A DNA stretch of 64,000 nucleotides from an uncultured Victivallaceae bacterium (GTDB taxonomy: Bacteria; Verrucomicrobiota; Lentisphaeria; Victivallales; Victivallaceae), in NCBI GenBank assembly GCA_944389925.1, contig CALXOD010000017.1, positions 1 through 64,000 of the forward strand. Direction: 5' to 3'. Of this stretch, positions 1-64,000 are shown in pieces. The number at the start of each line of letters is the position of its first letter. Position 1 is the stretch's first letter. A model generated the notes under the pieces. That model was not told the DNA's origin. It saw nothing but the letters and a program-made list of their open reading frames with translations, and did no database searches. A program made the translations under genes and the position numbers.

Positions 1-247
1 CCGGATACCGCAGTTTCTCCGTCGTCGCCAGACAAACGGCTTCCACCCCGGGATCCATCACCGCCGCGCGCCAGTCGTCACACACCGCCACGCCGTAGTG
101 ATCCCGGCAGAACTGCAATACCTCCGGCGATTGATCGCAACACAAATGCAGACAAGCGCTCGAAGACGCCAGAAGATTCGGAATATGCTGCATCCGCGCC
201 AGCGCACCGCAGCCGATCACCGCAAACCTTAAACGCGAATCCGTCAT
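1..247 (-). CDS. Gfo/Idh/MocA-family oxidoreductase, N-terminal part (truncated by window edge)
   Basis: The first 82 codons are present and the gene runs off the left edge. The start region translates as MTDSRLRFAVIGCGALARMQ, a Rossmann beta-alpha-beta with the VIGCGALAR glycine motif, followed by helix and strand segments (CLHLCCDQSPEV) and a second strand VEAVCLATTEK. This is typical of the NAD(P)-binding domain of sugar/inositol dehydrogenases of the Gfo/Idh/MocA family. The start at 247 has an upstream GGAAG. It lies 66 bp downstream of a prepilin-like gene on the same strand and is probably co-transcribed with it. Substrate cannot be told because the C-terminal domain is missing. Confidence 0.8.
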   Translation of the reverse strand, partial: MTDSRLRFAVIGCGALARMQHIPNLLASSSACLHLCCDQSPEVLQFCRDHYGVAVCDDWRAAVMDPGVEAVCLATTEKLRYP

Positions 248-313
248 TTCAAAACTTCCTGTCCAAAATATCGGCCATATACACCGTCCTGTCTCCTGCA
301 CGGGAAGCAGAAA

Positions 314-1105
314 TTATTTTGCTTTTCTTTTCGCGCCGTCCCGCGTCCACCGGTTGTCATCCTGATCACAATTTTTCAGTTCACCGGAATAAAGAAGCAA
401 ATGATTGTCTCGATCGCCTCTTACGGTTCCAACATGTCCGTCACACCACAAAACATTCGCAAGACCATTGTGCCGGCACTCCGGCACGTTTGCATTCACC
501 CCCGCTCCGGTCACACCGCCATCAGAAACGATATAATAATTCCGATACGTACTTTCTCCTGCTCCAAAACTGCCACGCCATGCCAGTGAATCAATCAGCA
601 GCAGCGTGTTGCCCGGTTTCTTGATCATCCCGGCACGGGCAGGCGCACTGAGGTAGCCGTCGGCTGCCGTCAAAGCTTTTCTGCCATGCCAGCGGTAGGC
701 ACTGCCGATGTTGTTGGCATTATATCCGTAACTGATATACTGGCCGTAAATCATATTCGGATTGGCCGTGGAAGCCGGACAGTAAAACAAACGGTTCCGA
801 TTATTGACGCTCTGCTGGCTGGAAAAATAAAGATTCTTCATCACTTCTCCCCAGGAGGTCTTGGCGTCATAACTTGAAATCGTACTGTTCAGAGGGTTGT
901 TCCAGCGGAAATAATAGGGAAAAAAATCCTGATGATCGTTGGTGTAAAATGCGAAATAGCCGCCGATCTGCCGCATATTGTTCACACAGGAAATCGCCTT
1001 GGCCCGATCCCGCGCTTTCCCCAGGGCGGGCAACAGCATGGATGCAAGAATCGCGATGATCGCAATTACCACCAACAGCTCAATCAGCGTAAAAACTTTC
1101 TTCAT
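314..1105 (-). CDS. prepilin-type N-terminal cleavage/methylation protein (H-X9-DG class)
   Basis: 263 aa. Residues 1-30 are a class III signal peptide: short basic leader MKKV, then [16 protein letters not shown] with Glu at +5 of the mature protein. The residue before the presumed cleavage site is Val, not the usual Gly. A cysteine-rich globular domain follows ([16 protein letters not shown]). Near the C-terminus is the processing-associated H-X9-DG signature ([14 protein letters not shown]). The Shine-Dalgarno is GGAGG. The protein is predicted to sit in the inner membrane or be assembled by a type II secretion/type IV pilus-like machine; which one is not shown. It is divergent from an AraC gene at 1406 and is followed by a Gfo/Idh gene. 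Confidence 0.85.
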
Positions 1106-1405
1106 CTATACCTCCGCTTATTCGTTGGGACCGCCTCTATCAATCTACTTTATCTGAAAACAGTTTGTTGTACCACTCGTTTTTCCACGAAAACCAATAT
1201 CTTTTTGACAAAATCACATTCTTACGATGTATGGCTCTACTTTAGAATTATAGCGGATTTACGGTGGGAAAAAATTGCAAAACGGAAGAGTTTTTTATCA
1301 TTTCAGCTCCTTCCGAAAAAAAATACAGCGAAAAAGAGGGTTTCCATTTGTGTTTTCCGCTTCATCGGAATATAATGGCAGAACAGAAAACAGCGGAAAC
1401 AGAAC
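1106..1405. promoter_or_regulatory. divergent intergenic region between prepilin and AraC genes
   Basis: This 300-bp, AT-richer gap separates the minus-strand prepilin (start 1105) from the plus-strand AraC gene (start 1406). It holds the AraC promoter at 1348-1376. It also holds a TATAAT-like box for the minus strand around 1246-1251 and a TTGACA on the plus strand at 1205-1210 with only a poor -10 partner. No coding sequence is credible here. The layout fits local control of the prepilin by the divergent regulator. Confidence 0.55.
1348..1376 (+). promoter_or_regulatory. sigma70-type promoter of the AraC gene
   Basis: TTGTGT (1348-1353), 17-bp spacer, perfect TATAAT (1371-1376). The predicted transcript starts near 1383, about 23 nt before the ATG at 1406. 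Confidence 0.6.
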
Positions 1406-2176
1406 ATGAACACTTCTGCAATTTTTCCGATCAAACTGTTGTATTGGGGCGCCGGAACGGAAAATAGTCTGGACGAAGAACCCCATCTGCACTCTTTTTT
1501 TCAACTGGAAATCTGCCGAACAGGAAGAATCATCGGCATTTCTGAGAAAGGGGCAATGGCATTGGAAGCGGGAGAATTCTGGCTGATCTCTCCGGAAATG
1601 CCGCACAGTTTCCGTTCCTGCGGGACCTCTGCATCTTATTACAGTGTCAAGTTCCAGGTGGAAAATCCCGGCCGTATCACTGTCCGCACCAAACACCCGG
1701 TTGCCGATTATCATATAACCGCAATCGTCCGGCTGCTGGACAGCGCAGACCGGAATGCACAACTTGATCCCGTTACAGAAACCGTCCTGAACCAGCACTT
1801 ATGGTGTCTTTTGGCCACCCTGAACGCGGATACGGAAGATGAGAAGCCGGAATCCCCCTTCCTGCTGCGGCAGAAGGAATTCATCTCCCATCAGGGTGCA
1901 GCGGCCAATGTCATGCGTCTGGCGGAAGAAGAAAAAATGTCGCTCTCCCGGTTTAAAAAGCATTTTCGCCGGGAGAGCGGCGGTCGAACCGATATCAAAC
2001 GATTCATCGACGAACTGCTGATACAGTACGCCGTCGGGCATCTGATCTACTCCTCAAGCAACCTTACGGAAATCGCCCGAATGATGAAGTTTCCCACGCT
2101 CTATGCCTTCTCGCGTTTTTTCAAATCCCGCATGGGCATCTCACCGCTGGAGTATCGCAATCGGCACCGTCGCTGA
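1406..2176 (+). CDS. AraC-family transcriptional regulator
   Basis: 256 aa. Residues 1-110 look like a cupin-type sensing domain (HLHSFFQLEICRTGRIIGI, then GEFWLISPEMPHSF). The last ~100 residues carry the two helix-turn-helix units of AraC proteins: MSLSRFKKHFRR and the second unit NLTEIARMMKFPTLYAFSRF with FKSRMGISPLEYR. It is a DNA-binding regulator, probably of sugar genes; the ligand is unknown. It uses codons such as TTA that are almost absent from the housekeeping genes of the window. It is divergent from the prepilin at 314-1105, the likeliest target. It converges with the phosphatase gene downstream (36-bp gap). Confidence 0.88.
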   Translation: MNTSAIFPIKLLYWGAGTENSLDEEPHLHSFFQLEICRTGRIIGISEKGAMALEAGEFWLISPEMPHSFRSCGTSASYYSVKFQVENPGRITVRTKHPVADYHITAIVRLLDSADRNAQLDPVTETVLNQHLWCLLATLNADTEDEKPESPFLLRQKEFISHQGAAANVMRLAEEEKMSLSRFKKHFRRESGGRTDIKRFIDELLIQYAVGHLIYSSSNLTEIARMMKFPTLYAFSRFFKSRMGISPLEYRNRHRR

Positions 2177-2212
2177 CGCCCTCCCCTCCGGGAACGTGGC
2201 ATGTTTTCAATC

Positions 2213-4708
2213 TCATTGCTTCTCTGACACGGCATCCGGCCATCTCAGAAACCCGTTCCAGCACCGAAAAGCATGTTTCTCCCGAGCCGCCACCGAACCG
2301 GAACACCGTCGCGAATATTCCTCAATCCACTCGTCCGCAGAAGGCGCATATGAATACAGCATTCCCTCCGGATACAACCGGAATAACAAATACCCGTTCG
2401 GATACTGCGTCATTTGCGGACAATTGATCTGGGGCACACGGTCCCCGATGGTCGTGATGGATGCCAGATTTTTATGCCCGACCAGCACGATGGCACGAGC
2501 GGCGGCAATTCGCTCCAGCATGGCCCGGCAGGCCGGCTGATCCATGTCCTTGATGGCGGCGTCCGGATCGGTGATATGATCGTCCTTCACCAGCTGATAA
2601 TGAGAAAGGATCAGTGCCGGTTTCGTCAAATCGAGACGTTGAATCGCTTCGAGGTTGCCCGGCTTGTTCAGCCTGCCGTCACCGGTATCCAGACGAATGA
2701 TCTGAACCCCCTTGTGTTCCTCCCATCCGGAGGGAGTACCGAAAAGTTTCTTCCATTCCGCCGCAAATTCGCGCGAAGAAAGCCGGTCGTGATTACCGGG
2801 GACGGCAACCAGCGCCAAGGGCGCACCGGAAAACGTCTTCCGGAACAACTTCAGCTCCGACGCCCGGCTGCGATCGGTCACGTCTCCCGGCAGCAGCAGC
2901 AAATCCGCATGATCCTTCTCCAACGTCATCCGCACCCCCTGGAGAATAGCGGCAGAACGCGAATGCAGTCGCATTCCCGGGTTGTCCGGCCCCTGCGACA
3001 GATGAGCATCGGCCAGTACCGCCCCCCGCAGCAGCGGCTCCCCCTCCGGCTGCGGCAGTGTCTGGAAGGACCACCGGGCCATCTCCCTTTTCCCCTCACT
3101 GACAGTCAGCTCGTAATCGCTTGCCGGTTTCAGGTCGGTAAACTTCACCCATCCGAACGGGGCGTTTGTTTTTTTTACCTGGACTTTTTCGCCTTTTTCT
3201 CTCAATGTAAACGTCAGCGGAGCTGCCCCGTTTCGGGTATAACGGCACTGAAAGAAATCCGGGCCGACGCTCTGCATACTCAAATGTTCCTTCACTTCCG
3301 CTTTCGGAAACGGCCATTCCCCCATGGCGTCCTCCAACAGATCCCTCCCGGTCATTGCCTCGCTGATCCGACGGGGAATCATCACATTTTCCAAAGGTTC
3401 CCGGAATCGTTCCGCGCCGACGCCGACGGCGTAGGTCCAAACCGGTTTGGCCGTATGACCGAATGTCGTATAACGAAAACCATTCTGCCGGTCCCGCTGC
3501 CGGAACGTTTCTATTACCAGCGGATTGTATTTCCCGTAATTGGTCATATCATCCTTCCGGGTAGTTTTCCCAGCCAGGAACAGCGCAGCAGCCTTCTGCA
3601 GATCCGCATAATCCTTCGAATGGGAATCGGGAACAGCAATCCCGGTCGCCTGGCAGGCCGCCTGAATCAACGATGCCTGATCTGCCCCGGCTTTCCGCAT
3701 TTTCTCCAATCGCCGGGCCAAAGCACCATTGGGCAGCTCCTGGGCCTGCCAGAAACCAGGCCGAGACTTGCCGCCGACTTCCCATTCGATTCCGCCGGTA
3801 GTGTGATCAGCGGTTACGACCACCAGCGTTTCCGCCGGATGACGGTCGGCAAATGCGAGCACTGTTTTGATTGCCTTGTCGAACTCCACCATTTCCCGCA
3901 CCATGGCACCGGAGTCATTGGCGTGATTGCCGTGATCAATGGCGCCGCCTTCAATCACCAGAAAGAATCCTTTCGGATTATCCAATGTCCGGATCGCGGC
4001 GGCGACCACCTGTGACAACGTGGGATCTGGTTTCAAAAACGCGTCATCGTCAATGGTTTCTGTCACGCCGTAAAAGAAATTTTTCTTCTCCGGATCAAGT
4101 TGTTCAAGTCCTTCCCGGCCGGTCAGCAGGTTATAATGGTTGCGTTTCAAGAGAAACGCCAGATCCTTGTCGGAAAACCCCTCCGGCCGCAGCAGGCGAC
4201 TCGCACCGAAAAAATCAAATCCGGATGCGAATAGATCCGACAGGACCCCCGCATATTCTTTGCGACTCAGGCGATTTCCGTAATGCGTTCCCGGAGTCGC
4301 ATCATTGATCCCCACTGTGGAAATGATGCCGATCTTCACGCCGCGCCGCTGCAGCAGCCGTGCCAGGCTCTGTACCGGTTTCCCGGAAGCATCCACCCCG
4401 ATGGCACCATTCAACGTCTTCACTCCGCAAGCAAGCGCCGTTCCCGCCGCGGCGGAATCGGTGACGCCCCCTTCGGCATTATTCGTACCGGTCGCAACCG
4501 GTTCTCCCAATTGATCGAATGCAGTTTCCGAAAATTGTTCCCGGAACAGCCGGATGGAATTTTCTCCCATGCCGTCGCCGATCAGCAGGAATCCGTATTT
4601 CGCCCGGGAACTCTCCGGCTTTTCTGCCGCATCTCCAGTTGGTATCCATCCGGTCCCAATCAGCAGGAATACCCCGATGACAACAATTTTCCCCAGTATT
4701 TTCCGCAT
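2213..4708 (-). CDS. secreted alkaline phosphatase fused to calcineurin-like metallophosphatase
   Basis: 831 aa with a signal peptide (residues 1-28, ending GDAA). Residues 37-470 are a PhoA-type alkaline phosphatase: GDGMGEN (Asp45, metal), TDSAAAGT with nucleophile Ser85, NDATPGTHYG, IDHGNH (258-262), TADHTTGG (299-306) and the third metal histidine in FGHTA (~418). A fibronectin-III-like linker (~480-550) follows. Residues 560-765 form a second hydrolase with the calcineurin-like signature LADAHL, PGDVTD, PGNHD, SHYQL, VGHKN. Both active sites look intact. It probably releases phosphate from mono- and diesters outside the cytoplasm. An SD sequence GGAG precedes the ATG. The gene follows a prepilin gene by 31 bp on the same strand, so the two are likely one operon. 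Confidence 0.88.
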   Translation of the reverse strand: MRKILGKIVVIGVFLLIGTGWIPTGDAAEKPESSRAKYGFLLIGDGMGENSIRLFREQFSETAFDQLGEPVATGTNNAEGGVTDSAAAGTALACGVKTLNGAIGVDASGKPVQSLARLLQRRGVKIGIISTVGINDATPGTHYGNRLSRKEYAGVLSDLFASGFDFFGASRLLRPEGFSDKDLAFLLKRNHYNLLTGREGLEQLDPEKKNFFYGVTETIDDDAFLKPDPTLSQVVAAAIRTLDNPKGFFLVIEGGAIDHGNHANDSGAMVREMVEFDKAIKTVLAFADRHPAETLVVVTADHTTGGIEWEVGGKSRPGFWQAQELPNGALARRLEKMRKAGADQASLIQAACQATGIAVPDSHSKDYADLQKAAALFLAGKTTRKDDMTNYGKYNPLVIETFRQRDRQNGFRYTTFGHTAKPVWTYAVGVGAERFREPLENVMIPRRISEAMTGRDLLEDAMGEWPFPKAEVKEHLSMQSVGPDFFQCRYTRNGAAPLTFTLREKGEKVQVKKTNAPFGWVKFTDLKPASDYELTVSEGKREMARWSFQTLPQPEGEPLLRGAVLADAHLSQGPDNPGMRLHSRSAAILQGVRMTLEKDHADLLLLPGDVTDRSRASELKLFRKTFSGAPLALVAVPGNHDRLSSREFAAEWKKLFGTPSGWEEHKGVQIIRLDTGDGRLNKPGNLEAIQRLDLTKPALILSHYQLVKDDHITDPDAAIKDMDQPACRAMLERIAAARAIVLVGHKNLASITTIGDRVPQINCPQMTQYPNGYLLFRLYPEGMLYSYAPSADEWIEEYSRRCSGSVAAREKHAFRCWNGFLRWPDAVSEKQ

Positions 4709-4739
4709 ATAAAAACTCCTTTATCGTACCCATCATTGA

Positions 4740-5501
4740 TTAAAGATCCGGCAACCCGCTTACCCAGGCGACCTCGTAAAACGCCCCCGGACCACCCTTC
4801 AAACCGGAAATGATCTTGAACGGCGTATTCCCGGTGGAGATCCGCACCCCGTAACCGTTTCTGGTCTGCAGATCGCCCGGTGCAACTGCTTCGGCGTGGC
4901 CGTCGGCAAAGACCATATTGGCAAATCCATTATGAAGGAAAAACACCCGTCCGCGTCCGGGACTTTCCTGTTTGTGATAGAGATTGTAATTCGGCAGCCC
5001 GCTGCTCGAATCCACCGTGTCTCCCAACAGCGAGAAGACCGCCGGGCGACGGAGAAATTTCGCAAACGACAAGTTGATGGTGAAGCTGTCTGAAATCGCA
5101 CTCGGCGTGGCATTCCACGCGCCGTAACTGTAGCGGAGAATCCGAGTCGGATCGGTATTCTTAATGGTCATCCGGGTGGCCGGACAGAAGAAAGGGGCGG
5201 TGGGTTTCTGATAAGAGGTGATGTAACGGCAGCGCGCCAGCATGGCCCCCCAACTGATATTATACGCTTCCTCACCTTCCGGATCGAAAGAAGCGGCGGA
5301 AACCCGTGAATGAAAATAATTCCGGTAATCCATTCCATACATGCCAATCGCCAGCCCCAGTTGTTTCTGATTGCTCAGGCAGGAAATGGCATGAGCCCGG
5401 CTGCGTGCACCGGACAATGCCGGCATCAACATGGAGGCCAGAATCGCAATAATCGCGATCACCACCAGCAGTTCGATCAGGGTAAAATGTTGTCGTTTCA
5501 T
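4740..5501 (-). CDS. prepilin-type N-terminal cleavage/methylation protein
   Basis: 253 aa starting at 5501 (SD GGGAG upstream). A longer frame to 5726 exists, but the leader logic and SD favour this start. The leader is MKRQH followed by [16 protein letters not shown]; the -1 residue is His rather than Gly. The middle domain has [10 protein letters not shown] and FFCPAT. The H-X9-DG signature is [17 protein letters not shown]. Function is as for other pseudopilins: membrane insertion by prepilin peptidase and possible assembly into a short fibre. It is directly upstream of the alkaline phosphatase fusion (31-bp gap). Confidence 0.85.
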
Positions 5502-5681
5502 ACTGTTCTCCCATTCTTCGGCAGAGACACAGCTGCAGCTGCTCAGCTTATGCCCCGACCATTCAGGAACCGTCCCTTTCCTGAAAGGACTGCTTTCTGT
5601 TACCGGTTCCATTTTTTCTGACCATACTATAACCAGCCAGAATGAGAGAATCGTTTTTGCTTTGTTTGCTTTTTGTGAAAG
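5502..5681. other. leader region upstream of the 5501 prepilin, no gene seen
   Basis: The 323-bp gap 5502-5824 has no convincing gene. Its right half holds the 3' end signals of the ankyrin gene. The left half is the untranslated leader of the prepilin. A minus-strand TATAGT box occurs near 5630, but no matching -35 was found. Confidence 0.35.
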
Positions 5682-5722
5682 AAGAAAAAAGGAGTACCTT
5701 CCGGTAAAATGTCCCTTACTCC
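5682..5722 (-). terminator. possible terminator of the ankyrin-repeat gene
   Basis: On the minus strand a GGAGTA/TACTCC stem (5717-5722 with 5691-5696) is followed directly by a T-rich run (5682-5690). The stem is only 6 bp with a long loop, so this is a moderate call. Confidence 0.4.
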
Positions 5723-5824
5723 CCACGAAATACGCCGGGACCTCTTAGTCGCTGCCGCAAGGCAATAGGATTTCATCCGACAGAGTGATTGTGCCGTGAT
5801 TTTCCGGTCCGGTGGCCAAACCGG

Positions 5825-8620
5825 TTATGGCTGCGACTGAAGCAGCTCCGCCAGATCCCCGCGATTCCGTCCCCGGGCAATGTCAGCAGCCGTCTGACCG
5901 CTGCGATCCCGCAGCGAGACGTCGGCACCGGCAGCCAGCAAATCCCGGATCGCTTCCGGATCCTCGATGTACTGCGCGGCATAATGCAACGCGGTACGAC
6001 CGGCATGATTCACCTGATTGATGTTCCGTGTGTGCTGAATCAGCGCCCGGCGAATTTCCCGGGGACCGTTCACCTGCATGGTGAACATCAGTGCGGTATC
6101 GCCGTCCCGATCACCGACCTCCGGATCGGCGCCGGCCGCCAGCAGGACCTGAACCGTCTCCACGCCTTTGGCGGCGGCGGCCAGATGCAGCGGCACATGG
6201 CCGTGCCCGTCGGCCTTGCCGCAGGGAACGCCGAGCGCAAGGAGTTTTCGCACCATAACTACATTGGGCGCCATGGCGGCAACGTGCAGCGGGGTACGAC
6301 CGTATTTCGGTTCCGGCCGATCCAGCGGATCTCCAGCTTGTTTGAGCACATCAATCATGTCGGTATCGGTTCCGCGCCGGGCGATGTTGACGGCGGTTTC
6401 TCCGGGGTAGTTTTCGTACTGCGCGTAATCAAACCCCAACTCGATCATCTCCCGCACCACACCTGCGGCGTCGTTCCGTCCCGCCACCTGAAACGAATTA
6501 TACAGCCGGGCCCCGTCGTTGCAATCGTAATACTCGCTTCCGCCGAAATTCAGACTCCAGCGCCCGTAAAGATCGATCAGAAACGCCTTGTCCGTTTCTG
6601 TCCAGTCCCCCTGCTGAATCAGCGTCTTCAATTGTTCTCTGCCCGCGTTGCCTTCCCCGTCAAGATACGCGAGCTCGGCAGCACGCAGTGCTTCCGCCCG
6701 GGCCCCGGTAAACAACCGCAATTCGGTCGGCAGATCGCCGAACTGCGGCACCAGCGGATACCACAACCCGCCACCGGTGCCGCGCCAAAAACGGTTGCGG
6801 CAGAAATCGGCGAATTTCTCCATTCCGCCGTATTCGCGGATGGTGGCCTCCGCCTGATCATAGCGGAGCGTCGCCATCTCAAAAAGCGCCCGGTGCACCA
6901 GCAGGAAATCATATCCGTCGGACCCCTTCTCCACCGCCTCGATCCGTCTGGCGAACAGCCGGTCGCCCCGGGCCGGCATATCGCCTTCCCGGTAAATATT
7001 TTTCCAGCGGTAATCCGGATAATCCCACGCCACGCGCCCGAGCTGAATGAACCCCAGCGACGGGATGTCCGTATCATAGCGTTCCGTCGCCATCGCCGCA
7101 TCGGCCAGCTGCCGGATCAACGTATGGGAACCGCCCCAGCGCGGCAGCAGACTCCAGCTCAGCTTGCTGTACGCACTGGAAATGTCCGGATAGACTTTCA
7201 CGAGTTTGTTAAAAACCTCGATGCGGTCCCGCACCGTACCGTCGCCCATCTCCACGGAAATCAACTGCACATAGGGATTCCCCCATTCCGGATGCAGCTC
7301 CAATGCCTTGTAAAAGGCGTCGCGCGCCAGTCCCAGCTCCCGTCGGAATCCCTCCCAGCCACGGCGGCTCACGGTATTGGCGAAACCGCTGCCGCGCGCG
7401 TCCCAGGCCCGGGCGATGGCGGCCCTCCCGGAAATCATCGCCCATATCCACGGATCCACCCGGTCCCGGTCGCCGGCCAGCTCGGCCTCGTACCGCTTGA
7501 AATCATCATCGTTGCTGCAACCGGAAATCACATTGTAGATGTGATGCATGTATTCACCCGAAGCTCCGGCTCGAATCTGACTGAGAAATTCCCGAACCAT
7601 GGAATTCGTCTGATTCCGGTACATCTGCCCTTCGGGAACGATTCCCCGCAGATAATCAATGGCGCAGGCCCGCAAAAAGGTGTTCCGGGGAATCTTCAAC
7701 AAACTCCGACGCACCTCCAGCCCGAACTCCGGCGTCCGGCGCAGCTTCTCGTCCCGTCCCCGCCGCACCAGCCGACAGAACTCCGCCGGCGGGTCTTCCA
7801 GCGGAGTATCGGACACCGGAGCCTGTTCCCACGCGGCGTCTTCGCCCCTGATCCAGCCGCGAACGAAGCAATCCAGCCCCTTCGGGTCGGCGTTCGGCCA
7901 CTCGGACCGGATTTTTTCCTCCAGCATCTTCTCCCGCAGCGGGGCGAAATCCCGATTGGAAATGGCTTTGCTCAGGTCGGAAAAGGTTTCCGCGAAGGGA
8001 TTTTCCGCCGGGGCGTCCGTGTTCACTGCCGCGTCCTTTTCCTCCCCGCTCGTCAACTGCCGCATCCGGCGCAACAGCTCCCGCAGCTCGCGGGCATCCT
8101 CCGTCATGGAGCGTTGCAGCAATACATCCATCTGTTTTTCGGAGGCGGCCGACGCGGCTTTCCACAACGCCCGGGCCGCGATCAGCTCCGGCGAGGAATC
8201 CAGCAGTTCGCGACGTTTCCGGGCCAGCATCTGCATCTGCCGCTGCTGCACACCGATTTCCCGCAGCCGGGATTCGTCGCCGAGATATTCCCGGTATTGT
8301 CTGGCCGCCTCCTGATACTGCCGGTCGATTTCGACGAACTCCCGATTATCCCGCCGGAATACCGCCTCCGCCTCCATCATTGCTTTCAAGGCGGTCTGCT
8401 CCTCGACCGCCAGCCGCCGGAACGTCTCGTCCTTGAGAAGAATGGACTGAAGCACCCGTTGCCGGAGTTCATTGAATGCCTGTTGCCACTGGTCTTTGTA
8501 CTTTGCCGGATCCTCGCGGAGCTTTTCCCAGAGCACCAGCACCTGTCCACCCTGGAGGGGAAAAACTGCAACGAACCATACCGCCGTCCCGACTGCAATG
8601 TACTTCCCTAGAGGCTTCAT
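5825..8620 (-). CDS. secreted helical protein with C-terminal ankyrin repeats
   Basis: 931 aa from the ATG at 8620 (SD GGAAAGGA). The longer frame to 8776 would run across the promoter region. Residues 1-26 are a signal peptide. Residues ~27-220 are charged, Gln/Arg/Glu-rich helices, probably coiled coil. The middle (~350-700) is helical and TPR-like in flavour (AFYKALELHPEWGNPYVQL, AYSKLSWSLLP) with a Trp/Tyr-rich stretch. Residues ~730-930 hold four to five ankyrin repeats (RTPLHVAAMA, VPLHLAAAA, TALMFTMQV, RTALHYAAQ, QTAADIARG). It is likely an extracytoplasmic interaction protein; no catalytic motif was found. It is a single-gene unit between two terminator candidates. Confidence 0.8.
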   Translation of the reverse strand: MKPLGKYIAVGTAVWFVAVFPLQGGQVLVLWEKLREDPAKYKDQWQQAFNELRQRVLQSILLKDETFRRLAVEEQTALKAMMEAEAVFRRDNREFVEIDRQYQEAARQYREYLGDESRLREIGVQQRQMQMLARKRRELLDSSPELIAARALWKAASAASEKQMDVLLQRSMTEDARELRELLRRMRQLTSGEEKDAAVNTDAPAENPFAETFSDLSKAISNRDFAPLREKMLEEKIRSEWPNADPKGLDCFVRGWIRGEDAAWEQAPVSDTPLEDPPAEFCRLVRRGRDEKLRRTPEFGLEVRRSLLKIPRNTFLRACAIDYLRGIVPEGQMYRNQTNSMVREFLSQIRAGASGEYMHHIYNVISGCSNDDDFKRYEAELAGDRDRVDPWIWAMISGRAAIARAWDARGSGFANTVSRRGWEGFRRELGLARDAFYKALELHPEWGNPYVQLISVEMGDGTVRDRIEVFNKLVKVYPDISSAYSKLSWSLLPRWGGSHTLIRQLADAAMATERYDTDIPSLGFIQLGRVAWDYPDYRWKNIYREGDMPARGDRLFARRIEAVEKGSDGYDFLLVHRALFEMATLRYDQAEATIREYGGMEKFADFCRNRFWRGTGGGLWYPLVPQFGDLPTELRLFTGARAEALRAAELAYLDGEGNAGREQLKTLIQQGDWTETDKAFLIDLYGRWSLNFGGSEYYDCNDGARLYNSFQVAGRNDAAGVVREMIELGFDYAQYENYPGETAVNIARRGTDTDMIDVLKQAGDPLDRPEPKYGRTPLHVAAMAPNVVMVRKLLALGVPCGKADGHGHVPLHLAAAAKGVETVQVLLAAGADPEVGDRDGDTALMFTMQVNGPREIRRALIQHTRNINQVNHAGRTALHYAAQYIEDPEAIRDLLAAGADVSLRDRSGQTAADIARGRNRGDLAELLQSQP

Positions 8621-8658
8621 GACCGCATCCTTTCCGGTAGTGGAAGTCAACTCTGGAA

Positions 8659-8688
8659 TTACTATTCCGTCCGCTTGCTTTTTTTCAA
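8659..8688 (-). promoter_or_regulatory. candidate promoter of the ankyrin-repeat gene
   Basis: Minus strand: TTGAAA (8683-8688), 18-bp spacer, TAGTAA (8659-8664). It lies about 40 bp before the ATG at 8620. The -10 is imperfect. Confidence 0.4.
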
Positions 8689-8708
8689 GTCCCGGGAAAA
8701 CGGCAACA

Positions 8709-8742
8709 GAAAAAAAGTCGGATTTTTCTCCGCCAGTCCGAC
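8709..8742 (-). terminator. intrinsic terminator of the glycosyltransferase operon
   Basis: On the minus strand GTCGGA pairs with TCCGAC (8737-8742 with 8717-8722), followed immediately by seven T residues (8710-8716). It sits about 40 bp after the stop of the 8780-10642 gene. Confidence 0.65.
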
Positions 8743-8779
8743 ACTCCCCCGTGTTCGGAAGGATTCCCCGGCGCAACCA

Positions 8780-10642
8780 TCATTCCCCGGGAACCCGGAT
8801 CAGCGCATTGCTGCCGGAATTTTCGACCGGCACCAGCTGCAGTTTGCCGGCACGCAACAGTTCCAGCAGCAGCCGGGCCAGATCAGCATTCATCTGGTCG
8901 TAAGCCGTCAGATGATCGGGATTTCGCAGCGAACCGCCGATGAAAATCCAGTTAATTCTGCGCCGTCTCAATTCCTGCAAAACCTCGTCCGCCGTCCGCG
9001 GCAGCGGCCAGAAAATCCATTCCTGAAAACCCGGCGTCCCGTTGAATACCCGGCAGGGAAAATACAGTGCTCTGCGTTCAAACAACATCAACACCCGATC
9101 TTCCGGCCGCGCCTGCCGGGACAGCGCTTCCAGAGCTACAAAAAAATCCCCGTCCCGCGCCCCCTGCCGCAACAACCGAACCGGCTCGTTCCGCCCCTCC
9201 GGCAGCATTTTCCAACAGTAGTAAAAATGGCTCAGTGCCGGCAACTCTCCCCGGAGACTGACCAGCGCCCCCATAATCAATATTCCCGTTGCCACCTGCC
9301 GCCACCGGACACGCCACCACCGCAGCGAAGCCGCCCCCAGACACAGCAGCACCGCATAGGCCGGCAGCAGAAAGCGAGTCTGTTGTGCCGAACATCCCCA
9401 GAACAGATATAACAGCAAAAATATTCCTCCGTAAAGCACTTCGGAACTTCTCATCCGCCCTTCCCTGACTGCCATCCAGACTCCAACCAGCCCGACCGGC
9501 ACCAGCAGTGCAAACGGCCATCCCATGACGATTCCGTCATAAATCCGGCTGTCGAACGCCGCCCAGAACCAGCTCAGCAGAAGACCGCTGATTCCGCCGA
9601 TTCCATAATAATAACTACCCATCAAATAATGGAATCGCTCCACCGCCGCCGCACCGGCGCCGCCCCACCAGCCGGAACCGAAGGGATAAAATGGATTCCC
9701 CGTCTCCAGCCACACGCGCCCATAAAACGGCAATGCCATCAGCAAAGCAGCTCCTCCCAGCCACAGCAGATGCTTCCCCAAGCTCTTTCGTTCCCACGGC
9801 AGCGTTGTCAGCAGAATTGCCACAGCGGCCCCTGCCGCAGGCAGTTTCATAGCCGCCGTCCCGCCGGCCAGTATACCGCCCAGTAACAGCCGTCCCTGCC
9901 CCACACCGAGAAAACGGCGCAGGCGTAAAGCCGCCAACACGTTCAGCACGATGAACGGCTCCACATACACCTCCCGGCACATCGCCCCCACCACCGGGGA
10001 AAACGCGAAAATCAGCACCAGCAACAAGGCCATCGGACGGGAAAGATAGCGCCGCATTTCCTGATACAACGCCAGGTCAATGATCAGGTAACTCCAGAGA
10101 ATCACTCCCCGGGCCGCCCCCAGCCCCCCCAGCGCCACTGCCCACAGCAATACGAACTGCGGCAATGCCGGGTAGGCGGAATAGGGATTATCCAGCTGCA
10201 CGGCCACTGTTCCCTGTGTTAACCAATGCATCGGCAGCGCCAACTGATACGTCTGTTCATCCCAGGCGTAGGGCGGGATCAATGAAGACCCCAGCATGAA
10301 CACCCCACCCATCACAGCCAGAATACCGGCCAGGCGATTTCGCCGCCACCAGCAGCCGAGGCCACCATGCCACAGACGTACCCCGCCATACCCCGCCGCC
10401 ACCAGCACCGGTCCCCACAGCCACCAGCGCCCCTGCGGCAGCACCGCCGCAGTTCCGAACAGCGCCGCGAGTGCCAGAAAATTGACACCTAACACCACTT
10501 CCACGAGAAATCCGTGTCCGCGTCGGAACTTCAGCCGACGGCAAAGCCCGGTGCCGACGCCATATGCCGCCAGCAGCAACAACGGCGGCGTTAATACATT
10601 CAGCCACCACTGTCCCATCCAGCTGCTGATCAAAGCATTCAT
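8780..10642 (-). CDS. polytopic membrane protein, GT-C (family 39-like) glycosyltransferase candidate
   Basis: 620 aa, starting at an ATG that overlaps the stop of the upstream gene by ATGA, so translation is coupled. The protein has about ten to twelve hydrophobic segments (LLLLAAYGVGTG, FLALAALFGTAAVLP, ALLLVLIFAFSPVVGAM and others). The first large loop has YAWDEQTYQLALP, resembling the acidic D-[DE]-x-x-Y loop of GT-C dolichyl/undecaprenyl-phosphate sugar transferases. A soluble C-terminal tail has RPEDRVLMLF and an NWIFIGG strand. It probably transfers a lipid-linked sugar at the outer face of the inner membrane. The partner is the O-antigen ligase-like gene. Exact acceptor is unknown. 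Confidence 0.72.
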   Translation of the reverse strand: MNALISSWMGQWWLNVLTPPLLLLAAYGVGTGLCRRLKFRRGHGFLVEVVLGVNFLALAALFGTAAVLPQGRWWLWGPVLVAAGYGGVRLWHGGLGCWWRRNRLAGILAVMGGVFMLGSSLIPPYAWDEQTYQLALPMHWLTQGTVAVQLDNPYSAYPALPQFVLLWAVALGGLGAARGVILWSYLIIDLALYQEMRRYLSRPMALLLVLIFAFSPVVGAMCREVYVEPFIVLNVLAALRLRRFLGVGQGRLLLGGILAGGTAAMKLPAAGAAVAILLTTLPWERKSLGKHLLWLGGAALLMALPFYGRVWLETGNPFYPFGSGWWGGAGAAAVERFHYLMGSYYYGIGGISGLLLSWFWAAFDSRIYDGIVMGWPFALLVPVGLVGVWMAVREGRMRSSEVLYGGIFLLLYLFWGCSAQQTRFLLPAYAVLLCLGAASLRWWRVRWRQVATGILIMGALVSLRGELPALSHFYYCWKMLPEGRNEPVRLLRQGARDGDFFVALEALSRQARPEDRVLMLFERRALYFPCRVFNGTPGFQEWIFWPLPRTADEVLQELRRRRINWIFIGGSLRNPDHLTAYDQMNADLARLLLELLRAGKLQLVPVENSGSNALIRVPGE

Positions 10643-12438
10643 CGGCAGTCCTCTCGAATCTCCCGGGGAATGCGATGAACATTGACGTCCCATTCCGGAT
10701 GGCGGCGCAACTGCGGCAGAAACGACAACGGCAATCCCTTCCGGCGCATGATCTCATCGCGACGCATCCGGAGTGCCTCCGCCTCTTCACGGCGCCCCAG
10801 AGCCTCCAGCACCTGCCGCCATTGATCAAGATTGACCGCGCTCCATGGATAATTCCGCTGTTCCATCTCGAAAAACGGCAATGATTCTTCCAGCTTCCCC
10901 GCCACCGCCAGCGCGCGGGCACGCAGTCCATGACAATGCAGATAATTCCCCGCCGCGCTTTCCAGCTGCAGCCGGTCCAGAAACAGCAGCGCCGCCTCCG
11001 GATCCTTGCGGTCGAATAACGCTTCCGCGGCTCCTGCGTAAAGGTTGCGAGCATCTGCTTTCCATTTCCGGGCGGCATTCCAGGCGGAAGCGGCGGCCTC
11101 GCGTTCTCCCCGTTCTCCCGCCAGCAGCGCGGTCCGTGTATGCCAGCCGCTTCCGGCTGAACGCACCAGAAACGCCAGCAGAAAAACCGCCAGCACAACC
11201 TGAACCGCCCGCAAAGGCCAATACACCGTACTTTCCTGCGCTTCCTGCGTTTCTTCTTCCCGCACCGTTTCGCGGCACGTAACCGGCCCTGAAGCATACC
11301 CCCAGAATACTCCGGTACAGATCCAGAAAAATGTATCCAAAGGCCATTGATTCAGCAGTACGTCAAACTGCCCATGCAGCCCGACAAGCGTGAAAAGAAA
11401 CAGCAGCGCCCCCATTCGGTCCGGCTCCGCTCTTTTAACAGGCGACCGGCGCACTTTAAGCAACGCACTTCCGGCTGCCAGCAGCACCGCAGCCCACCAC
11501 AACACGCCCGGCAATCCAAATTCCGCCCCCAGACGCAGGACTTCATTATGCGGATGCGGATTGAATTCGGTGGCAAAAGCACTTTGATGATAAGTCTCCG
11601 GCAGAAACGGCCGAATTTCTCCGACAAAACGTCCCGGCCCCACCCCGAGCAACGGGTGCGCCGCCGTCAATGCCACTGCTCCTTCGGCCAGACCGTGCCG
11701 GATCCCGTCATTGCTGTGTACCAGCAGCACCGTTCCTCCCAATAACATGACCCCACACAGGCAAGCCAGCAATATCGTCGCTTTTTTGCTCCGGTAGCGC
11801 AGGAATCCCGCCACCAGCATGCCACCCGCCAATGCCACCAACATGCCACGCGGCAAAAAATCTTTCCCCTGCAACAAGACAATCACCAGTCCCAGGACCA
11901 CCCCCGGCCAGAGCCGACGGCACAGTAACAGAAAGGATAAAGCCGCCAACCCCGCCACCACCAGCGTGGCGCTCCAATTCCAGTTACCGCTCAACCCATG
12001 CGGCACCCCTCCTTTCCAAGCCGTCAACAGCGCCACAACACCAGCAACTGCGCCAAGTCCCCCCAGATACCACAAAAGCACATGGGAAAAACGCCGCCAG
12101 TATAAAGCCCCCAGCAGGGGCAGCAGAAAAACATAAAGTCCTTCCAGCAGCAGTTCATAATTTCCCCGCCAACGGTAATAATGCAGCAGCAAAACCACGC
12201 ATGCCGGCACCGCCAGCCAGATCATGCGAAGCAGCAACCGGTCGTCCCGTAAAAAAAATCGCTGGAGCCGTTCCGGATCCATACTGATCAGCAGCAGCGC
12301 CAGCAGTGCCAGCGCTGCATGACCAAACAGCCGCACCGCCTCGAAATGTGTCATTCCGCACCAGAGAAGAGGATAACAGAATAATGACGCGGTCAAAAAC
12401 AGACAGGGAATCCTCGCAGATGAAATAAAAGATCGCAT
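10639..12438 (-). CDS. O-antigen ligase/polymerase-like membrane protein with C-terminal TPR
   Basis: 599 aa. About eleven membrane segments occupy residues 1-420. The Wzy/WaaL family loop is visible as GVGPGRF ... FNPHPHNEVLRLGAEFGL, with the HxH-N-x4-E element of O-antigen ligases. Residues ~430-590 are soluble and helical with TPR-like repeats (AAEALFDRKDPEAALLFL, ALAVAGKLEESLPFF). Expected role: joining or polymerising a surface polysaccharide or glycan on the periplasmic side. No strong SD was found before 12438. It is the first gene of a two-gene operon with the GT-C candidate (4-bp overlap). Confidence 0.8.
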   Translation of the reverse strand: MRSFISSARIPCLFLTASLFCYPLLWCGMTHFEAVRLFGHAALALLALLLISMDPERLQRFFLRDDRLLLRMIWLAVPACVVLLLHYYRWRGNYELLLEGLYVFLLPLLGALYWRRFSHVLLWYLGGLGAVAGVVALLTAWKGGVPHGLSGNWNWSATLVVAGLAALSFLLLCRRLWPGVVLGLVIVLLQGKDFLPRGMLVALAGGMLVAGFLRYRSKKATILLACLCGVMLLGGTVLLVHSNDGIRHGLAEGAVALTAAHPLLGVGPGRFVGEIRPFLPETYHQSAFATEFNPHPHNEVLRLGAEFGLPGVLWWAAVLLAAGSALLKVRRSPVKRAEPDRMGALLFLFTLVGLHGQFDVLLNQWPLDTFFWICTGVFWGYASGPVTCRETVREEETQEAQESTVYWPLRAVQVVLAVFLLAFLVRSAGSGWHTRTALLAGERGEREAAASAWNAARKWKADARNLYAGAAEALFDRKDPEAALLFLDRLQLESAAGNYLHCHGLRARALAVAGKLEESLPFFEMEQRNYPWSAVNLDQWRQVLEALGRREEAEALRMRRDEIMRRKGLPLSFLPQLRRHPEWDVNVHRIPREIREDCR

Positions 12439-12534
12439 GGGGGACCACTTAAAATCGTTCGCCGGCCCTCAGTTTACCGGCAGGGTTCATTCTCTCGTCA
12501 GCGGCAGCACCCATTAAACCGCCCGGGAAAAGAT

Positions 12535-12561
12535 AAAAAAAGGAGGCCAAAGCCTCCTTTT
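12535..12561 (-). terminator. strong terminator of the 12595 prepilin gene
   Basis: A perfect 10-bp stem (12538-12547 with 12552-12561), 4-nt loop, and a T run on the minus strand (12535-12541). It lies 33 bp after the prepilin stop. Confidence 0.85.
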
Positions 12562-12594
12562 CCAGAAAATATGATCTCTTCTTTGGAAAAAATC

Positions 12595-13203
12595 TTATTC
12601 GCCGGTTTGTTTTTCTTTGTTCGGATGCATGTAGGAAGCGCCACGATTGTCGGAGGTGTACCAGTTCGCACCGGCATAGCCAGTCACGTGACCGTCATGG
12701 AACAGGATGTTACCGAAATCGCTGTGGTTCGGAATGTCCGTGGAGGTCGCACCATTGGTCTTGCTCTCGCTGGTGCTGTAGATGTCAGCAGCAATACCGG
12801 AATCGGCACGACCGAAGGCATTGGAGTCACCTTCCATCATATTGCCGGCAAACGCATAGTCGCAGTTGGCCGTACTGGCAGTGCCCTGACTCAGAGCTTC
12901 CGTACCGGTACCGCGGGTCGTCGTGGTGGACGGGCAGGCATAGACGCCGTAGTCGGTCAGGTAGTCATTCTTACGGAGCAGTTCCAGACCGTTCGCACCG
13001 CCCGCAAACGGGAAACGATCGGAGTAGTCGATGCTGTACTGCTTCAGAGACAGACCGATCTGCTTCAGGTTGGAGGTGCAGGAAATACGACGGGCCTTTT
13101 CACGGGCCTGGTTCAGGGCCGGCAACAGCATGCCGGCGAGGATCGCGATGATCGCGATCACGACGAGCAACTCAATAAGAGTAAACCCACGATTTTTTCT
13201 CAT
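12595..13203 (-). CDS. type IV prepilin-like major pilin candidate (canonical leader)
   Basis: 202 aa from the ATG at 13203, which has GGAG at 8 nt; an ATG 15 bp upstream lacks an SD. The leader MRKNRG is followed by [16 protein letters not shown], so this is the only one of the five prepilin-like proteins in the window with Gly at -1. The globular part is small and Ser/Thr/Gly-rich ([13 protein letters not shown]), with [14 protein letters not shown] as the H-X9-DG signature. It is monocistronic with a good promoter (13281-13309) and a strong terminator (12535-12561), which suggests high, independent expression. It may be a real pilus subunit rather than an enzyme-linked pseudopilin; that is inference. 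Confidence 0.85.
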
Positions 13204-13280
13204 TTTTTTCGTCTCCATTAACTGGTTTTACTATTCGGCATCACGCGAAACGGTATCGCAGACTCCGCTAACTACCTTTT

Positions 13281-13309
13281 AGTTTAGCAAAAAAAACCCA
13301 AAAATGCAA
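13281..13309 (-). promoter_or_regulatory. promoter of the stand-alone prepilin gene
   Basis: Minus strand: TTGCAT (13304-13309), 17 bp containing a run of eight T, TAAACT (13281-13286). The expected start is near 13274, giving a leader of about 70 nt. Confidence 0.6.
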
Positions 13310-13319
13310 GGGCAGATCG

Positions 13320-14255
13320 TTATTTTTTTGTTTTTTTCCCGGAAAAAACTGCTCCATGAACGCTTTTTTCCTGAATCCGGCAAATGATTCGGTGTTGCTC
13401 ACCTGGCCCCAACATCCGCCGATCCGATGCTGCATTAGCCGTCTCCACACAGAGCATCGAACCATATTCCCCGTCCCCGAAATCCGCCATCCGGCAGGCT
13501 TTGTCCCCCCAGGGATTCCACACCACCGCCGAAGCACTTCCCGAACGCTCCAGCAGAATTGTTCGCTCCCACCCCGAATCGACGATTTCAATCGCTCCGG
13601 TCGTTTCCATGTAAATCCGGTCTGTTTCCGCCGCCACCCGTATCGGAGCGGAGTCCACACTTTCCACACCGGTAAGAGCGTTCAGATAGCGCACTTTCTC
13701 CAAACCGCGAACCTCGACATTGCCGATCTCGGAAACGGCAAAATAACTGTGCAGCGCACAGCTGATTTCACGCGGCAGCTCCCCCTGGTTGGTCATCGTC
13801 AGCTCCAGAGTCAGACTGCTCCCCACTGTTACTATATAGGAAAGTAAAAATGGCAATGGCTTCAACGACTCCGGCACCACTTCCCGCCTCAGATGGAATT
13901 CCAGCTGATCTTCGCCGCCAGGCAGACGCCGGATCTCAGTCAGATCCCATTCACAGATCCGGGCATACCCGTGTGCCGGAAACGGCGCCCCCTCCGGATG
14001 CGCTCCGAACCAGGGCCAGCAGAGCGGCACTCCGCCCCGGATGGCTTTGCCGGATTCAAAACGGCTCTCCGCACTCATCCATAAAACCGGCTGGCCGCCG
14101 CGAACCGCATAACGCATGACATGGGCACCATGCAGTGTCATGGTGCTTTCGCCGAGATCATTACATACGTCCACATAAATCAGATCCCCCGCCCCGGAAC
14201 GAATATGAACGGAATCCGATTCAAACCGGGCCCGCAAATCGGCAATATCCTGCAT
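13320..14255 (-). CDS. D-hexose-6-phosphate mutarotase / aldose 1-epimerase-like protein
   Basis: 311 aa from the ATG at 14255, where AGGAG is at a good distance; an ATG at 14261 is too close to it, and the long frame beyond is spurious. The fold is galactose-mutarotase-like beta sandwich. Characteristic segments are LHGAHVMRYAVRGG, VLWMSAESRFESGKAIRGG, PLCWPWFGAHPEG, HGYARICEW and NPWGDKACRMADFG near the C-terminus. These match the YeaD family, which interconverts alpha and beta anomers of hexose-6-phosphates in the cytoplasm. It is the last gene of a three-gene unit with the 14267 and 15364 genes. Confidence 0.85.
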   Translation of the reverse strand: MQDIADLRARFESDSVHIRSGAGDLIYVDVCNDLGESTMTLHGAHVMRYAVRGGQPVLWMSAESRFESGKAIRGGVPLCWPWFGAHPEGAPFPAHGYARICEWDLTEIRRLPGGEDQLEFHLRREVVPESLKPLPFLLSYIVTVGSSLTLELTMTNQGELPREISCALHSYFAVSEIGNVEVRGLEKVRYLNALTGVESVDSAPIRVAAETDRIYMETTGAIEIVDSGWERTILLERSGSASAVVWNPWGDKACRMADFGDGEYGSMLCVETANAASDRRMLGPGEQHRIICRIQEKSVHGAVFSGKKTKK

Positions 14256-14266
14256 AATCATCTCTC

Positions 14267-15367
14267 CTAGTCTTCGTCTTCCGTATCCTTCAGCGGTCGG
14301 AGCCGCCGGGCCAAAACCAACTCGACACATCCGTCCCCCCCGTGCCGGGTATCCAGGAACAATGCCCCACCACTGCGACCGAGTTGACGGCAACCCCACA
14401 ACTTCAGCGCCAGCCGTTCCCCGAAATCCCAGTGGAGCAGCTCGACACGCCCCCCGCGATCCAGATGAGACGCCGCTGCGCATACACCTGGCGGCGGCAC
14501 TTCCAACACCAGAGAAGCCCCCGCACTCCGAACCAGATCCCGGAGACGGCGACGTACGGAAGGCGCCATCATACAAAATGCGCCATCGGCTGCCGGCCCC
14601 TGCCTTAATCCGCCGACAGGCCCCTCCCAGTCCGTCAGCTCCGAACGGACCGCATCCGTTTCCCCAACCGAATCTGCCGTGGCCCCGGAAGTCACCCAGG
14701 CCATGTAATATTCCCAGCGCCATGCCCGGGCCGGAACCTCCGCATCCGCCGCGAAATCAAGCACCCGACGCTCCAGGCTGATCTCCCGGCGCGTCACCGT
14801 CATTGAAAAAGACGCCGCACACTGCGGCAGGGACTCCGCAATTCGATGCCGCCAGAGATCATCTCCGCATCCAACTTCCAGCCTGGCACCGGACAGATCC
14901 TCCGCCAGACAGCGCAACGGCGGCACGGGAAAAGTCAACGTCCGTTCTTCCTCTCCCACTTCGTGCCATTCAAAGTGCCGCCCATCCATGCTCACGCCGA
15001 AGCGACGCCATTGCCCGCTCAACCGTACCGGATCCAATACACACTGCCGAAGCCGCCCCCCGTTTCCCGCCCGGACATCCACCGTTACCTGCACAAAACC
15101 ATCCGCGACAGTCATCCGGCGCCGTACCTGAAATTCGCAGCCGAACGGAATCGTCCGCTCCTGCTCCACACCGGCAGAAAGTCCGTCTTCGGCACGATGG
15201 CGGCGGTTTTTCCCCACCAGCGCCTGTCGTTCCTGAAAACCATCACAGGAAATCCCCTCCACCTCCAGCCGCATTCCGGCGGATTCCCATTCCAATACCG
15301 GTGCGGCAACATCCGGTATCCCGATATTGAAATCGGGTCCCTTAATCTGAATGACTTCTCTGCTCAT
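14267..15367 (-). CDS. uncharacterised protein, no family recognised
   Basis: 366 aa, no signal peptide, few hydrophobic stretches, rich in Arg, Glu and Gly. The composition suggests mostly beta structure (RRRMTVADGFVQVTVDV, RLEVGCGDDLWRH). A possible carbohydrate-related beta-sandwich is only a guess. It begins with an ATGA overlap with the nitroreductase stop and ends 11 bp before the mutarotase start. The three genes are therefore tightly coupled, and this product probably works with them. Confidence 0.7.
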   Translation of the reverse strand: MSREVIQIKGPDFNIGIPDVAAPVLEWESAGMRLEVEGISCDGFQERQALVGKNRRHRAEDGLSAGVEQERTIPFGCEFQVRRRMTVADGFVQVTVDVRAGNGGRLRQCVLDPVRLSGQWRRFGVSMDGRHFEWHEVGEEERTLTFPVPPLRCLAEDLSGARLEVGCGDDLWRHRIAESLPQCAASFSMTVTRREISLERRVLDFAADAEVPARAWRWEYYMAWVTSGATADSVGETDAVRSELTDWEGPVGGLRQGPAADGAFCMMAPSVRRRLRDLVRSAGASLVLEVPPPGVCAAASHLDRGGRVELLHWDFGERLALKLWGCRQLGRSGGALFLDTRHGGDGCVELVLARRLRPLKDTEDED

Positions 15368-15876
15368 GCGATGACTTCAAAAATTTCCGCCAGGGGTTTC
15401 TTCGTCAATGTCGCCGCCGGCATGGCAGGATATCCCAGCGGCGTCAACGCATATACGCTCCACGGGGCGGCAATGCCGAACGCGGCATCCACCTTTTTCC
15501 GATCATAAGCACACACCCAGCAACTGCCCAACCCCTCGGCTGCCGCCGCCAGCACCAGATGTTCCATCGCAATCGCGACATCCACCGGCACGATGGAATC
15601 GCCTTCCGGTCGTTTCCAGGCTTCGGCAGCATTCCCCAGCACCGCCGCAATCGCCGGAGCCCCTGTCAGAAGTCGCTGCGGGCAGGCGTTTCGGATCGCC
15701 TCCAGCAGCCCGGGCTCAGTCACCACCAGCACTTTCCACGGCTGCCGGTTGCAGGCGGACGGTGCGGAAGCCACCGCAGCACCGAGACGTTCAAAAATAT
15801 CGGGGGGAATCGGATCGGGACGGTAATTGCGAATGCTGCGCCGCCGTGCCAGAACCTCGTAAAAATCCATTTTCAT
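15364..15876 (-). CDS. nitroreductase-family FMN oxidoreductase
   Basis: 170 aa, the short single-domain form. Recognisable are the FMN-binding start RRRSIRNYRPDPIP, the dimer segment SAPSACNRQPWKVLVV, VPVDVAIAMEHLVLAAAAEG followed by GSCWVCAYD, and LTPLGYPA near the C-terminus. It should reduce nitro compounds, quinones or related electrophiles with NAD(P)H through FMN in the cytoplasm. A GGAG lies close to the ATG; a second ATG two codons in is an alternative. It is the first gene of a coupled trio with the orphan 14267 gene and the mutarotase. Confidence 0.85.
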   Translation of the reverse strand: MKMDFYEVLARRRSIRNYRPDPIPPDIFERLGAAVASAPSACNRQPWKVLVVTEPGLLEAIRNACPQRLLTGAPAIAAVLGNAAEAWKRPEGDSIVPVDVAIAMEHLVLAAAAEGLGSCWVCAYDRKKVDAAFGIAAPWSVYALTPLGYPAMPAATLTKKPLAEIFEVIA

Positions 15877-15981
15877 TCTCTCCTTTCGGCAAAAAAACCT
15901 CTGTTTCTGATTGTTACTATCGTTGTTTTCCCGCTAAAATGCAAGCCACGGACGTGTATTTTCCGGATTATGGGATTATAT

Positions 15982-15987
15982 TATAAT
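15982..15987 (+). promoter_or_regulatory. -10 box upstream of hisF
   Basis: A perfect TATAAT 37 bp before the hisF ATG. The sequence 17 bp upstream (TTTTCC) is a poor -35, so this may be a weak or activated promoter. Confidence 0.4.
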
Positions 15988-16024
15988 GATAAGACGCCAC
16001 CCCTAACCGCAAGAAAGGAATTCC

Positions 16025-16819
16025 ATGCTGGCAAAGCGCATTATTCCCTGTCTCGACGTCGCCGGCGGACGGGTAGTCAAAGGCGTTCACTTCGTCGATC
16101 TCGTCGATGCCGGCGACCCCGTTGAAGCTGCCCGCGCCTATGACCGCCAGGGCGCCGATGAAATCGTCTTTCTGGACATCACCGCCAGTGTGGATCAGCG
16201 TGATACCATCGCCGATGTAGTACGCCGAACAGCAGAACAGATTTTCATCCCCCTCACCGTCGGAGGCGGCATCCGGACCGTTGACGACATCCGTCACCTA
16301 CTGCGGTGCGGCGCCGACAAAACCTCCCTCAATACAGCGGCAGTTCTTCAACCCGATCTGATCCGGGCCGGTGCAGAACGTTTCGGCAGACAGTGCATCG
16401 TGCTCGCCATCGACGCCCGACGAGTCCCGGGAGAGGAACGCTGGGAAGTGTTCACCCACGGGGGGCGGCAACCAACCGGACTGGATGCCCTTGAGTGGGC
16501 GGTGCGTGGCGTCGAACTCGGCGCGGGAGAAATTCTGCTGACCAGCATGGACGCTGACGGGACCTGCGCCGGATATGACTGTGCTTTGACCCGCGCGGTA
16601 TCGGAAGCGGTACCGGTTCCGGTAATCGCATCCGGCGGTGCGGGCAGCCTGGAGGATCTGGCCGACGTGCTGGAACGGGGCAAAGCAGACGCGGTACTGG
16701 CCGCCAGCATTTTCCATTTCGGGACCCATACTGTGGCGGAGGCGAAACGCTTCCTGAACGGGCGGGGGATCCCGGTGCGGAGCCCGTTCCGTCCCCGTAC
16801 AAGCCGTATCGCAATATGA
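16025..16819 (+). CDS. hisF: imidazole glycerol phosphate synthase cyclase subunit HisF
   Basis: 264 aa, the usual HisF length. A TIM barrel with the two catalytic aspartates: IPCLDV (Asp11) and VLAIDARR (~Asp130). Phosphate-binding loops are TVGGGIRT and VIASGGAGS, and [10 protein letters not shown] is also typical. It cyclises PRFAR to imidazole glycerol phosphate and AICAR using ammonia supplied by HisH. No other histidine gene is in the window, so the pathway is split. An AAGGAA SD precedes the ATG. It is followed by the malic enzyme gene after 40 bp and may share a transcript with it. Confidence 0.95.
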
Positions 16820-16859
16820 AAAACTTCATCTTATATATTTTTTAACGGAGGTCAACATC

Positions 16860-18197
16860 ATGGATGAATTAACGGAAAAAGCCCTGGCCTATCATCGCCA
16901 GTCTCCTCCCGGAAAAATCGGTGTCGTCGCCACCAAGCCCTGCCGGACCGGTGAAGACCTGTCACTGGCCTACACCCCCGGTGTCGCCAACCCCTGCCTG
17001 GAAATCAAGAAACAACCCGAAGCTGTATGGGATTACACCATGCGCGGCAATTTCGTTGCCGTAATAAGCGACGGCACCGCGGTTCTCGGCCTCGGCAATA
17101 TCGGTCCCGAAGCCGGATTACCGGTCATGGAGGGCAAGTCCGTCCTGTTCAAACATTTCGCCGATATCAACGCCGTTGGCATCTGTCTCGGAAAGGTCTT
17201 CAACGAACAGGGTCGTACCGATCCAGCCCGGATCATTGAAACAGTTGAACGGCTGGAACCCACGTTCGGCGGGATCAACCTTGAAGACATCGGCGCCCCC
17301 GCCTGCTTCGAAGTGGAACAAACCTTAAAACAGCGCATGAACATCCCCGTCTTTCACGACGACCAGCATGGTACGGCAATCATCTCTCTCGCTGCGATTC
17401 TCAACGCTCTGGAAATCGTCGGTAAAAAAATCGAAGATTGCCGCTTCGTCGTCAATGGCGCCGGTGCCGCCGGTATCTCCTGCAGCGAATTTTACATCAC
17501 CGCCGGTGCCCGGCGTGAAAATTTCCTCATGTGCGATTCGCGCGGCGTCATCCACACCGGCCGCTCCGACCTCAATGAGCAGAAACGCCGGTTCGCCGTC
17601 GACACCCCCGCTCGCACTCTGGCGGACGCCATGCGTGGAGCAGATATCTTTCTCGGCTTCTCGGCCCCGGGCTGCGTAACCGGCGAAATGGTGAAAACCA
17701 TGGCGCCCGGCGCCATTCTGTTCGCCATGGCCAACCCCGTCCCGGAAATTTTCCCGGATGAGGCGCTCGCCGCCGGCGCCGCGGTCGTCGGCACCGGACG
17801 GAGCGATTTCCCGAACCAGATCAATAATGTGCTCGGCTTTCCCGGCATTTTCCGTGGCGCACTTGATGTACGGGCCACTGACATCAATGAGGCGATGAAA
17901 CTGGCTGCCGCTCGCGCCCTCTCTGACCTCGCCCGGGAAGCCGTTCCGGAAAATGTCCGCCGCCAGCTGACCGAGGCCTATCCCGCCGATGCCGCCGCAG
18001 GCATGTTCAGCGGTCCTGCCGGCCTCCGGCCCGACTGCGTCATCCCCAAGCCCTTCGACATCCGGGTCGTACCCCGGGTCGCCCGGCAGGTGGCCGAAGC
18101 CGCGATGCAGACCGGCGTAGCCCGCATCCGGATCGACGACCTCGATGCCTATGAGCGAGCCGTCGCCGATCGTATCCGCCGGGCAAATGAAGCATGA
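16860..18197 (+). CDS. NAD(P)-dependent malic enzyme (short form)
   Basis: 445 aa. The family start [16 protein letters not shown], the substrate/metal region [20 protein letters not shown], and the nucleotide-binding [13 protein letters not shown] are present, followed by [11 protein letters not shown] and [10 protein letters not shown]. It decarboxylates malate to pyruvate with reduction of NAD(P). The protein ends without the phosphotransacetylase-like domain of MaeB, so it is the short type. It has a textbook SD, GGAGGT, 7 nt before the ATG. The cofactor cannot be decided by eye. Confidence 0.93.
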
Positions 18198-18214
18198 CGG
18201 TTTTTTAAAAAAAT

Positions 18215-18226
18215 AAAACCGGTTTA
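18215..18226. promoter_or_regulatory. AAAACCGGTTTA palindrome next to a -35 box
   Basis: A near-perfect palindrome ending 3 bp before the TTGACA of the 18335 gene promoter. Two perfect 14-bp versions occur at 49256 and 55245 near other sugar genes. It may instead form part of a weak malic-enzyme terminator (CGGTTTT/AAAACCG). Confidence 0.4.
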
Positions 18227-18229
18227 TAT

Positions 18230-18258
18230 TTGACAAGATACAGTTCCGGTCTTATGTT
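18230..18258 (+). promoter_or_regulatory. promoter of the 18335 Gfo/Idh gene
   Basis: Consensus TTGACA (18230-18235), 17-bp spacer, TATGTT (18253-18258). The leader is about 70 nt and contains a short CGGGT/ACCCG inverted repeat. Confidence 0.7.
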
Positions 18259-18334
18259 AATGGAGCGGGTGAGAGCAATTGTTACCCGTCGTCGTCAGGA
18301 TTGAGATTTTTCTTTTAAGGAAAGAGCAGAAACC

Positions 18335-19234
18335 ATGAGTACGTTGAAAATCGGCATCGTCGGACTCGACACTTCGCACGCGCCGGCCTTTGCCCGGCTG
18401 TTGAATGACGCAAAAAATGAGTTTCACGTTCCGGGCTGCCAGGTGGTAAAGGCTTTCCCCGGAGGCAGCAAGGCCTTTTCCATGAGCATGTCCCGCGTTG
18501 GACAGTTCACGGAAGATCTGCGGTCTCTCGGAGTGGAAATCGTCGACTCCATTGAAGCACTGGCTGGATTGGATGCCTATTTTCTGGAAAGCGTGGACGG
18601 CAATCAGCACCTGGAACAGTTCAAGATCCTGGCGGAATTCGGCAAACCGGTCTTCATCGACAAACCGCTGGCCTGCAACTACGACGATGCCCGCGCCATC
18701 GCGGCCTACGCCCGGGAAAAACAGATTCCGGTCATGACCGCTTCCGCCATCCGTTACGCCAACGGCATTGAAGGAGCGTTGCCCGAAGGAGCCAAAGTGT
18801 ATGCTGCGGACGCATTCGGCCCGATGGAATTCTTCCCGGATTACCGGGATTATTTCTGGTACGGGATCCATTCCGCGGAATTGCTGTTCTCGTTTATGGG
18901 CAGCGGCTGCGAATCCGTGAAAACCTTCAGCACGCCGACCGTGGATGCCATCGTCGGTTTGTGGAAGGACGGCCGCATCGGCAAGCTGACCGGCAACCGG
19001 GTAAAAGCCCTCAATTTCGGCTGCACGCTGACCACCGACAAAGGCAGTATCGCTGCGCTCGTTTCCACTGACGTTCCCTTCTATGCCAAACTGATGCGCA
19101 AGGTGGTCCCCTTCCTCCAGAGCGGCGTCCCCGCCATCCCGATGGAAGAAAGCCTGGAAATCATCGCGTTCCTTGAAGCCGTCAGCCGCAGCCGTGCTGC
19201 CGGCGGTAAAACGATCCGCATCGCCGATCTCTGA
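18335..19234 (+). CDS. Gfo/Idh/MocA-family oxidoreductase
   Basis: 299 aa. The N-terminus, LKIGIVGLDTSHAPAFARL, is a Rossmann fold of the short Lentisphaerota/Planctomycete-type variant, with VFIDKPLACNYDDA as the equivalent of the EKP/DKP motif whose Lys is catalytic. The C-terminal part (WYGIHSAELLF) supplies the substrate-site histidine. It probably oxidises a sugar or sugar acid with NAD(P). Its own promoter (18230-18258) and terminator (19288-19340) make it a single-gene unit. An AAGGAAAG SD precedes the ATG. Confidence 0.85.
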   Translation: MSTLKIGIVGLDTSHAPAFARLLNDAKNEFHVPGCQVVKAFPGGSKAFSMSMSRVGQFTEDLRSLGVEIVDSIEALAGLDAYFLESVDGNQHLEQFKILAEFGKPVFIDKPLACNYDDARAIAAYAREKQIPVMTASAIRYANGIEGALPEGAKVYAADAFGPMEFFPDYRDYFWYGIHSAELLFSFMGSGCESVKTFSTPTVDAIVGLWKDGRIGKLTGNRVKALNFGCTLTTDKGSIAALVSTDVPFYAKLMRKVVPFLQSGVPAIPMEESLEIIAFLEAVSRSRAAGGKTIRIADL

Positions 19235-19287
19235 CGCCGTCAGAATCGTCTCTTCCGGAACAGCAATCTGATTCCGGAAAATTCAAC

Positions 19288-19340
19288 CACCCGTCTCAGA
19301 CTGGAATCCCCCGGTTGCTGAGGCGGGTGTTTTCTTTCTC
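19288..19340 (+). terminator. intrinsic terminator of the 18335 gene
   Basis: A 12-bp stem with one G-T pair (19288-19299 with 19318-19329), 18-nt loop, then TTTTCTTTCTC. It lies between two convergent genes. Confidence 0.7.
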
Positions 19341-19355
19341 TCTTCCGAAAACCTG

Positions 19356-21197
19356 TCAGGGACGCGCAGGGACTCCTCGCAAAGCGCGAAAATCCAACGG
19401 TCGGAAGGCTCGGCGGCGGCGTTCCCGCTCCTCTGCGCGCACCGCAAGATACTTCCAGCGGGAAAATGCAAAATCATGCGGCAGGAAGTTCTCCAGCCAG
19501 GTGTATTTCAGCTGATAAGTAACCGGTATCCCCTCATAAATCCACGGCACCAGCGGAATCAGATATCGGACCATCGCCTGATAGAGTGCCGTTCGTTCCG
19601 GAGAATCGGGCATCCGGCACGCCCGTTCATACATCCGGTCAAACTCCGGATCCGCGAACGCGGCACGATTGCACCCGCCCGCATTACGACTGTAAAACAG
19701 CTGCAGAAAATTTTCCGCATCCGGATAATCTCCCACCCAGGAATAATGGAACAACTGGGTTTTTCCCTGCCGCAGTTTTTCAATAAAACGCGGCGTACTG
19801 TTCAGTACAGAACGCACCCGAATACCGATCCGGGCCAGATCGGCGGCCATCAGCTCGCCCAGCTGGCGTTGTGCAGAGGTATTGTTTCCCTGGTCGAATG
19901 TCAGTTCCAGTGGCTCTCCGGTCCGGGGATCGATACCGTCGGGATAACCGGCCTCGGCCAGCAGCTGCCGGGCGCGTTCCAGATCATTGCCGAGATAGGG
20001 ATTTTTCAAATCCGCCTCAAAGCCGTCCACCGAAGCCGGCAACGGCCCCGCAGCAGGAATCAGCAGATTGTTCATGTGACGTACCCGTCCCTCCACATCA
20101 AACGCCAGGGAAATCGCCTGCCGGAGCTTCACGTTGCGCAATATCGGATCCAGAAAATTGAATCCGACATAACGAATCTCAAAAGCCGGTGCCTTGATCA
20201 GCTCCACCCCCCGATCCCGCAAAGCAGGCGCCACCTGATCCCCTCCCGCCACCAGATCCAGATTATCCTTGTCCAGCACGCTGACATCCAGTTCCCCCTG
20301 CAGAAACAGCAACCAGGCGGAAAACGGCTGGCGGATCTGATAACACACTACACGATCAGCCAGCGGCAGCGGTCGATTCCGGTCTGCCGGGTTGGCCGCC
20401 CCGGGAAACACCTGGTGCCGATATTCCGGGTTGCGATCCAGCACGAGTTTATAATCACGGATCCATTCCCGCAGTCGAAACGGTCCAGAACCAACCGGAT
20501 GTTCCGCAAATGATTCTCCGTAATAATCCACCGCACGGCGTGACACCACCGCCAGATTCGGCAACGCCAGCAAATACAGAAATCGCGGATCCGGAGCATT
20601 CAGCCGGATGACAAACTCGCGATCATTGATCTTGCTCAGCCCGGCAACCGGTTCATCGTAAACCGACCAGTCCCCCGGGGGGGCTTGTTCACTTTTTTCC
20701 CGGAACCGGTCCAGTCCCGAAATTTTTCCGCGCACCATCCAGAAAGAGGAACTATGCAGCCGCGCGTCCGCCAGACGCTTCAACGAAAACAGTACATCAT
20801 CCGTCCCGATCCGGCGCGCCTCCCGCGGCAACCCCTCAAAACACGGATCATCCTGAAAATACAGATCATCCCGCAACCGGAACCGGTATTCCGTATGTTC
20901 TTCATTAGCCTCCGGCATACACGCCAGCATCGAAGGAATCAGTTTATAGGGACGCCGGACATAATCGTATTCCAGCAACGTATCGTAAAATGCCGCCACC
21001 ATGTTCCGGCTGGCCAGATCGTCCGCCAGGGCCGGATCCAGCGTTTTTACCCGTCCGCCGGCCGCCAGATGCACCGCTCCGGCAACAGCCCTATCCGAAC
21101 GGCCGCAGCCGCCACCAAACAACAATCCCAGACCGGCGCTCAGAACACTGCACAGCAGCCACCGGAATATTCTTTTCACCGTCGTGCGTTCCCGCAT
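19356..21197 (-). CDS. ABC transporter substrate-binding lipoprotein, oligopeptide type
   Basis: 613 aa from the ATG at 21197, which follows GGGAG and AGGAG; a longer frame to 21251 is less likely. The N-terminus has basic residues, a hydrophobic core and GGGC, a lipobox-like site (Cys ~31), so it is probably membrane anchored. The rest is a family 5 solute-binding protein: LAAGGRVKTLDPALADDL, HTEYRFRLRDDLYFQDDP, HPVGSGPFRLREW, KLRQAISLAFDVEGRV and LLAEAGYPDGIDP. It should bind an oligopeptide or similar solute outside the inner membrane. No permease or ATPase genes are adjacent, so it is an orphan binding protein. Confidence 0.88.
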   Translation of the reverse strand: MRERTTVKRIFRWLLCSVLSAGLGLLFGGGCGRSDRAVAGAVHLAAGGRVKTLDPALADDLASRNMVAAFYDTLLEYDYVRRPYKLIPSMLACMPEANEEHTEYRFRLRDDLYFQDDPCFEGLPREARRIGTDDVLFSLKRLADARLHSSSFWMVRGKISGLDRFREKSEQAPPGDWSVYDEPVAGLSKINDREFVIRLNAPDPRFLYLLALPNLAVVSRRAVDYYGESFAEHPVGSGPFRLREWIRDYKLVLDRNPEYRHQVFPGAANPADRNRPLPLADRVVCYQIRQPFSAWLLFLQGELDVSVLDKDNLDLVAGGDQVAPALRDRGVELIKAPAFEIRYVGFNFLDPILRNVKLRQAISLAFDVEGRVRHMNNLLIPAAGPLPASVDGFEADLKNPYLGNDLERARQLLAEAGYPDGIDPRTGEPLELTFDQGNNTSAQRQLGELMAADLARIGIRVRSVLNSTPRFIEKLRQGKTQLFHYSWVGDYPDAENFLQLFYSRNAGGCNRAAFADPEFDRMYERACRMPDSPERTALYQAMVRYLIPLVPWIYEGIPVTYQLKYTWLENFLPHDFAFSRWKYLAVRAEERERRRRAFRPLDFRALRGVPARP

Positions 21198-21324
21198 CTT
21201 CTCCCGCTCCTCCCCCGTATTTCCCCTTGCAAAAACTGGAACATCACGCAATGAAGCCCTCTCCGGGATCGCAGTCTCGATGAAAACTCAAATTCCGGCA
21301 GACGCAGGAATGTCACCCAGGACG

Positions 21325-22377
21325 TTACTTCCGACGGATCCGGGCCAGACGCCGGTGCGCTTCCCGCAAAAGCTCTTCCGTCTCTTCCCATCCAATGCAG
21401 CCATCGGTGATGGAAACGTCCGGCGCCGGGCATTGACCGCGGACAATCTTCTGATTACCCGGTTTGAGATAGCTCTCCAGCATGACGCCGTTTATACAAG
21501 TTTCTCCGGCCTCAATCTGGGCGAGCACATCCTCAAAAACCACATGCTGCCGATCGAACTTTTTCCCAGAGTTCGCATGGCTGCAATCCACGACGATATT
21601 CGGTCGCAACCCCGCCTTGCTCAGTGCCACCCGGAGAAATGCGATGTGTTCCGAAGCATAATTCGGTTGCGGCCCGCCACGCAGTACAATATGCCCATAG
21701 GGATTCCCGCTGGTCCGGAAAACGCCGACGTGCCCATCCTCCAACACACCGATGAAACTGTGCTCACTACGCGCGGTCGCCACCGCATCGATGGCCGTCT
21801 GAAATGAACCGTCGGTGGCATTTTTGAATCCAACCGGCATGGAAATCCCACTGCCGAGCTGGCGGTGCGGCTGGGACTCTGTCGTTCTCGCCCCGATAGC
21901 CGCCCAGGCCACGGAATCAGCAATATACTGCGCAATGATCGGGTCCAGCATTTCCGTCGCCACGGGAAGTCCCATGTCGACAATGCGCAACAGCAATTTC
22001 CGGGCAATGAAAATCCCCTTCTCAATGTTATAGGAACCATTGATATCCGGATCGTAAATCAATCCCTTCCAGCCCACTGTCGTCCGGGGCTTCTCGAAAT
22101 ACACCCGCATGATGACCAGCAACTGATCCTGTACTTCGTCAGCAAGACGTTTCAACCGGGTTGCATATTCATACGCGGCTTCCGGATCGTGAATGGAACA
22201 GGGACCGACAATCGCCATTAATCGTTGATCGCGCCCTTCAAGAATATCACAAATTTCCTGCCGGGCACGAATGACTTTCATCACAGACTCCAGCGACAAC
22301 GGCAGCTCCGACCGGATGGAGCCGGGACTGGGCAGCACACTGCGGCTGGAAATATTGACATTATTGCTGCTTAGCAT
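21325..22377 (-). CDS. 3-deoxy-7-phosphoheptulonate synthase (class I, AroG/F/H type)
   Basis: 350 aa, the usual class I length. Motifs: VGPCSIHDP, RVYFEKPRTTVGWKGLI, DINGSYNIEKG, WAAIGARTTESQPHR, GFKNATDGS, VDCSHANSGKK and SYLKPGNQ near the C-terminus. It condenses PEP and erythrose-4-phosphate, the first step of the shikimate pathway; aroA lies 20 kb away at 42550. Which aromatic amino acid inhibits it cannot be judged. A promoter (22437-22465) lies just upstream, so it is separately transcribed from the repressor-like gene 175 bp upstream. Confidence 0.95.
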   Translation of the reverse strand: MLSSNNVNISSRSVLPSPGSIRSELPLSLESVMKVIRARQEICDILEGRDQRLMAIVGPCSIHDPEAAYEYATRLKRLADEVQDQLLVIMRVYFEKPRTTVGWKGLIYDPDINGSYNIEKGIFIARKLLLRIVDMGLPVATEMLDPIIAQYIADSVAWAAIGARTTESQPHRQLGSGISMPVGFKNATDGSFQTAIDAVATARSEHSFIGVLEDGHVGVFRTSGNPYGHIVLRGGPQPNYASEHIAFLRVALSKAGLRPNIVVDCSHANSGKKFDRQHVVFEDVLAQIEAGETCINGVMLESYLKPGNQKIVRGQCPAPDVSITDGCIGWEETEELLREAHRRLARIRRK

Positions 22378-22436
22378 TTTCAGAATCCCGAGTAAAGCGT
22401 CCTCAAACCGTCCGTCACATTCGGCGGGCGGATGTC

Positions 22437-22465
22437 AATATACCATTGGATGGAAGTTTTTTCAA
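22437..22465 (-). promoter_or_regulatory. promoter of the DAHP synthase gene
   Basis: Minus strand: TTGAAA (22460-22465), 17-bp spacer, TATATT (22437-22442). It is about 60 bp before the start codon. Confidence 0.65.
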
Positions 22466-22552
22466 TCCGAAAATCAGAGGATTATATCGGAAACTGCAAG
22501 CTGCTTTCTGTCAAAAAATATCTCCGGCTGGCCTCACTCCCCACCTTTCCAT

Positions 22553-23293
22553 TCACGATGGAAAATCACCATCACAACACGGCATTCTGTGGCAAGATGA
22601 CTCTCGCAAGCGAAAACTGACTACTATTTCCAGCACAGGACGCATCCAGAGTACAAATCCGGGATCAAGGTTGACATCCCAGACATAATCCGGGCCCACA
22701 GCCCGATCCCCACCGAGAATAATGCTGTCATCCCGGGGCAGATAACGGCGCAACAGCAACTGATGTTCCCGCAATCCGATCAGAACGAGATCTCCGGGAG
22801 CCGGATAACGCTCGACCCCGACCAGCAGGGTACTGCCGGGGAGCACTCCTTTCAGTGAAGAATTCTCTTCGACTTCCAAGCGTACATGATCGCCGATATT
22901 CCGGATCCCTGTCCTGCGAATCAGATAAGAGCGAAGTGATTCCAGCGCCGGCTGATAATACGCAAGCAGTTCAATCGGACACTCCGCCGGAATTCTTCGC
23001 CGGGGATATTTTTCGGGACACACCCGTACCTCCAGCGCCCGGGATGAGTTGCGTTCACCAAGGATCCGGGCCCGAAACACCATACTGTAGAATGCCAGAA
23101 TATCCGAATCAGCCATCCCGCAGAAGCCGATCACTGTGTCAAACTGGTCGGGCCCCAGCAGAGTTTCCCCCTTTTTGATCTGTGTAACTGCCGCAGGAGA
23201 CACCCCCAGAACTCTTGCCAGTTCACACTGCCGCAGCCCTCTTACCTCCAGATATCTGGCAATGATCGGCCATCCATTGACCTCTGTTCTCAT
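22553..23293 (-). CDS. XRE-type HTH repressor with LexA/CI-like C-terminal domain
   Basis: 246 aa from the ATG at 23293. A longer TTG frame begins inside the 23363-23385 palindrome and is unlikely to be used. Residues ~8-45 form a Cro/CI helix-turn-helix (GLRQCELARVLGVSPAAVTQ). The C-terminal half resembles the S24 fold (SSLKGVLPGSTLLVGVERY, PAPGDLVLIGL, LLLRRYLP). The place where the catalytic Lys of LexA/CI is expected (VKR) reads LRR, so self-cleavage may be lost. It is probably a DNA-binding repressor, perhaps autoregulated through the palindrome in front of it. Targets are unknown. The SD is weak. Confidence 0.78.
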   Translation of the reverse strand: MRTEVNGWPIIARYLEVRGLRQCELARVLGVSPAAVTQIKKGETLLGPDQFDTVIGFCGMADSDILAFYSMVFRARILGERNSSRALEVRVCPEKYPRRRIPAECPIELLAYYQPALESLRSYLIRRTGIRNIGDHVRLEVEENSSLKGVLPGSTLLVGVERYPAPGDLVLIGLREHQLLLRRYLPRDDSIILGGDRAVGPDYVWDVNLDPGFVLWMRPVLEIVVSFRLRESSCHRMPCCDGDFPS

Positions 23294-23362
23294 AACACCG
23301 CAGGTCTCCCTTGTTTTTTCAACAGCCCCCAGAGTCCGATTCGCAATCAACGATCCCCAGTC

Positions 23363-23385
23363 GGATTTTGCAAACTGCAAAATCC
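23363..23385. promoter_or_regulatory. perfect 10-3-10 palindrome, operator candidate
   Basis: GGATTTTGCA (23363-23372), AAC, TGCAAAATCC (23376-23385): both arms match without error. It lies 70 bp upstream of the repressor-like start at 23293, where an autoregulatory operator would be expected. Confidence 0.6.
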
Positions 23386-23691
23386 CTTTACCAATCTCTT
23401 TTCCTCAGACATCCCTCCAGAACCTCCGGATGGATGCTCAAAAACGCCGACCTATACCACCGCGCCCACCAGGCACCTTGTAGAATATTTTTTTAATACA
23501 TTACTTAACACTTTCCAACAATACCCGAAAATCTACATTCTTCAAGGGGAAAATCTATTTTTTAAAGAAAAACAATCAGCATAAACCATATATAAGTTTA
23601 TTTTTTAAGTGTTTTATAAAACATCTGCACAAAAAAATATATAAAGAAAAACTTTCCATTATCATCGACCCACGAGAACCGCCATTTTCAT
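23386..23691. other. AT-rich gap, no gene seen
   Basis: Strongly AT-rich, especially 23480-23660, with many A/T runs and related TTAACACTT / AAGTGTTTT patches. A 61-codon frame here has no SD and an implausible sequence. The gap separates the serS terminator from the repressor gene promoter. Confidence 0.5.
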
Positions 23692-23737
23692 GAAAAAAGA
23701 AAAGCGCCCTTCCTTCCGTCAAGAAGAAAGAGCGCTT
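23692..23737 (-). terminator. terminator after serS, end of the seven-gene run
   Basis: On the minus strand a 15-bp stem (23723-23737 with 23702-23716) forms with G-T pairs at two positions, followed by TTTTCTTTTTTC. It lies 30 bp after the serS stop. Confidence 0.75.
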
Positions 23738-23766
23738 CGCAAATCGCCAACAGGCGGGCAATCTGT

Positions 23767-25014
23767 TTATTTGGCTGGTTCGATCCGGTCAAAACCAGTA
23801 TAGGGACGAAGAACTTCCGGAATGATCACCGATCCGTCCGGCTGCTGATTATTTTCCAGAATCGCGATGATCACCCGGTCGGTGACGGCGGTGGCGCTGA
23901 TGGTGTGTACCAGCTCTCTAGTACCGTCCGCCTTCTTGTACCGGATGTTCAGCCGACGGCTCTGGAAGGAGGTAAGATTGGTATTCGAAGTAACCTCGCG
24001 GTAGGCGCCGAACCCGGCGAACCATGCCTCGATGTCATATTTTTTGTACCCCGGTGCGCCGAGATCGCCCACGCAGACATTGACGACATGGTACGGCAAC
24101 CCCAGCTGTTGCAGCAGGTATTCCTCATTGGCCAGACACTCTTCGTGGTATTTGACCGAATCTTCCGGCCGGCAGAAGATGATCTGTTCGACCTTGTGGA
24201 ACTGGTGCACCCGGAAAATCCCCCGGCTGGCTTTCCCGTAACTGCCAGCTTCGGTGCGGAAACAGGGCGTCAACGCAGTATAACGCCGCGGCAATGTCTC
24301 CTCGTCCAGCACATCGTCGGCATGGTACCCGACCAGCGTCTGTTCGGAAGTCCCGATCAGCGCCAGATCCAGATCCTGCAACCCGAAGGTCTGATCCGCA
24401 AAAAACGGCAGATACCCCGTCCCATACAGTGTCCGCGGCTTGGCCACGCAGGGGGTCATGAACAGCGTGAATCCACGTTTGACCAGTTCCTGCTGCGCCC
24501 AGAAAAAGAGCGCCTGAGCCAACTGCGCCCCTTTACCTTTCCAGTAATAGAACCCGGCTCCGGCCACCTTGGCGCCGCGCTGGGTGTCGAGAATGTCCAG
24601 CAAATCCCCCAGCTCCTGGTGATCGCGCACCTTGAAGTCGAACTGTGGAATCTCCCCCACCCGGCGGATTTCCACGTTGTCGGTATCATCCAGACCGTCC
24701 GGCACATCGTCGGCCAACAGGTTGGGCAGGAAGTCCAGCATCAACTGCAGTTTGGTCTGCTGGCGGGCCAATACCGCCTCCTTGTTGCCGAGTTCATCCT
24801 TCAACCGGCGCACCGTCTCCCGTACTTCGGGATTGGTCCGGCACTCCTTGCTCAACCGGTTCCGTTCTGCCCGCAGATTTTCCACTTCCGTCTGAAGCGT
24901 CCGACAGGCGTTGTCGATTTCGATGAGCGAATCGAAATTCGTGGGACATTTCCGGCGGATCATATTCGCCCGAACCAGATCCGCATGTTCACGAAGTAAT
25001 TTAATATCAATCAT
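23767..25014 (-). CDS. serS: seryl-tRNA synthetase
   Basis: 415 aa. The N-terminal 110 residues are the long antiparallel coiled-coil arm (RLKDELGNKEAVLARQQTKL) that reads the tRNA long variable arm. The class II core follows: ARG/GAG motif AKVAGAGFYYWKGKGA, motif 2 CFRTEAGSYGKASRGIFRVH, and GDLGAPGYKKYDIEAWF. The end is unusual: TSNTNLTSFQSRRLNIRY, then HTISATAVTDR where most enzymes read HTLNGSGLA..R; the Arg is kept. It charges tRNA-Ser with serine. It is the last gene of the run from proS, 30 bp after rpiB::glyA. Confidence 0.95.
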   Translation of the reverse strand: MIDIKLLREHADLVRANMIRRKCPTNFDSLIEIDNACRTLQTEVENLRAERNRLSKECRTNPEVRETVRRLKDELGNKEAVLARQQTKLQLMLDFLPNLLADDVPDGLDDTDNVEIRRVGEIPQFDFKVRDHQELGDLLDILDTQRGAKVAGAGFYYWKGKGAQLAQALFFWAQQELVKRGFTLFMTPCVAKPRTLYGTGYLPFFADQTFGLQDLDLALIGTSEQTLVGYHADDVLDEETLPRRYTALTPCFRTEAGSYGKASRGIFRVHQFHKVEQIIFCRPEDSVKYHEECLANEEYLLQQLGLPYHVVNVCVGDLGAPGYKKYDIEAWFAGFGAYREVTSNTNLTSFQSRRLNIRYKKADGTRELVHTISATAVTDRVIIAILENNQQPDGSVIIPEVLRPYTGFDRIEPAK

Positions 25015-25044
25015 TTTTCATCCTCATATTCACGGATCATCCGA

Positions 25045-26760
25045 TCAGAAGTGCGGCAACGGAAACGCCGTTGCAAATTCCCGGACCTCTCCTCCCAGCC
25101 GCCGCAGCCCGGCTTCGTCGTCGCGCAGCGCCACCCCGCGTTCGATGAAATCGGCGATCTGCACCATTTCCGCTTCCTTCATGCCGCGCGTGGTCACCGC
25201 CGGCGTACCGACACGGATACCGCTGGTGACAAACGGCTTTTCCGGATCGAAGGGAATCATGTTCTTGTTGACGGTAATCCGCGCCAGATCCAGCGCGTTG
25301 GCCACCACTTTCCCGGTCGCCCCCTTCGGCCGCAGGTCGATCAGCATCAGGTGGTTGTCCGTACCGCCGGAGACAATCCGGAAGCCCCGGGCTGCAAGTT
25401 CCGCACACAATTTCGCGGCATTGAGCCGGATCTGATGCTGGTAGGCTTTAAAGGCCGGCGTCATGGCTTCGGCGAAGCAGACTGCCTTGGCGGCGATCAC
25501 ATGTTCCAGCGGACCGCCCTGCAATCCCGGGAAAATCCGGGAGTTGATCGCCTTGATATGTTCTTCCCGGCAGAGGATCAGTCCGGAACGCGGTCCCCGC
25601 AGCGTTTTGTGCGTGGTGGTGCTGACCACGTCGCAGTACGGCACGGGGTTCGGGTGTTCTCCCGCCGCCACCAGACCGGCGATGTGGGCCATATCCACGA
25701 ACAGCTTGGCGCCGACCAGGTCGGCGATGGCGCGGAGCCGGGCAAAATCAATCACCCGGGGATAGGCACTGGCGCCGGCAATGATCATGGCCGGTTTGTG
25801 AGTGACGGCCAGCCGCTCCACTTCATCATAATCAATGCATTCGGTTTCGCGATTGACCCCGTAGGGGACGATATTGTAGAGCATCCCTGAAAAATTCAAC
25901 GGATGACCGTGCGTCAGGTGACCGCCGTGATCCAGGCTCATAGCCAGAACCGTATCCCCCGGTTTGATCAACGCCATGTACACCGCCTGATTGGCAGGAC
26001 TGCCGGCATGAGGCTGGACGTTGGCGGCTTCGGCGCCGAACAATTTGCAGGCGCGTTCGATGGCGATGGACTCGATTTCGTCGATGAATTCGCAACCGTT
26101 GTAATAACGTTTTCCGGGATAACCTTCGGCATACTTGTTGGTCAGCACCGATCCCTGAGCAGCGCGAACCGCGCAGCTGGTGAAGTTTTCGGAAGCGATC
26201 AGTTCAATTCCTTCTTCCTGCCGGGCGGCCTCCTTGTCGATCAATCCGGCAATGACCGGATCGGCGTCCCGCAGCGCGGCAATGTCATCATAAGTCGCCG
26301 CCTCCAGATGGCGCAACCGGCGGGCATGCCGTTCCTCACCGCTGAAACGGGTACCGAGCCATTCGCGCACAATCTCCACCGCAGCGGCAAAATCCATGCG
26401 GTCTCCGGAAAGAACCAGTACATTGGAGGCATTGTGCAGACGGGAAAGTCTGGCATCTTCGGCGTTGGAAACCACTGCCGCGCGCACACCGTGGAACCGG
26501 TTGGCTGCCATCGCCATTCCAAAACCGGAACGGCAAATCAAAATCCCGCAGTCAGCCTTGCCGCGCACCATGGCCCAGCCCACCGCAGCGCCAAACCCTT
26601 CATAATCATCCGCCGGATCAAACGTCTTCGGTCCGCAATCCAGAACCGTGACGCCGGAGGCCTGCAGATCGGCGGCCAACTGCTGCTTGAGTTCAAATCC
26701 GCCGTGATCGGCGCCGATTGCCAGCGTTACATGCTTCGGGTCGAAATCCAGACTGTTCAT
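25045..26760 (-). CDS. glyA: fusion of RpiB-type sugar-phosphate isomerase and serine hydroxymethyltransferase
   Basis: 571 aa. Residues 1-145 are an RpiB/LacAB domain: [10 protein letters not shown] (Asp18, His19), [20 protein letters not shown] with the putative catalytic Cys76, and [13 protein letters not shown]. The usual CGTG loop reads CRSG. Residues ~150-571 are a complete Gly[58 protein letters not shown] with the PLP lysine (~385), and the C-terminal [14 protein letters not shown]. It interconverts serine and glycine with tetrahydrofolate; the first domain may isomerise ribose-5-P and ribulose-5-P. The SD is AAGGAG. The two genes are neighbours in Bacillus-type operons, so fusion of a conserved pair is likely. 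Confidence 0.93.
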
Positions 26761-26845
26761 GATTCCATCTCCTTATCGTCGAAAATTCATATCCTTGAAA
26801 AATATTCCATATCTGTCACACCACACCGTCGCACCGCGCCGGCTT

Positions 26846-27286
26846 TCACGCCGTCCGCAGCAATTCCCCGGCCAATCGATCCAGAGCCGGCTGCATGGCG
26901 GCAAACACCGTCCGATAATCCGCCACCGACCCTCCAAACGGGTCCGGCACGTCGGCGCAACCCAGCAACAGCCGGGTTTTGTCCGCCGCTTCCGGCACCA
27001 GCGCCAGCACCGCACGACGGTGGGAAGCACTCATCGCCACAATCAACTCGACCGAGTCGATCAATTCGGGTGTCAGACGGGTACTGCGAAATGCGGTCAA
27101 ATCCACTCCGATCCCCGCCATGGCGGCAATAGCCGGCTCCGAAGCCGGCATGCCGGCCCAGGCCGACGTTCCGGCGGAAAGTGCTTCTATATCTCCGCGC
27201 CCGGCGTTTCGGCAGAGACGGGCGAAGTATGCCTCGGCCATCGGACTCCGGCAGCTGTTGCCGGTACAGACGAATAAGACGCGCAT
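26846..27286 (-). CDS. low-molecular-weight protein phosphatase, possibly arginine-phosphate specific
   Basis: 146 aa, the usual LMW-PTP length. P-loop CTGNSCRSPMAE (Cys7, Arg13), GTSAWAGMPAS and the general-acid loop DPFGGS (Asp115). It dephosphorylates phosphoproteins in the cytoplasm. The DPFGGS loop and the small hydroxyl residue at position 11 (Ser, Thr in Bacillus YwlE) resemble protein-arginine phosphatases rather than tyrosine phosphatases, which usually have Ile there. The order ywlE-rpiB-glyA is also that of Bacillus. Arsenate reductase activity is another possibility. The SD is GGAGGT. Confidence 0.88.
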   Translation of the reverse strand: MRVLFVCTGNSCRSPMAEAYFARLCRNAGRGDIEALSAGTSAWAGMPASEPAIAAMAGIGVDLTAFRSTRLTPELIDSVELIVAMSASHRRAVLALVPEAADKTRLLLGCADVPDPFGGSVADYRTVFAAMQPALDRLAGELLRTA

Positions 27287-27386
27287 TTTTGCGGCACCTC
27301 CGGGATCGAGAAAAAATGGTTGATTAGATAATATACACCCGGATTGAACTTTTTACAGCAATATTCGGTGATAAAGTCGGGCTTTT

Positions 27387-28400
27387 TCAGTTCCCGGCTT
27401 CCGAATGCCGGAAATCCGGGGTGCACACGTCCCGAACAGTCTCCACCCGATGGAATCCGGCATCGTACAGACGCAGCAGCAGCAGCGTGATCAGTTCTTC
27501 CGGCGCACTCGCTCCGGCGCTGACGCCAACCGTACGCACCCGATTCAGTTGTGCCGGAACCAGTTCGTCGGGATGATCCAGCAGCAGGGCATTCCCATTG
27601 ACCGCCGCCGCCACCTCCCGCAGCCGGTTTGAATTAGAGCTGCGCGGCGAACCGATAATGAGCACCAGCTCTGCGCGGGCTGCGATCCGCCGCACCGCAT
27701 TCTGACGCTGCGCAGTGGCATAACAGACCCCCGCGCCCTGTTTCGGGACGATCCCGTAACGTTTCGTTACTTCCCGGCGCAACATTTCCACAAACTCCGG
27801 CTCCAGCGTTGTTTGCGAAACCAGCCGCAGAGGCCGCCCGTCCGCTTCCGGCAGAGCCGCCACGTCTTCCACCCGCTCCAGCAACCGGATGCCCCCCGGT
27901 TCCGCCTGTCCGAGGATTCCTTCCACTTCCGGGTGACCGCCATGCCCCACCAGCAGCACCAGCTCTCCCGCGGCAACACCAGCCGCCGCCGAAGCCTGAA
28001 CCCGTTTCACCAGCGGACAGGTGGCATCCACCACCCTGAGATGCCGGGCCCGGGCCTGCGCCTCCACCTGCCGGGACACGCCGTGGGCGCTGAACACCAG
28101 CGTCGCCCCCTCCGGCACTTCATCCGGGGATTCGACGAAATGCACACCACGCTTCCGCAGCCGGGAGACGATGAAATTGTTATGGACAATCTCGTGAAGC
28201 ACATACACTTCACCGGAAACGCCATCCAGCACATCCAACGCCCGACGAACCCCCGCGCACATACCGCGCGGTTCCGCCAGATACACCGTCCGTTCGCCAG
28301 CCGTCTCCGGCTGTCCCGGCAAGATCCGACGTCCCTTCTTTTCCCGGGTTACAACTCCGGTCCGGCCCTCCGGAACCGGCGGTCGGCAGACGTGTTCCAT
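27387..28400 (-). CDS. ispH: 4-hydroxy-3-methylbut-2-enyl diphosphate reductase IspH
   Basis: 337 aa. The three [4Fe-4S] cysteines are in PRGMCAGVRRA, DATCPLVKRV and GVCYATAQRQNAV. The substrate histidines are in EIVHNNFIV and GHGGHPEVEG, with the catalytic Glu in HPEVEG. SSNSNRLRE binds diphosphate. It makes IPP and DMAPP in the last step of the MEP pathway. About 37 extra residues precede the usual start (VYLAEPRG); the ATG at 28400 has no clear SD, and a GTG at 28286 would give the standard length. The gap to the upstream gene is 4 bp. NifU in the same run could supply its cluster. Confidence 0.95.
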   Translation of the reverse strand: MEHVCRPPVPEGRTGVVTREKKGRRILPGQPETAGERTVYLAEPRGMCAGVRRALDVLDGVSGEVYVLHEIVHNNFIVSRLRKRGVHFVESPDEVPEGATLVFSAHGVSRQVEAQARARHLRVVDATCPLVKRVQASAAAGVAAGELVLLVGHGGHPEVEGILGQAEPGGIRLLERVEDVAALPEADGRPLRLVSQTTLEPEFVEMLRREVTKRYGIVPKQGAGVCYATAQRQNAVRRIAARAELVLIIGSPRSSNSNRLREVAAAVNGNALLLDHPDELVPAQLNRVRTVGVSAGASAPEELITLLLLRLYDAGFHRVETVRDVCTPDFRHSEAGN

Positions 28401-28404
28401 AGGA

Positions 28405-29358
28405 TTAAATCAAGTCGAGTTGAGCGCGGTCGCCCCGTTCGGCGGCGCGAAGATTGAAAACCACACGCCGGGCGACGCGGAGGCAGGCCTCCGCCGTACT
28501 GCTGCCGAGGTGCGGCGTCAGAATCACCCGGTCAAGCCGACGCAGATCGCGCGCGGAATCGACGGGACGATATGGTTCATGGGCAAATACATCAAGCGCG
28601 GCTCCGGCAATCGTACCGGAGGCAATGGCGTCGTACAAAGCGTTTTCGTCCACCACCGAACCGCGGGCAGTATTAATGAGAATGGCGGAACGTTTCATCA
28701 ACCGGAGCCGGGCGGCGTTGATGAAATGAAAATTATCACTGCTGCTGGGAATGTGCAGCGAAACAAAATCAGCATCAGCCACCGCTTCCGAAAAATCGGA
28801 CGTCACCGTTTCAAAAAGCGACGGATCGGGATTTTCGCCCGTCCGATTGAAACCGGTCACACACATATCAAATCCAAGCGCGGCAATCCGGGCGGTCTGT
28901 CGTCCGATCCGGCCGCAGCCGACGACCAGCAACCGTTTACCGGCCAGTTCGACGCCGACACGGTTGTGCCAAGTACCGGCGCGAACCTCGGCAGCACAGA
29001 GACTGAGATGCCGGGCAGCGGTAATCATCGAACCGACGGAAAATTCCGCCACGGACCGCTCCAGCACACCGGGGGTATTGGTACAGAACAAGCCGCATTC
29101 CGCCGCGACCTTCCGATCTATGCCGTCGTAACCGACACCGAATCGGGCGACAACTCCGCCCGGCGGCAATGCCCGATAAAGCGCGCCGACGTACTTCCGG
29201 ACGCCGACAACGGCATGCCGGGCGCCGTGTTCGCGAATAATCGCGGCCAGTTCCTCTTCCCCGGGGGGACTCACGATGAATTCAAAATCCGGCAGACTGC
29301 GCAAATACTCCGCAGCCTTACCGTACTCCAATTCAGTGATCGCCACTTTGACCGACAT
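28405..29358 (-). CDS. D-isomer-specific 2-hydroxyacid dehydrogenase (phosphoglycerate dehydrogenase-like)
   Basis: 317 aa from the ATG at 29358 (GGAG at 6 nt); the longer frame would overlap nifU. NAD-binding motif LLVVGCGRIGRQTA, and the catalytic triad in INTARGSVVDE (Arg), DVFAHEPY (Glu) and ILTPHLGSSTAEA (His). There is no C-terminal ACT domain, so it is not a regulated long SerA. Setting beside glyA and serS hints at a role in serine synthesis (3-phosphoglycerate oxidation), but hydroxypyruvate, glyoxylate or another 2-hydroxyacid is possible. Gaps to its neighbours are 23 and 4 bp. Confidence 0.88.
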   Translation of the reverse strand: MSVKVAITELEYGKAAEYLRSLPDFEFIVSPPGEEELAAIIREHGARHAVVGVRKYVGALYRALPPGGVVARFGVGYDGIDRKVAAECGLFCTNTPGVLERSVAEFSVGSMITAARHLSLCAAEVRAGTWHNRVGVELAGKRLLVVGCGRIGRQTARIAALGFDMCVTGFNRTGENPDPSLFETVTSDFSEAVADADFVSLHIPSSSDNFHFINAARLRLMKRSAILINTARGSVVDENALYDAIASGTIAGAALDVFAHEPYRPVDSARDLRRLDRVILTPHLGSSTAEACLRVARRVVFNLRAAERGDRAQLDLI

Positions 29359-29381
29359 GCTGTGCTCCAAACGCCTTTTTT

Positions 29382-30236
29382 TCAGATGCTTTCCACCGTC
29401 AGTTCCGGAGAGACAAATTCCCGGAGCTTGTCTTCCACGGTATGCTTGAGCGTCGCTCCGGCCGCCGGACAGGAAGCGCAACGGCCCTGCAGTCGCACCA
29501 GTATCCGGGATCCCTGAATATCAATCAATTCGATACTGCCGCCATCCTGCTCCAGCAGAGGTTTTATTTCCTTGTCAATCACCTCCTGCACCCGCATCAC
29601 CCGCTGCATCACCGGCAACGAGGCAAACGTCGCCGCAGGCGCCGCAGCGGCGGCAGGAGCCGCAGCCCAGAGGTCGTCCAGAATCTGCTGAATTTCGTCC
29701 AGACAGGCGCCACAGGCACCACCGGCCTTGCAGTAATGAGTAATGTCCTCGGCCTTGTGCAGGTGGTTTTCCCGCGCCACCTTACGAATTTTCACATCAG
29801 TGACGCCGAAGCACTTGCACACGAGTTTCCCCTCATGATCGGCATCATCGCATTCGAAGGGATTTTTCTCGCCCCGGTAATGGGCAATCGCAGCCTGAAG
29901 CGCCTCCATCCCCATAACCGAACAGTGCATCTTTTCTTCGGGCAGTTCGCCCAGCAGTTTCACAATGTCCTGATTGGTGACTTTGGCCGCCTCGTCAAGC
30001 GTCATGCCTTTGATCAGGTCGGTCAGCGCGGAGCTGGAAGCAATGGCGCTGACGCAGCCGAAAGTCTTGAATCGGGCATCGGCGATGCGACCGTTTTCGT
30101 CCAGTTTGAAGGTCAGCCGGAGGGCGTCGCCGCAGCTGGCGTTGCCGACCTCCCCGACTCCGTCGGGATTTTCGATTTCACCGGCGTTGTGCGGATGCAG
30201 GAAATGTTCCATGACCTTGTCATTGTAGTTCCACAT
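29382..30236 (-). CDS. nifU: Fe-S cluster assembly scaffold NifU (three-domain form)
   Basis: 284 aa. Residues 1-125 are the IscU-like scaffold with its three cysteines: GNASCGDALR, TFGCVSAIASSS and KMHCSVMGMEAL. Residues ~135-190 are a BFD-type [2Fe-2S] domain (LVCKCFGVTD, HYCKAGGACGAC). After an Ala-rich linker, residues ~205-284 form the NifU C-terminal domain with GRCASCPAAGATLK. It builds Fe-S clusters and hands them to target proteins. No nif structural gene and no cysteine desulfurase is in the window, so it most likely serves general Fe-S proteins such as IspH two genes downstream. Confidence 0.94.
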   Translation of the reverse strand: MWNYNDKVMEHFLHPHNAGEIENPDGVGEVGNASCGDALRLTFKLDENGRIADARFKTFGCVSAIASSSALTDLIKGMTLDEAAKVTNQDIVKLLGELPEEKMHCSVMGMEALQAAIAHYRGEKNPFECDDADHEGKLVCKCFGVTDVKIRKVARENHLHKAEDITHYCKAGGACGACLDEIQQILDDLWAAAPAAAAAPAATFASLPVMQRVMRVQEVIDKEIKPLLEQDGGSIELIDIQGSRILVRLQGRCASCPAAGATLKHTVEDKLREFVSPELTVESI

Positions 30237-30265
30237 GAATTCACCTCATCATGATTTGGCGGATA

Positions 30266-32002
30266 TTATGCGTTCAACCGTTCCAGTTCCAGCGCGATCT
30301 GCCGCTTCATCTCCGCCGTCGCGGCAGCAAGATCCAGCAGTTCGGTATCACGGGAGACCCGGCGGCGGAACTCCACCTTGCCTTCGGCCAGGGACTTCGG
30401 CGACACCACCAACCGGAGCGGAATCCCCAGCAGGTCCGCATCGCTGAACATGAATCCGGCCTTTTCTCCCCGGTCGTCGTAAAGCACCTCCACCCCTGCG
30501 GCACAGAGTTCCTCGTAGAGCCGGTCCGCAGCCTCGCCCACGCCGTCGCGGTTCGGATTGAGCGCGCACAGCTGCACCTGATACGGCGCAATCGACATCG
30601 GCCAGATCGGACCATAGTCGTCACACGACTGCTCCAGCACCGCCGCCATGGAGCGTCCGACACCGATACCATAACACCCCATCACCATCGGGTGCGATTT
30701 GCCGTCCCGGTCAAGGTAATCGCAGTGCATCGGCTCGGAATACTTGGTACCGAGCTGGAAAATGTTTCCGACTTCGATTCCGCGAGTCATCATCAGCGGC
30801 TTGCCGGTCAACGGGCACGGATCGCCTTCCCGAACGGTGGCGATGTCGGCAACGGTCACCGCCGCACCGGCAAGATCGCGGTCAAAATTAAAATTCCGGT
30901 AATGGTAATCGGGTTCATTTGCCCCGACCACCAGATTGGAAGACTCGGCAGCGGAGCGATCGACCACAATCCGCACCCGGGCCGGATCAACCGAAAGCGG
31001 CGACGCATACCCCGGAACACAACCGACGGAGCGGATTGACTCGTCATCGGCAAACTTCAGCTCGGAAGCCTGCACCAGGTTGCCCAGCTTGCTCTCATTG
31101 ACCTCAAAATCTCCACGGATCATCGCAAAAATCAGCTCGCCGGTCTGCACATTCTGGAAAAACACCGCCTTGCCGGTCTGCTCCGCTCCCACCCCCAGAA
31201 AGCGCGCCACCTCCTCAATGGAAGTCTGACCGGGCGTATGAACTTTTTCCAACGGCAGCGGCGCGGATTTTTCAAACTTCCAGTTGGCCACAGCGATCTC
31301 CCGGTTGGCGCGATAGGTATAATCCGGGCTGGTGAAGATCGTGTCTTCCCCGCATTCGCAAATCGCCATGAATTCATGCGACACCTTGCCGCCCATCATA
31401 CCGGAATTGGACTCGATCGACAGCACGTTCTTCATGCCGATCCGCCGGAAAATCCGTTCGTAAGCAGCATGGGCACGCTGATAATACGCCTCCAGATCCT
31501 CCTGCGACACGTGGAAGGAATAGGCGTCCTTCATGGTAAATTCCCGCACCCGGATCATCCCCGCCCGGGGCCGGGCTTCGTCGCGATACTTGGTCTGAAT
31601 CTGATAGAGCATGACCGGAAGCTGTTTGTAACTGTTGATCTCGCTGCGAACCAGTTGAACGATCGCCTCCTCGTGAGTCATGGCCAGAAGCATCCGCTTG
31701 CCGTTGCGGTCCACAAAACGGAGCAGTTCCTGCCCGACGGACTGATAACGGCCGGATTCCTCCCATAATTCGGCGGGCAGCACAACCGGCATGAGCACTT
31801 CCTGCCCATCAATACGGTTCATCTCCTCGCGGATGATCGCCTCAATTTTCTGAACGATCCGCTTGCCGATCGGCAGCAGAGAGTAGATACCGGCCGAAAC
31901 CGGACGGATATAACCGCCCCGGATCAGAAATTTGTGGCTGACGGTCCGGGCGTCCTTGGGATCTTCCTTGATCCGGCGGCCGACGAGTCTGGACATGCGC
32001 AT
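30266..32002 (-). CDS. proS: prolyl-tRNA synthetase (bacterial type)
   Basis: 578 aa from the ATG at 32002, which follows AGGAAG; an ATG ten codons upstream has no SD. Class II core: RPVSAGIYSLLPIGKR, TKYRDEARPRAGMIRVREF (motif 2) and MKDAYSFH. The large insertion/editing domain lies at ~220-400 (GKAVFFQNVQTGELIFAMI). Then GIEVGNIFQLGTKYSEPM and MGCYGIGVGRSMAAV (motif 3), with the anticodon-binding domain at the end (YDDRGEKAGFMFSDADLLG). It charges tRNA-Pro and edits Ala-tRNA-Pro. It is the first gene of the seven-gene run and has its own promoter at 32054-32082. Confidence 0.95.
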   Translation of the reverse strand: MRMSRLVGRRIKEDPKDARTVSHKFLIRGGYIRPVSAGIYSLLPIGKRIVQKIEAIIREEMNRIDGQEVLMPVVLPAELWEESGRYQSVGQELLRFVDRNGKRMLLAMTHEEAIVQLVRSEINSYKQLPVMLYQIQTKYRDEARPRAGMIRVREFTMKDAYSFHVSQEDLEAYYQRAHAAYERIFRRIGMKNVLSIESNSGMMGGKVSHEFMAICECGEDTIFTSPDYTYRANREIAVANWKFEKSAPLPLEKVHTPGQTSIEEVARFLGVGAEQTGKAVFFQNVQTGELIFAMIRGDFEVNESKLGNLVQASELKFADDESIRSVGCVPGYASPLSVDPARVRIVVDRSAAESSNLVVGANEPDYHYRNFNFDRDLAGAAVTVADIATVREGDPCPLTGKPLMMTRGIEVGNIFQLGTKYSEPMHCDYLDRDGKSHPMVMGCYGIGVGRSMAAVLEQSCDDYGPIWPMSIAPYQVQLCALNPNRDGVGEAADRLYEELCAAGVEVLYDDRGEKAGFMFSDADLLGIPLRLVVSPKSLAEGKVEFRRRVSRDTELLDLAAATAEMKRQIALELERLNA

Positions 32003-32053
32003 GATGGTTGTCTTCCTGTCATTCAAAAACATGATTGATTCTGTTCATCTGAC

Positions 32054-32082
32054 AATATACACGCCCTTGGCCCCGGCGGCAA
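32054..32082 (-). promoter_or_regulatory. promoter of the proS operon
   Basis: Minus strand: TTGCCG (32077-32082), 17-bp spacer, TATATT (32054-32059). It lies about 50 bp before the proS start. Confidence 0.7.
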
Positions 32083-32111
32083 GTGCAACGCCGCGAGAAA
32101 CCATGACGGGT

Positions 32112-32140
32112 TTGCTTTTTTCCGCCGGGAAGGATATTGT
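32112..32140 (+). promoter_or_regulatory. promoter of the glutamate dehydrogenase gene
   Basis: TTGCTT (32112-32117), 17-bp spacer, TATTGT (32135-32140). It diverges from the proS promoter, about 85 bp before the ATG at 32225. Confidence 0.65.
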
Positions 32141-32224
32141 AAATCCGGACAGCATTGCGCCGACCGTTATCCTCCCCCGAGGGAGGAACGGCGGAGCCAA
32201 TCAGCAAATCGGAGGCATTCTGCT

Positions 32225-35194
32225 ATGAATTCGATGGAAAAAATCGTGGAACGACAGCGGGAAAAACTCGGTGACGCCTATCGCCTGCTGCATGAAGTCA
32301 TGCCGGAATTCTTTTTCCGGACAATGGGAGATCGTCTGGGCGACGTGCTGCCGCTGCTGTGCAATCTTGACCCCTCCTCCGGCATTCGCCGGGCGGAAAT
32401 CAATGCGGAAACCCTGCTGGTCTATTTTCGCAGTCCCGAAGCCAATCCCACGGTCACCAGCCGCCGGATGGCCGTCGGCCACCTGAATTCCGCCGCCGTG
32501 CATCAGGCGGTCAAACCGCTGCTGTTTGACGGAAAACCTTACACCCTGGTGGTGGAACATTATATTGCCGGTACTCCGGCCCGGAGTGAAGCCCACATCT
32601 CCCTGGAGGAATTGCAGGCTGCCTACCGACGCCTGTTCGGCGCCGGACGGGAAGAGGAACTGCGGGAAATTCACGGCCGCATCAATTTCGCCGCCGTCGC
32701 GGATCTGGATGCGGAGCGGCTGGCTCAGCGTATCCGCGCGGCGCTGGACGCTCAGAACAGCGACACCGTCCGCGCGGAACTGGAAAACTGGGAGGACGAC
32801 ACAGTCCGGCTCACCGTTTCTCTGGCCCAGCCGGTCCCTCAGCCCGATCTTTTCCACCAGCTGATTGAAGCGGTCGATCTGGCCGGATTCGAACCACGTC
32901 GCGCCTATTTCCGGGAGCTGACGTTCCATGATCACGACGAGGATTTCCACCACCAGCCGGTGATGGTAACCACGCTCTATCTCGCCACCCGCACCGGCGG
33001 TAAACCGGATGCTGCAGCGCTGGCGCGACTGTTGGAATATGTCCGGCTGATCAATTACGTTGAAATGGATGACCTGCTGCATCGGGAACTGGTACGGCGC
33101 CACCATTTTCATATTGAAGACGCCAATTTCATCCGCGCCGTCGGAGAATTCGTCCACGGACAGCTTGCCTTCGTCGACCGGAATGCCTATAATTATGATG
33201 ACATTTTCCGGTTTCTCGCCCTCTATCCGGCCTTGTCGGCCCGGCTGGCGGCGGCGTTCCGGCGGCGGTTCGCACCGGGAAATACCTCGGACGAGCCGCT
33301 CCACCTGCAGGAATTCGAAGCGGAAACCGCCCGTATCAATTCCGGAGACCCGGATAAGGACCATCTGGTGCGCAACGTTTTCCGGGCCGCGGCCGACTTC
33401 CTGGCACACATCCGCAAAACCAATTTCTTCGCTCCGGAAAAATCGGCGCTCTCCTTCCGGCTCGATCCCGGATTCATGCAGTTCTATCTGCAGCTCGGCA
33501 ACGGCTATGCCGAGGCGTTTCCGCCGGAACGGCCTCACGGAGTGTTTTTCTTCCACCGGCGCGGCGCGATCGGGTACCAGATCCGCTTTTCGGAAATCGC
33601 ACGCGGCGGCTGGCGTACAGTCATTCCCATGCGTTCCGCCAACGAGCTGGAGGCTTTCGACAACTATGCCGCGGCCAAAGACGAACTTTTCCGGGAAGTC
33701 TATGTGCTGGCACACACCCAGCACCTCAAAAACAAGGACATCTACGAAGGCGGCTCGAAAATGATCACGCTGCTGGATCCGGTCGAATCCCGTACCGGCA
33801 TCAAGCCGATGCTCTGGCAGGCCCAGCGCTGTATCTTCCAGGCTTTCCTGACGCTGATCAACTACGATGAAAACGGCCGGCTGCGGGACCAGACCGTCAC
33901 CGACCGGCTGGGCCGCCGCGAAATCATCGAAATCGGCCCGGATGAAAATATGTTTGACCCGATGATTCTCTGGATGGGGGAATATGCCGCCGAACAGGGA
34001 TACACGCTCGGTTCCGGCATCATTTCCGGCAAGCCGGGTGCGGGCATCAACCACAAGGAATACGGTGTTACCAGCTTCGGCGTACACCAGTATCTTCTGA
34101 AAACACTGGAAGAACTGGGGATCGACCCGACCCGGGACGAATTCAGCATCAAAATCTCCGGCGGCCCCGCCGGGGACGTCGCCGGTAATGAATTGAAACT
34201 CCTGCTGGCAGGTGATGACGCCGGTCGGCCGCTTTATCCGGGACTGCGCCTGGTCGCCATCACCGACGGACCGGCCGTTGCTTTTGATCCGGAAGGGCTG
34301 GACCGCGAAGAGTTGCAGCGACTGCTCTTCCGTGGCGCACTGGATGAATTCAATCCGGAAAAGTTGCGCGGGGAAGGTGCGTCCATTCTGTACGCCGCTC
34401 CGGTCGTCCGCGACGACGAGGAACGCCATGAGCTGGTCGTACGGCGGGATGGGAAACTGGAAAAAACCACCGTTTCGCGCGATGATTTCATGCGGCTGTT
34501 CCAGCAGAACCTGACGCATTACGCCGACGTGTTCATTCCCGCCGGAGGCCGGCCTTCGACGATTGATGTGCCGAACGTGCCGGATTACTTCCCCGGCAAC
34601 CGGCCATCCTTCCGGGCAATCGTGGAGGGAGCCAACTCCTTCATCACGCCCGCCGCGCGCGAGGAAATCCAGAAACGGGGTGTCCTGATTATCAAAGACG
34701 CTTCCGCTAACAAATGCGGCGTGATCACCTCTTCCTACGAAATTCTGGCCGGATTGATGTTGAGCGAGGAAGAATTCAAGGAAGTCAAGCCGGAACTGGT
34801 CCGGGAAGTCAAGGAAATCCTCCGGAGCCGTGCCCGGCGGGAAGCGGACTGGCTGTACGCCCATTTCCACTCTGAAGGGATGCCGCTCACCCGGCTGACC
34901 GATCGCCTGAGCCGGGAAATCAACAACGCCAATGACCGGATTTTCGCCTATCTCGGACAACATCCGGAAATGGTAACCGACCGTCTTCTCGAATCGCATC
35001 TGCCGCCACTCTTCTCCGACCGTTTCGCGGATCGCCCGGCGCGGCTTCCGGCGGAATACCGTCGGGCCATCGCCTCGGTGGAACTGGCCTGCCGCATGGT
35101 TTACGCCCTGGAAGGCGGAGACCTCGGCCGGCAGCTCTTCATGCTGCTGAACGACCGCGAAAAAGAAGCATGCCAACCGAACCGGGAGGAATAA
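32225..35194 (+). CDS. large NAD-dependent glutamate dehydrogenase (GDH2-like, ~110 kDa)
   Basis: 989 aa, twice the size of the hexameric enzymes and close to the fungal GDH2 class. The N-terminal ~400 residues are a poorly conserved regulatory part. The catalytic part has FSEIARGGWRTVIPMRS, DIYEGGSKMITLLDP (~505), GSGIISGKPGAGINHKEYG, ISGGPAGDVAGNE (~645) and VEGANSFITPAARE. KDASANKCGVITSSYEILAG (~830) is the NAD-domain signature. It deaminates glutamate to 2-oxoglutarate, mainly for catabolism. The gene lacks TTA, CTA and TCA codons entirely, so its antisense strand is open throughout. It is followed 3 bp later by a GNAT gene. Confidence 0.9.
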   Translation: MNSMEKIVERQREKLGDAYRLLHEVMPEFFFRTMGDRLGDVLPLLCNLDPSSGIRRAEINAETLLVYFRSPEANPTVTSRRMAVGHLNSAAVHQAVKPLLFDGKPYTLVVEHYIAGTPARSEAHISLEELQAAYRRLFGAGREEELREIHGRINFAAVADLDAERLAQRIRAALDAQNSDTVRAELENWEDDTVRLTVSLAQPVPQPDLFHQLIEAVDLAGFEPRRAYFRELTFHDHDEDFHHQPVMVTTLYLATRTGGKPDAAALARLLEYVRLINYVEMDDLLHRELVRRHHFHIEDANFIRAVGEFVHGQLAFVDRNAYNYDDIFRFLALYPALSARLAAAFRRRFAPGNTSDEPLHLQEFEAETARINSGDPDKDHLVRNVFRAAADFLAHIRKTNFFAPEKSALSFRLDPGFMQFYLQLGNGYAEAFPPERPHGVFFFHRRGAIGYQIRFSEIARGGWRTVIPMRSANELEAFDNYAAAKDELFREVYVLAHTQHLKNKDIYEGGSKMITLLDPVESRTGIKPMLWQAQRCIFQAFLTLINYDENGRLRDQTVTDRLGRREIIEIGPDENMFDPMILWMGEYAAEQGYTLGSGIISGKPGAGINHKEYGVTSFGVHQYLLKTLEELGIDPTRDEFSIKISGGPAGDVAGNELKLLLAGDDAGRPLYPGLRLVAITDGPAVAFDPEGLDREELQRLLFRGALDEFNPEKLRGEGASILYAAPVVRDDEERHELVVRRDGKLEKTTVSRDDFMRLFQQNLTHYADVFIPAGGRPSTIDVPNVPDYFPGNRPSFRAIVEGANSFITPAAREEIQKRGVLIIKDASANKCGVITSSYEILAGLMLSEEEFKEVKPELVREVKEILRSRARREADWLYAHFHSEGMPLTRLTDRLSREINNANDRIFAYLGQHPEMVTDRLLESHLPPLFSDRFADRPARLPAEYRRAIASVELACRMVYALEGGDLGRQLFMLLNDREKEACQPNREE

Positions 35195-35197
35195 CGT

Positions 35198-35698
35198 ATG
35201 ATCAGAATCAGAACGTTCCAAGATGAAGACGCAGAGGCTGTGGCCAAACTGGTTTACGACTCCTTCCGCTCCTTTCTGGGAGAACGGTTGGGAGACCGGT
35301 TCGAAGAGCTCTGCCCGCAGCTGTCGGCGGATCATTACCGGAAAACAGCATTGCATCGTACCGAGGATGTGGAAACGGTCTCTTTCGTCGCGGAGGAAGA
35401 CGGCCAGGTGGTGGGTTTTCTGCAGGCGGAGGCGCGGGCGTTCGGCCTGGGCAGCCTTAATTTGATCGCCACGGCGCCGGGCAGTGCCGGCAAAGGCATC
35501 GGATCAAGCCTCTTTGAGGCGGCCTATCAATTCTGGACCGAACGCAGATTGCGCAAGATCATCACCAGTGTCGCCGCCTGCAACAAGACGGCGCTGGCAT
35601 ACTACCTGCGGCACGACTTCGTTCCGGAAGGATACCGCAAAGACCACTTTTTCCCCGGGGTGGATGATATTGAACTGGCCCGCTTTCTACATTACTGA
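35198..35698 (+). CDS. GNAT-family N-acetyltransferase
   Basis: 166 aa. A typical single GNAT domain: IRIRTFQDEDAEAVAKLVYD at the start, and the acetyl-CoA loop TAPGSAGKGIGSSLFEAA (the Q/R-x-x-G-x-G/A element). ITSVAACNKTALAYYLRHDF follows near the C-terminus with the usual Asn-Ala/Tyr pair. The substrate is unknown. It begins 3 bp after the glutamate dehydrogenase stop, so the two are translationally linked; the partner substrate could be a small amine or a protein N-terminus. Confidence 0.88.
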   Translation: MIRIRTFQDEDAEAVAKLVYDSFRSFLGERLGDRFEELCPQLSADHYRKTALHRTEDVETVSFVAEEDGQVVGFLQAEARAFGLGSLNLIATAPGSAGKGIGSSLFEAAYQFWTERRLRKIITSVAACNKTALAYYLRHDFVPEGYRKDHFFPGVDDIELARFLHY

Positions 35699-35729
35699 AA
35701 CGGCTTTGCATGTTTTTTAAAGGAGGACG

Positions 35730-36482
35730 ATGAAAAAAATCGCCGTCATTACCGGCGTTTCCGGAGGCTTGGGCGCCGCTCTGGCGCGGGAATTCCGCCG
35801 ACACGACTTTCTGGTGATCGGGCTTTCCCGCACCCCGCCGTCGGAAGGGGTGGTGGATGAATTCGTCGCCGCGGATCTGACCGATCCCGCGTTTCGGGAA
35901 AGCCTGGTGCGTGACCTCACCGCCCGTTTCGGTCGTATCGACATCCTGATCAACAACGCCGGGATCGGCGCATACGCCACCTGGGAAGAGCTGGATGAAA
36001 CCGCATTGCGGCGATTGTTTGAAATCGATTTCTTCGCCCCTGTGGCTCTGGTCCGCGCCATGATGCCATTGCTGACGGCGGCGTCCGGTACGGTGGTCAA
36101 TATCTCTTCGGTAGCAGCCTCGGTACCGGTCGCCTGCATGGGAGCATACAATGCGGCGAAAGCGGCGTTGCGGCTCTTTTCCGAATCGCTCCGTCCGGAG
36201 GTCACGGGACGGGGCATTCATGTAGTTACGGTCTGCCCGGGACGAATCGAAACGGGATTTTCCCGACGGGCGCTGGGCGGGCGTAAACCGCCGGAGACGC
36301 CGGGACACGGCAGCGCCACGGCGGTCGGGCTGGCCCGCCGGGTATATCGTGCCTGCGCCGCCCGGCGGCGCGAGGTGATTTATCCGGCCTGGTACGGCTG
36401 GGTAATGACGTTTGTCCGTATTTTCCCCGGCATCAACGAATACGCCAACCGGAAAATCTGGCATCTGGATCATGAAAACTAA
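35730..36482 (+). CDS. short-chain dehydrogenase/reductase
   Basis: 250 aa. Classical SDR: TGVSGGLGAAL (the TGxxxGxG coenzyme loop), ILINNAGIGAYA, the catalytic Ser in NISSVAAS, and YNAAKAALR (Tyr-x-x-x-Lys), then VCPGRIETGF. NAD(P)-dependent oxidation or reduction of an unknown alcohol or ketone, with the C-terminal helix typical of DltE/YqjQ-like members. AGGAGG lies 6 nt before the ATG. It overlaps the following secreted-protein gene by 11 bp. Confidence 0.9.
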   Translation: MKKIAVITGVSGGLGAALAREFRRHDFLVIGLSRTPPSEGVVDEFVAADLTDPAFRESLVRDLTARFGRIDILINNAGIGAYATWEELDETALRRLFEIDFFAPVALVRAMMPLLTAASGTVVNISSVAASVPVACMGAYNAAKAALRLFSESLRPEVTGRGIHVVTVCPGRIETGFSRRALGGRKPPETPGHGSATAVGLARRVYRACAARRREVIYPAWYGWVMTFVRIFPGINEYANRKIWHLDHEN

Positions 36483-37203
36483 TCGTTTATCCCGGCAACT
36501 CGCCGCTGTCATGCTGCTGGTGGTGGCAGTATATCCGTTCTGCCAGGCGGAAGTCTATCTCCTGGGGCCGAAGCGGCACAGCGCCGCAGAAGGCGGCAAA
36601 GGATTGCCGGAGCAGGAGTTTCAGGAACTCTTCGACCACAAAATGCTGCTGGAGGAACCGATCGTCTACAACGGGGTGAAAACCACCTTGCATGTCCTGC
36701 TGATCAAACGCGCCCCGGAAGAGCTGCTGGCCGAACTGCGTCAACGCTATCCCGCATTGAAGATGCGTGCTGACAGTGCCGGTGTCGTCCTTTTCTGGCC
36801 TGGCGCCCGGGGCTGGCGGCAACGGGTACTGCTGGTCGGTAACGTCGAACAAAGAAACGTCACCTGCTTTATCATGCGTCTTCCGGAAAAGACACCGGAC
36901 AAACCACAATGGCCGCGCACTCTGCCGCTGCCGCCCGGAGCCACGCCGGAAGAGACGATTCTCTTTGAAAACTCCGGTGTCAGTTACGGTGCATTTCGCG
37001 GCAGTCTTCCTCTCGCCGAGGCATTGGCGGCCGTGGCGGAAAAACTCGCGGCAGAAGGTTTCACGCCGGTCACCGGAGAAGCGGCGGGGACGAATGCGGT
37101 TGCCCGGGGTGAGTTGTTTCTGCGCAGCAATCCCCGGCAATTGCTGTGGATCGCTTTCGACGACAACGGCAACGGCACCCTCTCGCTGACACCGCTGAAA
37201 TAG
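36472..37203 (+). CDS. secreted protein of unknown function
   Basis: 243 aa from the ATG at 36472, overlapping the SDR stop. A signal peptide covers residues 1-24 (AAVMLLVVAVYPFCQA). The mature part has no cysteines of note and two similar alpha/beta halves (TTLHVLLIKRAPEELLAEL; LPLAEALAAVAEKLAAEGF), which suggests a duplicated small domain. No family was recognised. It lies head-on to galM with a 12-bp gap. It is probably co-expressed with the SDR. Confidence 0.7.
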   Translation: MKTNRLSRQLAAVMLLVVAVYPFCQAEVYLLGPKRHSAAEGGKGLPEQEFQELFDHKMLLEEPIVYNGVKTTLHVLLIKRAPEELLAELRQRYPALKMRADSAGVVLFWPGARGWRQRVLLVGNVEQRNVTCFIMRLPEKTPDKPQWPRTLPLPPGATPEETILFENSGVSYGAFRGSLPLAEALAAVAEKLAAEGFTPVTGEAAGTNAVARGELFLRSNPRQLLWIAFDDNGNGTLSLTPLK

Positions 37204-37215
37204 TCGATTCTCCTC

Positions 37216-38247
37216 TCAAGCCGGCATCCGGGAAAAGCGGTATTCGATCTTCTGGCAATACCTCTCCCCCGGCTCCAGCCGGATGCTCGGGAAGGCCGCA
37301 TGGTGCGGACTGTCGATCAGATGCTGCGGCTCCAGACAGAAGCCGCCGAACCGCTCATAAGCCCTGCCGTTCTTGCCAATATCCGTTCCGTTCAATCCAC
37401 CGCCGGTGTAAAGTTGTACCGCAATATCGGTCCCCGCCAGATCCAGACGGATCCCTGTCTTCTCCGAAAAGGCAGTTGCCATCCACTGCATGACGCCTCC
37501 CGGTCCGGGCAGCCGGAAATTGTCGTCCAGACCGTTCGGGAACTCCGCCAGCAATTCGTCGAAACGTCGTGCCCGACGCAGATCATACGCCGTCTCCGCC
37601 ACCGGCAGCAGCCGTCCGGTCGGAATCAGATCCGCCCCTACCTCCTGCCGTTCCGCGGCATTTACCTGAATCACCTGTCCGGCAATGCTTCCGCTCCCCT
37701 CGCCGTTCAGGTTGAAATAAGCGTGCCCGGTAAGATTCACCACCGTCGTCGCCGAAGTTGTCGCCTGCAATTCCAGCTCCAACGCATTTTCCGAAGTCAC
37801 ACGGTACACCGCGTCCACCGTCAGGTCCCCGGGATATCCCCCCTCTCCGTCCGGACTGAACAATCGCAGCGCCAGAAGATCTTCGCGATAATCCCGCACC
37901 TCCCACAGACGATGACTGAACCCAATCCCCCCATGCAGACTGTTGGGCTTTTCATTGGCCACCAGTTGATATGACAGGCCGTCCAGCGTGAAAGACGCCC
38001 CGGCAATCCGGTTGGCCACCCGCCCGACCAAGGCTCCGAAATAAGTTCCGCACGCCAGATAATCGTGCGGGTCCCGGTATCCCAGCACCACATCCACCGG
38101 TATACCGTCTCCTCCCGGGAAAGTCAGTGCATACAACACACCGCCGAAATCGCTGATGTCCGCCGTCAATTCGCCGGTTTTCGATCGCAACCGGAACAAA
38201 CGGGCTGTCCGTCCATCCGGCAGCGTGAAGAATTCCCGTACACTCAT
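37216..38247 (-). CDS. galM: aldose 1-epimerase (galactose mutarotase)
   Basis: 343 aa from the ATG at 38247; a longer frame to 38325 enters the upstream gene. Motifs: FGGVLYALTFPGGDG, GRVANRIAGASFTLDG, NSLHGGIGFSHRLWEV (His), NLTGHAYFNLNGEGSG (catalytic His) and FGGFCLEPQHLIDSPHH (catalytic Glu). It equilibrates alpha and beta anomers of galactose and other aldoses. The protein starts without a signal peptide and is likely cytoplasmic. It lies 22 bp downstream of cysK on the same strand and is probably co-transcribed with it, though there is no pathway link. Confidence 0.93.
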   Translation of the reverse strand: MSVREFFTLPDGRTARLFRLRSKTGELTADISDFGGVLYALTFPGGDGIPVDVVLGYRDPHDYLACGTYFGALVGRVANRIAGASFTLDGLSYQLVANEKPNSLHGGIGFSHRLWEVRDYREDLLALRLFSPDGEGGYPGDLTVDAVYRVTSENALELELQATTSATTVVNLTGHAYFNLNGEGSGSIAGQVIQVNAAERQEVGADLIPTGRLLPVAETAYDLRRARRFDELLAEFPNGLDDNFRLPGPGGVMQWMATAFSEKTGIRLDLAGTDIAVQLYTGGGLNGTDIGKNGRAYERFGGFCLEPQHLIDSPHHAAFPSIRLEPGERYCQKIEYRFSRMPA

Positions 38248-38269
38248 TTTTCCCGATCCCCCCATTATA

Positions 38270-39190
38270 TCAGGAATAAAGCCAGGTGGAAAGATAGCGT
38301 TCCCCGGAATCCGGCAGCAGCACAACGATCCGCTTCCCTCTGAATGTCTCCCGGTCCGAAAGTTTCAGTGCCGCGGCCAGAGCAGCTCCGGAAGAGATGC
38401 CGACCATCACCCCCTCTTTGCGGGCCGCTTCCCGGGCCGTCTCCCCGGCCGTATCGGCATCAATCCGTACAATTTCGTCAATCAGAGTCCGATCCAACAC
38501 CTTCGGCACAAATCCGGCCCCGATTCCCTGGATTCGGTGCGGCCCTGCCGGACCACCGGAAAGCACCGGCGACTCATCCGGCTCCACCGCCACTGCGTAC
38601 AACGCCGGATTCCGCTCCTTCAACCGCGCCGCCACCCCGGTCAAAGTACCACCGGTCCCCACCGCTGCAACAAATACATCCACTTTGCCGTCGGTGTCGC
38701 GCCAGATCTCCTCCGCGGTCGTCGCCCGGTGGCAGGCGGGATTGGCCGGATTGTCGAATTGACCGGGAATGACAGACCCCGGATTTTCCCGCTGAAGTTC
38801 CTCTGCCCGCCGAATGGCCCCGGTCATCCCCTCCTCTCCCGGCGTCAGCTCAATCTCCGCCCCCAGTGCCTGGAGCAGCTTCCGCCGCTCTATGCTCATG
38901 GTCTCCGGCATGGTCAGAATCAGCCGGTACCCCTTGACTGCCGCCGTCATGGCCAGACCGATTCCGGTATTGCCGCTGGTCGGCTCAATAATCAAACCGC
39001 CTGGCCGGAGTCCCTGATGACGTTCCGCATCGGCAATCATCGCCGCACCCACCCGATCCTTGACACTGGACATCGGGTTGAACATTTCCAGTTTGGCGAG
39101 AATTTCCGCCCCACCATGATTCAATCGATTGATCCGCACCAGCGGGGTATTGCCGATCAGTTCCAGTACATTAGCCGCAATCTTCTCCAT
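38270..39190 (-). CDS. cysK: cysteine synthase (O-acetylserine sulfhydrylase)
   Basis: 306 aa from the ATG at 39190 (AGGAGA at 7 nt). A fold-type II PLP enzyme: [26 protein letters not shown] with the PLP lysine, [26 protein letters not shown] (phosphate loop) and [12 protein letters not shown]. It makes cysteine from O-acetylserine and sulfide. A cystathionine beta-synthase-like role cannot be excluded. The upstream leader carries one copy of the 113-bp repeat starting 27 bp before the ATG. Confidence 0.94.
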
Positions 39191-39216
39191 ATTTTGTCTC
39201 CTGTAATCCCCGGAAA

Positions 39217-39329
39217 GTTGCTTCCCCTCGGCCACGGGCCTCGGGGCCCTGCTTTGCAGGACCGCTACTTGCCGGGGGCCCCGCTCTACGGTGCTCCGGC
39301 CGGTTCTACCGGCCTCGCACCTGCGAGTT
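39217..39329. repeat. 113-bp direct repeat, copy 1
   Basis: Matches copy 2 (39353-39465) with only a handful of mismatches. GC-rich with internal palindromes: CCTGC/GCAGG, GGGGCCCC and GGCCGGT/ACCGGCC (perfect here). It is followed by a T-rich 23-bp tail, also partly repeated. It lies in the cysK leader. Confidence 0.85.
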
Positions 39330-39352
39330 TGGTTGTTTGATTTTTACTTTTC

Positions 39353-39465
39353 GTTGCTTCCCCTCGCCCACAGGCCTCGGGGCCCCGCTTTGCAGGATCG
39401 CTACTTGCCGGGGGCCCCGCTCTACGGTGCTCCGGCCGGTTCTGCCAGCCTCGCACCTGCAAGTT
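39353..39465. repeat. 113-bp direct repeat, copy 2
   Basis: Second copy, same orientation, period 136 bp. Some stem positions have decayed relative to copy 1, e.g. the GGCCGGT arm. No insertion-sequence gene is attached. Confidence 0.85.
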
Positions 39466-39748
39466 ATGGTTGATTTTTTATGCTCCCAACCGCTTTCCGG
39501 TGCTCCTGTGCTGAAACTGCCCGCACCCGAATTTGATCCGAAATACTTTTTCCGGCATCCTTATTGAAACTTTACCATGGTTCCTCTGAAAAATCAATCC
39601 CCGAACGGTTGCAAATCCTCCGCGGCGCCGTTATCTTATCCATGCGGCACAGCCGAACAAATCAGCGGGAAGACCATGACGGTCGTATCCCGGATTTCCG
39701 GAACGGTTTCTCCGCCACGACGGCGAACCCAATGCGAAAGGGAAAGAC
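39466..39748. other. intergenic sequence with no credible gene
   Basis: Short plus-strand frames occur, but with no SD and atypical composition. The last bases carry the SD (AAAGGGAAAG) of the 39749 gene. No clear promoter was found. Confidence 0.4.
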
Positions 39749-40519
39749 ATGGACGGAAGTTTTGTAGTACTCTCGCTGTTGCGCGATGCAGCAGCTGCCG
39801 GAGCCCAGGGGGATGTCGATGAGGCTGTACGGTTAGACCGGGCATTCGACGGTGAGTCCGGGGAAGGGTATCTGCTGCGTTTCGACGACCGGCTCTGCTT
39901 TGCAGAACGCCGAACCGGAGAGACGGATTATACCTGCTTTGTTCTGCCGTTAACGGAAATTGCCTTGTGTGCCTTGTCTGAAGACCACTTTCTGACCCGG
40001 GCCCGGTTCCGGGCCGGTGACCGATTCTTCGACTGCTGCTGGTCATGGGCGGAACGCGAGGATGCCGAAAAGCTTCTGCTCCAGTTCCGGAATGAGACCA
40101 ACCTCGCTTCCGACACGGAAAACAGTGGTGCGGAGACCGGCACCTGTTCTCCGGCGGTATTGTTCGTAGCAGGCCTGATGTTCGCCGCCGGGGCGGACAA
40201 CAATCTCCCGGAAGAAGAAGAACAAAAAATCCGGGAACTGGCTCCCGAAGAAGCCTTAAAACCGGGCGTGGCGTTTTACCAGCAATCATCCCTGGAGGAT
40301 TTCGCTGCGGCGGCGCGGCATGCCCTGAGCGACAAACAGCTGATTTCGCTGCTCTCCAACCAGTTGGAAATTCTGATGGCAGATGGCGAGTTCTTCAGTA
40401 CGGAACGGCGCATGATGTCGGAACTGGTGCGGCTGCTGCAATTTCCCCCGGAAGATTATGCCCGAATTGAAAAAGTGATTTTGCTGAAGAATCAGAGGAA
40501 CGGATTGTTTGCCTCCTGA
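39749..40519 (+). CDS. protein with C-terminal TerB-like domain
   Basis: 256 aa. The first 125 residues are an uncharacterised alpha/beta part (GYLLRFDDRLCFAERR). From ~130 the pattern LFVAGLMFAAGADNNLPEEE, then LISLLSNQLEILMADGEFF and STERRMMSELVRLLQF fits the helical TerB/DjlA N-terminal fold with its acidic, possibly metal-binding turns. No signal peptide, so cytoplasmic. Such domains are linked to stress and phage or metal resistance, but no ter genes are nearby. A HAD phosphatase gene follows after 50 bp. Confidence 0.68.
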   Translation: MDGSFVVLSLLRDAAAAGAQGDVDEAVRLDRAFDGESGEGYLLRFDDRLCFAERRTGETDYTCFVLPLTEIALCALSEDHFLTRARFRAGDRFFDCCWSWAEREDAEKLLLQFRNETNLASDTENSGAETGTCSPAVLFVAGLMFAAGADNNLPEEEEQKIRELAPEEALKPGVAFYQQSSLEDFAAAARHALSDKQLISLLSNQLEILMADGEFFSTERRMMSELVRLLQFPPEDYARIEKVILLKNQRNGLFAS

Positions 40520-40569
40520 GCGGATGCGGCATGTTCGGCACGCCTCTCCTCCGGCGGCGGGAGTATGAT

Positions 40570-41427
40570 GTGAAATTCATTGACTACTGGCACGCAAACC
40601 GACAGCGTTATCAGGCGCTGTTATTCGATATTGACGGGACCTTGTCCTGCGGCAGCCATGTCCTGCCCGGGGTCCGGGAATTACTGATGGAACTGCGCGC
40701 GGAGCAGGTGCCGCACTGTATTCTGACCAACGACGGCAATCATTCGCAGGCTGAAAAAAGCGCCATTCTGGCGGCGGGCGGCCTGACTGTCGCCCCGGAA
40801 GAGATCGTCTCCTGCGGTTCCGCTCTGGGAGAACTGGTCACGGCGCGGGGCTGGCGGGACCGAATGTTTTTCGTACTTGGGCTGTTGGGCCATCCGTGTT
40901 ATGCCGAGCGTGCCGGGCTGCGGGTCTGTCGTGATGAGAATCGCATCGACGAATGCTTCGGGGTGATCAACGGCGAAGACTATTACGACTGGCACAATCA
41001 TATGCAGGCGGCGATCAATTTTTTCCGCCGCCATCCGGACCGTCCGCTGGTGGTGCCGAATCCGGACAGTTACTGGCCCGGTTCACGTCCCGGCTGGCTG
41101 GGGGTGGGCGCGGGCGGTCAGGCCCGCTTCATCTGCGGCATGCTTGCCGAAATGGGGGTGGACATTCAACCGATTTACCTGGGCAAACCCTACCGACCGG
41201 TTTATGATGCGGCAGTGCACCTGCTTCGACGGCGTTTTCCAGAAGCCGGAGAATTTGACTATGGCCGGATTCTCATGCTGGGAGATTCATTGCGATCCGA
41301 CATCCGCGGAGCGAACAACTGCGGCATGGTTTCCGCACTGCTGTTGACCGGGATCACTTCTGCGGCACAGGCAGCGCGGGCGGAAGGGGACTGTGTGCCC
41401 CACCTGATTTTCGATACCATCGGCTGA
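40570..41427 (+). CDS. HAD-superfamily phosphatase (NagD-like)
   Basis: 285 aa from a GTG at 40570 preceded by GGGAG; an in-frame ATG at 40531 has no SD. HAD motifs: LLFDIDGTLSCG (two Asp), LTNDGNHSQAEK, YLGKPYRPVYDAA (Lys) and MLGDSLRSDIRGANN (acidic motif IV). The C2-type cap lies between ~90 and 190, with a DWHNHMQAAINFF segment typical of the NagD/PGPase group. It likely removes phosphate from a sugar phosphate, nucleotide or pyridoxal phosphate. Substrate not assignable by eye. Confidence 0.88.
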   Translation: MKFIDYWHANRQRYQALLFDIDGTLSCGSHVLPGVRELLMELRAEQVPHCILTNDGNHSQAEKSAILAAGGLTVAPEEIVSCGSALGELVTARGWRDRMFFVLGLLGHPCYAERAGLRVCRDENRIDECFGVINGEDYYDWHNHMQAAINFFRRHPDRPLVVPNPDSYWPGSRPGWLGVGAGGQARFICGMLAEMGVDIQPIYLGKPYRPVYDAAVHLLRRRFPEAGEFDYGRILMLGDSLRSDIRGANNCGMVSALLLTGITSAAQAARAEGDCVPHLIFDTIG

Positions 41428-41489
41428 AGGCCGGGACGGTTGCCAAGGGGATTTTTTGGAAAAAGTTGAACTCCGCCCGGAAATCCGGC

Positions 41490-41517
41490 TTGCAATTTCC
41501 GGAAACAACGATATTGT
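41490..41517 (+). promoter_or_regulatory. promoter of tRNA-Val
   Basis: TTGCAA (41490-41495), 16-bp spacer, TATTGT (41512-41517). Transcription would start about 12 bp before the mature tRNA end. Confidence 0.55.
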
Positions 41518-41535
41518 AAAGGAGTTTTTATGAGA

Positions 41536-41612
41536 GGGCGTATAGCTCAGTTGGTTAGAGCGCTACGTTGACATCGTAGAGGTCGTAGATTCGAGTTCTA
41601 CTACGCCCACCA
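41536..41612 (+). tRNA. tRNA-Val (anticodon GAC), CCA encoded
   Basis: A complete cloverleaf: acceptor GGGCGTA/TACGCCC, D stem GCTC/GAGC, anticodon stem CTACG/CGTAG with loop TTGACAT (anticodon GAC), T stem GTAGA/TCTAC with loop TTCGAGT, and a templated ACCA end. It reads GUC and GUU valine codons. It is a single gene with its own promoter and terminator. No integrase or attachment-site duplication was seen beside it. Confidence 0.97.
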
Positions 41613-41626
41613 TTTAGAATTGTTCC

Positions 41627-41657
41627 GCCGACCGGATTCCCGGTCGGCTTTTTTATT
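41627..41657 (+). terminator. terminator of tRNA-Val
   Basis: A perfect 9-bp stem (41627-41635 with 41640-41648), 4-nt loop, followed by TTTTTTATTT. It begins 14 bp after the tRNA. Confidence 0.85.
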
Positions 41658-41795
41658 TGAGCTTCCGACAAATTTTCCGGGGGAGTAGCGGTCGAGACGC
41701 CAGGCCCATGGGAATTGGAGCAGGATTCATCAGCAGAAAGAGACCATGGGCACGAAAAAGCAATGCCCTCTACCGGGGAAAGTTCGCGATCATAC

Positions 41796-41824
41796 TTGCA
41801 ACCGCATCACTTGCGGAATATGGT
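41796..41824 (+). promoter_or_regulatory. candidate promoter of the 41975 gene
   Basis: TTGCAA (41796-41801), 17-bp spacer, TATGGT (41819-41824). It implies an untranslated leader of ~140 nt. The gap 41658-41974 contains no other recognisable gene. Confidence 0.5.
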
Positions 41825-41974
41825 AAAACGACGGATGTTTTTTTTCGTACAGGTCCTCCCGGAAGAAAGGCAGACTCATCGCATGGAGGGTAGCCGCAGC
41901 ACAATCTGCTCCCACCCGCCGCAAACCATGACACCTGCAAGGAAGTTCACGATCGTATGACAAGGAGATGCATG

Positions 41975-42499
41975 ATGACCAAGAAACCCCTGCTCTGCCT
42001 TCTGTTGTCTTTGCTGCTTTTTTCCACCGGATTCGCCCATGATCCGCGCCTGTTCACAGGGTTCCCGCTGGTTGATACCGATGCCTGGACACCGGTTCAG
42101 GTGACCGTCTGGCCGGTGACGTTGTTTTCCGTTCAGGCGGTTTACGGGATCAATCTGGCGCCGGGATTGTTGTCGTTTGAGCGGCGGGTGTACGGTATTT
42201 CTCTGACTCTGATGGGAGGCGCCGGGAAATTATACGGAGTTCATTGTGGACTGGCTTGTATTGCAGAACAATCGACCGGGCTGATGGTCGGCCTCTCGAA
42301 CTACTGCAAATCGAATCGTGGAGTCATCATCGGATTGATCAACTTTTCATCCGACTCGTACGATGCTGCCGGTTCCACTGAGAACCTGATACAACTCGGA
42401 GTCTTCAACCAGGCGGAAAACGGTCTGCAAATCGGACTGCTCAACTACAATCAGAACGCCCTGGTCCCGTGGATGCCTCTGGTGAATTTTTCCCGGTGA
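41975..42499 (+). CDS. small secreted protein with GLxxGLxN-type repeats
   Basis: 174 aa. Three ATGs are clustered; the one at 41975 has AAGGAG at 7 nt. A signal peptide covers residues ~1-21 (LLCLLLSLLLFSTGFA). The mature part repeats a short beta-strand pattern: VYGINLAPG, VYGISLTLMGG, GLMVGLSNY, GVIIGLINF, IQLGVFNQ, GLQIGLLNY, ending in PWMPLVNFSR. Such strings occur in surface or outer-membrane proteins of several phyla and suggest a small beta-solenoid or beta-barrel. No catalytic residue was seen. It is convergent with aroA. Confidence 0.7.
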   Translation: MTKKPLLCLLLSLLLFSTGFAHDPRLFTGFPLVDTDAWTPVQVTVWPVTLFSVQAVYGINLAPGLLSFERRVYGISLTLMGGAGKLYGVHCGLACIAEQSTGLMVGLSNYCKSNRGVIIGLINFSSDSYDAAGSTENLIQLGVFNQAENGLQIGLLNYNQNALVPWMPLVNFSR

Positions 42500-42549
42500 A
42501 AAACGGCGACTTCCCCCGGCAACAGGATGACGCCAGAATCCCCCCACAA

Positions 42550-43818
42550 TCAGCTGATCTCGAACGCAGCGCCGAGCCTCTGGAAATCCGCCACAAAATC
42601 GGGATACGTCACCGCCGCCGCCTCCACCCCATGAATGACCGAAGGTGAATCCGCCGCCAGCGCGGCAACCGCCAGCGCCATGACGATCCGGTGATCTCCA
42701 CAGCCGTCCAGTTCGGCTCCATGTAAACGCCCCCCTCGAATGATCATACCGTCCGGCAGCTCCTCAACGGCCACCCCCATTTTTCGCAACTCCCGGGTCA
42801 TGCAGGCAATCCGGTCCGTCTCCTTGACCCGGGCCTGCGGCACATGAAGCAGTCGGGTCGTTCCCGCAGCCGCGGCGCCGGCCACAGCCATCACCGGCAG
42901 TGCATCCGGCGTGGCATTAAGATCGAAATCCCCCCCCTGCAACGGCCGCGCAGGCGCCACAAACAGTTCCTTTTCTCGACAACAGGCAGCATTCATACGC
43001 GCCAGATACTCAAATACGGCTTTGTCCCCCTGTACATCGGAAAAATCCAGATTACGGATCTCCACCCCGTCCCCGATCAGCGCCGCCGCCACCAGCGGAA
43101 ACGCCGCCGTGGAGAAATCTGCAGGAATCGTCGCCTCAAATCCCCGGTAACGCTGTCTTCCCGGTACTTCAAAATGCAGCAGATCCTCCGAACAACGGTA
43201 GCGGATGCCCAGCCGGTCCAGCCAGCCGAGGGTGATCCCGATATACGGTTTCTCATTGAGAAACTCCAGATCCAATATACAGTCGCGCCGAGCCAGCGGC
43301 GCGGCAAAAAGCAATGCCGTCAGAAATTGCGACGTCGTCCCGTCCACTGCGGCAGCAGTCCCCCCTTCCAGTGGCCCCCGAATCGTCAGCGGACACTTCC
43401 CGTTATCCGAAATGCATTCCGCCCCCAACTGCCGCAACGCGTCCAGCACCCCTTCCATCAGACGGGTCCGCAGCGAAGCATCGCCATCAAAACGAACCGG
43501 AAATCCACCGGTCGCGGCCATGGCCGTCAGCAGTCGCAACCCGGTACCCGAATTTCCCAGATCCAACGTTTTACGGGGATCCGTCAAATGCCCGCCGGTT
43601 CCGGTAATATGCCACTCTCCCTCCTGCTCCTGACACAGTGCCCCAAGCGCTGTCGCGGCCGCCAGCACGGAACGGGTATCCGCCGAATCCAACGGGGCAC
43701 GCAACGTGCTCACACCGTCAGCGGCAAGCGCAGCAACAATACCGCGAATGGTATGGGATTTCGATCCGGGCACGGTAATCGAGCCGGCAATGCGGGAAGG
43801 ATATACGGTCAGTTTCAT
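42550..43818 (-). CDS. aroA: 3-phosphoshikimate 1-carboxyvinyltransferase (EPSP synthase)
   Basis: 422 aa from the ATG at 43818; a GTG four codons upstream is the alternative. Motifs: GSITVPGSKSHTIRG, DLGNSGTGLRLLTAMAA (the PEP-site loop), DGTTSQFLTALLFAAPLA, VQGDKAVFEYLARMN and GCGDHRIVMALAVAAL. It transfers enolpyruvate from PEP to shikimate-3-phosphate, step six of the shikimate pathway. It is unlinked to other aro genes except DAHP synthase 20 kb away, and divergent from cinA across a 73-bp gap. Confidence 0.95.
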   Translation of the reverse strand: MKLTVYPSRIAGSITVPGSKSHTIRGIVAALAADGVSTLRAPLDSADTRSVLAAATALGALCQEQEGEWHITGTGGHLTDPRKTLDLGNSGTGLRLLTAMAATGGFPVRFDGDASLRTRLMEGVLDALRQLGAECISDNGKCPLTIRGPLEGGTAAAVDGTTSQFLTALLFAAPLARRDCILDLEFLNEKPYIGITLGWLDRLGIRYRCSEDLLHFEVPGRQRYRGFEATIPADFSTAAFPLVAAALIGDGVEIRNLDFSDVQGDKAVFEYLARMNAACCREKELFVAPARPLQGGDFDLNATPDALPVMAVAGAAAAGTTRLLHVPQARVKETDRIACMTRELRKMGVAVEELPDGMIIRGGRLHGAELDGCGDHRIVMALAVAALAADSPSVIHGVEAAAVTYPDFVADFQRLGAAFEIS

Positions 43819-43891
43819 CGTAACAGGCACCTTGCATTTCCATCATGTCGGCATTAATGTAACGTAGAATCTCAACGAAAGCAAACCAAAT

Positions 43892-45142
43892 ATGCAGATT
43901 GAAGTCATCTCCACCGGCACCGAACTCCTGAAAGGCTCCAACATCAACACCAACCTCGCCGCCATCGGCTGCGCGCTCGGAACGATCGGCCAAACCGTCC
44001 ACCGGGCCCAGACTGTGGGGGATGATCGGGATGCCTTGATCTCGGCGTTTCATCTGGCGGCGTTGAACGGGGACGTCATTCTTGTCACCGGCGGTCTCGG
44101 ACCGACTGCGGACGATCTGACTCGGGATGTCGCCGCGGAATTCTTCGGCATGCCGCTGGTCCGTTCCAGGGAACTGGCCGACGATCTGCGCCGTTACTAC
44201 CGGCGGCGGCACGGCGCCGGGCCGATTCCCGCGACGCTTTTCCGGCAGGCGGACGTGCCGCAGGGAGCCGCGGTACTGCCGAACGCCAACGGCAGCGCCC
44301 CCGGTCTCTATTTGAATACCGCTTATGCCGGACACGCCTGTCATGTGTTTCTCCTGCCCGGCCCGCCGGTGGAGATGGAGCCGATCCTGAACGCGGAAGT
44401 GCTGCCGCGCCTGACCGATCTCGACGACGACGGCGACCGAATCCTGACTCGCGGCTTTCTCGTCGCCGGCGGCGCGGAGCTCCTGATCGAGGAGGCGCTG
44501 GAGCCGCGCTTTCGCGACTGTCCGATATCGCTGGCCTACTGCGCCAGTGCAGAAGGAACCCGGGTCTTTCTATCCGCCGCCGATGCCGCACTGCTGGATG
44601 AGAAATTCACGGAAACACATCAATTATTCTCCGGCAGCGCCCTGCCCGAAGGATGTCTTTCCATCGCCGAAGGCCTGGTGCGGCTGCTGCAGAAACAGCA
44701 TCAGACCATGAGTCTGGCCGAATCCTGTACCGGCGGCCTGGCGGCGGCGGCCATCACCGCCGTGCCCGGAGCGTCCGAAGTTTTTCAGGGCAGTGTCACC
44801 GCTTACGATAACCGCGTCAAGTCGGAAGTGCTTGGAGTACCAGAATCATTGCTCGCCACCTCCGGCGCGGTCAGCGCCGACTGCGCACTGGCCATGACCC
44901 GGGGCGTCCGGCAATTGCTGCATACGGATTGCAGTGCAGCCATCACCGGCATCGCCGGCCCCGGTGGCGGCACCCCGGAAAAACCGGTGGGATTGGTATA
45001 CGTCGCCGCCGCCTGCGGCGACCGGGAAAGAGTACAGGAATGCCGGTTCCGGGGCAGTCGGGAATCCATCCGGCAGCGATCTCGTGCCGCCGCGTTGCGA
45101 CTGCTTTATCAGCTGGTGTCCGAGGCGGAACCGCAAGCATGA
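43892..45142 (+). CDS. cinA: CinA-like protein: molybdopterin-binding domain plus C-terminal amidohydrolase
   Basis: 416 aa, two domains. Residues 1-170 are the MoCF/COG1058 fold (EVISTGTELLKGSNINTN, TGGLGPTADDLTRDVAAEFF). Residues ~255-410 are the CinA C-terminal domain with AESCTGGLAAAAITAVPGAS, TAYDNRVKSEVLGV and ITGIAGPGGGTPEKPVGLVY. In other bacteria the parts hydrolyse ADP-ribose-type dinucleotides and deamidate nicotinamide mononucleotide, so it probably serves pyridine-nucleotide salvage. The gene is intact and lies 87 bp before clpC. Confidence 0.92.
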   Translation: MQIEVISTGTELLKGSNINTNLAAIGCALGTIGQTVHRAQTVGDDRDALISAFHLAALNGDVILVTGGLGPTADDLTRDVAAEFFGMPLVRSRELADDLRRYYRRRHGAGPIPATLFRQADVPQGAAVLPNANGSAPGLYLNTAYAGHACHVFLLPGPPVEMEPILNAEVLPRLTDLDDDGDRILTRGFLVAGGAELLIEEALEPRFRDCPISLAYCASAEGTRVFLSAADAALLDEKFTETHQLFSGSALPEGCLSIAEGLVRLLQKQHQTMSLAESCTGGLAAAAITAVPGASEVFQGSVTAYDNRVKSEVLGVPESLLATSGAVSADCALAMTRGVRQLLHTDCSAAITGIAGPGGGTPEKPVGLVYVAAACGDRERVQECRFRGSRESIRQRSRAAALRLLYQLVSEAEPQA

Positions 45143-45229
45143 ACGTTCCCCGGCCCACCGTCGCGGTCGGGATCGGATTTATTTTTGAGAGATCGGGTGT
45201 ATATTATCCGAAACGGACGGAGGTGGTAT

Positions 45230-47764
45230 ATGGCGGAAGCCGATGACAAGAAAAATTTTGGTAATCTGACGCCGCGTGCACGGCAGGTTCTGATTCTCGC
45301 CCGCAAGGAGGCAGAACGGTTCAATCATGATTATATCGGTACTGAGCACCTGCTGCTCGGCCTGCTCAGCCTGGGAGAAGGCGTGGCAGTGGAGGCACTC
45401 AAGGCGCTGGGCTTGAGCCTGGAACAGCTCCGGCTCGAAGTGGAGAAGGTCTGCGGCACCGGTGGTGAAACCAAAACCGCCGGACAACTGCCATTGACCC
45501 CCCGCCTGAAACGAGTCCTGATGATGGCGGCGGAAGAGGCTCAGGCGATGAATTACAACTTCATCGGTACCGAACATCTGCTGCTGGCCCTCCTCCGGGA
45601 AGGGGAAAGCGCTTCCGCCCGGGTATTGGCCAATCTTCAGGTTGATCCGGAAAAAGTGCGTGAACAGGTCGTCCGGGCACTTGATCCGGATTATCTGCCC
45701 GAAGGCGGCAACGAAAGCGAAAACGGCAGCATGCCGCCCTCCCCGGGCGCCAGCGACGCCGATGGGTTACCGACCTTGAATGCCTTCGGCCGGAACCTGA
45801 CCGATCTGGCCGCTCGCGGCGAACTGGATCCGGTGATCGGGCGCCATGACGAAATCGAACGAGTCATCCAGATTCTCTGCCGCCGCACCAAAAACAATCC
45901 GGTGCTGATCGGTGAAGCCGGCGTCGGAAAAACCGCGATTCTCGAAGGGCTGGCCGAGGCGATCGCCGCCCGTAATGTCCCGGAAATCCTTGCAGACAAA
46001 AAAGTTTTCGCTCTCGATCTCCCGCTGATGGTGGCCGGTACCAAGTACCGTGGCCAGTTCGAAGAACGGATCAAGGCGGTGATCGACGAAGTCCGTAATT
46101 CGGGCAAAGTGATCCTCTTCATTGACGAACTGCACTCCATCGTAGGGGCGGGCGGCGCCGAAGGCGCCATGGACGCCGCCAACATCATCAAGCCGGCGCT
46201 TTCCCGTGGAGAACTGCAGTGCGTCGGCGCCACCACCCTCGATGAATACCGGAAGGGAATCGAAAAAGACGCTGCCCTGGAACGCCGTTTCCAGCCGATC
46301 ATCGTCAATCCTCCGAGCGTGGAGGATTCGATCCGCATTCTCGAAGGACTCCGGGAAACCTACGAAAAGCACCACCACATCCGTTATGCACCCGATGCCC
46401 TGGAGGCGGCGGTGCGGCTTTCCGACCGTTATATTTCTGGCCGTTTTCTGCCGGACAAGGCGATCGACATCATGGACGAAGCCGGCGCGCGAGCCCGGAT
46501 TAACTGCGTGACTGCGCCACCGGATACCTCCCAACTCGAACAGGAGCTGGCGGAAGCCCGGCAGGCCAAGGAAGCGGCGATCGCGGAACAGGATTTTGAA
46601 ACTGCCGCCCGGTGCCGCGACCGCGAACGCGAATGCAAGAGCGAACTTGAAACCATGCACCGCCGCTGGCAGGCGGCCTGTGCCGAAAACCGTCCGCTGG
46701 TCACCCGGCAGGACATGGCCTTCGTCGTCTCCAAACTGACCGGTGTTCCGCTGCAGGAAATGGAGGAAGGCGAAAACCGCAAACTGCTGCGCATGGAAAG
46801 CGAACTGAGCAAGTCCGTCGTCGGCCAGAGCGAAGCGATTTCGGTCATCTCCCGAGCACTCCGCCGTTCGCGCGCCGACTTGAAAAACCCCGACCGTCCG
46901 ATCGGCTCCTTCCTTTTCCTGGGACCCACCGGCGTCGGCAAGACCTTGCTGGCCAAAGCGCTGGCGGAATTCATGTTCGGCAACGCCGACGCCCTGATTC
47001 AGGTCGACATGTCCGAATATATGGAGAAATTCAACGTCTCGCGTCTGATCGGCTCTCCGCCCGGCTACGTCGGCCATGGAGAAGGCGGCGAACTCACCGA
47101 GCGAGTCCGGCGCCGCCCCTATTCCGTCGTTCTGTTTGATGAGGTGGAAAAGGCGCATCCGGACGTCATGCACATTCTGCTGCAGATTCTGGAAGAGGGA
47201 CGGATCACCGATTCGCTCGGACGCCGGGTGGACTTCCGCAATACGATCATCATTATGACCAGCAACGTCGGCGCAGAACAGCTGGTCAAAGGCGGCAAGG
47301 GCCTCGGCTTCAGCGGCGGCACCGAACTGGACGCGGAAAAAACCCGGGACCGGTTGCTCGACGCCGCACGCAAGTTCTTCAAGCCGGAATTTGTAAACCG
47401 TCTGGACGAGCTGGTGGTATTCCGTCGGCTGACCCGTGAAGATCTCCTCTCCATCGTGGACATCGAGGTTAACAAGGTCAAGGAACGTCTGGCAGTGCGC
47501 GGTCTGACGCTGGAACTGCCGGACGATGTGAAAAATTTCCTGATCGACAAGGGCTTCGAACCGGAATACGGCGCCCGTCCGCTCCGGCGCACGGTGGAGC
47601 GCATGATCGAGGACCCGTTGGCTGAGGAACTGCTCAAGGGTTTGCCCGAGGGCACCACCAGAATCCGGGCGGTACTGGACAATCAGAAACTGCTGCTCTT
47701 CCCGGAAAAACCAGATGCTCCCGCACCGCGCAAACCGCGCACCCGGAAGAAAAAGACCGAATAA
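45230..47764 (+). CDS. clpC: ATP-dependent Clp protease ATP-binding subunit ClpC
   Basis: 844 aa from the ATG at 45230 (GGAGG at 6 nt). Two Clp-N repeats each have the YIGTEHLLLGL/FIGTEHLLLAL motif (Glu39 and ~Glu115). AAA+ domain 1 has GEAGVGKTAILEGLA and LFIDELHSIVGAG. The UVR-containing middle domain has EAAIAEQDFETAARCRDRER, the mark of ClpC. AAA+ domain 2 has LGPTGVGKTLLAKAL and VVLFDEVEKAHPDV, and KGLGFSGG is the likely ClpP-docking loop. It unfolds proteins for ClpP. The two GTEH glutamates match the phospho-arginine pockets of Bacillus ClpC. No ctsR/mcsB genes are adjacent. Confidence 0.95.
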   Translation: MAEADDKKNFGNLTPRARQVLILARKEAERFNHDYIGTEHLLLGLLSLGEGVAVEALKALGLSLEQLRLEVEKVCGTGGETKTAGQLPLTPRLKRVLMMAAEEAQAMNYNFIGTEHLLLALLREGESASARVLANLQVDPEKVREQVVRALDPDYLPEGGNESENGSMPPSPGASDADGLPTLNAFGRNLTDLAARGELDPVIGRHDEIERVIQILCRRTKNNPVLIGEAGVGKTAILEGLAEAIAARNVPEILADKKVFALDLPLMVAGTKYRGQFEERIKAVIDEVRNSGKVILFIDELHSIVGAGGAEGAMDAANIIKPALSRGELQCVGATTLDEYRKGIEKDAALERRFQPIIVNPPSVEDSIRILEGLRETYEKHHHIRYAPDALEAAVRLSDRYISGRFLPDKAIDIMDEAGARARINCVTAPPDTSQLEQELAEARQAKEAAIAEQDFETAARCRDRERECKSELETMHRRWQAACAENRPLVTRQDMAFVVSKLTGVPLQEMEEGENRKLLRMESELSKSVVGQSEAISVISRALRRSRADLKNPDRPIGSFLFLGPTGVGKTLLAKALAEFMFGNADALIQVDMSEYMEKFNVSRLIGSPPGYVGHGEGGELTERVRRRPYSVVLFDEVEKAHPDVMHILLQILEEGRITDSLGRRVDFRNTIIIMTSNVGAEQLVKGGKGLGFSGGTELDAEKTRDRLLDAARKFFKPEFVNRLDELVVFRRLTREDLLSIVDIEVNKVKERLAVRGLTLELPDDVKNFLIDKGFEPEYGARPLRRTVERMIEDPLAEELLKGLPEGTTRIRAVLDNQKLLLFPEKPDAPAPRKPRTRKKKTE

Positions 47765-47831
47765 ATATCTCGGGAACCACTTCCCGGAATCATTCTGGAA
47801 GTGGTTCCGGCTTACCGGAAAAAATGACAAA

Positions 47832-47864
47832 AAAAGAGGAGGTGGAAAACCTCCTCTTTTCTTT
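47832..47864 (+). terminator. terminator of clpC, possibly bidirectional
   Basis: A perfect 12-bp stem (47832-47843 with 47849-47860), 5-nt loop, followed by CTTTT. An A-run on the other side makes it usable from the minus strand too. Confidence 0.8.
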
Positions 47865-47919
47865 TATACGGCCGCCGGTTGTCCGGCAAAGCCATATGCG
47901 TTGCAACAGGAAATAACCA

Positions 47920-47950
47920 GGAGAGCGCTCTTGACTGAAAAGCGCCCTCC
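47920..47950 (-). terminator. possible terminator of uxuA
   Basis: A 13-bp stem with G-T pairs (47938-47950 with 47920-47932) 22 bp after the uxuA stop. The T-tract is poor, so function may rely on the clpC terminator instead. Confidence 0.4.
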
Positions 47951-47971
47951 ATCCGCTGCCGATCTCCGGAG

Positions 47972-49177
47972 TTATTTTTCTTCCGGGAAACAGCTGCGCA
48001 TAACCCCCATTTCCAGCCCGCGCAATTCCGCCAGCCCCCGCATCCGGCCCAGCGCATAATAACCGGGATTGGGACACGGCGGCTTGGCCAGATCGTCCAT
48101 GATGTCATGCCCGTGATCGGGACGCATGGGAATGCGCCAGTCGGCGCGGCCTTCCCGGCGGCGACGGATCTGCTCGGCGCAAACCGCCTTCACCAGTTCA
48201 TACATGTCCACCCGCCCTTCCAGATGCCGGGCTTCGTAGAAATTGCCGTCGCCTTCGTGCTGGGTGCTGCGCAGATGCAGGAAACCCACCCGGGGAGCAC
48301 ATTCCTTGAACATGGCCACCACATCATTCTCCTTGCCCGCACTGAAACTGCCCGCACAGAAGCAGATCGCGTTCGCGGGACTGTCCACCATCGCCAGCAG
48401 GTTCCGCACGTCCGCGATGTTGCTGAAAATTCGCGGCAGCCCGAGAATGGAACGCGGCGGATCGTCGGGATGAATCACCAGACGGCAGCCGTTTTCTTCC
48501 GCCACCGGAGTCACCGCTTCCAGGAAATGCCGCAGATTGGCCTCCAGCTTTTTGCGGTCCACGCCTTCGTAACGGGCCAGCATCCGGCGGACATCTTCGA
48601 TGGTCACGCCTTTGAAACCGGGGAAATTGTCGATGATCGACCGGGTCTGGGCCTCCACCTGTTCCGGCGTCAGCGAACGGAAATAGGCGGTGGCCTTTTC
48701 GATCTGGCTCGGGGTGTAATCCTTTTCAGCGCCCGGACGCTTCAGAATGAACATTTCAAACGCGGCAAACTGCGCCTGATCAAAATACAGCGTCGTCGCC
48801 CCGTCGGGCAGACGGTAATGCAGATCGGTCCGGATCCAGTCCAGAACCGGCATGAAATTGTAGGTGATCACCCGCGGCGCATTCGGCACCTTGCCGAGAT
48901 TGCGGATGGACTCCTTGTAGTTTTCAATGTATTCTTCGCAACGTCCGGCACCCAGTTTGATATCTTCGTGCACCGGCAGACTTTCGATGACACTCCAGGT
49001 CAATCCGGCCTCTTCGACAATCCGGCAACGCTCCCGGATCGCTTCCACCGGCCAGACTTCCCCGTAAGGAATTTCATGCAGCGACGTCACCACGCCGGTG
49101 GCGCCGGTCTGACGGATATGCGACAGCGGCACCGGATCCTTCGGGCCGTACCAGCGAAAAGTAGGTTCCATGAACAT
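47972..49177 (-). CDS. uxuA: mannonate dehydratase
   Basis: 401 aa from the ATG at 49177 (AGAGGAA at 7 nt). Xylose-isomerase-like TIM barrel with the UxuA set: FRWYGPKDPVPLSHIRQTGA, VITYNFMPVLDWIRTDL, RLVIHPDDPPRSILGLPRI, CFCAGSFSAGKENDVVAM and MRPDHGHDIMDDL. Metal and substrate residues (His, Asp, Cys of HPDDPP and FCAGS) are present. It dehydrates D-mannonate to 2-keto-3-deoxygluconate in glucuronate breakdown. No other hexuronate gene is adjacent. The promoter region carries two palindromes. Confidence 0.94.
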   Translation of the reverse strand: MFMEPTFRWYGPKDPVPLSHIRQTGATGVVTSLHEIPYGEVWPVEAIRERCRIVEEAGLTWSVIESLPVHEDIKLGAGRCEEYIENYKESIRNLGKVPNAPRVITYNFMPVLDWIRTDLHYRLPDGATTLYFDQAQFAAFEMFILKRPGAEKDYTPSQIEKATAYFRSLTPEQVEAQTRSIIDNFPGFKGVTIEDVRRMLARYEGVDRKKLEANLRHFLEAVTPVAEENGCRLVIHPDDPPRSILGLPRIFSNIADVRNLLAMVDSPANAICFCAGSFSAGKENDVVAMFKECAPRVGFLHLRSTQHEGDGNFYEARHLEGRVDMYELVKAVCAEQIRRRREGRADWRIPMRPDHGHDIMDDLAKPPCPNPGYYALGRMRGLAELRGLEMGVMRSCFPEEK

Positions 49178-49222
49178 GGTCGTTTCCTCTCTATTTTTCC
49201 ATTTGTCCACTGATGGTTCCAT

Positions 49223-49251
49223 AATATGCCACGGCATGTCGGAGGTTGCAA
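49223..49251 (-). promoter_or_regulatory. promoter of uxuA with overlapping palindrome
   Basis: Minus strand: TTGCAA (49246-49251), 17-bp spacer, CATATT (49223-49228). The palindrome ATGCC-AC-GGCAT (49226-49237) lies over the -10/spacer, a typical repressor position. Confidence 0.5.
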
Positions 49252-49255
49252 ATAA

Positions 49256-49269
49256 AAAAACCGGTTTTT
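49256..49269. promoter_or_regulatory. AAAAACCGGTTTTT palindrome upstream of uxuA -35
   Basis: A perfect 14-bp palindrome 4 bp beyond the uxuA -35. The same 14 bases occur at 55245-55258. It may also act as a weak end signal for the ferredoxin gene. Confidence 0.45.
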
Positions 49270-49297
49270 ATGCAAAACTCCGCCGGCAAACCATCGC

Positions 49298-50047
49298 TCA
49301 GAAGAGGAAAACCGGCGGATGGTCCACCGTTTTCAGCGCGGCCAGCCGGTCTCTGGTGGCGGTGAACGCCGGGTGGGACACCGTCCGACATTGGCGCGGA
49401 CAGAACCGCACGCAGGCCATACAGCGCAAACACGTTTCCGGATCCGTCACACCATCCCGGAGCGCCCCGGTCGGACAGACTTCTTCGCAAACGCTGCAGC
49501 GACTGCACGGACCTATGGTCTCCGGCAGAAACGGCAGTGCGGGATATGGTTTGTAAGGCCGGTTGCCCGGCGGTGTAAACGGCTGCTTCTCCCGTTTCAG
49601 CAGCGCCGCAGCAAAAGCAGCAGCTGCCTGCCGGTCCCGCTCATCGGGACGCCCCTCTCCGACTTCCGGAATGTAACAATGAGGCGCCACCAGCGCCGCC
49701 ATCGCCACCGGGACAAAGCCGCGGGCCGCCGCCAGATCGGCCAATTCCAGCGCCGCATCGTCAAATGCCCGATTGCCGTACACCACCGTGATCACTGCCG
49801 CACAACCATTCCCTTCCAGCCGGTCCAACAGCCCCGGCACCGGCGGCACCCGCCCACAGTAAACCGGCACAGCAAGAATCACCAGACCATCCGGCGCGAA
49901 CCGCCGCCGCTCCCGCCGGGCGGGCGGCAAGGTCAGGTCCCATTCCGAATAATCATAACGGAAACATCCCGCCAGCATCCGGGCACACGCCCGGGTGCCA
50001 TGCGTCGGACTGAAATAAACGGCGGTAACGGTTGACGGCTGATTCAT
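49298..50047 (-). CDS. EFR1-type ferrodoxin: flavodoxin-like domain plus two 4Fe-4S clusters
   Basis: 249 aa from the ATG at 50047 (GGAGGT at 6 nt). Residues 1-165 form a flavodoxin-like fold (TVTAVYFSPTHGT as the FMN phosphate loop, LVILAVPVYCGRVP, ALVAPHCY). Residues ~185-235 carry two clusters, CSRCSVCEEVCPTGAL and CLRCMACVRFCPRQC. It is a cytoplasmic electron carrier of anaerobes. It may feed electrons to reductases in the region, but no partner is obvious. It lies 93 bp downstream of the 5'-nucleotidase gene. Confidence 0.9.
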   Translation of the reverse strand: MNQPSTVTAVYFSPTHGTRACARMLAGCFRYDYSEWDLTLPPARRERRRFAPDGLVILAVPVYCGRVPPVPGLLDRLEGNGCAAVITVVYGNRAFDDAALELADLAAARGFVPVAMAALVAPHCYIPEVGEGRPDERDRQAAAAFAAALLKREKQPFTPPGNRPYKPYPALPFLPETIGPCSRCSVCEEVCPTGALRDGVTDPETCLRCMACVRFCPRQCRTVSHPAFTATRDRLAALKTVDHPPVFLF

Positions 50048-50140
50048 ACGAAGACCTCCCTGAGAGTTGAACCGGTTCATCTCTACATTGCCGCCATTCC
50101 GGCTGGATGTCAAGTGTCCGCCGTATTTTTCCACTCCGAA

Positions 50141-51556
50141 TCACGGTGCTGGTACCGGGTAGACGGCTTTGACGTAATCCAGCAGAATCTTCGGAACTGA
50201 TTCCAGAATCACCGGCTGCGGCGACTTGGCATTGATGATGGCAAACAGGCGGGATTTCCGTCCCCGAGCCTTCCGCACCATACGACCGGTAATGGCACAG
50301 CGGTAGGAGTCCTGCTGTTTCGGTAAAACCAACTGGACGGCACCGTCCTTCCCGTCCCGCTTCACAGAAAATCCGTAAGGAAGCTGGCTGCCCGGCTTAC
50401 CGGACAGAAACTGCTCCCGAACGATTTCCTGAAGCTCGTCGCGCGTCAACGTTACCACCACCACCCCGCCCTGTTCAAACGGATAGGCGCTGAACAAATC
50501 GCCGCGAGTGATGTCGTTCTCAAAAACAGCATCCCGAACCGGCGGGGAAATCAAAGCCAGATCAGCTCCGGTCGCCCGCAGAAACGCCTCCCCGAAAAAT
50601 CGGGCCATAGAGTCGTCCCGGGTCGAAATCCGGCGGGAGGTATGACCGATCACCACTCCGGCATCCCGTTCCGCATCGGCATTGAACGCTCGTATTTCCG
50701 CGGAAGGCCGGTACGGTGACGCCACCGCCTTCGGAGCAGCGTCTCCGCTGATGTATTCCGTAGTGATCTGAACGGCTTTTTTCCGTGCCGTATCGTATTG
50801 GATAACCGCCCGTCCCACGCCTCCGGCATGACATCCGGGCTGGAGAACCCGGGTATCCGTCCCGAGGGTTTCCCGGATGATCTTGTGCGTATGGCCGGCG
50901 GCAATCAATTTGATTTCCGGATATTTCTGCGCAATTCGGAGCAGCTTGTCCGACTGATTGCTGCCGTAATGGCAGGCAAGAATCACAATATCCGGCTCGG
51001 CACGCCGCACTTCCGGCATAATCCGATCCATCGTCGGCTCCAGATCAAACAGCTCAAAATCCTCATCCGCAAAGTAAAAACGGTTCAAAGTAGGATAAGT
51101 CAACCCGATCACAGCGATCCTCACCCCTTTGCGTTCAATGATGCGGAACGGCGCAACGTCGGCCCGGTTCCGTTTCAGGTCCAGGTTTGCCATCAACGTC
51201 TGTCCCCGATAGGCCCGGATCTGTTCCAGCAGCAACGGCAAGCCGCGGTCAAATTCGTGATTGCCAGGAATCCAGAAATCATAACCGAGATCGTTCAGAT
51301 ACTGAATCCCGACCATGCCCCGGGACGAATGCCCGACATAAGTGCCGATCACGGTATCCCCACAGTCAATCAAAACCGCCTGCGGATCCGCTTTCCTTGC
51401 CTCGGTCAGAATACCGCCCAGCCGGGTAATTTCCGTTTCCGTCAGATGCGCATGAATATCCGTAGTGGTCAGAATGGTTATGCTCCTTACCGGATCGGCC
51501 AAACAGGCCCCTGTTGCCAGAAGAAAACAGAGCAGTGCAAAAATCAACCGGTTCAC
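50141..51556 (-). CDS. secreted 5'-nucleotidase/UDP-sugar-hydrolase-family phosphoesterase
   Basis: 471 aa from a GTG at 51556 (AAAGGAA SD). A signal peptide covers residues 1-20 (LIFALLCFLLATGACLA). The N-terminal metallophosphoesterase domain has TTTDIHAHL, DCGDTVIG, IPGNHEFDRG, ACHYGSNQSD and AAGHTHKI, all the metal ligands. The C-terminal nucleotidase domain covers ~300-440 (ARFFGEAFLRATGADLALIS, NDITRGDLFSAYPFEQGGV). It should hydrolyse nucleotides or sugar nucleotides outside the membrane. It follows a prepilin gene by 38 bp on the same strand. Confidence 0.92.
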   Translation of the reverse strand: MNRLIFALLCFLLATGACLADPVRSITILTTTDIHAHLTETEITRLGGILTEARKADPQAVLIDCGDTVIGTYVGHSSRGMVGIQYLNDLGYDFWIPGNHEFDRGLPLLLEQIRAYRGQTLMANLDLKRNRADVAPFRIIERKGVRIAVIGLTYPTLNRFYFADEDFELFDLEPTMDRIMPEVRRAEPDIVILACHYGSNQSDKLLRIAQKYPEIKLIAAGHTHKIIRETLGTDTRVLQPGCHAGGVGRAVIQYDTARKKAVQITTEYISGDAAPKAVASPYRPSAEIRAFNADAERDAGVVIGHTSRRISTRDDSMARFFGEAFLRATGADLALISPPVRDAVFENDITRGDLFSAYPFEQGGVVVVTLTRDELQEIVREQFLSGKPGSQLPYGFSVKRDGKDGAVQLVLPKQQDSYRCAITGRMVRKARGRKSRLFAIINAKSPQPVILESVPKILLDYVKAVYPVPAP

Positions 51557-51594
51557 GATTCGTTCCTTTCTGAAAAATTACCCCTTTGCAAAAC

Positions 51595-52359
51595 TTACCA
51601 GGGGTTGGCGGCTGCCACATTAATGCCGTTCTGGTCGAAATACCGGATCTTCGTCCAATCCTTATCAGTATTGTGTCCATCCATTCCCGGCATTTGGTCA
51701 AAACTTTCCTTGATTTTTCCGGAAAATGCCCCGCCTTGAACGGATTCCGCATGACCATCCAGAAACGTCAGATTGATGCTTCCCCGGTGAATGGCTATGA
51801 ATCCAGTGTCCGTGGAAAAGAACGCGGCACGGCTGTAATGACCGGGAGGATTGGTGGTCGTCGCCCAGCTGTCGCCAATATACAAAGTACGGGCATGGTG
51901 ACGGACACGCTTCGTATTCAACCAGGCCTTGCTCCCTTTGCCGACGACCTGGCCGGCCAGAAGAGTATTCTGGTGCCGGGCGCCGTAAGTCCGTTCGAAG
52001 AACCATTTGTCACTCGCTTTCGCTTCATCGGGCTTCGCGCCGAAAGCAACCACCGCCGGACATTGAACCAGAGATAACTTCGGAACTACGCTGCCGGTAC
52101 TTCGCACATAGGTCGCCAGCAGTCCCGCATTCAGCAAAGACCCGGTCCAACCGCGGTCAGGCTCATACAAGGGCGTGATGCCGTTGTAAACGTCCTGATA
52201 CATGGCCGAGTTCAGGCCGATCTGCCGGAGATTGCTCAGGCAATGAACCTGTTTGGCTTTGGCTCGTGCGCCGGAAAGGGCCGGCAGCAGCATGCCGGAC
52301 AGGATGGCGATAATGGCAATCACCACCAGAAGTTCAATCAACGTAAATGGCTTCTTCAT
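51595..52359 (-). CDS. prepilin-type N-terminal cleavage/methylation protein
   Basis: 254 aa. The leader MKKP precedes [16 protein letters not shown]; the -1 residue is Pro, which would be unusual for prepilin peptidase. The core has [29 protein letters not shown] and [17 protein letters not shown], the H-X9-DG signature. Its SD (AAAGGAG) is inside a perfect inverted repeat (52364-52398), so translation may be gated by RNA folding. It is directly upstream of the secreted 5'-nucleotidase. Confidence 0.85.
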
Positions 52360-52363
52360 CTTT

Positions 52364-52398
52364 TCTTATCTCCTTTGGCTGAGTGAATGGAGATAAGA
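52364..52398 (-). promoter_or_regulatory. leader hairpin covering the prepilin ribosome-binding site
   Basis: In the minus-strand mRNA TCTTATCTCC (52398-52389) pairs perfectly with GGAGATAAGA (52373-52364) across a 15-nt loop. The second arm contains the SD GGAG, 4 nt before the ATG spacer. This is a candidate thermosensor or protein-responsive switch. Confidence 0.5.
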
Positions 52399-52503
52399 TA
52401 CCCGTTCCGGTTTTTTCTTTGATGAAGGGCAGGTTTATTTTTGATGAGGATTCCGATTTCCATGAAACGTGAAGCGACTTTGATTTCACGGTATCCTCGG
52501 CGA

Positions 52504-52546
52504 AGAAAAAAACGGAGAAATGGTGAATCCCTCCACCATTTCTCCG
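52504..52546 (-). terminator. strong terminator of the sulfatase/Gfo operon
   Basis: A perfect 13-bp stem (52534-52546 with 52513-52525), 8-nt loop, then seven T and TCTTC on the minus strand. It lies 23 bp after the Gfo/Idh stop. Confidence 0.88.
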
Positions 52547-52568
52547 AAGTCGGTACCAGTCAGTCCGC

Positions 52569-53831
52569 TCAACGCCGCGCCGCGTCACGGGCGGCGGCAA
52601 GAGTGGCGTATTTGGTCAGCAGGTTGGCCCGGCTGTTGGCCGGCTCGGCTCCGCCATCCACCATGGCGAGAAATTCATCGCGCACGGCTGCAAAATGCAT
52701 TTCGTGAGTGGTCCGCAATCCGGCGGGAATTTCAATTCGGAAGCGGTCGCCTTCCCGCACCGCTTTCAATCCCGGGAAACGGGATTCCCGGAGCGCCTGT
52801 TCCAGCTTCGGAGCGAGCCGGTCGCAATCGCCGTCCGCGGGAACGACGAAGAGTTCCGATCTGCCGCCGGTCGCAGGCCCCTGTTCGATCAGCAACTCCG
52901 CTCCCGTTCCGCGCATGACGGAACGGTGGGTGTCGCCGCCGCCCGGCTCCGCCTCCAGCGCCCAGACCACGGAAATCCGTACGGGAATCCCCCGCAGCGC
53001 ATAGGTGAATTCGCCATTGCTGCGCAATGACAACACCCCATCCTTCACCCGGTCGGCCAGTTCCGGAGGAAAGCCGTCACGCCGGGTCACTTCGCAATAT
53101 TTCGCCAGCGGCACGGCAGTATCCCAGGTGCGGGCGCTCAGGATCCGAACATCCCGCTCGAAATCCAGCGACTCATCACCGAATACCATCCACTGTACCA
53201 GATCCACCAGATGGGTGGTCACATCGACAATCCCTTCCCCCTGCACATTCACATCCAGATACCAGGCGGGCCGAACCAGAGGCGTGCCGTTGACCAGCTT
53301 GCACAGATGATGGACGCTCTCCTTTTCAATCGCGGGTTTGTCGCCGTCACAGCGCAGCGTTCCGAAAAGCGCCTTGTTCCGGAAAAGCTCCCGCTGCAGC
53401 AGCGAAGTCATTTCATGCCGTTCCGTCATGATGTCCATCAGCACCGGCTCGGTAGCGAGAATATTCCGGAGCACCGCCACGCCGGCGTCGTCGATCGTAA
53501 GCGGCTTGTCGCTCAAAATCTTGAATCCGGCATTATGCAGCGCTTCAATATCATAAATCTTGCGGTCGTTGCGTCCTGCCAGAATCGCCACATCTCCCTT
53601 GCTTTCCGCAATGGCCCGGTCCAGATAATCTTTTCCCGCATAGATGTGAAACACCCAGTCGGTCGGGTGTTCCGCCCGCTGATTGAAGGCAGATGCCAGA
53701 TTCATGAAGTTGTCCAGATCCGGCCCTCCTTCGGAATAAATATAGACGTCGCGGCTGATCGCCGGATGGCGTTCCCGCAGAATCAGCCCGGCATGGAAGT
53801 GTCCGGGGTTGATGATCATCAAGGTGTGCAT
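52569..53831 (-). CDS. Gfo/Idh/MocA-like oxidoreductase, long atypical form
   Basis: 420 aa. The N-terminus (HTLMIINPGHFHAGLILRE) keeps a Rossmann strand, but the classical GxGxxG reads NPGHFHAG. The catalytic region is ILSDKPLTIDDAGVAVL (Lys of the EKP/DKP motif). The C-terminal half has WYLDVNVQGEGIVDVTTHLV, with the His typical of the family, followed by a beta-sheet domain. It probably acts on a modified sugar. It is encoded 34 bp after a sulfatase, so desulfated sugars are the plausible substrates. Confidence 0.82.
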   Translation of the reverse strand: MHTLMIINPGHFHAGLILRERHPAISRDVYIYSEGGPDLDNFMNLASAFNQRAEHPTDWVFHIYAGKDYLDRAIAESKGDVAILAGRNDRKIYDIEALHNAGFKILSDKPLTIDDAGVAVLRNILATEPVLMDIMTERHEMTSLLQRELFRNKALFGTLRCDGDKPAIEKESVHHLCKLVNGTPLVRPAWYLDVNVQGEGIVDVTTHLVDLVQWMVFGDESLDFERDVRILSARTWDTAVPLAKYCEVTRRDGFPPELADRVKDGVLSLRSNGEFTYALRGIPVRISVVWALEAEPGGGDTHRSVMRGTGAELLIEQGPATGGRSELFVVPADGDCDRLAPKLEQALRESRFPGLKAVREGDRFRIEIPAGLRTTHEMHFAAVRDEFLAMVDGGAEPANSRANLLTKYATLAAARDAARR

Positions 53832-53865
53832 GTTTTTCTCCTCATTTTATTGCAGTTGGCCGGAT

Positions 53866-55206
53866 TCAATCCCGGAAAACGGGCATCTTGAACGAATCGT
53901 GCGTCCGCGTGACAAAATCCGCTGTCAGCCGCCGCAACCGCGTTCGCATGTCCCGGTAACGGGAATTGAATACCAGATTCATTTCCTCATAAGGATCCAC
54001 GTTCAAATCGAACATCATCAAGTCGCTCTCTTCCGAGCAGACATATTTCCAGCCGTCTTTCGTCAACACGCCGCGATAGGCCCGGTCGAACGAGTCATAG
54101 TGACCGGTTGGTACCACGTTCTGCAAATATGCCCCCTCCGGCGCCTCCGCCACCGGCTCCTGCCGCATGACCGCCGAATAGTCGAATCCCGGCAGTTCCT
54201 CCGGAATCTCCAGTCCGCACAATCCCAGCGATGTAGGCAGAATATCCACATGATTGATCGGATACTGGTTTTCGGTTTCCGCATAATGATCCGCGTAATG
54301 GTGGCAGCAGCCATTCCAGACCAGGAAAGGAATGTTGACCGCCTCCTGATAGGGATTGGTTTTCTTGAACAATCCGTGGGAACCATGCATATCGCCGTGA
54401 TCGCTGAAATAGAACACCCACGTATCCTCTTCCAATCCATTGCGACGGATGCAGTTCAGGATTCTCCCGACGTTATAATCCAGATTTTCGATCATCCCGT
54501 ACATACCGGCGAGGTCAACACGGACCTTGTTTTCCACCGTCGGGTTGTGTGCCACATTGGGCCTGAGCTTGAGGGACTGCGGCTGATAATGAGCCAGCGT
54601 ATCCGGCGGCGAAATGTAGGGGTTGTGCGGCGGCTGCACCGAAAGTACCGCAAAAAACGGCATATCCGGCAACCGGCGATGCTCGATGTAATCCATCAAC
54701 AGCTCGCTCAAGTCATCGGTTTCATACCCGGGCAGCCGGGTCAGCGGCACCTCTTCGTCCCGGCGGTGGCCGTGAATGTAACAATCATACTGCATATTGT
54801 TGTTATCGTACCCGAGGAAAGTCTGAAAACGACCGCGCCGCTCCCGGGGAATGATCCAGAAAGCCGTCCGGTCAATGTCTACCTTGTAACGGCAGCCGTC
54901 CAGATGCCATTTGCCGAAATACGCGGTATCGTATCCGGCTGCGTTGAACAGGTCCGCCGCCGTCGGCAATTCCGGAGGCATCCGGTATTCGTGTCCCGGC
55001 ACGCATTCGTGCGGATAGCGTCCCGTCAGCAGCGAACCGCGAAATGGACAGCAGAGGGGAAAACCGGAAACTGCATTGCGGAAATTAAAGCCGTTTCCCG
55101 CCATCCGGTCCAGATTCGGTGTCCGGACATTGGGGTCACCGTTGCAGCTTAATGAATATCCGGGCTGTTGATCCGAGAAGATCCAGATGATGTTTTTTCT
55201 TTTCAT
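53866..55206 (-). CDS. formylglycine-dependent sulfatase
   Basis: 446 aa from the ATG at 55206 (AGGAGG close by); longer frame rejected. Type I sulfatase: IWIFSDQQPGYSLSCNGDP (metal Asp12), LCCPFRGSLLTGR with the C-x-P-x-R core whose Cys52 would become formylglycine, GKWHLDGCRYK, VQPPHNPYISPP, and SDHGDMHGSHGLFKKTNPY near the metal site. No signal peptide is evident, so it may act in the cytoplasm. It cleaves sulfate esters from carbohydrates, perhaps host mucin or algal glycans. It is first in an operon with a Gfo/Idh gene. Confidence 0.92.
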   Translation of the reverse strand: MKRKNIIWIFSDQQPGYSLSCNGDPNVRTPNLDRMAGNGFNFRNAVSGFPLCCPFRGSLLTGRYPHECVPGHEYRMPPELPTAADLFNAAGYDTAYFGKWHLDGCRYKVDIDRTAFWIIPRERRGRFQTFLGYDNNNMQYDCYIHGHRRDEEVPLTRLPGYETDDLSELLMDYIEHRRLPDMPFFAVLSVQPPHNPYISPPDTLAHYQPQSLKLRPNVAHNPTVENKVRVDLAGMYGMIENLDYNVGRILNCIRRNGLEEDTWVFYFSDHGDMHGSHGLFKKTNPYQEAVNIPFLVWNGCCHHYADHYAETENQYPINHVDILPTSLGLCGLEIPEELPGFDYSAVMRQEPVAEAPEGAYLQNVVPTGHYDSFDRAYRGVLTKDGWKYVCSEESDLMMFDLNVDPYEEMNLVFNSRYRDMRTRLRRLTADFVTRTHDSFKMPVFRD

Positions 55207-55244
55207 CGCCTCCTGCGCTCCTTGTTCCGCTCCTTTGAACCGAA

Positions 55245-55258
55245 AAAAACCGGTTTTT
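55245..55258. promoter_or_regulatory. AAAAACCGGTTTTT palindrome in the sulfatase leader
   Basis: A perfect 14-bp palindrome identical to 49256-49269. It lies just after a TACATTAT -10-like box on the minus strand, at the expected transcription start. Confidence 0.45.
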
Positions 55259-55390
55259 CTCATAATGTAGCACCAGGATGCCGCCGGAACAGCCCCGGAA
55301 TTAAAAAAAAAGACTTTTTTCCCTGTGCTTCGGACAGCCTGAAAAATATGGGAATGCCCCTACCCCATCTGTTCCTCCTCCTTCACCGGC

Positions 55391-55428
55391 AAAAAAACAG
55401 GCGCCCCTCTTTTCAGAGAAGCGCCTGT
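55391..55428 (-). terminator. terminator of the zinc dehydrogenase gene
   Basis: A 13-bp stem with a T-G pair (55416-55428 with 55397-55409), 6-nt loop, then seven T on the minus strand. It lies 48 bp after the stop. Confidence 0.8.
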
Positions 55429-55475
55429 ATCCGGCTCCCGCCAGGTCGCGGTTCCGTCAGAAATTCTCCGGCAGA

Positions 55476-56459
55476 TCAGCAGCGGACCACGCCCTTGATG
55501 AATCCATCGCGATGCAATTCCATATCCTCGTTGGCCCGATCGAACTCCTCCATCGAATAGAAGTGGGTCGTCACACCGGTGAACTTCCAGATCCCCCGCG
55601 AGAGCAGCATGAGGCAGCGGCGGCAGAGGCCCGCTTCGTACATGATCCGGCGCTCATGGCAGTTGACTGTTTCCATCGCCTTGAAGTTCCAGAGCTTGTA
55701 ATCGATCGTCCGGAGTCCGTCATTATGGTAGCCGCCGATGCCGAGCCGGCCGTGGGCGCAGACCAGTTCGCCGGCCAGCTGCAGGCCGTCCTCGGTGCCG
55801 GTAAACTCCATGACCCGCTGAAAGCCGATGCCGAAAATATCGGTCTTATGACCGTCGCGCGTCAGATCCGGCGTATCGATCGCCTTCCAGTCCAGCCGGT
55901 ATTCCGCCGGGATTTCCTCCGGCGCCAGCGCTTCCGTAGCCCCCATTTTCAAGGCGTTCGCGCGCGCTTCGGGACGCTTGTCGATCGCGACGATATCGCC
56001 GTAGCCCATTGCCTTGAAAAGAGAGATCATCCCCAGCCCCATGTAACCGGCACCGACTACCGCGATCGGATCGCCGAGAGTGTTCCACTGCATCTTCATG
56101 GCGGCGGAGAGCAGACAGGCGAGCGGTTCGGCGATGGCGTCTTCATCCTTGAGGTTGTCCGGCACATGGCAGGTCTTGTCCGGTTCCATGACGATGTACT
56201 CCCTGTAACCGCCGCCGCCGAGTCCGGTCACCCGGTCTCCTTCCTTGAATCCGGTGACGTTTTTGCCGCATTTCGCCACTACGCCGACCGATTCATGGCC
56301 GAAAATATCCCCAGGCCGGGCAATGGACCACGGATACCACTCCGAATGACACATGCCGGTATAAGTGACCTTCACCAGCAGCTGGTCGTCAGTGATCGTC
56401 GGAATCGGTACATCAACGATTTTACTTTTGCGGGGTCCGACCATGACAATCTGTTTCAT
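55476..56459 (-). CDS. zinc-type medium-chain dehydrogenase without structural zinc lobe
   Basis: 327 aa. GroES-like start, catalytic zinc residues in GMCHSEWYPW (Cys) and IFGHESVGVV (His, Glu), GDRVTGLGGGGYREY, and the Rossmann motif VVGAGYMGLGMISLF followed by VAIDKRPEARANAL. The four-cysteine lobe of classical alcohol dehydrogenases is missing, so it belongs to the sugar/polyol or L-threonine-type subgroup in short form. It oxidises a sugar alcohol or similar with NAD(P). It is divergent from the AraC gene at 56672, the likely regulator. Confidence 0.88.
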   Translation of the reverse strand: MKQIVMVGPRKSKIVDVPIPTITDDQLLVKVTYTGMCHSEWYPWSIARPGDIFGHESVGVVAKCGKNVTGFKEGDRVTGLGGGGYREYIVMEPDKTCHVPDNLKDEDAIAEPLACLLSAAMKMQWNTLGDPIAVVGAGYMGLGMISLFKAMGYGDIVAIDKRPEARANALKMGATEALAPEEIPAEYRLDWKAIDTPDLTRDGHKTDIFGIGFQRVMEFTGTEDGLQLAGELVCAHGRLGIGGYHNDGLRTIDYKLWNFKAMETVNCHERRIMYEAGLCRRCLMLLSRGIWKFTGVTTHFYSMEEFDRANEDMELHRDGFIKGVVRC

Positions 56460-56548
56460 TCACTCGACTCCTTTTTGCGGTATGGTTGTATCCTGCCCGA
56501 TCCGCCGACAACGGCGAAAGGGAAAAAAACGACTGTTCGCACCACTCG

Positions 56549-56591
56549 AAAAAAAACCGGGATTCCCACAATTTTTTTCAAACGGGAATCC
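56549..56591 (-). promoter_or_regulatory. leader hairpin with T-run: attenuator or operator for the dehydrogenase
   Basis: GGATTCCC (56560-56567) and GGGAATCC (56584-56591) form a perfect 8-bp inverted repeat. On the minus strand it is followed by CGG and eight T (56549-56556). It lies about 90 bp before the dehydrogenase start. Confidence 0.5.
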
Positions 56592-56600
56592 ATTCAGCAC

Positions 56601-56629
56601 TTGATTTTCGCCATTATTGATAGTATATC
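56601..56629 (+). promoter_or_regulatory. promoter of the 56672 AraC gene
   Basis: TTGATT (56601-56606), 17-bp spacer, TATATC (56624-56629). The expected leader is about 35 nt. The -10 overlaps a TATACT box of the opposite strand. Confidence 0.5.
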
Positions 56630-56671
56630 TCCGGTAACAGTCGGCGACCCCGTGTAAACAATCAAAAAACT

Positions 56672-57610
56672 ATGCGTATTCGATCAAAAACAGGTGATCC
56701 CTATCGCACCGAACAACTCCAGCGGATTCCGGTTGACGAAGAATTTCCGGTAGGCGTTCCGGATTTCAATACCCGGGACGACTCTCCCGACATCGGGCCG
56801 CATATTCACGACCTGCTGGAAATCGGCTACTGTTTCGACGGCTCCGGCCTCTTCCTGATCGGCGGCAAGATTTTCTCCTTCAAAACCGGCGACGCGGTCG
56901 TCATCAATACTCACGAGGTTCACGTCGCCTACGGCAGTCCGGGGCGCACAACCAGCTGGGGCTTCCTGCATCTCGACCCGGTCCGGCTGCTGGCGAACAA
57001 CGTCGGCAGTTACTCCGAAAGCCTGAAGTGGTCCCAGTATTGCGGCGCGGCATTCAGAAACATCATCGACGGCGGCGAATACCCGGAAATCACCGACTGC
57101 ATCCGCCGGATTCTTTTCGAGGTCCGCGACCGGCCCGAAAACTACCGGGCGATGGTGCGCAGCCTGATCTGGCAGCTTCTTCTGCTGCTGAACCGTTACT
57201 ACCATGCGGGCAAAACCGCCGATACACCGCGGGACTATCACGATATCGAAAGGGTCGTACCCGCGCTCCGATACCTGAACGACCATTACCACGAAGAGGT
57301 ACCGATCACACAGCTGGCTCGACTCTGTTTCACCAGTGAGTCGAACTTCCGCAAGCTCTTCCACCGGGCCCTGGGTTGCGCGCCGCAGCCGTATCTGCTG
57401 CGTCTGCGGCTCAACACCGCCTGCTCCCTGCTGAAAAATTCAGATACTCCGATTCTGGAAATCGCCCAGCACTGCGGCTATCGCAATCTCTCCAATTTCA
57501 ATCGTCAATTCAAGGAATGTTTCGGTATTTCGCCGCGGGAATGGCGCCGGGGAGACAACGTTCCCGGAGCGTTGCCGAATGGAATGGAACGTGCCGTCCC
57601 CCTTCCGTAG
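56672..57610 (+). CDS. AraC-family transcriptional regulator
   Basis: 312 aa. The N-terminal cupin (IGPHIHDLLEIGYCFDGSGL, FSFKTGDAVVINTHEVHVA) is followed by a linker and a C-terminal double HTH: EEVPITQLARLCFTSESNFR with KLFHRALGCAPQPYLLRLR, and PILEIAQHCGYRNLSNFNRQ with CFGISPREWRR. It is a sugar-responsive regulator by family. The divergent zinc dehydrogenase and the downstream Gfo/Idh gene at 57749 are its likely targets. No SD is visible before the ATG. Confidence 0.9.
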   Translation: MRIRSKTGDPYRTEQLQRIPVDEEFPVGVPDFNTRDDSPDIGPHIHDLLEIGYCFDGSGLFLIGGKIFSFKTGDAVVINTHEVHVAYGSPGRTTSWGFLHLDPVRLLANNVGSYSESLKWSQYCGAAFRNIIDGGEYPEITDCIRRILFEVRDRPENYRAMVRSLIWQLLLLLNRYYHAGKTADTPRDYHDIERVVPALRYLNDHYHEEVPITQLARLCFTSESNFRKLFHRALGCAPQPYLLRLRLNTACSLLKNSDTPILEIAQHCGYRNLSNFNRQFKECFGISPREWRRGDNVPGALPNGMERAVPLP

Positions 57611-57748
57611 GGAAGAGTTTTTTGATCGAAAACGCATAGTATCTTTCCTGTTTTGCAGAAGAATATTCCTTTCCGATATCGCATAATTAATGGTGCGCAA
57701 CAACCCACGAAACAACCGGTACGCCGGTTCGGAAAGGAGGCTCCCTTC

Positions 57749-58831
57749 ATGGCTTTGAAAATCGGACTGGTCGGTGCCGGCAGCATGGCGCACTATCATA
57801 TCGCCGGGTATCATCGTGCCGGCGCATCCGTCACCGCCATCGTCGATCATTGCGAAGAGCGCGGCCGCGCCCTGGCCGGAGAATTGGGCGCCGCCTGTTA
57901 TTCCGACCTGACGGCATTGCTGGCCGCCGGCGGCGTCGATGCGGTCGCCATCCTGACCCCGAACCGGTTCCACGCCCCGATGACGCTGGCGGCGCTGGGC
58001 GCCGGACTGCACGTCTTCTGCGAAAAACCGCCCGCGCTCACCGCCGCGGAGGCGATCGCCATGCGCGACGCCGCCCGGCGTTCCGGCAGGGTGCTGATGT
58101 TCAATCTGAACAACCGGGCCCGCGCCGACGTACGTACCATCACCGACTTCCTGCGGCAGGGCAAGGCCGGACACATCAATTCCGCACAGGCAGTCTGGAT
58201 GCGGCGAACCGGGATTCCCGGCTTCGGCAGCTGGTTCACCAACCGGGAACTGGCGGGAGGCGGACCGCTGATCGACTTGCTGCACATGCTGGACCTGGCA
58301 CTCTGCTTTCTCGGGGAACCGGAACCGGAATGGGTAATGGCCCAGACATTTGACGACTTCATCGCCAATCCGGATTTTCAGGGGCCGTGGGGGATGCCGC
58401 AGCCGGGAGGCGTTACCAATGTGGAAAACGCCTGTCACGGCTTCGTGCGATTCCGGACGGGACAAGTGTTGACCTTGCGCAGCTCCTGGGCGGAGCTGAT
58501 CCGCTCCGAAGAAATTTCGGTGGCCTTTCAGGGGACCTGCGCGGGCGGCATGCTCCGCCGCACGTTCGCCGTGGACGGGGATGAAAGCACGACCCGGGAC
58601 CTCTGTGAGCTCTACTGGCAGGACGGTCCCCGGCCGGTCAACCGGGAAATCGAATTCGTCCGGGACGAAGCCATGGGCCGGATCGAATCCGCCGAAAACT
58701 TCGTTCGGACGGTAGCCGGGGAAGCCGCGCCGCTGAATACGCCCGACGACGCGGTCCGGTTGATGCAGATCATCGACGCCGCCTACCGTTCCGCCGCCGC
58801 CGGCGCCCCGGTCCGGGTGGATTCCCTCTGA
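57749..58831 (+). CDS. Gfo/Idh/MocA-family oxidoreductase
   Basis: 360 aa from the ATG at 57749, which has AAAGGAGG at 8 nt; the upstream extension is not used. Rossmann start LKIGLVGAGSMAHYHIAGYH (GxGxxA), AVAILTPNRFHAPM, HVFCEKPPALTAAEAIAM with the catalytic EKP lysine, and GGGPLIDLLHMLDLALCFLG with the family His/Asp. It oxidises or reduces a sugar or inositol derivative. It shares the divergent AraC region. Its last 49 bp overlap the tail of the convergent SGNH gene. Confidence 0.93.
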   Translation: MALKIGLVGAGSMAHYHIAGYHRAGASVTAIVDHCEERGRALAGELGAACYSDLTALLAAGGVDAVAILTPNRFHAPMTLAALGAGLHVFCEKPPALTAAEAIAMRDAARRSGRVLMFNLNNRARADVRTITDFLRQGKAGHINSAQAVWMRRTGIPGFGSWFTNRELAGGGPLIDLLHMLDLALCFLGEPEPEWVMAQTFDDFIANPDFQGPWGMPQPGGVTNVENACHGFVRFRTGQVLTLRSSWAELIRSEEISVAFQGTCAGGMLRRTFAVDGDESTTRDLCELYWQDGPRPVNREIEFVRDEAMGRIESAENFVRTVAGEAAPLNTPDDAVRLMQIIDAAYRSAAAGAPVRVDSL

Positions 58832-60990
58832 CCGGGGTCCGCGGTCTTTCCGGCGGACGCCGCCGGGGTGCCGGTCCCCCCGGTCCGGAGAACGGCGCCG
58901 GACTCCGGCGGGAACGCCGCCAGCGCGTCGAACGCGATGTCGCCGATGACGACGCATCCCGCCGGGGTGGGATGCGCGAAGTCCCGGCTCCACACCTGAT
59001 CGGCGCGGATCACGGTAATGGCCGTGCCCGGAGAAGGCGGATTGCCGGTGAACACCAGTTTCATCGGCGCGACGGTCAGTTTGGAAGTACGTCCGACCTT
59101 CCATTCGCCGCGCGGATCCTTTTCCGGCAGATAATACCAGCCGGATTCAATGTAAGCCTCCCGGCCGTAAACATCCCGGTCGTTCACCATGACCCGGAAT
59201 CCCTGATGATGTCCCCGCCAGGGCAGCACATATTCCCGCGCTCCGGTCGCCGTCAGCACGGTACGGCTCCTGCCGGTCAGCTGCGTCGCAATCCAGCGAT
59301 GGATCGCCGGCGACACATCCACGGCCGTGCAGTTCGAATACCGGGCGGCGACGTCCTCCAATGCTTCGCCATAGCCCCAGACTTCGCGCATGAAATAGTT
59401 GGGCGTGTACGTCTGGAGCAGCACAATCCGCATGGCGGGATTGGCCCGGCGGAGCGTTTCGATCATGGCGGCAATCCGTTCGCGATACGTCCGGAGCGTC
59501 CGAATCGTGAACTCCGCGCCGCAAAGGTCGGCCAAAGTCTCCACCCCGACGATGGTTTCCGGCCGGAGCGGTTCCCGCCAGAAGACGGTGCCGGTTTCAC
59601 GGTCGAAACCGCTCACCCGGCGGACGACCGTGGAAAGATTGTCCCCATGATAATCACCGATCCGGAGATAATGCCCGGCGGCAACCTCCGCGCCGACCAG
59701 ATGCCGTGAAGTCAGTGACGTCGGCGTCAATGCGTCCACCAGTCCGGAATTGAGCACCGCGGTAAACCGCCCGTCCGGCTGGGGTTTCACCGCGGCCAGC
59801 GTCATGGAACGCAGCTCCCGCACCTCCGCCTCCGTCAGGTCCCGTCGTTCCCGATGCACCAGACGTTCACGCTCCGCCCAGTCGTCGTTGCCGCCGAGAA
59901 CGATCAGGGCGATGTCCGGCACGGCGATTTTCAGCACATCCGCCACTGCGCGCCCCTGCCGGTCGGTGAGAAAGCGCCCGGCGGTGAAACCGCCGATGCC
60001 CGCATTGATCAGGTCGTGGGCGCGATCGGATACGAAATCCATCAGAAAATACGGATTGCGGCCCCCGGTCAGTTCCAGGCGGAACTTCCTTCCGGCGACG
60101 TTCGGAAAGCGGTAAACCCTCCGCGCCAGCGGGTTGCTGAAACGGAAATCCAGACCGGTACTGAACTGCGTCGGATTGGTCGCGTCGAACGGCACGTCGC
60201 CGAGTCCGTAGGGACTTTCGAGAAGATTTTCATCCGCCGTTCCGCCGACGGTACACGCGACGTAACCGACGGTTTCCCCGTACTGGTACGACACCTCGAC
60301 CTCCCCGACGGGCGGTTGAAAAAAATACAGGAAATGCTCCACCTTCTCCTCCGGACGGGCCCGCACCACCACACCGTCGAATCCGGGAAAACGCGCCGCC
60401 ACCGGTCCGCTCACGTAATTGAGATCGTATGATTTGAAGCGAAGCTCCCGGCCGTTCATCAACACCCGGTGTCCATAGGTGAAGGCGCGCCCGAGCGCGA
60501 ACAGCCGGGTCCGCCCGTCTCCGACAAACCGTTTCCGCTCCTGCCCCAGGGTGGGATTGCGGTTTTCAAACACGTCGATCACCCGACCGTCGGCAGACAC
60601 CGTGATTTCGCCGTAATCCGTCGTCCGGGCCAGGGCGTGCCAGATCACCAGTTCATCGCTTTCAAGCTCAAATTCCACGAAAGCGCCCACTCCGGAAATG
60701 CGGATCGCGTCCCCGCGGAAGAATTTTCGGTTCTTCACGACCTCCGACTTGCCGGAAAAACGCATCGCCTCCGGCTGCACCATCCGGCTCCAGCGGTCGC
60801 GCAAATGCTCGTCCAGCGTACCGACCAACGACCCTTCACCGAGCAACCCCTTCCCCCAGACGGTGGAGGACCCGATCACGGCAATGCAGGTATCCTGAGG
60901 CGAGCTCCCGGGCGGAGGCATTCCCGTCTCCGTTGCCGTTACCGTTGCCGTCAACATTCCCGCCGCCACTGACCGCCATAACCGTTTCAC
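58783..60990 (-). CDS. secreted SGNH/GDSL hydrolase with large inserted domain
   Basis: 735 aa from a GTG at 60990 (AGGAGGT at 7 nt, overlapping the prepilin stop). The N-terminus looks like a short signal peptide. SGNH blocks are widely spaced: AVIGSSTVWGKG with Ser42, then ~300 residues of beta-rich insert, INAGIGGFTAGRF, VLGGNDDWAERE (Asn, ~366) and RDFAHPTPAGCVV with Asp and His (~671-674). It is probably an esterase or acetylesterase on a glycan. The insert may be a carbohydrate-binding module. It is the second gene of a prepilin operon; the tail overlaps the Gfo/Idh gene at 58831. Confidence 0.83.
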   Translation of the reverse strand: MKRLWRSVAAGMLTATVTATETGMPPPGSSPQDTCIAVIGSSTVWGKGLLGEGSLVGTLDEHLRDRWSRMVQPEAMRFSGKSEVVKNRKFFRGDAIRISGVGAFVEFELESDELVIWHALARTTDYGEITVSADGRVIDVFENRNPTLGQERKRFVGDGRTRLFALGRAFTYGHRVLMNGRELRFKSYDLNYVSGPVAARFPGFDGVVVRARPEEKVEHFLYFFQPPVGEVEVSYQYGETVGYVACTVGGTADENLLESPYGLGDVPFDATNPTQFSTGLDFRFSNPLARRVYRFPNVAGRKFRLELTGGRNPYFLMDFVSDRAHDLINAGIGGFTAGRFLTDRQGRAVADVLKIAVPDIALIVLGGNDDWAERERLVHRERRDLTEAEVRELRSMTLAAVKPQPDGRFTAVLNSGLVDALTPTSLTSRHLVGAEVAAGHYLRIGDYHGDNLSTVVRRVSGFDRETGTVFWREPLRPETIVGVETLADLCGAEFTIRTLRTYRERIAAMIETLRRANPAMRIVLLQTYTPNYFMREVWGYGEALEDVAARYSNCTAVDVSPAIHRWIATQLTGRSRTVLTATGAREYVLPWRGHHQGFRVMVNDRDVYGREAYIESGWYYLPEKDPRGEWKVGRTSKLTVAPMKLVFTGNPPSPGTAITVIRADQVWSRDFAHPTPAGCVVIGDIAFDALAAFPPESGAVLRTGGTGTPAASAGKTADPGQRESTRTGAPAAAER

Positions 60991-61002
60991 CGGCGTACCT
61001 CC

Positions 61003-61713
61003 TCAGTCATCCAGATCCATATAATACCGCCAGACGACCGTGCCGCCGATCGCCGCGTTGGCCGAGCGGTACAGCACCGCTTCGACATGCCCGTCGAGAA
61101 AGAGCATGTTCATGCGGGCGGTCCCGCCGTGACGCGGCCATGCCAGATGATAATACATCTTGTCCCAGAACGTTGCGGAAAAAAGATTGGTCCCGTAATA
61201 ATAGGACTCGTACAGCGAGACTTTCTGCGAAGGTTTGCGGACGGAACCGGTTTTCCGGTAACGCAGTCCCGGCGTCGCCGTTCTGCCCCAGTAACCGTGA
61301 ACGCCGGATTTGCCGTATCCGCCCCGCGCGGCGTTGTTCGTATCATAGGGATCCACCGTCCCCCAGCCGCCGGGCATGGGCAGCCCGACTTCGGCGGCCG
61401 AAGCCGGACAGAGTGGTGTGGCGGCGACCTTGACGCCGTTGATGGTCCGGGCACACAGCGACGGCAGGTAAAGGTTCAGTTGTGAAAACCACCTCGCATT
61501 GTCCGGATTGACCGTCAGTCCCAGCAGAAATCCGTCGGAATCGGAGGAATAGAAGACTTCGCCCTGTCCCAGTTGTTTTTCGATGTTGACACAGCTGACG
61601 GTCCGGGCTCTGGCGCGGGCCTGATTCAATGCCGGCAGCAGTATGGCCGCCAGAATCGCGATGATCGCGATCACCACCAGAAGTTCGATCAAGGTGAATG
61701 GGAGCTTTCTCAT
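61003..61713 (-). CDS. prepilin-type N-terminal cleavage/methylation protein
   Basis: 236 aa from the ATG at 61713 (GGAGG at 5 nt). The leader MRKLP precedes [16 protein letters not shown]; Pro is at -1. The core has [16 protein letters not shown] and [14 protein letters not shown]. The C-terminal signature is [19 protein letters not shown], where eleven rather than nine residues separate His and Asp-Gly. A perfect TATAAT lies on the minus strand at 61774-61779. It is divergent from the AraC gene at 61879 and 12 bp upstream of the SGNH hydrolase, whose SD overlaps its stop. Confidence 0.85.
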
Positions 61714-61844
61714 CCGGTCCTCCTGACAAGGTCTGTTGCTCTTGACTCTTGCAGCCAACCTGCATCACTGTTAATTATAATGAAAACCCGGGTGATTAAA
61801 AATTACATTTTCCTCATGAAAAATAGCATTATCGCGCATTCCCG

Positions 61845-61873
61845 TTGCAAAAAAACGCCAATGACTCTATACT
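61845..61873 (+). promoter_or_regulatory. promoter of the 61879 AraC gene, predicted leaderless
   Basis: TTGCAA (61845-61850), 17-bp spacer, TATACT (61868-61873). The start codon's A is 6 nt after the -10, where transcription should begin. Confidence 0.6.
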
Positions 61874-61878
61874 ACGGC

Positions 61879-62754
61879 ATGAAGAAAAACACCTCCGGAA
61901 ATCTGACCGACATGCTCGCGGCGTGCGGCTTCGAATGGGGTCGGAGCAAGCTGCAGAACTGCTATTTCTCCGGCGGCATGGATTCGACCTGTCCGCTCCT
62001 TCCCCGCAACGTCCTCGCCTGGGCGGTGGCGGAAAATCTGGTGCAGCATCCGCCGATGGTACACCAGCGCCTGGTGCTGACGGTGCCGGCAGACACCGTC
62101 TGCGAGCTCAAACTCGACGGCATCCTCTTCCGGCTTCACCCCGGAGAAATGCTGCTGATGCATCCCTATCAGGTGCACGCCTACGGCGACCGCTTCTGCC
62201 GCCTGATCTGGATCTCCTTTCTGCTGAGCGAGTCCGAGGTCAGACTGCTGCTTCCCCTGAAAAACCGGAAGTTACCCTGCGAAACCGAAGACCGGAACGA
62301 TATCCGGGACATTCTGGCGGCGTTTCAACGCCTGAACGGCGTCAGCCCCTCCGCCGGAATCGCCGCCCTGGTCCGGTTGCTGGACCGCCGTCTCCACGCC
62401 GAAAAAGAGTTGCCGACGCCCGCGGCAGGCAGCACCCTGGCCCGGATCTGTTCCTACTGGCACGAACACCGGGAGCATCCGGTAACCCTCAAGGAAACGG
62501 CGGCGGCGTTCGGCCTGGCGGAATCGACGCTGCGGCGCATGTTTCACCGGCAGTTCGGCCCGATGACCCCCCGGGAATTCCTGTGGCGCATCCGACTGTG
62601 CAAAGCCCAGGAACTGCTGGGCGACACCGAACAAACCGTCGCCGCCGTCGCCCGGGAATGCGGCTTCCCCAATCCGTTCTCCTTCAGCCGGGCCTTCAAG
62701 CGCAAATTCGGTGTTTCTCCGCTCGTCTGGCGAAAAAAACATATCCGCCGCTGA
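61879..62754 (+). CDS. AraC-family transcriptional regulator, probably leaderless
   Basis: 291 aa from the ATG at 61879, placed at the predicted transcription start; earlier in-frame ATGs lie inside the promoter. The N-terminal part is cupin-like (FRLHPGEMLLMHPYQVHAYG). The C-terminal double HTH is VTLKETAAAFGLAESTLRRM with FHRQFGPMTPREFLWR, and TVAAVARECGFPNPFSFSRA with FKRKFGVSPLVWR. The ligand is unknown. It is divergent from the prepilin-SGNH hydrolase operon, which it probably controls. Confidence 0.85.
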   Translation: MKKNTSGNLTDMLAACGFEWGRSKLQNCYFSGGMDSTCPLLPRNVLAWAVAENLVQHPPMVHQRLVLTVPADTVCELKLDGILFRLHPGEMLLMHPYQVHAYGDRFCRLIWISFLLSESEVRLLLPLKNRKLPCETEDRNDIRDILAAFQRLNGVSPSAGIAALVRLLDRRLHAEKELPTPAAGSTLARICSYWHEHREHPVTLKETAAAFGLAESTLRRMFHRQFGPMTPREFLWRIRLCKAQELLGDTEQTVAAVARECGFPNPFSFSRAFKRKFGVSPLVWRKKHIRR

Positions 62755-62881
62755 CGGCTCTCCCCCCCCGGCAGCCCCCATCCCGGCAGCCCCGGGCGCG
62801 GCAGCGGCAAGGCGAGATCGCCGCCGTCCGCCCGGCTCCTCCTCTCTCTCCGGATTCTCCCGGCGGCGGCGCTTTCGACCG

Positions 62882-64000
62882 CTACTTGCCGAAGACCGTG
62901 CGCACCTCGGCCAGCCGTTCGCGGATGGGCAGTTTCTGCGGACATTTCCGTTCACAGGCGCCGCAGCCGGTGCAGGCGGAGGCGGTTTTTCCGGGGTGGA
63001 AATTGTCGCCGATCTGATTGTAGTAGTTCGTCGCCGCCTGCTGGAATCCGTACACCTTCCGGTAAATCAGCGCCGTCAAACAGTCCGGAATCCGCACGCC
63101 CGCCGGACAGGGCTGACAGTAGCCACAGCCGGTACAGTAGACTTTCTTCAATTCGGCGCAGCGGGCCAGCTGTTCGTCAATCGCCCGGAGCTCCTCCGCA
63201 GAAAGCGGCGCGGAATCAGACGCAATAGCGGTATTGTCATCCACCATCTGCTCCGTCCCCATCCCGGACAATGCACAGGAAATATGCGGATTGGCCAATA
63301 CGAACCGAAGTGCCAGTTCCGGCGTGGTCCGTCCATTGGCAACCTTTTCGAAAACGCCTTCGTGAAACGCCAGGCGACCGCCGCCCACCGGTCCCATGGC
63401 CACCACACCGAGCCCGCGTGACGCCGCATATTCGATTCCCTCAACCAGCGTCTGATCCAACATGTTGTACTGGCAGAGCACCGAAGTGAAGGCTTCCGTA
63501 TCGATGATCTCCTTCATCACCGCAGGCGTGTCGTGGAAGGAAAAGGAAAGATGCCGGATCACCTTCTGATCCAGCAGCCGGGCAGCGACATCCAGGAGCT
63601 TGAATTTGCGGACTTTCTGATCAAAAAGTTCCCGGTTCAATGCGTGAAAATGATAAAAGTCAATATGGTCGGTCCGCAGCCGCTTCAACTGTGTCTCCAG
63701 CGTCCGCTGAAAATCATCCGGCTCCCGGAACTGCCAGAGCGGCAGCTTGGTTGACAGCATCACCCGGTCCCGCCAGCCCGCCTCCAGAGCCAGCCCTACG
63801 GCCGCTTCGCTGAATCCGTCACAATACCCGTAAGCGGTATCCACATAATTGATGCCCTTTTGGAACCCCCGGATCAGCAGTTCCACCGCCGGCTCCAGAT
63901 CCGGCTGCGTCTTCCCCTCCGGCACCGGCAATGCGATCGGCAACCGCATGGCGCCGAATCCCAACCTTGAAATCTTCCACCCGGTCCGTCCGAATTCGGT
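62882..64000 (-). CDS. aldo/keto reductase with C-terminal 4Fe-4S domain (5' end outside window)
   Basis: 372 codons are visible; the frame is open to the window edge, reading FGRTGWKISRLGFGAMRLP, so the true start lies beyond 64000. AKR features: INYVDTAYGYCDGFSEAAVG (Asp, Tyr), VMLSTKLPLW (Lys), HIDFYHFHAL (His) and YNMLDQTLVEG. The C-terminus has two cluster motifs, CTGCGYCQPCPAGV and CTGCGACERKCPQKLP. Such enzymes are common in anaerobes and probably take electrons from ferredoxin to reduce a carbonyl. The next gene on the left is convergent. Confidence 0.92.
   Translation of the reverse strand, partial: TEFGRTGWKISRLGFGAMRLPIALPVPEGKTQPDLEPAVELLIRGFQKGINYVDTAYGYCDGFSEAAVGLALEAGWRDRVMLSTKLPLWQFREPDDFQRTLETQLKRLRTDHIDFYHFHALNRELFDQKVRKFKLLDVAARLLDQKVIRHLSFSFHDTPAVMKEIIDTEAFTSVLCQYNMLDQTLVEGIEYAASRGLGVVAMGPVGGGRLAFHEGVFEKVANGRTTPELALRFVLANPHISCALSGMGTEQMVDDNTAIASDSAPLSAEELRAIDEQLARCAELKKVYCTGCGYCQPCPAGVRIPDCLTALIYRKVYGFQQAATNYYNQIGDNFHPGKTASACTGCGACERKCPQKLPIRERLAEVRTVFGK

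Follow-up and report, generated by a model that had tools for sequence, protein, structure and literature searches.

Folded repeats in a cysK leader belong to a dispersed, probably mobile element family found at gene boundaries in relatives of Victivallis vadensis

Introduction

What is a doubled, highly structured repeat doing directly upstream of a cysK-like gene? The question arose in a 64,000-nt stretch of DNA from an uncultured Victivallaceae bacterium, analysed over its whole length (the window). An initial annotation had described two same-direction 113-bp copies with a period of 136 bp and few differences, each holding several palindromes and a T-rich tail, the nearer copy lying 27 bp from the cysK start. 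It recognized no known riboswitch in them and proposed either a dispersed REP/MITE-like family or a structured leader RNA.

Results

The cysK leader holds two copies of a folded element

The direct repeat described by the initial annotation is present at 39217-39329 and 39353-39465, with 94% identity over 113 nt and the expected period of 136 bp. Comparison of the window with itself by blastn extended the repeat to 123 columns (92.7% identity, E 4e-47), and the other matches to it within the window were short and weak. Palindromes and a T-rich stretch are found in each copy, and the distance of 27 bp between copy 1 and the cysK start is correct (ATG at 39190-39188, minus strand). We took the minus strand, the direction of cysK, as the sense strand of the element. 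The gene name follows the initial annotation; the product is a PF00291 pyridoxal-phosphate enzyme, as expected for a cysteine synthase, which we take it to be. An Rfam search of the window matched only a tRNA, and a search of five element loci at E≤5 gave two matches at a tRNA and one weak sRNA match, none of them on the element. No Rfam family (riboswitches, HEARO, group II intron domain V and others) scored on the element above its gathering cut-off, which agrees with the view that this is no known riboswitch. Beyond copy 2, a 17-nt stretch that resembles part of the element may be the trace of a further copy, and GGGAG at 39483-39487, in the left flank of the pair, may be a left Shine-Dalgarno remnant or may belong to the possible decayed third copy at the same place.

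Table 1. Features of the cysK leader region in the window
Feature	Position	Strand	Evidence
cysK-like gene, 306 aa, ATG at 39190	38270-39190	-	PF00291 PALP, E 2.1e-76
cysK Shine-Dalgarno AGGAG, 4 nt past the element 3' end	39198-39202	-	Sequence and offset
Element copy 1, gene-proximal, complete fold	39207-39327	-	Model match 119.8 bits, E 1.3e-19; RNA fold -71 kcal/mol, z -4.36
Copy 1, P3 3' strand ACTTTCCGGGG, at the element 3' end	39208-39218	-	Structure count and mapping
Copy 1, inner hairpin P4 (CCC..GGCC/GGCC..GGG)	39224-39245	-	Structure count and mapping
Copy 1, inner hairpin P5 (CCTGC/GCAGG)	39248-39260	-	Mapped; helix variable within the family
Copy 1, P3 5' strand CCCCGGCAAGT	39267-39277	-	Pairs with 39208-39218; 4 of 11 helix pairs changed on both sides (14-copy alignment)
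Copy 1, domain I, long hairpin (helices P1 and P2) with two G/A-rich internal loops	39284-39327	-	Counted structure, mapped
Element copy 2, upstream, without the P3 3' strand	39351-39463	-	Model match 65.1 bits; fold z -1.0, barely better than shuffles
Possible remnant, 17 nt, like the 3' half of P1	39490-39506	-	3 matches in window vs 0.26 expected
Candidate cysK promoter TTGATT, 17 nt, TAAAGT, upstream of both copies	39569-39597	-	By eye; both hexamers also in G001 and G002

A dispersed family of folded elements

When the unit was searched against its own genome (2.8 Mb in 69 contigs) as DNA, one further copy was found at 85% identity, and DNA matches occurred in 9 of 61 genomes, its own included. 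A covariance model built from an alignment of 14 copies found seven copies in the own genome and, at E≤0.01, matched 36 of the 78 family genomes, representing 8 of 19 genera. At E≤0.001, the model matched 34 of 197 genomes of the class, 32 of them in the family of Victivallis vadensis. The copies are a dispersed family of folded elements of ~120-130 nt in that family; the search through the genome and its relatives that had been proposed with the initial annotation yields further copies in both. The largest number in any genome, 38, is found in G034. Two weak model matches occur in another family of the same order (G170 and G176). A genome-wide pattern scan returned 19 stretches, of which eight came from unrelated organisms (L067, L069, L073, L075, L076, L077, L079 and L081) and were taken as chance; six of these eight gave nothing at E≤0.1, while L081 and L076 gave weak model matches (E 0.01 and 0.067).

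Several loci depart from the simple single copy. One locus of the own genome (L113, G000:C19:2930-4551) has three copies; the 3' ends of two of them lie 4-5 nt from the stop codons of two genes, between which another gene was called. Three V. vadensis loci (L055, L056 and L057, on G026 contigs C7, C6 and C25) form a subfamily with a common 3' flank, and on C7 two copies lie in inverted orientation ~310 bp apart. In genus g16 (G072 and G075; L187-L195 and L217-L220), the core sits inside a longer repeat with conserved flanks, partly in tandem and away from start codons; in G072 the repeat extends further on either side.

The element is also present in prophage DNA, a label that rests on PHROGs matches for the G101, G023, G008 and G034 loci and on inspection by eye for G000:C38, where the one protein tested had no match. 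Three IMG/VR phage contigs (L267, L268 and L269) carry the element, and by eye the L267 copy occupies the same gene junction as a G008 copy (G008:C21, L127). Element DNA had no match in phage and plasmid collections. A viral search with a G101 prophage protein found no relative, and one with a G023 prophage protein found three relatives at 48-54%.

The fold is supported by paired changes

On the sense strand, the element has seven to eight helices: the P1/P2 hairpin with its two G/A-rich internal loops is followed by P3, which closes a junction containing P5 and P4. P5 is variable, and other hairpins take its place in some copies. In the 14-copy alignment, from which the common structure was written and on which it was also counted, 95.3% of cells pair and 21 of 37 pairs changed on both sides; none of 500 shuffles and no slid register comes near this result. 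The covariation analysis proposed at the outset thus supports the fold. Among 127 distinct copies, 36 of the 37 pairs changed on both sides, although these copies (138 matches before duplicates, from 95 chosen loci) were fitted to the model and hence lean towards it.

The informative strand is probably the minus strand, the direction of cysK, because docking of the 3' end on genes follows that direction and because copy 1 folds with z -4.36 compared to -3.06 for the complement strand (copy 2, -1.0). The ratio of G-U to A-C pairs was 191:157 with all pairs, 191:62 without columns 16/80 (a nearly constant A-C) and 6:10 in the 14-copy alignment; this ratio decides neither the strand nor between RNA and DNA.

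Some lineages carry additional ends. An extra hairpin, P0, precedes the core in G026, G034 and one G020 locus (GATGG..CCATC, GACGG..CCGTC or AATGG..CCATT). In G034 and G026 a tail ACA follows P3, with A, C and A at its first three positions in 15, 15 and 14 of 16 start-associated copies (14 from G034 and two from G026). ACA before GGAG is common to paralogs, so part of the right-hand end is borne by the element. In tandem arrays, upstream copies often lack the last P3 nucleotides (by eye); the array at G026:C9, with complete copies, is an exception. We also considered that the P0 region might hold a short leader ORF (M-x-I-P-S-K-Y) and rejected the idea, because some copies have lost this frame and the hairpin accounts for the conserved sequence (by eye).

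The 3' end docks at gene boundaries

The initial annotation had not anticipated that the 3' end of the element is docked on gene boundaries, often at the Shine-Dalgarno (SD) site. Genes around the 138 matches were called with a simple home-made codon-usage finder; 103 of the matches are the last copy of their array, 62 outside genus g16 and 41 within it. Outside g16, a protein-gene boundary lies 0-20 nt from the 3' end in 42 of the 58 terminal copies with a called 3' gene, compared to 5 of 48 on the 5' side (Fisher p 7e-11, kinship ignored). Where the neighbour is on the same strand, its start lies 3-20 nt past the element in 32 of 42 copies, and at 14-18 nt in 23; where it is on the opposite strand, its stop lies at 0-5 nt in 10 of 16. 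Twenty-five copies end 14-20 nt before a start, and in 20 of them the SD begins 4-5 nt past the element. Within g16, by contrast, all 19 same-strand starts are at least 84 nt away, and a single one of the 19 opposite-strand stops lies at 0-5 nt. The copies are not independent: half of the 32 docked starts (16) come from G034, and the orthologous copies in G000, G001 and G002 and two G034 terminase copies were counted singly. L122 and L123 were scored as undocked, yet by eye an SD and ATG lie ~14-17 nt past the element.

Beyond the 42 of 58, a tRNA gene lies 2-6 nt from the end of four more terminal copies, tRNAs having been sought in five chosen loci. Because docking also occurs near stops and tRNA ends, the target is more than the SD alone. 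The tRNA neighbours are tRNA-Gln, tRNA-Trp and tRNA-Ala (L116, L180, L126 and L128), and the tRNA-Gln site carries the element in both G009 and G101.

Filled and empty sites point to insertion

Presence and absence of the element at orthologous sites were seen at ilvD, at a terminase gene and at a prophage gene pair. At ilvD, the element is present in G034 and absent from G009 and G101, whose coding DNA is 89% identical; six other orthologs also lack it, by eye. The insert lies within the SD, flanked by AAGGAG (left) and AGGAG (right), and the upstream sequences of the three genomes correspond by eye. For three further G034 genes, the orthologs (in three, four and three genomes) have no element within 330 nt; their upstream sequences differ and the junctions say little. 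A terminase large subunit gene (PHROGs) is preceded by the element in two G034 prophages (C35 and C27) and by none at a third G034 locus (C41) and in G091, with proteins 99% identical; the insert gives the upstream frame a stop codon and the downstream gene a G-rich stretch and an ATG. Among the matches listed, the other terminase relatives are free of the element for 185 nt. An antisense element in a G101 prophage lies within a 155-bp gap between two genes that abut in a G026 homologue. At such sites, insertion is the likelier reading than repeated loss.

The flanks suggest what happens to the target. At G023:C24, the element is bracketed by a 19-nt direct duplication containing the SD and ATG. 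In 9 of 12 P0-bearing copies, the left flank differs from AAGGA by at most one mismatch, compared to a background of 1.6%; 12 of the 14 P0 copies were used, the two omitted both lying inside the G026:C9 array. The duplicated stretch is variable in length (5-6 nt at ilvD, 19 nt at G023:C24 and almost none at the terminase gene). These junctions are consistent with duplication of the SD during insertion. At G034:C32 (L409), P0 and the linker are kept and the core is absent, while the G026:C23 ortholog (93% identity) has the core; this solo left end is probably a deletion of the core, and it may instead be an older state.

A proposed mobile element that spares its target genes

Neither of the two candidate mobilising enzymes searched for accompanies the element consistently. 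The Y1 transposase domain (Y1_Tnp, PF01797) was found in four of the 21 carriers searched and in three of the seven non-carriers (7 of 28 genomes in all), with two matches in G034 and none in G000, G026, G020, G072 or G081. We also rejected a reverse transcriptase, as expected for a retroelement such as a group II intron or retron: RVT_1 (PF00078) matched three of the 18 carriers and none of the eight non-carriers among the 26 genomes searched. G020 has eight RVT_1 matches of nearly equal score (L383 and L386-L392), possibly group II introns. Inspection of P0-bearing copies by eye showed no terminal inverted repeats at their ends, which are not fixed to the base, nor was an integron attC core motif seen by eye.

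We propose, with a probability of roughly two in three, that these are short, non-coding, non-autonomous mobile elements that dock at gene boundaries, chiefly translation starts, and spare the gene, and that cysK is a case in a 5' untranslated region. Read in the same direction as the neighbouring gene, a single strand of the element would fold into the P1/P2 hairpin followed by the P3 stem holding two or more small hairpins. Insertion would take place at gene boundaries, with translation starts predominating in several genera; there the SD region would be duplicated or supplied anew by the element end. The gene would then keep a ribosome-binding site beside its start codon and stay expressed, in line with the small predicted effect of most comparable copies on SD accessibility. 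The element would thus be mainly a gene-sparing parasite. We also considered that it homes to the SD by base pairing: an anti-SD-like P3 5' strand (CCCC, CTCC or CCTCC) would pair with a GGGG or GGAG target, captured as the P3 3' strand and serving as, or lying beside, the new ribosome-binding site. Homing of this kind would account for the P3 covariation, for the loss of the P3 end in many upstream array copies and for docking; we consider it improbable as a mechanism.

The active form of the fold could be single-stranded DNA rather than RNA, with a role in transposition like that known from IS200/IS605 elements and REPs. Orientation-specific insertion beside a short purine motif without terminal inverted repeats, the subterminal hairpin P0 beside the left flank, the lack of a clear G-U excess and the two Y1_Tnp matches in G034, the genome with the most copies, all fit this idea. 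However, Y1_Tnp is absent from 17 of the 21 carriers searched, including V. vadensis G026 and G020, and we hold this reading to be somewhat unlikely.

Alternatively, insertion may not be site-specific at all: elements would land anywhere between genes, and selection, or deletion beside the 3' end, would leave them abutting an indispensable SD, stop codon or tRNA end. This would explain docking at stop codons (10 copies) and near tRNA ends, where no SD is needed, as well as the varying duplication lengths and the undocked g16 copies, and tightly packed prophage genes offer little other room. Yet the empty ilvD sites have a non-coding stretch of very roughly 150 nt (by eye), and the insert still lies in the SD with no obvious loss beside it. 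The SD-like left flank of most P0 copies and the offset of 4-5 nt between 3' end and SD in 20 of 25 copies also argue against untargeted insertion, which we regard as doubtful.

The element in the cysK leader

Within the genus, the cysK leader has one element each in G001 and G002 and is doubled in the species studied here. The G001 copy still matches the model (E 0.0006); in G002 (L159) the 5' half has decayed, the 3' end is conserved and the model does not match. Because the other two species have one copy or its remains at this place, the insertion at cysK appears to be old. Because the G002 copy has decayed, the fold would not be essential at cysK in that species. The promoter-like pair TTGATT-17-TAAAGT lies within a block conserved in all three species; it is not among the listed matches of a consensus promoter scanner. 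Since this conserved block lies upstream of the elements, they are probably part of the 5' untranslated region, and we infer that they are transcribed as the cysK leader. As to the structured leader RNA of the initial annotation, the position between the promoter-like pair and the cysK start suggests that it may well be so.

A different matter is whether such leaders control their genes. If the element were a cis-regulatory RNA (a riboswitch, protein-binding leader or thermometer) whose copies arose by duplication of a useful leader, its strong covariation, near-fixed place before the start and tandem copies would be explained. Orthologous cysK leaders also carry it, as do the leaders that precede one glutamine-synthetase-like gene in both G000 and G002, and the nearest SD-like stretch overlaps the element end in 8 of 32 start-associated copies, with a predicted unpaired probability of 0.00-0.67 (0.00 in L170 and L171). 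However, the downstream genes share no family or single pathway: of the ten proteins encoded behind docked copies, nine could be assigned to Pfam families, each to a different one, an argument against a riboswitch. In 22 of 24 comparable copies (the exceptions are L127 and L158), the predicted SD accessibility changes by no more than 0.2 when the element is left out, antisense copies lie beside stops, others lie at tRNA genes, and the cysK copy has decayed in G002. We therefore find such a cis-regulatory leader distinctly improbable. A chance local duplication without wider meaning, which the adjacency of the two copies might suggest, has virtually no credence, given copies elsewhere in the own genome and in 35 further genomes.

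Discussion

Host-sparing mobile repeats usually hide between genes or splice themselves out. The Victivallis elements appear to spare their host by settling at the boundaries of genes, in many cases at the ribosome-binding site, where a working site is left behind; docking at ribosome-binding sites would be a new targeting strategy. The family would put folded 5' leaders on many genes in Victivallis relatives as well as in their prophages, and the elements would be a natural source from which gene-control RNAs could evolve.

The proposal of a REP/MITE-like family holds in part: the elements are dispersed and probably mobile, as copies in the own genome and its relatives and the empty sites indicate; membership in the REPs is not supported. 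A REP or REPIN unit is a short single palindrome of 20-40 nt. The present elements resemble REP/REPIN with RAYT as dispersed palindromic repeats in clusters, but the unit is a multi-helix one of ~125 nt and Y1 transposases occur in 4 of 21 carriers. A strict assignment to the MITEs of DDE transposons would call for terminal inverted repeats, of which none were seen by eye, and for a target-site duplication of constant length; an SD-like repeat flanks the insert at ilvD and a 19-nt duplication that at G023:C24, with almost none at the terminase gene. HEARO, the IscB-associated RNA, is a mobile structured RNA element with a short target; the Victivallis element differs in having no Rfam match and no associated ORF that we noticed. 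Correia/NEMIS, ERIC and BOX repeats are of the same short, dispersed, structured, non-coding kind, and the element differs from them as it does from MITEs.

Bacterial MITEs are described as short, non-coding, dispersed and mostly intergenic (PMC10969869). The Victivallis element shares these features, is likewise structured and in some cases modular or tandem, and by analogy would work like a host-sparing MITE. Compared with the MITEs covered there, it differs in lacking visible terminal inverted repeats, in the docking of its 3' end on gene boundaries and in its multi-helix covariation.

A literature search that covered titles, the beginnings of abstracts and few subscription journals found no published description of this family. 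The nearest published placement found is that of the start-associated sequences (SAS) of cluster K mycobacteriophages, which are much shorter (PMC3203893). Those repeats are tied to the SD, nearly all point in one direction and about half have an upstream inverted repeat (ESAS). SAS are short motifs and ESAS 17-bp inverted repeats of one phage group, whereas the Victivallis element is a folded unit of ~125 nt in host and prophage DNA. Rickettsia palindromic elements, as summarized in PMC10969869, are ~150-bp repeats that sit in unrelated genes and spare them; they lie inside genes as open frames, whereas the Victivallis elements lie at gene boundaries.
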